Assembly (NCBI GenBank): GCA_030613575.1 | Contig: JAUWLP010000007.1 | Location: 1-35,182, forward strand | DNA length: 35,182 bases | Direction: 5' to 3' | Source of the DNA: Desulfobacteraceae bacterium | Lineage (GTDB): Bacteria > Desulfobacterota > Desulfobacteria > Desulfobacterales > UBA11574 | In this document: positions 1 through 35,182 of the stretch, piece after piece | Numbering within the stretch: the stretch's first letter is position 1 | How the letters are laid out: every line of letters begins with the position of its first letter | Notes under the pieces: model-generated | Database searches by the model: none | What the model was told of the DNA's origin: nothing | Seen by the model: only the letters and a program-made list of their open reading frames with translations | Translations under genes and position numbers: made by a program

Positions 1-23
1 GTCGCTGCTAACTCTTCTCCCAT
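1..23 (-). CDS. Possible 5' end of a leftward gene (first 7 codons only)
   Basis: On the minus strand an ATG at 23 is followed by open codons (MGEELAA) to the window edge. A purine-rich GGAAGGGG lies about 8 bases upstream of it, a good ribosome binding site. Nothing can be said about the product from seven codons. The gene would be divergent from fdhE, with the repeat element at 101-348 in between. This is only a candidate start and could be chance. Confidence 0.25.
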
Positions 24-100
24 CTTTTCACCCCTTCCACGTTACCCGAGTGCTTCCATTATTGAACTCAGCATGGATTCCGATCCTTCGGCACAACTTT

Positions 101-348
101 GATGATCTCGTAAAAAGTCAAAATTCGATGGCAAAGTAAAAAGCTCCAAATTCAAGGCGCGCAAATCCTGAGGAATGAGGCGTACTTACAGTACGCTGCA
201 GTGATTTACCCTGTTAAATATTTTCTTTGTTTGATGTTACTGTTTTCAAGCAGCTCCTATATCCCATATCTCTTGATATGGCTGCCTTCAATTTAACAGG
301 GCAGGGGATGCAGTGCAACGCAGAAGTTGGACTTTTTACGAAGCCGTC
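101..348. repeat. 248-bp dispersed inverted-repeat element (MITE-like, no ORF)
   Basis: The ends are imperfect inverted repeats: GATGATCTCGTAAAAAGTC at 101-119 and GACTTTTTACGAAGCCGTC at 330-348. Inside are a GCGTAC/GTACGC hairpin (180-196) and a second inverted-repeat unit (209-301). The same end sequence recurs at 12281, 14573-14611, 19821 and, degenerately, 24049, 28590 and 32498, always between genes. The element carries no transposase gene, so if mobile it would depend on functions in trans. The track ORF beginning at 313 starts inside it, which argues against that start for fdhE. Confidence 0.75.
209..301. repeat. 93-bp inverted repeat nested inside the larger element
   Basis: Perfect 11-bp inverted ends, CCCTGTTAAAT at 209-219 and ATTTAACAGGG at 291-301, enclose a core that folds through CCATATC/GATATGG (264-270 with 275-281) flanked by GCAGC/GCTGC. 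The flanking GCAGTGAT and GGATGCAGTGCAACG would read as one continuous palindromic element without this block. It therefore looks like one small element inserted into another. Confidence 0.6.
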
Positions 349-375
349 TTTCTTAATCAGAAGAAAGATCTATCC

Positions 376-1242
376 ATGTCCCCGAACCTTGAAAGCATAG
401 CTTCCAAAGTAAAAGTAATTGGAAAGCGTAACCCGGTCTATGCCGAGATCGCTCAGTGGGTAGGAGACCTTTTGTCCGAGACTGTACAGGCTGCTGGAAA
501 GTTTCGCCTGCCCGAGTTGAACCTTGACCAGGCTCCTTCACTGGAGGCCAGGTCCCAGGGGCGGTCTTTCCTGGACCCGGAAAAATTGTCCTTGGACTGG
601 GAACAGGCCGGGGCTTTATATAAACATCTAGTGGATCTGTTAAAGACAAGGGAAAACGGAATAAAGCAGGTGGAAGGATTGCTTCAAGCCCTTGCCAAGG
701 ATCAAAACGGTATTCCCAAACTGATGAAGGCAGTACTGGCATCAGACTTTGAAGCCATTGAGACAGCGGCCCGGGAATTTAAGATCGATCCACCGGTACT
801 GACACTTCTCCTCCGCTTGGCACTGAGACCGGCTCTGTTGAACGTAGCACAAGCCGTTTTGGAGCGGTTGGACCTAAATCAATGGACCTACGGTCACTGT
901 CCGGTGTGCGGATCAGCGCCAAAACTGGCCGATTTTTCCGGAGAGGGGGGCATGAGGACGCTGCACTGTTCTTTATGCGAAACTGCCTGGCCCTATCCTC
1001 GCCTTCGCTGCCCTTTTTGTGAAAATGATAACAGAGAGGACTTGAGCTATCTGAGGGCAGAGAGTGAAGAGGGCCTGCGTGTGGATCTTTGCAGCCGCTG
1101 CGGCCATTACCTCAAGACCATTGACCTGCGTGAACTGCCGGGACCAATAATTGTACCTTTAGATGATGTAGCCACCTGGCATTTGGATATAATAGCCCAA
1201 GAAAATCTTGAAAATCGGGAGTTCGATAGTGGACAAGGATAA
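376..1242 (+). CDS. fdhE: Formate dehydrogenase accessory protein FdhE
   Basis: FdhE-family protein needed for maturation of formate dehydrogenase; it acts in the cytoplasm on the catalytic subunit before export. The C-terminal third has four CxxC pairs expected for this metal-binding, rubredoxin-like fold: CPVC, CSLC, CPFC and CSRC (residues about 175-178, 198-201, 212-215 and 239-242 from the chosen start). The N-terminal two thirds is the helical FdhE domain. The track start at 313 lies in a repeat element and adds 21 residues unlike the family; ATG 376 gives MSPNLESIASKV, preceded by AGAAAGA, and a usual length of 288 aa. Only 5 bases separate its stop from hmcA, so it heads that operon. 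This suggests that formate oxidation feeds the cytochrome encoded next. No formate dehydrogenase structural gene lies in the window. Confidence 0.88.
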   Translation: MSPNLESIASKVKVIGKRNPVYAEIAQWVGDLLSETVQAAGKFRLPELNLDQAPSLEARSQGRSFLDPEKLSLDWEQAGALYKHLVDLLKTRENGIKQVEGLLQALAKDQNGIPKLMKAVLASDFEAIETAAREFKIDPPVLTLLLRLALRPALLNVAQAVLERLDLNQWTYGHCPVCGSAPKLADFSGEGGMRTLHCSLCETAWPYPRLRCPFCENDNREDLSYLRAESEEGLRVDLCSRCGHYLKTIDLRELPGPIIVPLDDVATWHLDIIAQENLENREFDSGQG

Positions 1243-1247
1243 AAACT

Positions 1248-2858
1248 ATGATGAAGGGAAGATCGTTACTAATAGGGGCCGGCATCTCAGTTGCGATTGT
1301 TATCTTGTTAATTTGCGGTATGGGCGCTTTTGATGTTAAAGCGTTGTCAAAAACCCCTGACCAAACCCCGCCTTACATGTTTAGACCGGACATCATCACC
1401 TTTGATACTATGAAGGTGTTTGGAAAACTTGAAAAGCCCACAGCAGTATTTCTACACGACCAACACACCGATGCCCTGGAAAAGAAAAATAAAGATTGCA
1501 TGACCTGCCATAAGGCCGAAGACGGACGTATGTCACCCAAATTCATGCGGCTTAAAGATATCAGTCGAGAAGAACTGACAAAAATTTATTGTGACAATTG
1601 TAAGAAATGCCATACTGAAATACTTGCTGCCGGAGAAAAGGCAGGACCTGTTAAATGCGGAGAATGTCACAAGGAAAGACCTCTAATCAAATCTTCCCGG
1701 GTGCCTAGTGGTTTTGACAAATCTCTTCATTATCGTCATTATAAAGCCCAGAAGAACAAGTGTGAACGTTGTCACCACGAATATGACCAAAAGAACAAAA
1801 AGCTGTTTTACGCCAAAGATAAAGAGGGTACCTGCCGATATTGCCACAAGAAAGAGACTCAAGAGCTGGATTCAGAAAAGCGGATTTCCATGCGACTTGC
1901 TTCTCATTTTGCCTGCATCGATTGTCACATGAAAAACATAGCAAAGAACATTGATGCAGGTCCGGTCACATGCGGAGGCTGCCATGATATAGAGCAGCAG
2001 AAAAAGATCGAAAAGGTTGATAAGATTCCCAGATTGAAGCGGAAACAGCCTGATATTGTTTTGATCAAGACAGGCGACAAGAAGGGTCTTAAAACTCCGA
2101 TGTATCGTGTTCCATTTGGTCACAAGGCCCACGAAAGTTATAATGATACCTGCCGTGTATGCCATCATGCCGATTTAAAATCATGTGTTAGCTGTCATAC
2201 CCTTACAGGTTCTACAGAAGGACAATATGTTAAACTCAAAGATGCCATGCATCAGCTGAATACTAAACAGAGCTGTATGGGATGCCATGAGCTTAACCAG
2301 CACAACCAGGAGTGTGTAGGTTGCCATGCGTTCCTCGGAAAAGATCGTAAGCAGGATTCGGCTTCTTGTATGAAGTGCCATATGGCACCGCCCAAGGGAA
2401 GCACTGGGGTATTGTATCAGGTCGGAGAGAGAAAGCTGGCTCGCATGATGCCTGAAATATGGAAGGCCATATTCGGCACAAAAAACGATTTTGATATACC
2501 GAAAAATGTCGTTATCAAGGGGCTGGTTGATCAGTACGAACCGGTTGAATTTCCGCACCGGAAAATTTTCCAGGCTTTGAAAAAGAAAATAAATAGCAAC
2601 AAGATGGCTACATATTTTCACCCTGTAGAGGCTACGCTATGCCAGGGGTGTCACCATAACAGCCCTGCAGCCGGGAAGCCGCCTAAGTGCGGAAGCTGCC
2701 ATGGCAAGCCTTTTGATGAGAAGAATCTGTTAAAACCCGGAATAATGGGTTCATATCACAGGCAGTGTATCGGGTGTCACCAAAAAATGGGTATAGAAAA
2801 GTTTTTAAGCTGCACAGCTTGCCATAAAGAAAGAAAAAAATCAGTTAAAGCCCAATAG
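1248..2858 (+). CDS. hmcA: High-molecular-weight 16-heme cytochrome c HmcA
   Basis: Periplasmic multiheme cytochrome c that passes electrons between soluble cytochrome c3/hydrogenase/formate dehydrogenase and the membrane subunits encoded downstream. I count exactly 16 CxxCH heme-binding motifs in 536 residues, from CMTCH near residue 84 to CTACH near residue 526. This is the heme number and approximate length of HmcA from Desulfovibrio. An N-terminal hydrophobic stretch (residues about 6-28, [17 protein letters not shown]) serves as signal peptide or anchor. The early CDNCKKCH has an extra Cys pair, but only CKKCH fits a heme site. The order cytochrome, FeS protein, NrfD-like protein, tiny membrane protein matches hmcABCD. 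Export is by Sec, and hemes are attached by the cytochrome c maturation system, which is not in this window. Confidence 0.92.
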
Positions 2859-2880
2859 AAAACTTGTTGAGGTATTTCAT

Positions 2881-3834
2881 ATGTCCATATCCAGAAGAAA
2901 ATTTTTAGGGTGGGTCGGTGCAGCAGGCTTGAGTACAGCCCTGGGCAAATCAGCTGCTGCTGCTACCCATAAACATTTTTCAGGTTATCCTGGAAGTTTT
3001 GCGGTTCTGCATGATACGACATTTTGTGTGGGCTGCAGGAACTGTGAAGCAGCTTGTAATAAGGTAAATGATTTGCCGCAACCTGATCGACCTTTTACAG
3101 ATCTTTCCGTCCTGGAAAAAAAGCGAAGAACTACCACAAAAGTATTTACCGTGGTAAACAAACGCAACGACCTCCAAAGGGCTGAAAGCCCGGTATTTTT
3201 CAAAAATCAATGCAATCACTGCCTGGAACCTGCTTGTGCGTCCGTATGTTTTGTACGAGCCTTTACAAAGACAAAAACAGGAGCGGTTATATATGATTCT
3301 TCTGTTTGTGTGGGCTGTCGGTATTGTATGGTTGCCTGTCCCTTTGAAATACCTACATATGAATACGACCAGGTCCTTACTCCCCGGATAAGGAAATGTA
3401 CCATGTGCTATCCGCGGGTCAGCAAAGGCCAACTCCCCGGATGTGTTGAGGCCTGCCCCATGGAAGCCCTTACATTTGGAAAACGGCAGGATCTTATCAA
3501 TTTCGCCAAGCAACGTATCCAGAAGTATCCGGATCGATATGTGGACCATGTATATGGCGAGCAGGAAATGGGCGGAACCAGCTGGTTATATCTATCCGGC
3601 GTGCCCTTTAAAGAGATAGGTATGCGTGAAGATCTGGGCGTAACACCGGCACCTGAACTGACTGCCGGTGCTCTGGCTGTCGTCCCGATGATAGTCGGTC
3701 TGTGGCCCGTTTTTCTTACCGGAATCTATGCCATGACAAAACGTAGTGATAAAATTGCGGAGCGTGAGAAAGAGCAAGCCATTGATAAAGCTGTAAAGGC
3801 GGCGCGTAAAGAAGATGCCGAGTTGAAAACCTAG
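2881..3834 (+). CDS. hmcB: HmcB: Tat-exported four-cluster ferredoxin-like subunit
   Basis: Iron-sulfur electron-transfer subunit linking HmcA to the membrane subunit HmcC. A twin-arginine signal ([13 protein letters not shown], residues 4-16) indicates Tat export. Four cysteine groups could bind four [4Fe-4S] clusters: C49/52/55/59; C111/114/119/123; C143/146/149/153; C173/176/188/192, with cysteines exchanged between groups as in DmsB/HybA proteins. A C-terminal hydrophobic helix (about 262-286) anchors it to the membrane, as in HmcB and HybA. It starts 22 bases after hmcA and ends 11 bases before hmcC. A HybA-like role in another complex is the alternative, but the 16-heme neighbour favours HmcB. 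Confidence 0.85.
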
Positions 3835-3845
3835 GAGGATTCCTG

Positions 3846-5018
3846 ATGTCCGAAGAAACTATTCCAGGCAGAAAATCATTTTTCAGTCTGTTTAATATCT
3901 GTGCCGGGATAATAGTAGTTATAGGTCTTTACATTACCTATTTGCGATTTACAGGAGGATTAGGCGCTGTTACCAATCTTTCTGACTATAATCCTTGGGG
4001 GATATGGATCGGTTTTGACCTGCTTGTAGGTGTTGCTTTGGCTGCAGGGGGTTTCGTAACATCTGCGGCAGTCTATATTTTTGGGATGAAGCGATACCAC
4101 TCCGCCGTTAGGCCTGCGATTCTCACAGGGTTTCTAGGGTACGCCATTGTAGTTCTTGCACTTAATTACGATGTCGGACGGCCGTGGCGACTGCCGTATC
4201 CTTTTATCATACAACAGGGCACAACATCTGTTCTATTTGAAGTGGCTGCATGCGTCGCACTATACCTTACCGTTCTTTTTATTGAATTTTCTTCGGCACC
4301 ACTGGAATGGCTCGGTTTAAAAAGGGCTCGCGACATTGTTATTAAATTGACTATGGTTTTAACCATACTGGGTGTGATACTTTCCACAATGCACCAATCG
4401 TCTCTGGGCGCACTTTTTCTGATTGCCCCTTCCAAGCTGCATCCATTGTGGTATTCACCTTTTTTACCGGTATATTTCTTTATCACAAGTATCATTGCCG
4501 GGCTCTCAATGGTCATCTTCGAAAGCACCCTTTCTTACCGCTTTTTTAAGCACAAGATGGATGAAATTCACATGCAGGAGAAAAATGATATAACATTGGG
4601 TTTTGGAAAAGCAGCTTCATTTGTTCTGGCGGGCTATTTCATCATTAAAATTTTTGGGTTATCTTCTTCAAACAACTGGCATTATCTTAAGACCGATTAT
4701 GGAATCTGGTATCTTGTAGAGCTTTTAGGTTTTGTAGCCTTGCCAAGTTTTCTTTATGCAATAGGTGTTAGGGTGAAAAGCCTGAACCTGATAAAATGGA
4801 CATCAGTCTTGGCCATACTGGGTATTATTCTCAATAGATTTAATGTTTGTCTTATTGCTTTTAACTGGCATCTGCCGTCGAGCGAGCGGTATTTTCCCCA
4901 CTGGATGGAAATCGGTATTTCAGTTTTTATTGTTACCGTGGGCCTTATCGCTTTCAGGTTTATCGTAACCCGGATGCCCATTTTGTATGAACATCCTGAT
5001 TACAAGGATGCACATTAA
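3846..5018 (+). CDS. hmcC: HmcC: NrfD/PsrC-family quinone-interacting membrane subunit
   Basis: Polytopic integral membrane protein of the NrfD/PsrC/HybB family, 390 aa with roughly ten hydrophobic segments (first at about residues 14-34, last near 355-375). Family members bind menaquinone and exchange electrons with a ferredoxin-like partner on the periplasmic face. The conserved opening NPWGIWIGFDLLVGVALAAGG is recognisable. An AGGAGG ribosome binding site overlaps the end of hmcB. It carries no heme- or cluster-binding cysteine pattern, as expected for the family. The immediate neighbours define it as HmcC rather than HybB. Confidence 0.85.
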   Translation: MSEETIPGRKSFFSLFNICAGIIVVIGLYITYLRFTGGLGAVTNLSDYNPWGIWIGFDLLVGVALAAGGFVTSAAVYIFGMKRYHSAVRPAILTGFLGYAIVVLALNYDVGRPWRLPYPFIIQQGTTSVLFEVAACVALYLTVLFIEFSSAPLEWLGLKRARDIVIKLTMVLTILGVILSTMHQSSLGALFLIAPSKLHPLWYSPFLPVYFFITSIIAGLSMVIFESTLSYRFFKHKMDEIHMQEKNDITLGFGKAASFVLAGYFIIKIFGLSSSNNWHYLKTDYGIWYLVELLGFVALPSFLYAIGVRVKSLNLIKWTSVLAILGIILNRFNVCLIAFNWHLPSSERYFPHWMEIGISVFIVTVGLIAFRFIVTRMPILYEHPDYKDAH

Positions 5019-5038
5019 GAAAAAGGAATCAATAGCGT

Positions 5039-5170
5039 ATGGACGGAGTATTTTATACACTTCATGATTTTATGATTCACACCGAAAGTATCACTTACCT
5101 GTTAATAATACCGGCCTTGCTTGGGATCACCGTATTCTGGAGACTTATTGCTGGAAAAGACGATAACTAG
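5039..5170 (+). CDS. hmcD: HmcD: 43-aa single-span membrane protein (missed by ORF track)
   Basis: A short ORF begins 20 bases after hmcC, behind AAAAAGGAA, and encodes 43 residues starting MDGVFYTLHDFM. It has one hydrophobic span (about residues 18-38, ITYLLIIPALLGITVFWRLIA) and a charged C-terminus (GKDDN). Position, size and the LHDFM-H-T-S-TYLL pattern fit the tiny HmcD subunit of the Hmc complex, whose exact role is unknown. It is the last gene of the cluster: no HmcE (cytochrome b) or HmcF (HdrD-like) follows. The next gene is an unrelated phosphoesterase 149 bases on. Confidence 0.72.
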   Translation: MDGVFYTLHDFMIHTESITYLLIIPALLGITVFWRLIAGKDDN

Positions 5171-5319
5171 CTTTACTTAACTATCGTATCAGGCAACCAA
5201 AAAAAGTACCTCTTTATGGTGTTTAATCAATGCATTAGCCCCATTATTCTTCAACTCTTTGTAAGTTCTAAAAAGCCGAATAAATTTTTCATACAAAATT
5301 AGACTTAAAGGTTAGAAAT

Positions 5320-6216
5320 ATGCGGATTGTTACCAGACCGGATTTTGACGGCGTTGTATGCGCTGCTCTTCTTTATGAAGCAGAAAATGTAAAAGTACCT
5401 GTGAAATGGGTCGAACCTAATGAAATGCAAAAAGGGCTTGTCGATATTCAAGAGGGTGATATCCTTGCAAACCTGCCTTATGATGCAAGATGCACCTTAT
5501 GGTTTGACCATCACCATACCAACAGAATCGACAAGCCGTTTAAAGGCTCTTTTAAGATTGCCCCTTCAGCGGCAGGTATTATCTTTGAATATTATAAAGA
5601 TAGGTTTAAAAGTGATTACAGCGAATTAATCAAAGCAACAGACAAAATCGACTCGGCAGATCTATCTCTGGATGAGGTGCTGTATCCTGAAAAATACGGT
5701 TATGTTTTACTTTCCATGACGGTTTTGGGCCATGATGAATATGACGAACTTTATTGGAACAGACTTGTTGATCTGCTCAGAGAATTTGAAATTGATAAGG
5801 TTCTTGAAGATCCGGAAGTAAAAGCACGATGTCATGCGGTTGTTGAGAACAATAAGAAATATAAAGCAATTTTAAAAGAAAATACCAAACTAAAAGGACA
5901 CATGTCGATTACGGATTTTCGCTCATTCGATAAGACACCCACCGGCAATCGTTTCCTGGTCTATTCGATGTTTCCCGAGGCGGTTGTAAACGTTAAAATT
6001 CGTTATGCTAATAACGATAAAGAAAAGGTCGCCGTAAGTGCAGGTCATAGTATTTTTAATCGAAATTGTAATGTGAATGTCGGACTGATGCTTTCAAAGT
6101 TTGAAGGCGGTGGGCACCGTGGGGCGGGTTCCTGTCGATTTCATGTAAGCAAAGCTGAAGATTATATCCCCAAAATACTCGATATTTTGTTAAAGAATGA
6201 AGACAATGAGGACTGA
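5320..6216 (+). CDS. DHH/DHHA1-family phosphoesterase
   Basis: Predicted manganese-dependent phosphodiesterase/phosphatase of the DHH superfamily (exopolyphosphatase, NrnA and RecJ relatives), 298 aa, cytoplasmic. The N-terminal domain has the metal-binding PDFDG (D8, D10) and the signature DHH at residues 63-65 in WFDHHHTN. The C-terminal DHHA1 motif GGHRGAGS lies at about 264-271. The true substrate (oligonucleotide, pAp, cyclic dinucleotide or polyphosphate) cannot be read from the sequence. It has no GGDEF or CBS domain of the GdpP type. It is preceded by a 149-bp gap and ends 11 bases from the convergent radical SAM gene with no clear terminator between them. Confidence 0.85.
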   Translation: MRIVTRPDFDGVVCAALLYEAENVKVPVKWVEPNEMQKGLVDIQEGDILANLPYDARCTLWFDHHHTNRIDKPFKGSFKIAPSAAGIIFEYYKDRFKSDYSELIKATDKIDSADLSLDEVLYPEKYGYVLLSMTVLGHDEYDELYWNRLVDLLREFEIDKVLEDPEVKARCHAVVENNKKYKAILKENTKLKGHMSITDFRSFDKTPTGNRFLVYSMFPEAVVNVKIRYANNDKEKVAVSAGHSIFNRNCNVNVGLMLSKFEGGGHRGAGSCRFHVSKAEDYIPKILDILLKNEDNED

Positions 6217-6227
6217 CGGTTGAATGT

Positions 6228-7568
6228 TTATTTTGCAGCCAGTTTTTTAAGGTGAGAAATTGTTTGCCATGAAAATGGTTCGTTCTGGCAAGGTAATATG
6301 GCGTTATTTGTAAATAGAGGGTCTGATTCAAGATCGTAGCGTGAAGAAGCAACAGCGCTGCTCCACAGTGCCGTATGGGGAATCGGAGAATAATAAGCCA
6401 GTATTGGGGTTGCTCCGTTCTGCCTGACTGTTTTGATTGAATTCTCAATGGACTCCGTCTTTTGTCCCGGCAGACCTACAAGCAGGTATACTCCAATCAT
6501 GTTCTTATCAAAGCCCGCCTCCCTCAGGCAGGTCACAGCGCTTGCAAATTCTGAAACCGTTACCTTTCTGTCTAATTCATTCCTGAGATCAAAAGCTGCT
6601 GTTTCAAGCCCAAGGCGGAGTGCTTTGAAACCAGCTTGAAACATCAGCCGGGCTGTCTGTCTTGAAATTTCACGGATATGGACCGCATTAGGTGTATGAA
6701 AACGAACCTTAAGACCTGCTTTTATTATCCCTTCGAGCATGGGAACCGCATGTTTTTCTGCATTCACAAGCAATGCATCGTCGTAGAATGCAAAATCTTC
6801 TACTTTATATTTTTCATGCCAGCGTTTTATTTCTTGGACAACAGATTCGGGATTTCGCACCATTCTTTTTGGATTTAAAAAATGTGAGGCACAGTATTTA
6901 CAGGCAAAAGGACATCCCTTGGAAGTTAGCAGAGGAATATAGGCAATTTTTCTTTGAAGCTCAAATGCCGGATAAGGGTAGGTGTCAAGGTCATCAGGAT
7001 CAAACTTTGCGTTCACGGAAAACCCGGTATAATCACCGACCATTTTAAGGATGTGTTCTTCGCCGGGTCCTGTTTCTATCCGGTGTGCGCCGGAATAGTT
7101 TTGCGCATGCTCATGACAGAGACTGGCATATATTCCCCCAAGAACAATTGTCATATCAGGGAAAATATCTTTTATAACACCTATGGTTTCTTGAACTCCC
7201 GTATACCAGTATGTCATCATGGAGGTCATTAACACCAGGTCAGGCCTTTTAATGCAAAGAAGATCTTCCCTGAACCATTTTTTCTCGATTCCGTATCTGG
7301 AAAAGTTCCGGGGGATGTCTTCCAATCCACCTGGTTTTGGAATTTTGGTTTTTAAATAAGGACCCCGGCCGTGTCTGGCATAAGGATTGGTTTGAGGCGC
7401 TTTTGGATGGAAACGATCCAGACAGTCTAAATAGGTAATGTTAAATCCATGATACCGGAGTATGGATGCAAGGGTGAGAAGCCCCAGAGGCTTGGCCCAG
7501 ACGTCATAAGCAGCAAAATCATGTATCCAGGGATTTACCAGAAGGATATGTGGTGTGTCACGTTTCAC
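6228..7568 (-). CDS. Radical SAM protein with B12-binding-like N-terminal domain
   Basis: 446-aa radical SAM enzyme. The cluster-binding CxxxCxxC is at C219, C223 and C226 (CPFACKYC), inside the typical LLTSKGCPF context. Residues 1-150 form a Rossmann-like domain of the B12-binding type (LLVNPW, PLGLLTLASILRYHGF, VVLGGIYASL), but I do not see the DxHxxG cobalamin-ligand motif, so cobalamin may be bound base-off or not at all. The reaction is unknown. Its start is 8 bases downstream of the stop of a siroheme-decarboxylase-like gene, so the two are cotranscribed. AhbC and AhbD, the radical SAM enzymes of siroheme-dependent heme synthesis, lack such an N-terminal domain, so this is probably not one of them. 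Confidence 0.8.
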   Translation of the reverse strand: MKRDTPHILLVNPWIHDFAAYDVWAKPLGLLTLASILRYHGFNITYLDCLDRFHPKAPQTNPYARHGRGPYLKTKIPKPGGLEDIPRNFSRYGIEKKWFREDLLCIKRPDLVLMTSMMTYWYTGVQETIGVIKDIFPDMTIVLGGIYASLCHEHAQNYSGAHRIETGPGEEHILKMVGDYTGFSVNAKFDPDDLDTYPYPAFELQRKIAYIPLLTSKGCPFACKYCASHFLNPKRMVRNPESVVQEIKRWHEKYKVEDFAFYDDALLVNAEKHAVPMLEGIIKAGLKVRFHTPNAVHIREISRQTARLMFQAGFKALRLGLETAAFDLRNELDRKVTVSEFASAVTCLREAGFDKNMIGVYLLVGLPGQKTESIENSIKTVRQNGATPILAYYSPIPHTALWSSAVASSRYDLESDPLFTNNAILPCQNEPFSWQTISHLKKLAAK

Positions 7569-7576
7569 AAAGAGGG

Positions 7577-8056
7577 TTAGTCGTCGTCAGTTGGAAAATA
7601 TTTCATGGAAGTCTTTTTCAATTCCCTGCGACTGAACAGAAGGGTGTAATTGTTGGTTGAAGTTTTTATGGAAATATTGCGGGCAATTTCCCGGCATAAT
7701 TCTTCATCTTTTGCATGGATCATTGTATAAAGATTATAAGGCCAATCGTCAGTCGGGTTGCGCCTGTAACAGTGAGAAACTTCTTTAAAGGATGCCATCT
7801 TTTCTCCGGCCTCATCAATGCAACCTTCATCCACTTTCCACGCCACCATGGCATTTGCCTCAAACCCTGATTTTTGATGATATATTGTTGCACCAAATCG
7901 CCGTATAATCCCTCTGTCACAAAGATCTTTCAGCTTTTCAAGAAGAGTCTCTTCGGGAATCCCCAGCTTTTCTGCGATTTCGAAATACGGGCGCTGAGTG
8001 ACGGCGACATCACCCTGGATTGAAGCGATGATTCTCTTTTCAAGTTCTGTTAGCAT
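7577..8056 (-). CDS. Siroheme decarboxylase subunit (AhbA/AhbB-type, Lrp/AsnC-like)
   Basis: 159-aa protein with an N-terminal winged helix (about residues 5-60) and an AsnC-like C-terminal domain. The segment CYRRNPTDDWPYNLYTMIHA followed by a late SRRELKKTSMKYF is typical of the NirDLGH/AhbAB group rather than of amino-acid-responsive Lrp regulators. AhbA and AhbB form a heterodimer that decarboxylates siroheme to 12,18-didecarboxysiroheme in the sulfate-reducer heme pathway. Which subunit this is cannot be decided here, and the partner is not in the window. It would support heme supply for cytochromes such as HmcA. Automatic annotation as a transcriptional regulator would probably be wrong. 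Confidence 0.75.
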   Translation of the reverse strand: MLTELEKRIIASIQGDVAVTQRPYFEIAEKLGIPEETLLEKLKDLCDRGIIRRFGATIYHQKSGFEANAMVAWKVDEGCIDEAGEKMASFKEVSHCYRRNPTDDWPYNLYTMIHAKDEELCREIARNISIKTSTNNYTLLFSRRELKKTSMKYFPTDDD

Positions 8057-8127
8057 ATGGCGATATAAGAGTCTGAATAAAAAAAAGTCAAGGCTTTTTC
8101 TTTAACACAAAACATACTATTGGCAAG

Positions 8128-8154
8128 TTGTGATAATTTTGCTAACTGTATAAT
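8128..8154 (+). promoter_or_regulatory. Putative sigma-70-type promoter of the lipoprotein gene
   Basis: TTGTGA at 8128-8133 and a perfect TATAAT at 8149-8154 are separated by 15 bases, slightly short. It lies 26 bases upstream of the chosen start, in the divergent gap. The -10 box is strong, the -35 moderate. Confidence 0.4.
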
Positions 8155-8179
8155 AAAAAATTTACCGGAGGATCTATCA

Positions 8180-8797
8180 ATGAAAAAAACAATTCATAAT
8201 TTTTTGCTGTTTTCCCTATTTATGTTTATTGGAGTTTTGGTTGTTGCTTGTGCCACAAAATCTTACATTAATGTAAATTACCGGCCCCCGTTATCATCGT
8301 ATGACTTCAAAGGTAAGAAAATCTTTCTTGAATTAAAGGATATTCGATCCGTTAAAACTATTTTTGGTGAAAAAGCTAAAACTAAATTTAAAAACTTTAC
8401 CGGGCTCTTTTTGTTTTCTTTACCCAAAGGGGGAAAGAAGAACTTTGTGGTGGGAGCCTTTGATCTTCCTTCACTTTTCAAGACGGCGTTTTCGAGAAGA
8501 CTTGAAAATATGGGAATAAAAGTTTTAACCGAGCCCGAAAAAACAGAACCGGTCATTGAAATTGATCTGAAAAAATTTTTTCTGGATCTGGTTGATCGAA
8601 AATGGGTTGCCGAAATCAGTTATGAGGCTCGCCTGATCAAAAACAACAAGCTTCTCGCCACAGAGACAATCAGCGGCAATGCAGAACGTTTCAAAATGTT
8701 TTCTCAGAGTGATGCTGAAAAAGTTCTTGGAGAAATTTTTACAGACGTAGTCAATAAACTCGATTTTGGAAAACTGTTTCAACAGGCAGAACTATAG
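8180..8797 (+). CDS. Putative YajG-like outer-membrane lipoprotein
   Basis: 205-aa predicted lipoprotein. The start at 8180 is chosen because GGAGG sits 8 bases upstream and it yields a clean signal peptide, MKKTIHNFLLFSLF, ending in the lipobox VVAC. The track start adds 20 residues before the signal peptide. The mature part (an extended opening, then LFKTAFSRRLENMGIKV, then a strand-rich part ending in DVVNKLDFGKLF) resembles the layout of the YajG lipoprotein family, whose function is unknown. It is monocistronic or weakly coupled to the MoxR gene 97 bases downstream. No catalytic motif is visible. Confidence 0.65.
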   Translation: MKKTIHNFLLFSLFMFIGVLVVACATKSYINVNYRPPLSSYDFKGKKIFLELKDIRSVKTIFGEKAKTKFKNFTGLFLFSLPKGGKKNFVVGAFDLPSLFKTAFSRRLENMGIKVLTEPEKTEPVIEIDLKKFFLDLVDRKWVAEISYEARLIKNNKLLATETISGNAERFKMFSQSDAEKVLGEIFTDVVNKLDFGKLFQQAEL

Positions 8798-8894
8798 CAA
8801 AGCAATTCTTGACTTTGGCCTGATAACCGCTTAGTTTGTTTATTAATATTGAAAAATTCCAAAACAGTGATAAATTTTTTTATGAGGTTTTTTT

Positions 8895-9749
8895 ATGGCA
8901 AGTAACATTTTAAACAAAAAATTTACGGATGCCACCCGGTACGTTCTGGATGATGAGCTGGCCAGCATCGTTAATGTCACCATGGCTCTTGAAATGCCAC
9001 TTCTTCTTAAAGGTGAACCGGGTACAGGCAAAACCATGCTGGCCCATGCCATTGCCGAGAGTCTGGCCATGCCTCTTATTGTACTTAATGTGAAATCGAG
9101 CATGAAGCTTGTGGATGCCTTGTACCAGTATGACACACTTACACGCCTTAACGACAGTCGCTTTGGCGATTCCCACAGGAATGTCAGCAATATTGAAGAT
9201 TATATAAAGATGGGCAAGATCGGTCAGGCTTTTGCCTCCAAATCAAGGACTGTGCTTTTGATTGATGAAATCGACAAGGCTGATACCGATTTTCAAGATG
9301 ATATGCTGGATGTGCTCGATCAAATGGAGTTTGATATTATCGAAATTGATAAAACCATGAAGGCTGAGCATCGTCCGGTAATCATTATTACTTCAAACGC
9401 CACAAAAGACCTGTCGGACCCCTTTTTAGGAAGATGCAATTTTCATCACATCGCTTTTCCTGATCCCAAGATGATGCGCAAGATCATAGCGGTTCATTTC
9501 CCGGAGATCGATTCGAAACTGATGGAAAATGTCGTGATAACCTTCTATAGAGTGCGAAGAATTGATGCCATTGAAAAGAAACCGGCAACCCGGGAACTGA
9601 TCAACTGGATACGAGCCTTGAAATCCGATCCCGACTTCAAGCCCAAGGCTCTGGCCAAAGGTAACATCCCCTATCTGGGTGTTCTGTTTAAGAAAAGCCA
9701 GGATTGCGAACGAGCCGTGAAGGCAACAAATCGTGGCCGCGTGTTTTAG
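8895..9749 (+). CDS. MoxR-family AAA+ ATPase
   Basis: 284-aa AAA+ ATPase with Walker A GEPGTGKT (40-47), Walker B LLIDEID (about 121-127) and a sensor-1 region IIITSNATKDLSDPF. MoxR ATPases act as chaperones that help assemble or activate metalloenzymes and other complexes together with a VWA-domain partner, here encoded by the next gene. GAGG 8 bases before the ATG supports the start. The family resembles CoxD of the CO-dehydrogenase maturation system in aerobes, but no molybdenum CO dehydrogenase is nearby and the target is unknown. Confidence 0.85.
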   Translation: MASNILNKKFTDATRYVLDDELASIVNVTMALEMPLLLKGEPGTGKTMLAHAIAESLAMPLIVLNVKSSMKLVDALYQYDTLTRLNDSRFGDSHRNVSNIEDYIKMGKIGQAFASKSRTVLLIDEIDKADTDFQDDMLDVLDQMEFDIIEIDKTMKAEHRPVIIITSNATKDLSDPFLGRCNFHHIAFPDPKMMRKIIAVHFPEIDSKLMENVVITFYRVRRIDAIEKKPATRELINWIRALKSDPDFKPKALAKGNIPYLGVLFKKSQDCERAVKATNRGRVF

Positions 9750-9759
9750 AAATGAGCCA

Positions 9760-10950
9760 ATGTTTATCGATTTTTTCTATAGCCTAAAAAATGCCGGAAT
9801 TCAGGTCAGCCCGACTTCGTTTCTGACCCTCCAAAAGGCGCTCGATATGGGATTGATCAATTCCCTGGATGAGTTCTACACATCTGCCCGGGCCATTCTT
9901 GTGAAAAGCGAACGGTATTTTGATGTTTATGACCAGATTTTTGCCCACCGCTTTGAAGGGGCCGAGCTGCCCGAGTATCAAGGAATTGAAATCGATGATA
10001 TTTCCAGGGCCATGCTGGAAGAATGGTTAAAAACCCCCCGGGACCTTGCCCATGCTCTGGATATGGATGAAGCGGAGTTACTCCAACTGACCCCTGATGA
10101 ACTGATCGAATACTTCAAAGCGCGCCTTGAAGATCAGAAAGGGCGTCATTACGGGGGAGCAACCTGGATCGGTACCGGCGGAACGTCGCCGGTGGGCCAT
10201 TTCGGGCATCACCCGGGAGGAATGCGTGTTGGCGGCGTTTCCCGCGACACATCGGCTGTGAAACTTGCTCTGGAAAGAAGATACAAAGATTATACACGCA
10301 GCGGCCTTCTTACACAGAACATGGTTGGAGAAGCCTTAAAACGGCTTCGCAACATGATACCGGTGGGTCCCGAAGATAAAATCGACATCGATAAAACCAT
10401 TTACCAGACCATGAAAAACTGCGGAGAAATCGAAATCGTTTTTTCAAGGAGTTTAAAAGACCGCCTCAAGGTAATTCTTGCCATTGACAATGGTGGATGG
10501 TCTATGGATCCATACATTCCGGTTATTCAGACCCTTTTTGATTATGCGCGAAGCCAATTCAAGGATCTTAAAACCTGCTTTTTCCACAATACGGTATATG
10601 ACGTGCTCTGGGAAGACCCTGCCAGAGTGAACAGGCCCCTGAAAGTTGAAAATTTTAGCACCTTTGACCCGCAGACCCGTCTTGTCATAGTGGGCGATGC
10701 AAGCATGGCACCATATGAACTCATGGCCGCAGACGGATCCATACATGTAAAAGAGCGGAGCGGAAAGCCGAGCATCGAGCAGCTTAAATTTCTGGCTCAA
10801 ACCTTTCCTCATTGTGTGTGGCTGAATCCGGCATCTTCGCAAATGTGGGACTACACCCCCACCATTAATACCATCCGTCAGATTTTTCCCATGTTTGAGC
10901 TTTCGCTGGATGGTCTGGAGGAAGCGGTAAGGCATCTGATGGCCAAATAA
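9760..10950 (+). CDS. CoxE-type VWA-domain protein, partner of MoxR
   Basis: 396 aa from ATG 9760. The track GTG at 9733 overlaps the MoxR gene by 17 bases, but MFIDFFYSLKNAGIQVSP is the usual family N-terminus, so I prefer the ATG. The N-terminal helical part is CoxE-like and is followed by a Gly/His-rich stretch (GTGGTSPVGHFGHHPGGM). The C-terminal von Willebrand A domain begins VILAIDNGGWSMDPYIP near residue 238. The canonical MIDAS DxSxS/DxGGS is altered to DNGGWS, so metal coordination may differ. It works with the upstream AAA+ protein, probably as substrate adaptor. It converges on the bactofilin gene 40 bases away. Confidence 0.82.
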   Translation: MFIDFFYSLKNAGIQVSPTSFLTLQKALDMGLINSLDEFYTSARAILVKSERYFDVYDQIFAHRFEGAELPEYQGIEIDDISRAMLEEWLKTPRDLAHALDMDEAELLQLTPDELIEYFKARLEDQKGRHYGGATWIGTGGTSPVGHFGHHPGGMRVGGVSRDTSAVKLALERRYKDYTRSGLLTQNMVGEALKRLRNMIPVGPEDKIDIDKTIYQTMKNCGEIEIVFSRSLKDRLKVILAIDNGGWSMDPYIPVIQTLFDYARSQFKDLKTCFFHNTVYDVLWEDPARVNRPLKVENFSTFDPQTRLVIVGDASMAPYELMAADGSIHVKERSGKPSIEQLKFLAQTFPHCVWLNPASSQMWDYTPTINTIRQIFPMFELSLDGLEEAVRHLMAK

Positions 10951-10990
10951 AACCAATTTCATGGAGCGCTGTTACTATTAAATGTCCTAA

Positions 10991-11377
10991 TCACGCTCTG
11001 GCCTCATTTTTCCCAGATGCTAATAAGTATTTTTCTGAATCAGCATCCCTGGCGGTAATGCAGGTGACCTGTGCATTCAAGATTCCACCGGCTTCTACCA
11101 CAAAATCCTTGCAGACAATTTTCCCTTTGCAGCTTCCGGTTGAAAGTATAATCAACTCCTTTGAAGCCCTGATTTCTCCCTCAAAAATTCCTCCGATTGT
11201 AATACTGGCGACTTTCGCATCAGCGTAAACAGCGCCTTCTTCGGCAATAACCACATTTTCTCCGACAAGAGTTCCTTTTACTACCCCCTTAACGATCAGC
11301 CTCCCATTTGTAGAAACCGTACCATCCACAGTCAATTCCCTGTCTATGATAGAAAAGTCTTTTGATTCATTCTTCAC
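10991..11377 (-). CDS. Bactofilin
   Basis: 128-aa bactofilin (DUF583), a small cytoskeletal protein that polymerises without nucleotide into filaments at the inner membrane. The body is a run of short beta-helix rungs (TVDGTVSTNGRLIVKGVVKGTL, IEGGIFEGEI-like turns) from about residue 12 to 110, flanked by short disordered tails. The start codon is GTG, with GGAG about 10 bases upstream on the minus strand. No M23 peptidase partner, a frequent neighbour, is present. It follows the SAM adenosyltransferase and ruvCAB genes in the same direction, after 65 bases. Confidence 0.88.
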   Translation of the reverse strand: MKNESKDFSIIDRELTVDGTVSTNGRLIVKGVVKGTLVGENVVIAEEGAVYADAKVASITIGGIFEGEIRASKELIILSTGSCKGKIVCKDFVVEAGGILNAQVTCITARDADSEKYLLASGKNEARA

Positions 11378-11442
11378 AATGTGTCTCCTGCATATATTTT
11401 AACCTAACCTGAACAAGCCGGAACTAAATACTGCAATATTAC

Positions 11443-12252
11443 TTATATGGGTTTTAGGTTCAAAGTGATGGTATCCCCTTTTTCAACTCCAAAATAGAGT
11501 TTTGCATTCCCTTTATTCAGAGCAATCTCAAGATATCCGAAACTGCCGATGATTGCAAGGGGACCCCGTGGTTTTGTGTCAGCATAGCTGAGTGATAAAC
11601 TTTTAATTGTATTTTTACCTATTTTGATCTCAAGCATTCTTTCAGAGCCGCCATCATCAAATTTTTTAAGGTCATTCACATCAATATTTGAAATACAGTT
11701 TCCAAAGCGATCAAAGAATATAATATTCCCGACAAGTTCACCTTTATCGGAAATATATGGTTTCCGTATCCGCAGATGAACCAGGTTTTGTTGATCAACG
11801 GGCGAACCTAATTTTTTTATATCCATGCCCCTGGATAGATGAGCACCGACAGGAGCAAAAATATCCCGGCCATGGAAGGTCTGGCTCACAGATTCTAAAA
11901 AATAGCGCGCATTCTCGACTCTGACGATTGAATTAATCTTCCCTTCATCCATTAAAATCGTTAAAACTCCATTATCAGGCGCAAGGAAAATATGGCCCAC
12001 CATTTCAAGGGCAACTATCGCACGGTCGCTGCCGACTCCCGGATCGACAACCGTAACATGTACCGTACCCTCAGGAAAATATCTGTAGGAAGATTTGATT
12101 ATGTATGCGGCTTCGATTAAATCATGGGGATCGATATGATGGGTAATATCGATAATCATAGCAGAAGGGTTAACAGACAGGATAACGCCCTTCATAATAC
12201 CTACATAGGCATCTTCAGTGCCAAAATCCGTCAGGAGTGTAATTGTCGACAT
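11443..12252 (-). CDS. SAM hydroxide adenosyltransferase (DUF62 / SAM hydrolase)
   Basis: 269-aa enzyme of the fluorinase/chlorinase superfamily whose ordinary members hydrolyse S-adenosyl-L-methionine to adenosine and methionine. Recognisable family segments are TLLTDFGTEDAYVGIMKG (6-23), the HHIDPHD region, VDPGVGS and APDNGVLT. The long insertion loop of true fluorinases is not evident, so SAM hydrolysis is the likely activity. It lies 49 bases downstream of ruvB in the same direction, with a repeat arm between them, and may be read through from the ruv operon. Confidence 0.85.
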   Translation of the reverse strand: MSTITLLTDFGTEDAYVGIMKGVILSVNPSAMIIDITHHIDPHDLIEAAYIIKSSYRYFPEGTVHVTVVDPGVGSDRAIVALEMVGHIFLAPDNGVLTILMDEGKINSIVRVENARYFLESVSQTFHGRDIFAPVGAHLSRGMDIKKLGSPVDQQNLVHLRIRKPYISDKGELVGNIIFFDRFGNCISNIDVNDLKKFDDGGSERMLEIKIGKNTIKSLSLSYADTKPRGPLAIIGSFGYLEIALNKGNAKLYFGVEKGDTITLNLKPI

Positions 12253-12280
12253 AGTTGAGAGATGAATTGGTCATTTTGTG

Positions 12281-12299
12281 GACTTTTTACGAAACTGTC
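12281..12299. repeat. Solo end of the dispersed CTCGTAAAAAGTC repeat
   Basis: GACTTTTTACGAAACTGTC matches the right end of the element at 330-348 with two differences. It lies 2 bases from the ruvB stop codon, with no opposite arm nearby. It is probably a remnant or a solo end. Confidence 0.6.
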
Positions 12300-12301
12300 A
12301 A

Positions 12302-13342
12302 TCATTGGAACATTCTTTTCTGAAAGCTGAATCCAAGATGCTTGTATGCTGTCTGTGAAGCCTTTCTTCCTGAAGATGTCCTCGTAACCATTCCGATTTT
12401 TAAAAGATAGGGTTCAATGACATCCACAAGTGTATCTGTTTCTTCCTGAAGGGTTGCGGCAATGGCCTCAATGCCCACCGGACCACCTTTATAAAACTCA
12501 ATAATTGTTTCCAGGTACCGGCGGTCAAGATTAGTTAGCCCCTTTTCATCAACCCCTTCCAGGGAAAGGGCTTTTTCAACGATCTTCTTTGTAATTATTC
12601 CATCCGCCCGTACCTGGGTATAATCCCTCACACGTTTAAGAAGTCTGTTTACAATTCTTGGTGTTCCTCTGGATCGTTTGGCAAGCTCAATCGCACCTTT
12701 GTCGTCAATTGTTACTTTAAGTAAAGCAGCAGACCGCCCAATGATTTTAACCAGATCTTCTGCACTATAGAAATCGAGGCTCCTGAAAATACCGAACCTA
12801 TCCCGCAAAGGTGCGGATAAAAGTCCAACCCGGGTGGTGGCGCCAACGAGTGTAAAACGATTCAAACGGTATCTGTGGCTGCGGGCGTGTACACCTTTGT
12901 CAAATATAAAATCGATGGCAAAATCTTCCATGGCAGGATACATAAATTCCTCTACAATCTTAGGTGTACGGTGTATCTCATCTACGAACAGGGTGTCTCC
13001 ATCTTCAAGATGCGTAAGAATACCGATCAGATCACCGCCCTTTTCAAGGGAAGGGCCGGAAGTAGTAATGAGATTGCCCCCCATTTCATTGGCGATAATA
13101 TTCGCCAGAGTTGTTTTCCCGAGGCCCGGAGGTCCATGAAAAAGAATGTGATCAACCGGTTCCTCTCGTTTTATGGCTGCTTCAATTGCAATTTTAAGTG
13201 CTTCCACAACTTCTGTCTGACCGACATAGTCTGAAAAATGTTCAGGCCTCAAAGAGAGTATTTCCGGTTCCCTGTCCACAGGGAGGCATGATCCTTCAAG
13301 AACTCCCTGGTCGTCGGAAGAATGTTTTAGCATGTTATCCAT
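12302..13342 (-). CDS. ruvB: Holliday junction branch-migration ATPase RuvB
   Basis: 346-aa hexameric AAA+ motor that, with RuvA, drives branch migration of Holliday junctions during recombinational repair. Visible motifs are Walker [10 protein letters not shown], Walker B LFVDEIHR, sensor 1 GATTRVG and the arginine-finger region [10 protein letters not shown], followed by the winged-helix domain with the late [16 protein letters not shown]. It lies 16 bases after ruvA in a ruvC-ruvA-ruvB operon. Length and motifs are complete. Confidence 0.97.
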
Positions 13343-13358
13343 GGTTTTTTACTCTTTA

Positions 13359-13979
13359 TCAGCTCAGAGAATTTTCTCCACGATATACTTCTTCAAAAAG
13401 TTCTTCAGGGGTTGCTATAGCGCTGTTACGTTTCATGGCTTCGGCAATCATCTTTTTTGCGTCAGTTGTCCTGTGTCCCAACTGAATAATAAGTACATCC
13501 AAAACCTGCTTTGAAAAGTCTTCGACCACAGGCACTTTTGCTTTTTCTAATTCACGGATCAATGCGAATTTATTCATCCTGCCTTCAAGTGTGGCAATAA
13601 TTTTACGGGCCGTCCGGTCGCCGATTCCTTTTAATTGTTTAAGCTTATGGATATCTTTTGATTCTATGGCCCGCGCGATGTCACGGACCGGTACGTTCAG
13701 GGCCTTAACCGCCTTGAGGGGACCGATATCTTCTACAGAAATAAAATATTGAAAAAATTCTTTTTCGACCTCGAGGTTAAAACCGATCAGCACCGACTTT
13801 GGCTGCCGTTCGGTCTGTTGATGATAAATATAGAGGGAAACTTCGTCACCGACTTTCTTTGCCCTAAAGGTTTCCATTACAACTGCAGGAAGCAGAACTT
13901 CATATCCGACTTGATTTGCAAGAAGCAGTATCCTGTCACCCTCTTTTTTTAAAAGTTTGCCTTCGAGATAACCGATCAT
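13359..13979 (-). CDS. ruvA: Holliday junction DNA-binding protein RuvA
   Basis: 206 aa from the ATG at 13979. The track start 69 bases upstream adds residues foreign to the family, whereas MIGYLEGKLL is the canonical N-terminus. It has an OB-fold N-terminal domain, helix-hairpin-helix motifs (GIGDRTARKII at about 120) and a C-terminal three-helix domain that contacts RuvB. The start lies within the 3' end of ruvC (44-base overlap), which implies translational coupling. RuvA tetramers bind the junction and recruit RuvB and RuvC. Confidence 0.95.
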   Translation of the reverse strand: MIGYLEGKLLKKEGDRILLLANQVGYEVLLPAVVMETFRAKKVGDEVSLYIYHQQTERQPKSVLIGFNLEVEKEFFQYFISVEDIGPLKAVKALNVPVRDIARAIESKDIHKLKQLKGIGDRTARKIIATLEGRMNKFALIRELEKAKVPVVEDFSKQVLDVLIIQLGHRTTDAKKMIAEAMKRNSAIATPEELFEEVYRGENSLS

Positions 13980-14502
13980 GCGATACCGTTGTATACGCTT
14001 TGTGCTGCGGGTTTTGCGACAGACCGTTGTTATGGCGAAACAGGCCAAGAAGCGCTAAGCCCATTGCATCAGAAGCGTGATAAGGTTTAATGGGATCCGT
14101 CAGGTTTAACAAACGCCGAACCGCTTTTTCAAGCTGCATTTTGCTTGCATTTCCGTTTCCGGTCAGCACCTGTTTGGCTTCGCGAACCGGGACCTCTGTC
14201 ACCGGCACGTCGACCTGGTATCCTGCAAGTAGAACAACACCGGTAACCTTTCCCAATGTTATGCCGGATTTTGGAAACTTTACCATGGAAAAGATGTCTT
14301 CTACTACCATAAGGTCGGGTCTTTCATCCTTTAATACCATGAGAAGATTTGAAAAGATTTTATCGAGACGGCCTGGCAAAGGAAGGTTTTTTGAAGTATT
14401 GATACTGCCAAAGGAAAAGTCTTTAACCTTAAGATCCGTTCCCTTGACAATTCCAATACCGGTAGCAGAGAGACCTGGATCTATACCGATAACCTTGATC
14501 AT
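13936..14502 (-). CDS. ruvC: Holliday junction resolvase RuvC
   Basis: 188-aa endonuclease that cuts Holliday junctions symmetrically. The acidic catalytic set is visible: D8 in GIDPG, E68 in VVEDIF, and H142/D145 in YHASDAMGLAL. It is the first gene of ruvCAB, preceded by AGGAAAAGAG as ribosome binding site. The last 20 or so residues (TTVSHDRLSRRQTFKKRG) extend beyond the usual core and are encoded by the overlap with ruvA. No yebC lies upstream; instead there is a repeat hairpin at 14573-14611. Confidence 0.95.
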   Translation of the reverse strand: MIKVIGIDPGLSATGIGIVKGTDLKVKDFSFGSINTSKNLPLPGRLDKIFSNLLMVLKDERPDLMVVEDIFSMVKFPKSGITLGKVTGVVLLAGYQVDVPVTEVPVREAKQVLTGNGNASKMQLEKAVRRLLNLTDPIKPYHASDAMGLALLGLFRHNNGLSQNPQHKAYTTVSHDRLSRRQTFKKRG

Positions 14503-14572
14503 TCAACGCTCTTTTCCTGATTTTTGATAATGATTATGTGTAACACTTTAGCTTGTTGGAAATACTACGATT

Positions 14573-14611
14573 GACGTTCTCGCAAAAAGTCAGACTTTTT
14601 ACGAAGCCATC
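14573..14611. repeat. Minimal palindromic copy of the dispersed repeat
   Basis: The two ends of the family abut: GACGTTCTCGCAAAAAGTC (14573-14591), one base, then GACTTTTTACGAAGCCATC (14593-14611). The internal part found at 120-329 is absent. The result is a long hairpin between the ybgF stop and the ruvC start, which could act as a transcription barrier between the two minus-strand operons. Confidence 0.7.
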
Positions 14612-14630
14612 ACGATTATGTTTTTTTTAT

Positions 14631-14652
14631 ATCGAGTATCCAGCAACCAGCA
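14631..14652. repeat. Short degenerate heptamer repeat (CAGCAAC/GAGTATC type)
   Basis: ATCGAGTATCCAGCAACCAG consists of 7-base-spaced units (GTTGCTG, GATACTC on the other strand) similar to those at 31718-31745. It lies directly downstream of ybgF. It is too short to be more than a repeat remnant. Confidence 0.35.
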
Positions 14653-15507
14653 CTAATGAGAGACCTCCTTCAACTTTTTTTTAGCGATCTTCGCTTCATT
14701 CGATTTTGGATGTTTTCTAATCAGTTCTGTAAAGATAAGACGGGCATTTGCTTTGTCTCCCAGGTTAAAAAAGGAAAAGCCCTGCTTTAAAAGCGAGGCC
14801 TGCACCTTATTCCCTTTGGGATATTTTTCGATGACCTTCTGGTATTCTAAAATGGCTTTTTCATACCATTTTTCATGATAGTAGATTTCACCAATCCAGA
14901 ATTGTGCATTGTCGGCATTTTTCGACTTCGGATATTTTTTTATTAATTTTTGAAATTTTTCCCGGGCCGACTCATAGTCACCCTGATCAAATGCTTGTTT
15001 TGCCGAATGATAAATCGCATCTTCTGAAAACTTTTTTTCAGCCCGCCTATGGGTTTTTATGCCCGAAGCCTGTTTCGCTTTTACATCGGGTTCCGCGGGC
15101 TCAAAATTCAGGTACTGCTCAAGACGTGCGATACGGCTTTTATTTTCACTTGAAGTCCGATCTATTCTGTCCAACCGGATTTCTTTTTTTTCATATGAGT
15201 CTTCAGAAGTCTTTATTTTCTGTTTTATTACATATTCCGTCTCTTCGAGCCTCCCACTTAAAATTTGGATTTCTTGTCTCAGGCTTTCGATCATGGCACG
15301 CTGCTCGGCAAAGTTACTTCTCAGATTTTGATTGCTTTGTTTCTGGGTATTTAATTGGGATGCCAGTTCTTTGTTCTTTTGCTGAGATTCAAAATAACGC
15401 TTTTCCATCAAAGCCTGGCGATTGTCGAGGGTAATCACATCCCGCTGCAACGCACAACCGCACAAAATCATCATGCACGATAAAACAACTATCGTTGTAT
15501 TTTTCAT
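14653..15507 (-). CDS. cpoB: Tol-Pal system protein YbgF/CpoB
   Basis: Periplasmic TPR protein that accompanies the Tol-Pal system and, in E. coli, couples outer-membrane constriction to septal peptidoglycan synthesis. About 284 aa from ATG 15507, which gives the lipoprotein-like signal MKNTTIVVLSCMMILCGC; the track GTG start adds five residues. A lipobox is unusual for this protein, which is normally soluble. A coiled coil (about 30-115, rich in Q, E and R) is followed by a Lys-rich linker and three TPR-like repeats (AKQAFDQGDYESAREKFQKL, AILEYQKVIEKYPK, ARLIFTELIRKHP). It is the last gene of tolQRAB-pal-cpoB. Confidence 0.85.
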   Translation of the reverse strand: MKNTTIVVLSCMMILCGCALQRDVITLDNRQALMEKRYFESQQKNKELASQLNTQKQSNQNLRSNFAEQRAMIESLRQEIQILSGRLEETEYVIKQKIKTSEDSYEKKEIRLDRIDRTSSENKSRIARLEQYLNFEPAEPDVKAKQASGIKTHRRAEKKFSEDAIYHSAKQAFDQGDYESAREKFQKLIKKYPKSKNADNAQFWIGEIYYHEKWYEKAILEYQKVIEKYPKGNKVQASLLKQGFSFFNLGDKANARLIFTELIRKHPKSNEAKIAKKKLKEVSH

Positions 15508-15524
15508 GGCAAAATTAAACACAA

Positions 15525-15600
15525 GGGGCTCTGCCCCATTTGGTTTTATAAGTGGTTACGATTCGAAATCAATTTGTTGTTCCCGCTTAAAGCGGGATAA
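15525..15600. promoter_or_regulatory. Two stem-loops between pal and cpoB
   Basis: GGGGC-TCT-GCCCC (15525-15537) and CCCGC-TTAAA-GCGGG (15582-15596) lie in the 107-base gap downstream of pal. Neither is followed by a run of T on the minus (sense) strand, so they look like mRNA-processing or attenuating structures rather than a full terminator. The first sits just upstream of the cpoB start and could limit its translation. Confidence 0.35.
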
Positions 15601-15614
15601 ATTTTTCGAGACCT

Positions 15615-16154
15615 TTAGTTTATAGTCAAATGACCTCTCCGGTTCTTTGCCCAGGCTTCTTCATTATGGCCGGGGTCCACAGGGCGTTCTTCGCCATAGC
15701 TTATATAGGTTAATCGTGATCCTGAAATACCAAGATCCATCAGGAAGGTCTTGGCACTTGCAGCACGCCGGTCACCCAGAGCAAGGTTGTACTCATTTGT
15801 ACCCCGCTCATCGCAGTGTCCTTCAACGGTTGCCGTAACATCGGGATTGTTTATAAGCCATTCCGCTTTTTTCTTCAGGATTGCCTGTGCCTCGGCAAGC
15901 AGAACGGCACTGTCAAATTCAAAAAATATATCTTCATTTAAGAACATGTTTCGGGCAGTGGCTTTACGTTCTGTTTCTTCCTGAAGGCGTTGCTCCTCAA
16001 TCGCCTGTTTTGCTTTTTCAGCCGCCGCCTCATCTTCGGCTTGTTGAGTTAAAGAAGTATCAGCCCTGATTGTCTTTTTTGCACATGAAACGGTGAACAG
16101 AAATCCGGGAATTACAAGTACCATGGCCAAATTTATTAATAACTTTTTTCGCAT
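15615..16154 (-). CDS. pal: Peptidoglycan-associated lipoprotein Pal
   Basis: 179-aa outer-membrane lipoprotein. The signal peptide ends in a lipobox-like TVSC (Cys about residue 24), followed by a charged Ala/Glu linker (25-70) and a C-terminal OmpA-like peptidoglycan-binding domain. That domain carries the family signature [23 protein letters not shown] and the end [14 protein letters not shown] strong AAGGAGG lies upstream. Pal binds TolB and murein and keeps the outer membrane attached during division. It lies 58 bases after tolB. Confidence 0.95.
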
Positions 16155-16212
16155 TTTTTCCTCCTTTTAATTTAATGTGTAATTTTTGTGCTTTTTATCA
16201 AAATTTTTTATA

Positions 16213-17535
16213 TTAATTATTAACCATTCCTGGTGACCAATCCGGTTCTGTTTGCTCGCCCTCCAAGGCAAGTAATCGTCTCTGGTCGGTTCCATAAGCA
16301 GTCATAACATAGATTCTGGAAGGCCCTTCCCGTGTAGAACTGAACACAATAAGGCTTCCGTCCGGTGACCATGAAGGCGCCTCGTTGTCGCCCTGATCAT
16401 GTGTCAGTTGAATCGGGCCCTGACCGTCAATACCGATAACGAAGATATTATTTCGGCCGTTTCCCATCCCTGCATAGGCCACTTTGTCCCCTTTGGGCGA
16501 CCAGCTTGGCTGTGTATTATATCGTCCCTGAAACGTCAGTCTTCTTACCGCTCCTGAAGATATATTTTTAATATAAACCTGGGGTGTTCCGGGTCTTTTT
16601 GAAACAAAAGCCATATGCTTTCCATCCGGCGACCATGAAGGCGACAGATCAATACCCCTTTTCTTTGTTAATCTATTAATAACTTTCCCGGTTCCGGTCA
16701 ATAGATAAATTTCCGGATCACCTGAAAATGAAAGGGTCGCTGCCAGAGCAAATTTGTTGGGAACCCAGGCAGGTGTGATATTTATTCCTTTTTTTGAAAT
16801 CACAGCCCCTCGCTTTTGTCTTAAATGCTTTATATAAAGATCGGGGTTGCCCTTTGCATATGAGGTATAAGCCAGCCATTTCCCGTCAGATGACCATGCC
16901 GGAGAAAGGGTAATACTTTTTAAATGCGTTATCTGCCTGGGATTGTATCCGTCAAATTCACATATGTATATTTCCTTGTTTCCCGAACTTTTGGAAACAA
17001 ATGCAATCTCACTATTAAAAAATCCTTTGTCCCCGGTCAGAATAAAAACAATCTCGCTGCAAAAACGGCGGACTATTTTTCGCTGATTCTTGATCAATCC
17101 CTTGTATCTTTTACCGACCAGCAATTTTTCTTTAAAAGTGTCATAAAGTCGAAGCTCCATTTCCACCTGGTTGCCCTCAATCAAAACACCTCCTGTTACC
17201 AGGAGCTCTGCTCCGATACTGGTCCAGTTATGAAAATTTACATTTGCCAAAGAGGTCACGGTCTGCATGTCAACAAGGAAGGCTTCACGGTCAAGAATCT
17301 TGAAATAGCCCGTAAATTCCAATGATTCGGAAAGCAAATCAGATGCTGTTTTTGATAGGCGCTCTGCGGCGTCGCCGGAATAAATCTTCTTGAACACAGG
17401 GATTGCAATTGGAATTTTTCGCAAAAAAGGATGGGTTATATCAATATAATCGTATCCGCCCCGACATATGCCAGTTCCAACCACAAAAGATAATATGATA
17501 ATCAAGCATATTGTTTTAATATAGCATTTTTTCAT
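16213..17535 (-). CDS. tolB: Tol-Pal periplasmic protein TolB
   Basis: 440-aa periplasmic protein with a cleavable signal peptide (MKKCYIKTICLIIILSFVVG...), an N-terminal alpha/beta domain (about 30-165) and a C-terminal six-bladed beta-propeller. The repeated SPAWSSDGKWLAYTS, SPSWSPDGKHMAFVS, QPSWSPKGDKVAY and APSWSPDGSLIVFSS blocks are the WD40-like PD40 repeats typical of TolB. It binds Pal and TolA in the periplasm. ACAAGGATAG precedes the ATG. It lies between tolA and pal in the canonical order. Confidence 0.95.
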   Translation of the reverse strand: MKKCYIKTICLIIILSFVVGTGICRGGYDYIDITHPFLRKIPIAIPVFKKIYSGDAAERLSKTASDLLSESLEFTGYFKILDREAFLVDMQTVTSLANVNFHNWTSIGAELLVTGGVLIEGNQVEMELRLYDTFKEKLLVGKRYKGLIKNQRKIVRRFCSEIVFILTGDKGFFNSEIAFVSKSSGNKEIYICEFDGYNPRQITHLKSITLSPAWSSDGKWLAYTSYAKGNPDLYIKHLRQKRGAVISKKGINITPAWVPNKFALAATLSFSGDPEIYLLTGTGKVINRLTKKRGIDLSPSWSPDGKHMAFVSKRPGTPQVYIKNISSGAVRRLTFQGRYNTQPSWSPKGDKVAYAGMGNGRNNIFVIGIDGQGPIQLTHDQGDNEAPSWSPDGSLIVFSSTREGPSRIYVMTAYGTDQRRLLALEGEQTEPDWSPGMVNN

Positions 17536-17566
17536 TCTATCCTTGTAAAATATTGTAAGCTCAACC

Positions 17567-18451
17567 CTATTTTATCCCTTCGGGTGTAAACCTCAGGCCG
17601 ACAGTTACAAAGGGCTTTTTTACCCCCGGTGGATGAGGGCGAACAGGATTTGATTTCATAATAGCTTTTTTGGCTGATTCATCGAAATAGCTGTTTCCGG
17701 ACCTTTTATCAAACCATATATCTTTTATCTCGCCGTTTGGCATAACTTTAAGTGCCAGATAAGCCTCAAGATTTTTTTGCCCCCTGGCCAGTTGCTCGGA
17801 AAATGCCCACTGTTTCTGAATTTGATACGCAATTTCGATGCAATATATATCAATTAATTCCAAAACTTTTTTACTGCCGGCCCCGGACTCGCCGGGTATC
17901 CCTGAACCTTTTACATCTTGATACTTTTTACGGTTATTTGGTCCGGTCTTTTTTGCCTGATCCTTCAGACGATCAATAGCCTGTCTGATCTGATCGGGTC
18001 TTGATTTTTCAACTTTCTTTTCAAGTTGGGCTATTGCGCTTTTAACCACTCTGGCGGACTTGAACGTCTTTTTTTTAAGTGATTTTTTTATCTTCTTCTT
18101 TTTGGGCGCAATAGAAATCGCTTTTAAGGGCTTCTGAACTGTTGCAGGAACAGTTTTTGATACAGCTTTAGGTGCCGTAGTCTTTTTTTTTACTGTTGCC
18201 GGTCTTTTAAGTTCTGCAGGCCGCTGATTGTCCGGACCCAATGCTTTGATTGGGGCAGGCAATGTAACCATGCTGACATTTATAACTGAAAGAGAAGGTC
18301 TTCTATTTGTTGCATAACCCGGAGCAAATATCAAAATTACAAAAAGGATCAGATGGCATATGAAGGAAACACTAAAGGTTAAAAAAAATGTCCTGCGTTC
18401 GTATTCCTTATCCTGGGACAAATAAGAATTTGAATGCATACGTTTATTCAT
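17567..18451 (-). CDS. tolA: TolA-like energy-transducing protein (TonB C-terminal domain)
   Basis: 294-aa inner-membrane protein with one N-terminal membrane span (about 22-46, FLTFSVSFICHLILFVILIF), a long Pro/Lys/Ala-rich periplasmic stalk (60-190) and a C-terminal TonB/TolA domain (205-294). That domain includes LKVMPNGEIKDIWFDKRSGNSYFDESAKKAI. It transmits proton-motive-force energy from TolQR to the outer membrane. It is shorter than E. coli TolA (about 420 aa) because of the stalk. Its start overlaps the tolR stop by one base (TGATG), so the two are translationally coupled. Confidence 0.88.
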   Translation of the reverse strand: MNKRMHSNSYLSQDKEYERRTFFLTFSVSFICHLILFVILIFAPGYATNRRPSLSVINVSMVTLPAPIKALGPDNQRPAELKRPATVKKKTTAPKAVSKTVPATVQKPLKAISIAPKKKKIKKSLKKKTFKSARVVKSAIAQLEKKVEKSRPDQIRQAIDRLKDQAKKTGPNNRKKYQDVKGSGIPGESGAGSKKVLELIDIYCIEIAYQIQKQWAFSEQLARGQKNLEAYLALKVMPNGEIKDIWFDKRSGNSYFDESAKKAIMKSNPVRPHPPGVKKPFVTVGLRFTPEGIK

Positions 18452-18891
18452 CAGCTTTTTGCTTTTCGTTTCCTTCCTTCCTTTTTTTGATGAATCGGCT
18501 CAGTCACCATACCCAGCTTCTCAACCCCGGCCTCTTTTATTTCGGACATTACTTGAACTACAAACCCATAAGGTATTTCCTTGTCAGCCCGAAGGTAAAC
18601 TCCCCGATCCTCCCGACTTCCAAGAATTTTTTTTAGTTTTTCCTGAAGAAAATCGAATGCAACCTGATAGTCGTTAATAAACACCTGATTCTTATTGTTG
18701 ATAGTAATTATAAGATGCTCTTTTTCTGCAATAAGCGGCTGTGATGTGGTCTCGGGAAGGGCAACATCTACACCCTGCATCATCATGGGTGCAGTTACCA
18801 TAAAAATAACCAGAAGAACCAGCATAACATCAACAAACGGTGTTACATTAATATCAGACATAAGGCGGTCACTGTTACCCTCGAGTGCCAT
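18451..18891 (-). CDS. tolR: TolR / ExbD-family biopolymer transport protein
   Basis: 146-aa protein with a short cytoplasmic head, one membrane span (about 18-38, FVDVMLVLLVIFMVTAPM) containing the key aspartate of the proton pathway (D in FVDVMLVL), and a periplasmic domain with LRADKEIPYGFVVQVM. It forms the TolQ-TolR proton-driven motor. AAGGAG about 8 bases upstream of the start comes from the end of the 17-base duplication in tolQ. The operon context makes TolR, not ExbD, the assignment. Confidence 0.93.
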   Translation of the reverse strand: MALEGNSDRLMSDINVTPFVDVMLVLLVIFMVTAPMMMQGVDVALPETTSQPLIAEKEHLIITINNKNQVFINDYQVAFDFLQEKLKKILGSREDRGVYLRADKEIPYGFVVQVMSEIKEAGVEKLGMVTEPIHQKKEGRKRKAKS

Positions 18892-18904
18892 TAATGTTTC
18901 TCCT

Positions 18905-18938
18905 TATAGTATTATATCCCGTATAGTATTATATCCCG
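18905..18938. repeat. Perfect 17-bp tandem duplication at the tolQ 3' end
   Basis: TATAGTATTATATCCCG occurs twice head to tail (18905-18921 and 18922-18938). On the sense strand, a single copy would end tolQ as ...ERDIIL followed by TAA. The extra copy shifts the reading frame, so the present protein ends ERDIILYGI. The tolR ribosome binding site follows the second sense-strand copy and is unchanged. Confidence 0.9.
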
Positions 18939-19643
18939 TTCAATAATATTTAAAAAATCTGCGGAAAAATTTTGCAGTTCGGATTCAACAATTCTTATCT
19001 TTTGCGTAAAATGATTAAAAGCAATAACCGCCGGTATGGCAGCTGCTAGTCCGGCGGCCGTTGCAATAAGGGCTTCGGAAATCCCGGGAGCGACTACAGC
19101 AAGGCTAGCCGAACCCCTAAGCCCGATACCATGAAAAGAATTCATGATACCCCACACTGTCCCGAACAAACCGATAAAAGGGGTTGTGTTCCCGGTGGTG
19201 GCAAGAAAAGGGACCATTCGAGTCATGCGGGTGGTCTCGGTGTTAATTGCCCGCCGCAAGGCCCGTTTAACATTGCCGATTCCGGTGAATCTGGAACCCA
19301 AAGATGCGCCTTCTGCTCCTGACGAATGTGTTGATCTTGATTCTGTTGGATCCTTGAATCGGCTCGATTTTTTAAGTTCCACATATCCCACACGAAAAAT
19401 CCTGGCAACGGGACTGCCACTGAGCTGCTTTGCCTTGGAAAAAGCATTGGACAGGTTCTTGCTTTTCCAGAAAAAATCAATAAATTCTGCCGACTCGGAG
19501 AATGCCTTTTTGATATACCTATATTTTATTATCATGATTGCCCATGATGTTACCGAAAAAAAGAGCAGCAACAACAGCACAAACTGAACCATAAGACCGG
19601 CGTTAATTATCATGTGTAATACATCTATCTTTGCAAGATTCAT
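18912..19643 (-). CDS. tolQ: TolQ / ExbB-family proton channel protein
   Basis: 243-aa three-span inner-membrane protein. Span 1 is near residues 12-35 (INAGLMVQFVLLLLLFFSVTSW). Spans 2 and 3 are near 145-170 and 190-215 within the conserved TTGNTTPFIGLFGTVWGIMNSF and AGLAAAIPAVIAFNHF. It forms the pentameric channel around TolR dimers. A Ser/Gly-rich insertion (about 95-120) in the cytoplasmic loop is longer than I would expect. The C-terminus has been altered by the 17-base duplication described separately. It heads the operon, with the divergent HD gene upstream. Confidence 0.93.
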   Translation of the reverse strand: MNLAKIDVLHMIINAGLMVQFVLLLLLFFSVTSWAIMIIKYRYIKKAFSESAEFIDFFWKSKNLSNAFSKAKQLSGSPVARIFRVGYVELKKSSRFKDPTESRSTHSSGAEGASLGSRFTGIGNVKRALRRAINTETTRMTRMVPFLATTGNTTPFIGLFGTVWGIMNSFHGIGLRGSASLAVVAPGISEALIATAAGLAAAIPAVIAFNHFTQKIRIVESELQNFSADFLNIIERDIILYGI

Positions 19644-19789
19644 TAAACAACTCCGTGTTTCATATAATTATACCTGAAACGATAATATTTTCAAAAAGCT
19701 ACAATGTCACCCAATTTCTAATTTTTTCAACTATTTTTTAACTATATGAACCTGATTATGGTGTCAAGAAATTTGGTTTGTTCACAAAA

Positions 19790-19819
19790 TTGTCATTAAT
19801 TTTTGTATTGCTTTATAAA
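19790..19819 (+). promoter_or_regulatory. Putative promoter of the HD-domain gene
   Basis: TTGTCA (19790-19795), an 18-base spacer and TATAAA (19814-19819) match sigma-70 elements well. They lie 66 bases before the chosen start at 19886, next to a copy of the dispersed repeat end (19821-19840), which would then be within the 5' leader. Confidence 0.4.
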
Positions 19820-19820
19820 T

Positions 19821-19840
19821 GATGATCTCGTAAAAAGTCA
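19821..19840. repeat. Solo left end of the dispersed repeat
   Basis: GATGATCTCGTAAAAAGTCA is identical over all 20 bases to 101-120. No opposite arm is found before the HD gene. It lies between the divergent tolQ and HD genes. Confidence 0.7.
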
Positions 19841-19885
19841 AAAAAAATGGTCAATTTTCAATTAAATTTAGTATGGGGAGATCTT

Positions 19886-20455
19886 ATGAAAAACATTGCA
19901 AATCTTTTGTTCAAAGCAAATATTTTAAAAAATATTCCCAGATCCGGTTACCATTTTCTCGGGGCTGGAAAGGAGTCTGTGGCCGAGCATTCATTCAGCG
20001 TTTCATTCATTGCTTTTGTCATGTCTCAAATGGAACCGGATGTTGACGCTCTCAGACTGATAGCCATGTCCCTGGTGCATGACCTCCCGGAGGCAAAAAC
20101 CGGTGACCTTAACTACGTCCAAAAAAAATATGTAACCGCAGATGAAAATAAGGCTGTTAGAGATATTACAAGAGACTTGCCCTTTGGTACAAAACTTGCC
20201 GATCTAATAGAGGAATTTAATGCATGCCGGTCCACAGAGTCCAAACTTGCAAATGATGCGGACCAGCTTGCACTTATCCTTGACTTAAAATCGCTTTCGG
20301 ACATCGGCTATGAACCTCCCAAAAAGTGGCTGCCCTACGCGTTGAAGCGTCTGAAAACCAAAACCGGTCGAACCCTTGCAGAAAGTATTATGCAAACAGA
20401 ATGGGATGCATGGTGGCTTGAAAATTATGTTGACAGTCCAAATAAAAAGGAATAA
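19886..20455 (+). CDS. HD-domain phosphohydrolase, YfbR-like 5'-nucleotidase candidate
   Basis: 189 aa from ATG 19886, where GGGGAG sits 6-11 bases upstream. The track start adds 13 residues derived from the sequence after the repeat arm. HD-superfamily metal ligands are visible: H in VAEHSFSVSF, the HD doublet in LVHDLPEAKTGDL, and a later D in NDADQLALILDLK. The fold and order resemble YfbR-type 5'-deoxyribonucleotidases, which dephosphorylate dNMPs, but the substrate is not certain. It lies 77 bases upstream of the sdh operon in the same direction. Confidence 0.8.
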   Translation: MKNIANLLFKANILKNIPRSGYHFLGAGKESVAEHSFSVSFIAFVMSQMEPDVDALRLIAMSLVHDLPEAKTGDLNYVQKKYVTADENKAVRDITRDLPFGTKLADLIEEFNACRSTESKLANDADQLALILDLKSLSDIGYEPPKKWLPYALKRLKTKTGRTLAESIMQTEWDAWWLENYVDSPNKKE

Positions 20456-20471
20456 ATTTTTTCTTTTGTTT

Positions 20472-20495
20472 GATGAATTCGATTTAAAATTCATC
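20472..20495. promoter_or_regulatory. Inverted repeat ahead of the sdh operon
   Basis: GATGAATT and AATTCATC form a perfect 8-bp stem around an 8-base loop, in the 77-base gap between the HD gene and sdhC. There is no T-tract behind it, so it may be an operator or a weak mRNA structure rather than a terminator. Confidence 0.35.
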
Positions 20496-20532
20496 ATTAA
20501 TTGATAACAAGTTCAACGTATTGGAGGAAGAG

Positions 20533-21174
20533 ATGAATTGGCTTACAAACACCATCGGGGCTTCTGTTGGGAAAAAGCTGATGATGGCCATTACCGGCCT
20601 CGGCTTCTGCTGTTTCCTGACAATACATCTTGCCGGCAACCTGACGATATACGGCGGTAAAGATTTTTTTAACTCGTATGTGGATCATCTCCATTCATTA
20701 GGGCCTCTTGTAACCCTGGCAGAATTAGGGCTTTTATTTTTTGCCACCCTACATATTTTAACAGGCACACTCCTTTTTTATCAAAACTTTAAAGCCAGGC
20801 CGATCAGATATTCGGTCAACAAACGTGCCGGCGGACGTACTCTTGGGTCGGCAACCATGCCGTACACCGGTTTTATTCTGCTGCTTTTTGTTATATTTCA
20901 CTTGTTAAATCTTCATTTTGTGGACAAAACCAATACGACCACTTTTCAACTACTGTCGAGTTCGTTTGCAAACCCCGTATATATATTCATTTATACTTTT
21001 GCAGTGATCATTGCAGCGATTCATGTAAGCCACGGACTCTGGAGTGCCTTCCAGACTCTTGGAGTCGATCACCCGAAATATACACCCTTTATCAGGGGCT
21101 TGAGTATTGTATTCAGCGTAGCTATCGGGATCGGTTTTGGTTTTATCCCGATCTATATATCGCTATTAATATAA
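20533..21174 (+). CDS. sdhC: Succinate dehydrogenase/fumarate reductase cytochrome b subunit
   Basis: 213-aa membrane anchor of the type-B (Wolinella/Bacillus-like) complex II with five hydrophobic spans. It should carry two hemes b and the menaquinone site. Candidate heme ligands are the histidines in [22 protein letters not shown] and [11 protein letters not shown] 20533 is preceded by TTGGAGGAAGAG; the track TTG at 20521 lies within this ribosome binding site and is rejected. It is followed by sdhA after 11 bases. There is no separate SdhD, as expected for type B. Confidence 0.9.
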
Positions 21175-21185
21175 GGAGTTTAAAT

Positions 21186-23099
21186 ATGCAACTTGATGCA
21201 AAAATACCTTCAGGTCCCCTTGCAGAAAAATGGGATAAGCACCGTTTTGAGCTTAAGCTTGTCAATCCTGCCAACAAAAGAAAATATAATATCATTGTGG
21301 TGGGAACAGGTCTTGCCGGCGGTTCTGCCGCGGCATCGCTGGCCGAACTGGGTTATTATGTAAAAAACTTCTGTATCCAGGACAGTCCCCGGCGTGCTCA
21401 CAGCATTGCAGCCCAGGGCGGGATCAATGCCGCCAAAAACTACCAGAATGATGGTGACAGTATCTGGCGTCTTTTTTACGACACCATCAAAGGCGGCGAT
21501 TTCAGAGCCAGAGAAGCCAATGTCTATCGTCTTGCGCAGGTAAGTAATAATATTATCGACCATTGTGTTGCCCAGGGCATACCGTTTGCCCGTGAATACG
21601 GAGGCCTTCTGGCCAACCGCAGCTTTGGCGGCGCCCAGGTGTCCAGGACATTTTACGCTCGCGGCCAGACCGGTCAGCAGCTTCTTTTAGGAGCTTACAG
21701 CTCATTGATGCGCCAGGTAGCGGCCGGCCAGGTCACCATGTTCCCGCGCCGGGAAATGCTGGACATCGTGGTTATCAACGGACAGGCGCGAGGTATTGTT
21801 GTCAGAAATCTCATCACCGGAGAAATTGAAAGTCATGCAGCCGATGCCGTGGTACTTTGTACCGGCGGGTATGCCAATGTTTTTTACCTTTCCACCAATG
21901 CCATGGCATCTAATGTCAGCGCAACCTTCAGAGCATATAAAAAAGGGGCGTTTTTTGCTAATCCCTGTTATACCCAGATTCATCCCACATGTATCCCGGT
22001 TCACGGAACCTATCAGTCCAAACTGACATTAATGAGTGAAAGCTTGCGAAACGACGGGCGGGTTTGGGTGCCGAAAATCCCCGGAGATAAGCGGCCGCCC
22101 AACCAGATCCCTGAATCTGAGAGAGATTATTACCTTGAAGAAAAATATCCGAGCTTCGGTAACCTGGTTCCCCGGGATGTAGCGTCGCGCAATGCCAAGG
22201 CCCAGTGTGATATGGGCAAAGGCGTGGAGGAAACCGGTTTTGCGGTATACCTTGATTTTGCCGATGCCATTAAACGGGACGGCAAAGAGGTTATCGAACA
22301 AAAATACGGCAATCTTTTCCAAATGTATGAAAAAATAACCGCGTCCAATCCTTATGAAGAACCCATGGTGATTTTCCCAGCGTCTCATTATGTCATGGGA
22401 GGCCTGTGGGTCGATTACAACCTGATGAGCAATCTTGACGGACTGTTTGTCATGGGCGAAGCCAATTTTTCGGATCACGGGGCAAACCGTCTGGGCGCAA
22501 GTGCACTGATGCAAGGTCTGGCGGACGGTTATTTTGTTATTCCATACACCATCGGCGGGTATCTTGCGGGGACGGACCGGCCGGAAATCACAACCGATCA
22601 CCCGGCTTTCAAAGAAGCGACCCATTATGTGACCGAACGTACCCGAAAGCTTCTTTCCATCAACGGAAAACGGACTGTGGATGATATTCACCGTCAGCTG
22701 GGTCAAATTCTCTGGGAATACTGCGGCATGTCACGGAACGATGAGGGACTTTTAAAAGCCAGAAAACTTATTCAGGAACTGCGAGAAGAGTTCTGGAAAA
22801 ATGCCATGGTTCCCGGTTCGTCGGAAGACTTTAACCAGAGCCTGGAGCGGGCCGGCCGGGTGGCCGATTTTCTCGAGTTTGCAGAACTGCTGGTTATCGA
22901 TGCCTTTGAACGCAAGGAATCCTGCGGCGGTCATTTCAACGAAGCATACCAGACCGAAGAGCATGAAGCCAGACGTGACGATGAAAATTTCTGTCACGTG
23001 GCCGCATGGGAATATAAAGGGGATGACAAAGATCCCGAACTCTATAAGGAATCGCTTGTTTTTGAAAACGTCACATTAACACAAAGGAGTTACAAGTGA
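21186..23099 (+). CDS. sdhA: Succinate dehydrogenase/fumarate reductase flavoprotein subunit
   Basis: 637-aa catalytic subunit that interconverts succinate and fumarate. The FAD dinucleotide-binding motif is [17 protein letters not shown] (38-54). The histidine for covalent FAD is H72 in [11 protein letters not shown], and active-site segments such as [24 protein letters not shown] and SHYVMGG(L)WVD are present. Length and insertions fit the type-B menaquinone-linked class, in which succinate oxidation by menaquinone needs membrane potential. GGAG lies ahead of the ATG. The gene overlaps sdhB by 4 bases. Confidence 0.95.
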
Positions 23100-23860
23100 C
23101 GAAAAACATTAATATAACGTTAAAAGTCTGGCGACAGAAAGGACCCAATGTAAAAGGCGGTTTTGAAACATATCATGCTACAAACATTTCCACCGATATG
23201 TCCTTTTTGGAGATGGTCGATGTGGTCAACGAGCAGCTTACCTTGGACGGCAAAGATCCCATTGCATTCGATCATGACTGCCGGGAAGGGATCTGCGGAA
23301 TGTGCGGCGCCGTGATCAACGGCCGTTCCCACGGCCCGGAAAAAGGGACAACCCTTTGCCAGCTTCATATGAGGCATTTTTCAAACGGGGATACCATTGT
23401 GATAGAGCCGTGGCGTGCTAAGGCGTTTCCCATCGTAAAGGATCTTGTGGTGGATCGCAGTGCCTTTGATCAAATCATTCTTGCCGGGGGGTATATTTCG
23501 GTAAATACCGGAGGTGCCCCGGATGCCAACAGCATACCCATCGCGCAGGAAATAGCTGAACTGGCCATGGATGCGGCTGCCTGTATCGGATGCGGCGCGT
23601 GTGTTGCCGCCTGTCCCAATGCGTCTGCCATGCTTTTTACAGGTGCCAAGATTTCTCAGCTGGCGCTTTTGCCCCAGGGAAAACCTGAGGCGGCCAATCG
23701 TGCTCTGGCAATGGTCAATAAAATGGACGAGCTTTGTTTCGGCAACTGCAGCAATGAACGAGAATGTGAAGCAGAATGCCCCAAGGAAATTTCCATATCC
23801 AACATTGCCCGATTGAACCGTGAATTTGTAAAAGCAGGTTTGGTCTCCGTCGTAAAATAA
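23096..23860 (+). CDS. sdhB: Succinate dehydrogenase/fumarate reductase iron-sulfur subunit
   Basis: 254-aa electron-transfer subunit. The [2Fe-2S] ligands are C62, C67, C70 (CREGICGMC) and C88. The 8Fe domain has C163, C166, C169, C173 ([12 protein letters not shown]) and C214, C218, C224, C228 ([16 protein letters not shown]) for the [4Fe-4S] and [3Fe-4S] or second cubane cluster. The start codon is GTG in a GTGA overlap with the sdhA stop, behind AAAGGAG. It is the last gene of sdhCAB and is followed by a stem-loop. Confidence 0.95.
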
Positions 23861-23873
23861 AACCCATCTCTAA

Positions 23874-23901
23874 CGGCAGGCGGTACGTACCCGGCCTGCC
23901 G
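23874..23901 (+). terminator. Stem-loop after sdhB, possible terminator
   Basis: CGGCAGGC (23874-23881) pairs perfectly with GCCTGCCG (23894-23901), with a 12-base loop that itself contains the palindrome GGTACGTACC. It lies 14 bases after the sdhB stop. There is no T-tract, so termination would be factor-dependent, or the hairpin may protect the mRNA 3' end. Confidence 0.5.
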
Positions 23902-24082
23902 CCTCGAGACCTTTCCAAAACGCCACCTTATCCTTCCGTGCGTTGAACTTTTCTTTTATTCCTGACTCTTCAGCAGTTCTTGAAAAAGGACTCTTGACTG
24001 TTAAACAAAAAGTGTAATATTGAATGAATTCGTGAAAAGGCGTTTTCTTGACTTTTTACAATACCACTAATATAAGGTGTTT

Positions 24083-25201
24083 ATGAAAAATCTGTTTTCT
24101 TTTCTTGATAATTTATCGGCAAAACTCGGTATTCATGCGACGTATTTTCATATCCTGTTTAAGGCCCTGGCTGCAGTCGCCGGCGCATACCTTATTTGGT
24201 TTGTTCTAAAACGCGTTCTGGCCTATTTTGAGAAAAAAACGAAAAAGACCGAATTTATGAAAACCAATATTCAAATTTTCAGTGTTATCCGTAAGGCCCT
24301 TCTTTATGGTATGGTGCTTGCAGCCGGTACTTATCTCATCAGACTTTTTAATATCATTCTTTTGGAAAAAATCTTTCAAGCATTCATGATTATACTCCTG
24401 GCAACTCCTGCAAAAGACAGTCTGTTAATCGTACTGGTCTACCTTGAAAAAAATTTAGCAGACAAAACAGAAACCAAAGTCGATGATATTATTTTCGATC
24501 TTCTCAATAAATTTTCAGGTGCTATTATCTATGCGACCGCTGCTATTCTTGCGTTAGACTTTCTGGGAGTCAATGTCATGCCTTTTATTGCCGGCGCCGG
24601 CGTGGCCGGTATTGCCATCGGCTTTGCGGCCAAGGATACATTGTCCAACCTTATCGCCGGGGTGTTGCTCATTATCGATCGGCCATTTGAAATCGGTGAC
24701 CGTATCGAAGTGTGGAGTGCTCCTGCCGGAAGTGCGACCTGGGGAGATGTTGTCGATATCGGCCTGCGCGCTACCAAGATCAAGACGACCGACAATATTG
24801 TGATCATCATTCCCAACAATGAAATCATGAAACGGGATATCGTCAACTACACGATTATTTCGACAAAGATCAGAGTCCGGGTTAATATCGGGGTTTCATA
24901 TGATTCGGATACTGAAAAAGCAAAGGAATTAATCAACCGTGTTGCAAGATCACTGGCCTGGGTTTCAAAAGAACCCCCGCCCAAAGTTGTTGTGAGAAAT
25001 TTCGGAGAATCTTCGGTAGATCTTCAGCTAAGGGTATGGATTGATGATGCACGGAAGCGTATGGATACGATTTCCTGTATAACCGACAAAGTCAAGGAGG
25101 TTTTTGATAAAAACGGGGTTGAAATACCCTACCCGAAAAGGGACATTACCATAGTAAATAAATCCCGAATAGAATCGGGGGAAATCCAAAAAACACCCTA
25201 A
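24083..25201 (+). CDS. MscS-family small-conductance mechanosensitive channel
   Basis: 372 aa from ATG 24083 (TAAGG 6 bases upstream; the track GTG at 24077 overlaps this site). Hydrophobic spans at about 20-45, 70-90 and 95-115 precede the pore helix. The Gly/Ala-rich TM3 signature is clear, AGAGVAGIAIGFAAKDTLSNLIAG, and is followed by the beta domain start DRPFEIGDRIEV and a C-terminal alpha/beta domain. The channel opens under membrane tension to release solutes during hypo-osmotic shock. It precedes a chloride-channel operon in the same direction, which gives an osmotic or ionic theme. Confidence 0.88.
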   Translation: MKNLFSFLDNLSAKLGIHATYFHILFKALAAVAGAYLIWFVLKRVLAYFEKKTKKTEFMKTNIQIFSVIRKALLYGMVLAAGTYLIRLFNIILLEKIFQAFMIILLATPAKDSLLIVLVYLEKNLADKTETKVDDIIFDLLNKFSGAIIYATAAILALDFLGVNVMPFIAGAGVAGIAIGFAAKDTLSNLIAGVLLIIDRPFEIGDRIEVWSAPAGSATWGDVVDIGLRATKIKTTDNIVIIIPNNEIMKRDIVNYTIISTKIRVRVNIGVSYDSDTEKAKELINRVARSLAWVSKEPPPKVVVRNFGESSVDLQLRVWIDDARKRMDTISCITDKVKEVFDKNGVEIPYPKRDITIVNKSRIESGEIQKTP

Positions 25202-25210
25202 TAAAACTTC

Positions 25211-25253
25211 TTGATTTGAAAACATATTATAGTTATTACCAAAAATTTGGTAA
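25211..25253 (+). promoter_or_regulatory. Putative promoter overlapped by a perfect 8-bp palindromic operator
   Basis: TTGATT (25211-25216), 17 bases and TATTAC (25234-25239) form a plausible promoter. The perfect inverted repeat TTACCAAA-AA-TTTGGTAA (25236-25253) overlaps the -10 box and the expected transcription start, the classic position of a repressor operator. The first gene downstream encodes a DNA-binding HTH fused to an EIIA domain, which could be the regulator. Confidence 0.45.
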
Positions 25254-25298
25254 AAGCAAGGGATGTAAATTTAAATCTTTTTGTCGCATGATACCTGT

Positions 25299-25985
25299 AT
25301 GAAAATGACAATACATGAGGTTGCCCGGTGCCTTAATCTTCATGTAAGTACCATAGAACGCTGGATACGCCAGGGAAAAATACCCATACAAAAAACCGGC
25401 AACGGCTATCTATTTGGCGAATCTGCTCTGAAAAAATGGGCTGCAATGTATAGACTGCCGTTTTTAATACCCGAAAAAGTAAAATCTCTGGGGTATGAAG
25501 AGAAACCCGAAAACCTCCTGTCCGCCATGAAGCGTGGCGGTGTGTTGCATGATCTTAAAGGGGATGACGTGGAAACGGCTTTGAAATTTGCCGTTGAAAA
25601 TATGCCTGTTTTATCCAAAACCTCAAAAAAAGAACTTTATCAACTCCTGCTTGAAAGAGAACGCCTCACATCAACCGGCATTGGCAAAGGGGTTGCCATT
25701 CCTCATCCCCGCGACCCGCTGTCGGATGCTTTGAAAAGCCCGGTAATAAGCACATGCTTTCTTGAAAAACCCATAGACTTTGGGGCAGTGGATGACCGGC
25801 CGGTGTTTGTTATGTTTATTCTTTTAAGCCAGTCTATTAAAATTCATCTCCATCTTCTTTCGAGGTTTTCTTTTTGTGTTCGCGACAATTCATTTGTGGA
25901 ATTTTTAAAAACATCCCCTGATGAAGCAGCGTTTTTTGCAAAAATAGCTGATTTCGAAAAACAACTCGATAGAGCAGACACTTAG
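25299..25985 (+). CDS. HTH-EIIA(Ntr) fusion (PtsN-like PTS protein)
   Basis: 228 aa from ATG 25299 (the exact start is uncertain; TTG 25281 and ATG 25305 are alternatives, and none has a strong ribosome binding site). Residues 1-50 form an excisionase/MerR-type helix-turn-helix (IHEVARCLNLHVSTIERWIRQGKIP). Residues about 75-228 are a PTS EIIA domain of the nitrogen-PTS class, with the phosphorylatable histidine at about 136 in GIGKGVAIPHPR. EIIA(Ntr) proteins regulate transporters and kinases according to phosphorylation state. The added DNA-binding domain suggests direct coupling to transcription. It is 11 bases upstream of the CLC gene. No EI/NPr is in the window. Confidence 0.83.
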   Translation: MKMTIHEVARCLNLHVSTIERWIRQGKIPIQKTGNGYLFGESALKKWAAMYRLPFLIPEKVKSLGYEEKPENLLSAMKRGGVLHDLKGDDVETALKFAVENMPVLSKTSKKELYQLLLERERLTSTGIGKGVAIPHPRDPLSDALKSPVISTCFLEKPIDFGAVDDRPVFVMFILLSQSIKIHLHLLSRFSFCVRDNSFVEFLKTSPDEAAFFAKIADFEKQLDRADT

Positions 25986-25996
25986 GTATTGGCAAT

Positions 25997-27727
25997 ATGC
26001 GCATTTTTCAATCATGGCGCTACCCTGCAAACTGGACCATTTTTCGTTTAGACGATCGTCTGCTGCTCATTTTGGTGGCCATTATTGTCGGCAGTTGCAG
26101 CGGTCTGGCATCGGTGGTTCTTAACCGCTTACTAATGGTCATGTTCAATTGGTTTCATGATTTACGCCATTACTGGTGGATTTTTGTGTTGCCGGCTATC
26201 GGCGCTGCGCTCTCTTCCCTGTTTCTGGAAAAAGTTGTTAAAGAAGGGGCCGGGCACGGTGTGCCGGAAGTCATTTACAGTGTATCGCGTTACGGCGGCC
26301 TGCTCAGGTTCCGCTCAAGCTTTTCCAGGCTTATATCCAGCGCTCTTACCATCGGCAGCGGAGGTTCGGCAGGTCCCGAAGCCCCGGTTGTTATCAGTGG
26401 TGCGGCGATCGGGTCCAATATCGCAAAATATTTTTCCTTAAATGACCGCCAGCGAATAACACTTGTCGGTTGTGGAGCGGCCGGCGCAATATCTTCTATC
26501 TTCAATGCACCCATTGCCGGAATGGTATTCGCCATTGAAGTGATCATCGGAGAATGGAAATCCGTAAATATCGTTCCCATTGCCATTGCGTCGGTAGCGG
26601 GTACTGAAATCAGCCGCATCCTTCAGGGAAACCAGATTCCTTTCAGCCACCGCCTGTTCAATATCAGCCATATGGATATTCTTGCCTGCGTTGGATTGGC
26701 TGTATTGACTGCTGCTGCTTCAATTCTGTTAACCCGCCTGCTCAGATTTATGGATAAAATATCAAAGAAATTGCCGGCCCCTTTATGGATACGGGCAGCC
26801 ATAGGCGGTTGCGCGGTTGGCCTGATCGGCCTGTTCCTTCCGGAGGTTCTGGGTAAAGGGTACCATGAGGTTCAAACCATGATCGAAGGTGCTTTTTCAC
26901 AGGGACTTGCAATTGTGGGGCTTGTTACGATCGCAAAGATTGTTGCCACCGCTTTGACCCTGGGTTGGGGGGGGTCCGGCGGAATATTTGCTCCCTGCCT
27001 GGTAATTGGATGTCTTGCAGGATTGACTTATCACCATTGTCTTGCTTTACTATGGCCTTCCGTATCATGGGTAAATGAAGGATGCTTTGCTTTGCTGGGA
27101 ATGGCGGGTCTTATCAGCGGTATGCTACAGGCTCCTCTTACCGGAATCTTTCTTATTGTAGAGATTACCGGAGGATATGAAGTCATTCTGCCGCTTATCA
27201 TCGTATCGGCCATCTCTACGACCCTCTGCCATTACATTGAACCGGCGGCTTATTATATGAAAGAACTCGTAGAGTATGGACATCTTCTAAGACCCGGCAC
27301 CGATGCACGGGTTTTGTCCGATCTTAATGTTTCAGAACTTATAGAAAAGGACTGCATTGCCGTGACACAAAACATGCTGCTGCGCGATTTTATCAGCATC
27401 GTCAAAAAATCTCATCGCAACTATTTTCCGGTGGAAGATGAAGAGACCGGTCATTTTATGGGAATAATTCATTTGGACGATATCCGGCAGTATCTCTTTA
27501 ATCCGGTTATGTATGATACGGTATTTTTAGGCCAGATCATGAACACCCGGGTTGAAGTGGTTGATCCTGACGACGATTTGGCCGATGTTATTCGCAAAAT
27601 GGATGCAAATCGTCTTTTTTCCATGCCGGTTGTTATAAACAACAGGTTCATCGGTTTGATTTCAAAAGGGAATCTTCTGGATCAATATCGCAGAGAGCTT
27701 ATGGTTCAGACGAGCCAGTCGGTATAA
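25997..27727 (+). CDS. CLC-family chloride channel/transporter with two CBS domains
   Basis: 576 aa. Membrane domain residues 1-430 carry the CLC anion-site motifs: GHGVPEVI (GSGIPE position), GSGGSAGPEAPVV (GREGP position, gating glutamate kept) and GGSGGIFAPCLVIG (GxFAP position). The cytoplasmic tail (about 435-576) holds two CBS domains (IEKDCIAVTQNMLLRDFISIV and MNTRVEVVDPDDDLADVIRKM). Where E. coli ClC has FIIEE, with the internal proton glutamate second, this protein has FAIEV, the arrangement seen in CLC channels, so passive chloride flow is more likely than 2Cl-/H+ exchange. Its operon partners are an HTH-EIIA protein and a Usp-like protein. Confidence 0.88.
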   Translation: MRIFQSWRYPANWTIFRLDDRLLLILVAIIVGSCSGLASVVLNRLLMVMFNWFHDLRHYWWIFVLPAIGAALSSLFLEKVVKEGAGHGVPEVIYSVSRYGGLLRFRSSFSRLISSALTIGSGGSAGPEAPVVISGAAIGSNIAKYFSLNDRQRITLVGCGAAGAISSIFNAPIAGMVFAIEVIIGEWKSVNIVPIAIASVAGTEISRILQGNQIPFSHRLFNISHMDILACVGLAVLTAAASILLTRLLRFMDKISKKLPAPLWIRAAIGGCAVGLIGLFLPEVLGKGYHEVQTMIEGAFSQGLAIVGLVTIAKIVATALTLGWGGSGGIFAPCLVIGCLAGLTYHHCLALLWPSVSWVNEGCFALLGMAGLISGMLQAPLTGIFLIVEITGGYEVILPLIIVSAISTTLCHYIEPAAYYMKELVEYGHLLRPGTDARVLSDLNVSELIEKDCIAVTQNMLLRDFISIVKKSHRNYFPVEDEETGHFMGIIHLDDIRQYLFNPVMYDTVFLGQIMNTRVEVVDPDDDLADVIRKMDANRLFSMPVVINNRFIGLISKGNLLDQYRRELMVQTSQSV

Positions 27728-27752
27728 TGAAGATTACAGAAAGGAGAATCAA

Positions 27753-28580
27753 ATGAATCACCAACTCCTCCATATTTTCCGAAACAGTCCTCTGGGGAGG
27801 GAAACGCTGCTCCAATCGATCTATTTTTCCAAGCAGGTAAAAGTCACTCCGGTTGTTTACATTCCCAAGTTTACTAAATTTTTAATGTATTTTGAAAACG
27901 ATGTGGTTCAGATTGACCTTGACGATTCGTATCTTATGTCTCAGGACACCGCCTTAGAACACGCGACCGAACTCTTGGAACAAGCAGGCGTGGAACCCAG
28001 GTTTTTTGATCCAAAGCATTATACTGCCTCAACCCTGCCGGATATCCATACGAATTTTGACTACATGAGCTGCCCTCGCAGCATCAGCGACCTGTCTTCA
28101 AAAATCGGCCTGGGCTACATAGGGCCACGGGTCAGACGCATCGTTAAGTCCGCACAATTTCCGGTTCTTATCACCAGCCCGGTTTATAAAAAGTGGGAAA
28201 GTATTGCCGTGTTTTTCGGCGGTTCGGTCAATGCGTTCAATGCCCTAAAACTGGGATTTCGTATATGCAGAATTTCCGGCATGCTTCTTGACGTTTTTAC
28301 CCTGGTAGAAAACAAGTCACAGGAATCATATGAAAAGCTTATCACGGATGAAGATCTTGAAAAGGAAATGAGCCGTTATGTTAATAAATGGCATTTTTTA
28401 AAAAACAGGACGCTTGGAGAAAACCTCTATGATGTACCTCATAACGCCCTCGTTGTCCTGGGTGCATATGGTCACCATCTTTTAAAAACTTTTGTTTTTG
28501 GGAGCAAAATGGAAAAAATTCAGTCTACCATATCCAACAACCTTTTAATCGTAGGTCCGAATTACACCGCAGTCATATAG
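27753..28580 (+). CDS. Tandem universal-stress-protein-like protein
   Basis: 275 aa behind a strong AAAGGAG. The C-terminal half has the Usp-like nucleotide-loop region LGAYGHHLLKTFVFGSKMEKI ending LLIVGP, close to the GxxGxxxxxxxxGS pattern. The N-terminal half appears to be a diverged Usp domain (PLGRETLLQSIYFSKQVKVTPVVYIP ... FPVLITSP). It is the third gene of the HTH-EIIA/CLC operon, 25 bases after CLC. The role in stress or ion homeostasis is unknown; ATP binding is likely for the C-terminal domain only. It converges on the J-HTH gene after 25 bases. Confidence 0.7.
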   Translation: MNHQLLHIFRNSPLGRETLLQSIYFSKQVKVTPVVYIPKFTKFLMYFENDVVQIDLDDSYLMSQDTALEHATELLEQAGVEPRFFDPKHYTASTLPDIHTNFDYMSCPRSISDLSSKIGLGYIGPRVRRIVKSAQFPVLITSPVYKKWESIAVFFGGSVNAFNALKLGFRICRISGMLLDVFTLVENKSQESYEKLITDEDLEKEMSRYVNKWHFLKNRTLGENLYDVPHNALVVLGAYGHHLLKTFVFGSKMEKIQSTISNNLLIVGPNYTAVI

Positions 28581-28605
28581 GCGGCCATCATTTTTTACAA
28601 AACCG

Positions 28606-29256
28606 TCACTCTTTTTGAGCAAGAGAGATATTTTTCAAATAACCGTCAATAATTCTCTGTGGATCTATTTGAAGAGTTTCCGCATATAACTTTAAAAAAT
28701 TTTTTAAATAAAGGTCGGGAGGAAGATTCTCGATCCGATTTTCTTCCATCGATTTGATAACAGAAACACTGATTCTAGTTATAGCATTAATTTCAGATAT
28801 CTCAACCTCGAAAGCCTCTCTCAACTTTCTTAAAGCATCACCTGAAATCGAATCTTTAGAAAGGGTTTCATTCAAAAGCTTTTCTACTTCTTTTTCTCTC
28901 GGTTTTTTTCTAACCCTTTCAGCAAAATTGTCAATGTTTGTCATATTACCCGTATAAAAGGGCACCGGTTTTTTTTGATTTATCATAGATGTAATTGAAA
29001 GGTCAACTTGTCCGGAATCAGTAAGAATAGTGTCGTATGCGGCCCTTTTGTGTTCATCTATCAGCGTTAAAAAAGCCTCTTTTATTGTTTTAAGAATGTT
29101 ATCTCTCTCCTCATTTGAAAACAAAGAATAGGTAACCGGAGAATCGTCATCATAAATTGACAGAGCGTCCCTGTAAGCACGCTTGATCTCAAAAGAGAGC
29201 GAATTTGTTGGAATTTTTAAAATTTCGTAATAATTCAGTCCGTCAAATTTTTTCAT
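28606..29256 (-). CDS. Degenerate J-domain plus RodZ-like HTH protein
   Basis: 216-aa protein that I do not recognise as a named family. Residues 5-75 look like a J-domain (NYYEILKIP, FEIKRAYRDALSIY, then IKEAFLTLIDEHKRAAYDTIL), but the HPD tripeptide needed to stimulate DnaK is missing (DDDSPV in that position). Residues about 140-210 form a helix-turn-helix of the RodZ/HTH_25 type (LREAFEVEISEINAITRISVSVIKSMEENRIENLPPDLYLKNFLKLYA). There is no membrane span, unlike RodZ. Its ATG overlaps the stop of the MinD-like gene (ATGA), so it is translationally coupled and probably a physical partner. Confidence 0.7.
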   Translation of the reverse strand: MKKFDGLNYYEILKIPTNSLSFEIKRAYRDALSIYDDDSPVTYSLFSNEERDNILKTIKEAFLTLIDEHKRAAYDTILTDSGQVDLSITSMINQKKPVPFYTGNMTNIDNFAERVRKKPREKEVEKLLNETLSKDSISGDALRKLREAFEVEISEINAITRISVSVIKSMEENRIENLPPDLYLKNFLKLYAETLQIDPQRIIDGYLKNISLAQKE

Positions 29257-30173
29257 GAAATTTCCCCTGACAGTGATACCGATGGCCTGTTGTTGATTAT
29301 CTTTTCCGCAATTTTTTCCATATCGATTGCCGGTGGTGTATAAGGGTATCTATGGACAAAGATTTTTTTTGAAAGAACTGAATCATGAATCCGCACATCA
29401 TAACCGACATTTCCAAGAAACTGAAAATTTGAATAAAAATGCCTGTTGCATAAGTCTTCAATTTTATATCCAATGGTTGCATCTAAATTTTTACGAAACT
29501 GATTTAAAATAAACTTGAATTTAAATTCGCTTAATCTGTTTCTCAAAAAACTTTCACTATCGGGATCATATTTTAGCACAATTTCTATGATATCAGGCGA
29601 TTTTATTGCTATATTATTTGGGCTGACAGTAGCTTTCTTTACCGCAGAAATAAAGGAGTGCTGTTTAACGATCTGCTTTAATTTCCTCAAATAGACAACC
29701 TTAATAAAACGAAAGGAATTTTCGATTGCTGTGGGTTCGGGTGTACATATAAAAATCCCCTGCTTGGAGGTTAGGAAAAAATCGAGAGTGTTAAAATTTG
29801 TTCCGGTCCCAAGGTCGAGCAGAATGTAATCAAAAGAAAGTTTTCGTATGGCATTTATTATTTTTAGTTTATGTGCGTGTGTCAGATTCGCAACTTCCAT
29901 GGAGCAAAGCGAAGAACTTATAAAAAATAGATTCTGTATATTTGTGGAAACAGCCGTATTTTCAAGATTATTTACTGTTTTATCTAAAAATCTGTTTATC
30001 CCTCCTTGCTGGTCATTAATCCCCAGCAAGGTGTGAAGGTTTGAACCGCCAAGGTCCAAGTCAATCAGTACGACTTTTTTGCCCCACTTGGCCAGCAGTG
30101 CGCCAAGACTGGCCGTGATAAAGCTTTTTCCGACACCTCCCTTTCCACCGCCGATTGGATATATTTGGCTCAT
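29253..30173 (-). CDS. MinD/ParA-family ATPase (FlhG/MRP-like)
   Basis: 306-aa deviant Walker-A ATPase. GGGKGGVGKSF (8-18) carries both signature lysines (K11, K16); the A' region VVLIDLDLGGSN and Walker B YILLDLGTGTN follow. Such proteins dimerise with ATP and position other complexes at membranes, poles or DNA. It is closer in style to FlhG/MRP-type than to plasmid ParA; no parB or parS is evident. No obvious MinD-type amphipathic C-terminal helix is seen. It is the first gene of a two-gene minus-strand operon with the J-HTH protein. No flagellar, chemotaxis or pilus genes are nearby to suggest the cargo. Confidence 0.85.
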   Translation of the reverse strand: MSQIYPIGGGKGGVGKSFITASLGALLAKWGKKVVLIDLDLGGSNLHTLLGINDQQGGINRFLDKTVNNLENTAVSTNIQNLFFISSSLCSMEVANLTHAHKLKIINAIRKLSFDYILLDLGTGTNFNTLDFFLTSKQGIFICTPEPTAIENSFRFIKVVYLRKLKQIVKQHSFISAVKKATVSPNNIAIKSPDIIEIVLKYDPDSESFLRNRLSEFKFKFILNQFRKNLDATIGYKIEDLCNRHFYSNFQFLGNVGYDVRIHDSVLSKKIFVHRYPYTPPAIDMEKIAEKIINNRPSVSLSGEIS

Positions 30174-30397
30174 TTGAGAATGAATTCCTGATCGTTAGCC
30201 GGCAATTCTCATTACCAATAATAATTCAGATCTTGTTTAATAGTTCAGGGATCAAAGAGTTTTCTTAAAGCACACTTTCATGAAAGTTTCAGATATTTTA
30301 CATTTTAATCAGTGGGCGGGTCAATATCGTCATTTAATACACCAGATTTTTTTGAGATGTTACTCCAAAGGGCTGCTATGAAATTTTACGCAAAAAA

Positions 30398-31696
30398 CTA
30401 TTTTTTCATATTTTTCGGGTTGCAGGTAAGGTGGTCATATATGAGATTCTTGAGCTTTTGCTGCAGAACCGAGTAAGAATAAAAACGTGTTGCAATTTCG
30501 TAGTTTGTCTCGACCATTTTTTGACGAAGTTCCTGGTTTTCAAGAACATCTCTTGCCTTGCTGACTGCATCCTCTGTAACATACCCGTCTATTTCTACGG
30601 TAAGAAACCCTTTGGGCTCGATGTCAAATGTATAAATTGAATATTTGTTTACAACTATCGGTTTACGAAAGTATACGGCTTCGAGAAAGGCATTTCCAAA
30701 TCCTTCAAAATTGGATGGATACGTTACAAGATCAGCGTGTGGATAGATATCATCAAGAGTGTAAATTTTCTTTCCGGTTTTAGTCAGCCCCCTGCGTTCA
30801 TTAATAATATCTGATACAAAAACAGTATCAACACTCATAAGCTTTGAATATTCCATGATTCTTTGTTCATAATCGTAGCCCTCATCACCGGAAGCATGCG
30901 AAATTATAAGCCTGGCTTTTTTCCCCAGCCTGTGGACTATTTCTATTGCATGTTCGATCCCCTTACGCTTTACAACACGAGTCGGCTGAAGGATAAAAAG
31001 CTCATCATCTGCGATTCCAAGGGATTGCCGCACATCTTTTGCATAATCATCAACCGGAAGCGGTGGGTTTTCAAAGTCCATGACATTTGGAATAATGGTT
31101 GCCGAGATACCTGTTCTAAGGCTTAGCTGGTTGTCGCCGGAAGAATTGATGGTCACGTGTTGTATCGACGGGAGGTGGGGAGGAAATGCCATGTTTAGAT
31201 ATTCCCAAACACTATTTGTCAAAAACTGCTGGCGTTCCCAGAAAAAATCGTGATGGTGGGCTATTGCAGAGATTCCGGTTTCTGATATCACCTCGGTAAC
31301 GGCAAGGCCTAATGGGATATTTAAAGGAATTGTCAGTGCATTTTCCGGAACTAAAAGTTCAATCGCGAATTTTTCGATGAATTTGTATAAATCATCCTTT
31401 AATTTTCTTTTAATTCCCATAATTGTTTGTGTAACATGCCGTTCACGTTTATGGACCCCAAAGCAGTGATTGTAAATATCTTTAATCTCAGGATGTGTAA
31501 AATGAGCTTCTTCTGCCAGATAGGAACAATCCGGCGGACGGTCAAGCTTACCTGCAAAATAGAAGCAGGAAAATCCTTCCCTTTGAAAAACAGTAGCCCA
31601 TTTTGCTGTTTCCAGGGAAACACCATCTGTTCCTGCAAAACGGGTTGAAATAAATCCGACATTGTGCACGGAACCGCAGAATTGACATTTTTCCAT
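30398..31696 (-). CDS. GT4-family glycosyltransferase with N-terminal CxxC
   Basis: 432-aa GT-B fold glycosyltransferase. N-terminal domain: GFISTRFAGTDGVSLETAKW (acceptor side, with the glycine-rich loop TDGVS). C-terminal nucleotide-sugar domain: LQPTRVVKRKGIEHAIEIV and the retaining-GT4 signature NFEGFGNAFLEAVYFRKPIVV, with the two glutamates 8 residues apart. Donor and acceptor are unknown. The protein starts with CQFCGS before the Rossmann domain, half of a zinc ribbon, which is unusual. GGGAG precedes the ATG. It stands alone: 224 bases separate it from the MinD-like gene and no polysaccharide cluster is present. It could be a sucrose/mannosylglycerate-type synthase or an envelope glycosyltransferase. 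Confidence 0.82.
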   Translation of the reverse strand: MEKCQFCGSVHNVGFISTRFAGTDGVSLETAKWATVFQREGFSCFYFAGKLDRPPDCSYLAEEAHFTHPEIKDIYNHCFGVHKRERHVTQTIMGIKRKLKDDLYKFIEKFAIELLVPENALTIPLNIPLGLAVTEVISETGISAIAHHHDFFWERQQFLTNSVWEYLNMAFPPHLPSIQHVTINSSGDNQLSLRTGISATIIPNVMDFENPPLPVDDYAKDVRQSLGIADDELFILQPTRVVKRKGIEHAIEIVHRLGKKARLIISHASGDEGYDYEQRIMEYSKLMSVDTVFVSDIINERRGLTKTGKKIYTLDDIYPHADLVTYPSNFEGFGNAFLEAVYFRKPIVVNKYSIYTFDIEPKGFLTVEIDGYVTEDAVSKARDVLENQELRQKMVETNYEIATRFYSYSVLQQKLKNLIYDHLTCNPKNMKK

Positions 31697-31717
31697 TAAT
31701 TGCTCCCTTTGAAATTC

Positions 31718-31745
31718 GTTGCTGGTTGCTCGTTACTGGTTACTG
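31718..31745. repeat. Four tandem 7-bp repeats (GTTGCTG/GTTACTG)
   Basis: GTTGCTG, GTTGCTC, GTTACTG, GTTACTG follow head to tail just upstream of the glycosyltransferase start (transcribed leftward). Related units lie at 14631-14652. The rest of 31746-31953 is AT-rich with no ORF or strong structure that I can support. Confidence 0.6.
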
Positions 31746-31953
31746 TTTAATTCGGTATGCTATCAGTTTTTAGCATTTCTCGGAAATAAATTACGAGGTT
31801 TGAATATTCAATTCACGAGAATTCTGAATACTTTTAATGCATTTTTTAAAAAATGACATCAAGCAAAATTTAAGCCAATTTTTCAGTCCGGATTTTCTTT
31901 TTAATCATGGTTATTTATTCTATGATTTTGCTATATATTGTGCCATTTTTTTC

Positions 31954-31982
31954 TTGACGTACAATATATATTATACTATGAA
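31954..31982 (+). promoter_or_regulatory. Putative promoter of the PilZ gene
   Basis: TTGACG (31954-31959) and TATGAA (31977-31982) are 17 bases apart, in a very AT-rich stretch 110 bases before the PilZ start. The -35 box is strong, the -10 moderate. Confidence 0.4.
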
Positions 31983-32091
31983 GTAAATCAACGCAATACG
32001 TTAAATTTTTTAAAAACTAACGTTAAAAATCATTTTTAGATTGCAAAATATCGAACAAAAAATTAAAGGTGCTAAAAATAAAGAATATACC

Positions 32092-32475
32092 ATGATAAAC
32101 ACGGAAAAGATAGTTGAGCGAAGGGAACATAAACGGTTCCCGGTTCGGGAGGGGGTATATGCTTTGATCAAGGATAATTCCTCCAAACTGGGTCAAATCA
32201 AAAATGTCAGCAGGGGAGGGCTTGCCTTCAGTTATATCGTTAATGAAGAGCAAATGCACGAATCGTTTAAGGTTGATATATTTATAAGCGGTCAAGGCTT
32301 TTGTTTAAAAAATATACCTTCTAAAAAGATATCGGATTTCCATATAGATAATAAATTCCCCTTCAGCACTTTTGCAGTAAGGCAAGTTGGTATTCAATTT
32401 AATGAACTGAATCACAGCCAGTTATCCCGGTTGGATAATTTCATCCGGGATCACACCACCGGTGAACAAAATTAA
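32092..32475 (+). CDS. Single-domain PilZ protein (c-di-GMP binding)
   Basis: 127 aa from ATG 32092. The track TTG start adds 17 residues without family similarity, and AAAGAA sits ahead of the ATG. The PilZ c-di-GMP signature is intact: RREHKR (R10-R15) supplies the RxxxR arginines and NVSRGG (38-43) the (D/N)xSxxG motif. A beta-barrel continues to about residue 110. As a stand-alone PilZ protein it would be a cytosolic c-di-GMP effector; its partner is not apparent. No GGDEF or EAL protein lies in the window. It is followed by a repeat-derived hairpin. Confidence 0.82.
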   Translation: MINTEKIVERREHKRFPVREGVYALIKDNSSKLGQIKNVSRGGLAFSYIVNEEQMHESFKVDIFISGQGFCLKNIPSKKISDFHIDNKFPFSTFAVRQVGIQFNELNHSQLSRLDNFIRDHTTGEQN

Positions 32476-32497
32476 AAGTTGGTAGCATTTTTCCGAA

Positions 32498-32519
32498 CTC
32501 GTAAAACACTTTTTACGAG
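32498..32519. repeat. Repeat-derived hairpin after the PilZ gene
   Basis: CTCGTAAAA (32498-32506) and TTTTACGAG (32511-32519) are perfectly complementary with a CACT loop. They resemble the two ends of the dispersed repeat joined together, followed by ACCATCAC as in the other copies. The hairpin lies 23 bases after the PilZ stop and could end its transcript. The remaining 32520-32706 holds no gene that I can see. Confidence 0.6.
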
Positions 32520-32718
32520 ACCATCACATTTTTCCCCTTTCAACCCAAATCCGTTCCTCGCTTAACCTTGGTGCTCACTCAAAAATAACTTCACATTTTG
32601 GCTGCTGGTGCATCCCGCCTGCCTGCGTTACAAAAACTCGAAATATGCTTGATAATCACAAACAAATAAGTTATTAAAAATTGGTTGAGTGGTTGACCAA
32701 TGACAAATGAGGGGCCAG

Positions 32719-34593
32719 ATGGCCATATCAATTTATTGGGCAGATAATTATGTTGAAAAGAAGCGCTCCGGGGAAAAAGCGATAAACCTGATAAAACCGG
32801 GACAAAGGGTTTTTATCGGTTCTTCCTGCGGTGAACCCCAGCATCTTGTAAAGGAACTTGCCGCAGCATCGCAAAGATTTACGGATATCGAGATTGTTCG
32901 TCTCCTCAGCCTTGAAAGTACCCCCTTGACGCTGATAGCAAATAAAACAAAAGACCAAAGCTTTAATATCAGGTCTTTTTACTTAGGATCCGCCAAGCCA
33001 AAAAGCCTCGCAAAAAACAAGCGCTTTATTACACCCATGAACCTTTCGGAAATACCCCGTCTTTTTGAAACCAGACGCCTCCCCATAAATGTAGCTCTTG
33101 TTCAGGTGTCTCCGCCGGATGACTTCGGCTGGATGAGTCTGGGCATTTCGGTGGATATAACTATGAGTGCGGCCATGTCAGCCGACCTTGTCATTGCCCA
33201 AGTAAATTCCAGCATGCCCCGTGTACTGGGCAGAAGCTTTATACATGTAAACGATGTTGATGTGATTGTTGAACACGAAGAGGAGCTTCTTACCGTTGGT
33301 GAACTTCCTGAATTAGAGTCGGCCAATCTTATCGGCAGGCTTATTGCCCGGCTTATTGACGATGGTTCAACCATCCAGATCAGTCCGGGTACAACCCCAC
33401 AGGCCATCCTTTTGGCATTTTCCGATAAAAATGATCTCGGGGTTCACACCCAATATCTTACCACCGATATCATGCGCCTTGTTTCAATGGGGGTGATTAC
33501 AAACCGGGAAAAAGGATTTAACGAAGGCAAAATCGTTGCAAGCAGTGCTATCGGCAACAAAAATCTTTATGAATATCTTGATGATAATCCGGCCATTGAG
33601 TTTCATCCTTCAGATTATGTAAATGATCCCGGTATTATTTCCCGTCACAATAAAATGGTCTGTATGAACGTGCCCATGGCCATGGATCTTACCGGTCAGG
33701 TAGCCGCAGATGCACTTTCCTACAACCATTTTTCCGGCGTAACCGGTATGCTCGATTTTATCAGAGGAGCGTCCCGATCTGAAGGGGGAAAATCTATACT
33801 CATGTTTACCTCAACAACCATGGATGCTAAAAAAAGCAGGATTGTCCCCATGTTAAGTGATACCGCAATCGTGGTTCCAAGGGGTGATGTTCAATATGTA
33901 GTTACCGAATATGGTGCGGTAAACCTGTTCGGAAAAAGCCTCCAGGAACGGGCCATGGCCATGATCAGCATTGCCCATCCTGATTTTCGTGATGAGCTCT
34001 TGTTTGAGGCCAAAAAAATGGAACTGCTCGGCGCCGAACGGACCCTGTCGGAATCGGCTTATGGCATATATCCGATCAAACTGGAAGAGACACGGGAGAT
34101 TAGTGGTGATTTGATCACCATAAGGCCGGCAAAACCGGTGGATGAGAGAAGAATCCAGGAACACTTTTACAATCAGGATAAAGGTGACATATATTCCAGA
34201 TTTTTTCAGGCCAGGGCCCGGTTTATTCGCGATGATATGGAGAGAATGTTCCAGATCGACTATATTAAAAATTTAACACTTCTCGCTGTTGTCGGAGAAT
34301 TTGGTTTTGGAAAGGTCGTAGCTGTTGGGGAATATCTGCTGGACCCGGCCAAGAACATAGCGGAGATTGCCTTTTCTGTGAGTAGAGATTGGCAGGGAAA
34401 AGGATTGGGAAAGATCTTGATGCTAAAACTGTGTGCAGCTGCCCGTGAAAATGATATTTCAGGTCTTACTGCTTACACGATGCCAGGAAACAAGGGCATG
34501 ATAAAGCTTTTTAAAAGCCTGCCCTATAACGTCAGTACGGTTTATGATGGCGAAGTGGTTGAATTGACCTGCATGTTTAATGAAGTTAAATGA
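32719..34593 (+). CDS. Acyl-CoA hydrolase/CoA-transferase fused to a GNAT acetyltransferase
   Basis: 624 aa from ATG 32719, with GAGGGG 5-10 bases upstream (the track ATG at 32707 overlaps it). Residues about 10-440 form the two-domain acetyl-CoA hydrolase/4-hydroxybutyrate CoA-transferase fold: LIKPGQRVFIGSSCGEPQ, ISPGTTPQAIL, SGVTGMLDFIRGA and YVVTEYGAVNLFGKSLQERA. Residues about 465-620 are a GNAT domain with the acyl-CoA pyrophosphate loop DWQGKGLGK. The partner acids and the target of the acetyltransferase are unknown. Such fusions may acetylate an acyl-CoA enzyme or act on an amine substrate. It lies 382 bases ahead of the CODH/ACS operon, whose product is acetyl-CoA, so a role in acetyl-CoA/acetate exchange is plausible. 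Confidence 0.85.
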   Translation: MAISIYWADNYVEKKRSGEKAINLIKPGQRVFIGSSCGEPQHLVKELAAASQRFTDIEIVRLLSLESTPLTLIANKTKDQSFNIRSFYLGSAKPKSLAKNKRFITPMNLSEIPRLFETRRLPINVALVQVSPPDDFGWMSLGISVDITMSAAMSADLVIAQVNSSMPRVLGRSFIHVNDVDVIVEHEEELLTVGELPELESANLIGRLIARLIDDGSTIQISPGTTPQAILLAFSDKNDLGVHTQYLTTDIMRLVSMGVITNREKGFNEGKIVASSAIGNKNLYEYLDDNPAIEFHPSDYVNDPGIISRHNKMVCMNVPMAMDLTGQVAADALSYNHFSGVTGMLDFIRGASRSEGGKSILMFTSTTMDAKKSRIVPMLSDTAIVVPRGDVQYVVTEYGAVNLFGKSLQERAMAMISIAHPDFRDELLFEAKKMELLGAERTLSESAYGIYPIKLEETREISGDLITIRPAKPVDERRIQEHFYNQDKGDIYSRFFQARARFIRDDMERMFQIDYIKNLTLLAVVGEFGFGKVVAVGEYLLDPAKNIAEIAFSVSRDWQGKGLGKILMLKLCAAARENDISGLTAYTMPGNKGMIKLFKSLPYNVSTVYDGEVVELTCMFNEVK

Positions 34594-34645
34594 TATAAAT
34601 TCACCTTGGTTTTGGCTGTAAGTGCATTTAATTTTAACTCATCTA

Positions 34646-34672
34646 TTGACAAACAAACAATCTCAATATAAA
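34646..34672 (+). promoter_or_regulatory. Putative promoter of the CODH/ACS operon
   Basis: A perfect TTGACA (34646-34651) and TATAAA (34667-34672) are 15 bases apart (a 17-base spacing is also possible with TAAATA). It lies about 300 bases upstream of the first codon, which implies a long 5' leader. The rest of 34594-34850 is AT-rich with no ORF. Confidence 0.4.
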
Positions 34673-34850
34673 TAACATTATTTGGCAAATTTTAATGTCA
34701 ATTCTTTTTCATATGAAACATCATAAGCTTATAATTTTACTAAATAAACATAGTTTTTGTTTGTGTATAATTCTATTTATGACACCTTTTAATCCATGGC
34801 CATAAATCTACCGACGTAGATACTTTTATAATCAAATCTATTTTAAGAAA

Positions 34851-34889
34851 GGAGGGGTGATTTTTTTATCTATGTTCCAAGGGTGTTGA
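34851..34889 (+). other. Strong Shine-Dalgarno with only a 5-codon ORF in the leader
   Basis: AAGAAAGGAGGGGTGA contains a near-perfect Shine-Dalgarno core (34851-34857), but the only nearby ATG (34872) encodes just MFQGC before TGA. The next stronger gene start is 34976. It could be a leader peptide, a decayed gene start or a ribosome stand-by site. A bulged hairpin GGATCC-TTTA-GGACC follows a few bases later. Confidence 0.3.
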
Positions 34890-34975
34890 TGATACGGATC
34901 CTTTAGGACCAATTAATTAGAGTGAGACGTAATGCTCATTAATCATTAACTTTTTATCGTATAAAGGAGGTAAAA

Positions 34976-35182
34976 TTGGGCTTTGAAATATACAAAGAAT
35001 CTTATACCGGCGCCATAAAGGAGATTACCCTTGGTAAAGGAGACAAAGCCGTTACCGTGGGTGGCGAGACGTGCTATCCTTTCTATACTTTTGAAGGAGA
35101 CATGCCCCACAAGCCGGTAATCGCTATGGAAGTGTGGGACATGGAGCCGGAAGAATGGCCGGAAGCCGCGCTCAGCCATTTC
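34976..35182 (+). CDS. cdhD: CODH/ACS complex subunit delta (CdhD), N-terminal part
   Basis: This ORF is missing from the track because it starts with TTG and runs off the window. AAAGGAGG lies 5 bases before TTG 34976, and 69 codons are open to the end: GFEIYKESYTGAIKEITLGKGDKAVTVGGE, then FEGDMPHKPVIAMEVWDMEPEEWPEAAL. These are characteristic of the delta subunit of acetyl-CoA decarbonylase/synthase, the smaller half of the corrinoid iron-sulfur protein. It carries the methyl group between methyltetrahydropterin/folate and the ACS nickel site in the Wood-Ljungdahl pathway. In complete-oxidising sulfate reducers the pathway runs in reverse to oxidise acetyl-CoA. The opposing track ORF at 34946-35179 is a shadow. 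Confidence 0.85.
   Translation, partial: MGFEIYKESYTGAIKEITLGKGDKAVTVGGETCYPFYTFEGDMPHKPVIAMEVWDMEPEEWPEAALSHF

Follow-up and report, generated by a model that had tools for sequence, protein, structure and literature searches.

The imperfect palindrome at positions 101–348 (plus strand) of the window, the 35,182-nucleotide stretch of Desulfobacteraceae DNA analysed here, is a long-form copy of a MITE-like element that is common in sulfate-reducer genomes, has no genes of its own and was probably mobilised by the enzyme of a larger relative. The explanation that we favour, and consider likely, is a MITE dispersed within the Desulfobacterales on which an IS1182-like transposase would act in trans, with the 248-bp form spreading as one unit and the window copy being a hybrid. 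In this scheme, read from sequence comparisons, the transposase of a 1.89-kb IS1182-like insertion sequence (IS) with the same 19-bp ends would cut and paste the MITE into AANNTT targets, leaving a 6-bp duplication. The body is an imperfect hairpin of considerable length that bears a side hairpin, and some lineages have in addition an apex arm with a constant base (CCCNGTTAAAT/ATTTAACNGGG) holding one of several unrelated cores. A very abundant repeat of the Desulfobacterales is now tied to a probable transposase and to a target rule, which makes its annotation, masking and testing possible.

Architecture and distribution of the element

The first-pass annotation had described a palindrome within a palindrome, and this description was borne out: an inner block of 93 bp (209–301) lies within an imperfect outer palindrome of 248 bp (101–348). 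The assignment to a MITE-like element is based on the sequence, on BLAST against the own genome and on size classes. The sequence and a repeat finder place the left terminal inverted repeat, GATGATCTCGTAAAAAGTC, at 101–119 on the plus strand and the right one, GACTTTTTACGAAGCCGTC (reverse complement GACGGCTTCGTAAAAAGTC), at 330–348 on the minus strand, and the same ends are carried by IS1182-like ISs. The repeat finder pairs 108–126 with 323–341 as outer arms (19 nt, 89%). The left end is tandemly repeated, its second and degenerate copy, GATGGCAAAGTAAAAAGCT, lying 26 bp further on (127–145, plus strand); the right end can pair with either copy and pairs with the second in the predicted fold. 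In genome G001, the left end consists of two near-identical tandem units 26 bp apart (L172:5553-5579 and L154:10561-10587), and the commonest form there is about 177 bp long, as if the left end had been duplicated stepwise.

A side hairpin, GCGTAC-TTACA-GTACGC (180–196, plus strand), shows two-sided changes among relatives. The apex module, TTTACCC...GGGCAGG (205–305, plus strand), is the segment by which the window copy exceeds the short form of the element; its 101 bp stand in place of a CGAA and are thus wider than the 93-bp palindrome. The latter (209–301, plus strand) consists of a core, here called type A, between two constant arms that can be read directly from the sequence, CCCTGTTAAAT (209–219) and ATTTAACAGGG (291–301). 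The gene to the right of the element is fdhE (PF24859 and PF24860; 376–1242, plus strand).

The block is a dispersed repeat, of which BLAST found 74 pieces in G000, the genome that contains the window and an incomplete metagenome-assembled genome (MAG) of 2.4 Mb, where most copies match 101–204 and 306–348 without the middle. The 19-base end, with at most one mismatch, occurs 154 times in this genome, and a reversed-pattern control gave no copies. Named records place the relatives in the Desulfobacterales, and the end pattern is present in 133 of 194 genomes sampled from this order. The copies fall into sharp size classes, namely a uniform short form of 151 bp, which is the outer element alone, and a long form of 248–250 bp when the core is of type A or B or of 202–237 bp with other cores; since they were collected partly with the element's own patterns, these family statistics are not an unbiased census. 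Uninterrupted outer copies are thus abundant, the 151-bp form being present in dozens of copies in the own genome. Both the 151-bp and the 248–250-bp elements are too short to encode a transposase. The 151-bp consensus had no match among plasmids and phages. Viral contigs yielded 14 stretches with the end pattern, some of which hold MITE copies, and no partner IS was seen in these 14 stretches. No account of this repeat family of the Desulfobacterales was found in the open-access literature.

Further modules were observed in some copies. Many copies of the type-A-rich genome G060 (L107, L109, L110, L117, L119, L120, L123 and L131), together with L068:2930-3090, have a right arm with another hairpin-rich module, CCCTTCGGCTTTGCTCAGGGC...GTCGAACGG, and copies of CR_Bin_276 have extra hairpins in the left arm.

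The inner palindrome as an exchangeable tip hairpin

The present mobile unit is the whole 248-bp element, with the inner palindrome as an exchangeable hairpin at its tip, as follows from near-identical copies at unrelated sites, from cores lying inside the outer palindrome and from junctions at which nothing is duplicated. Unrelated sites hold copies that share 93–98.7% identity across most of the element or its whole length, with the inner block; the window copy itself shares 98.6% identity with L058 (217 bp) and 98.7% with L068 (225 bp), both at sites unrelated to its own. This speaks against the earlier proposal of the 93-bp block as a second element that had inserted into this particular copy. 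As the search pattern for core types included outer flank, the inner core alone was used as an additional probe, and it found one copy in the own genome and at least 40 in G060. Wherever the flanks of the 29 copies fetched from G060 are readable, the core lies in the outer palindrome at one position and in one orientation (some copies are cut by contig ends, and one has lost its right arm).

Where the short form has GTGA-CGAA-GGATGC at the junction, the long form has GTGA-TTYACCC...GGGCAGG-GGATGC; four bases are replaced, with no duplicated outer sequence around the apex module. Other genomes have other cores in this same place: the constant arms of the long form enclose no fewer than four unrelated cores, with fixed apex position and orientation, namely type A in the window and in CSMAG_2168, type B in G000, G003–G005 and G008, type C in variants of CR_Bin_276 and S145_22, and type D in SURF_34. 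Both the junctions and the core types argue against a separate insertion of the inner block into this copy. Of the two non-autonomous elements postulated in the first-pass annotation, the outer one therefore stands, with its uninterrupted copies, target duplications and empty sites, but not a freshly inserted inner one. The exchangeable apex hairpins make the family a useful case in which to study how modules are acquired and exchanged in small mobile palindromes.

Nesting could, however, be ancient. A free hairpin with arms CCCNGTKAAAT/ATTTMACNGGG may have integrated, a single time, at the tip of the outer MITE, the composite now behaving as one unit whose core was replaced several times, a history that we regard as possible but rather doubtful. 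Short forms without the module are common, and a scan of all fetched DNA detected hairpins that share these arms but lie outside the MITE, at L003/L371, L051, L156, L161 and L172, as well as free hairpins with GTGAAAT or similar arms at L343, L363, L374 and L378. Those with the same arms in G000, G001 and at L051 span 31–92 bp, several being followed by CARG as in the MITE, and the scrambled-arm controls of the scan gave no matches. Because such hairpins exist outside the MITE, the apex arm may descend from a free-standing hairpin through a remote acquisition. Against such a history, only about eight convincing free hairpins were found in 1.5 Mb of stretches plus other loci, none of them has the type A core, and the module replaces CGAA with no duplication of the outer sequence around it. 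The short form could equally be a deletion derivative, the comparison of the two forms having no outgroup root. Low-copy free hairpins of 31–34 bp, CCCAGWGAAAT...ATTTCACGGGGCARG(C/T), whose arms are related to the MITE apex, were located at L374:12169-12199, L343:2643-2676 and L363:14021-14051.

A folded integron attC site carries RYYYAAC at its 5' end and GTTRRRY at its 3' end. In the inner block, GTTAAAT precedes ATTTAAC, which is the reverse order, and the block was rejected as an attC site.

Target duplications, hybrid flanks and the candidate transposase

The outer element generates target duplications of 6 bp with the consensus AANNTT. They are exact (6/6) in 47 of 91 copies, compared with 1.5 expected from shuffled flanks, and match in at least five of six positions in 63 of the 91. 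The remaining 28 copies lack a good duplication, the window copy being among them: AACTTT (95–100), the left target copy of one insertion and of the AANNTT type, faces TTTCTT (349–354), the right target copy of another, on the other side. Empty sites were found for both flanks of the window copy, in two different genomes. The left flank (1–100) is 93% identical to G213, which continues there uninterrupted through AACGTT. The right flank is colinear with G002 from base 349 onwards, with FdhE 94% identical, and the site upstream of fdhE in G002 is empty and reads GACTGCTT-TTTCTT-AATTAG. The left half of this fdhE-side insertion, with the left target copy (GACTGCTTTTTCTT, then the element), is found on another contig of the own genome, C131 (locus L006), in a stretch of 1.48 kb that shares 89% identity with the sequence preceding fdhE in G002.

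In the window copy, the left end of one insertion thus meets the right end of a second one, a junction for which either recombination among dispersed copies or a false assembly through the repeat would be responsible. The statement that the element lies directly upstream of fdhE holds for the contig, in which the gene adjoins it, but the real position is uncertain, since the two flanks stem from different insertions. The copy on C131 (element at 30258–30409), a short form, is likewise without matching flanks and constitutes another hybrid junction in this MAG, with a left side that belongs upstream of fdhE and a right side that belongs to another gene.

To mis-assembly we give even chances. 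A G213-like contig end, comprising the left flank and most of the element, would have been joined to fdhE through the repeat that it shares with the true upstream copy. A false join fits the start of the contig only 100 bp to the left of the element and the fact that the window copy is the sole type A copy in the own genome. These 100 bp, with their 93% identity to G213, are absent from genomes of the same genus, and G213 also has a copy with 98.7% identity across 225 bp. The fdhE-side insertion has its left half on C131, likewise unmatched in its flanks, which points the same way. The same picture would nevertheless be expected from recombination between copies, and most joins appear sound, given the 63 of 91 copies with a match of at least 5/6. 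Whichever process produced the hybrid, it serves as a warning that MAG contigs of Desulfobacterales can be falsely joined at such repeats.

Candidates for the mobilising enzyme were sought by looking for the same ends spaced 1–3 kb apart in low-copy genomes. This yielded a complete IS, L280 in G148 (1891 bp), with AAACTT on both sides and an IS1182-like transposase. Two further complete ISs with ends as in the MITE came from relatives of this protein: L284 in G006, a genome of the same genus as the window's (1893 bp), and L286 (1887 bp), with the duplication AATTTT. One such end was in reach at the IS1182-like loci L285, L288, L289, L291, L293, L296, L302, L304 and L306. The best NCBIfam model for the transposase is NF033551 (transpos_IS1182), at 149.5 bits and hence below the cut-off of 270, and PF13751 and PF05598 matched as well. 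No IS1182-like protein was found in the window's own, incomplete genome. Judged by their shared ends, the complete IS1182-like elements are probably the mobiliser of the MITE. The similarity between MITE and IS is confined to some 18–24 bp at the ends, so that simple deletion from the IS does not account for the MITE.

A different transposase might move the family, and the alternative that we met was IS66, since the same ends delimit a 1614-bp unit that contains an IS66 transposase gene. We consider this unlikely. The IS66 element has its own GTAAGCG ends and an 8-bp duplication, AAAATTTT, and lies inside a 120-bp MITE, and its relatives are devoid of the MITE ends, including one in the same genome at 98% identity. 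IS66 was therefore rejected as the owner of the ends; its IS within the 120-bp MITE (L279:973-2586; G033:C1:3785372-3786985) is a truly nested element. ISNCY (NF033594) was dismissed as a partner with the MITE ends absent from all fetched loci, and pairs of ends 1–3 kb apart in 0.79 Mb of G001 proved to be just separate MITEs flanking ordinary genes. A 958-bp element with the same ends and an exact AAAATT duplication was also observed (L281:308-1265, G188:C163); no transposase gene was recognised in it.

Folding of the element and comparison with known repeats

The stable fold expected for a transcript of this region was confirmed: positions 81–368 fold as RNA with −85.1 kcal/mol (z = −3.6), and none of 200 dinucleotide shuffles was as good. 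Among 42 short forms, 98.1% of the cells of the consensus structure pair. Two-sided changes occur in 11 of 38 pairs of the short form, with lower values in slid versions, and in 8 of 49 pairs of the long form (n = 27), inner stem included; in each case, none of 500 shuffles was as high, although the shuffles leave relatedness in place and several pairs change jointly in one subfamily, so that there are fewer events than cells. Pairing may be kept by functional single-strand folding or by quasi-palindrome correction, both of which are possible. The listed strand folds slightly better, by a mean of about 3 kcal/mol (32 of 42 short-form and 21 of 27 long-form alignment copies), and this strand preference is weak and not decisive.

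These data bear on whether the element owes its retention to its RNA, which would be transcribed between fdhB and fdhE and serve as a structured leader, an RNase III site or a transcript stabiliser. Fold stability, compensatory changes and the better folding of the listed strand would agree with such a role, as would the location of the fdhE-side insertion between two same-strand genes. Yet compensatory changes would likewise result from palindrome correction at the DNA level, and orientation relative to genes shows no clear preference in 20 tandem gaps of G001 (13 against, 7 with, from crude gene calls). Moreover, the Rfam covariance models gave no match in window positions 1–600 at E values up to 5, the copy number is very high and close relatives differ in the presence or absence of the element. 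We regard an RNA role as very unlikely.

Among known repeats, Correia/NEMIS of Neisseria are MITEs with a short form of about 107 bp and a long form of about 155 bp, set apart by one internal segment (PMC2229807). They resemble the present element in having two forms, a high copy number and a long hairpin, but have other ends and another target than the 6-bp AANNTT, and the internal segment here has constant arms and exchangeable cores. The pneumococcal BOX element is also modular, with an optional middle part that folds apart from the frame (PMC3049150); it has a tandem boxB array in contrast to the single apex arm with alternative cores, and the sequences are unrelated. ERIC and RU-1 are similar as imperfect intergenic palindromes of 100–200 bp, but the present element duplicates AANNTT targets of 6 bp and shares its ends with an IS. 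The pneumococcal RUP, assigned to IS630-Spn1 through matching terminal repeats (PMC2229807), likewise is a MITE tied to an IS by its ends, whereas the partner here is IS1182-like and the target has 6 bp. Membership in Correia, ERIC or RUP was rejected on tabulated features, as the TA termini tabulated for these families, ERIC included (PMC2229807), are absent and the termini read GAYRR... with AANNTT as target.

IS1272 belongs to the IS1182 family, that of the probable mobiliser, and according to a published report it replaces stem-loops with no target duplication (PMC5678879), whereas the ISs described here leave 6-bp duplications at AANNTT. By analogy, the IS1182-like transposase might also swap apex stem-loops, which would make the family a platform for hairpin exchange. 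Such exchange would leave the traces of constant arms with unrelated cores, of CGAA replaced by a whole arm with no duplication and of free hairpins with the same arms, but we hold it to be highly improbable. The element belongs to an apparently unnamed MITE-like family that behaves like other bacterial MITEs.
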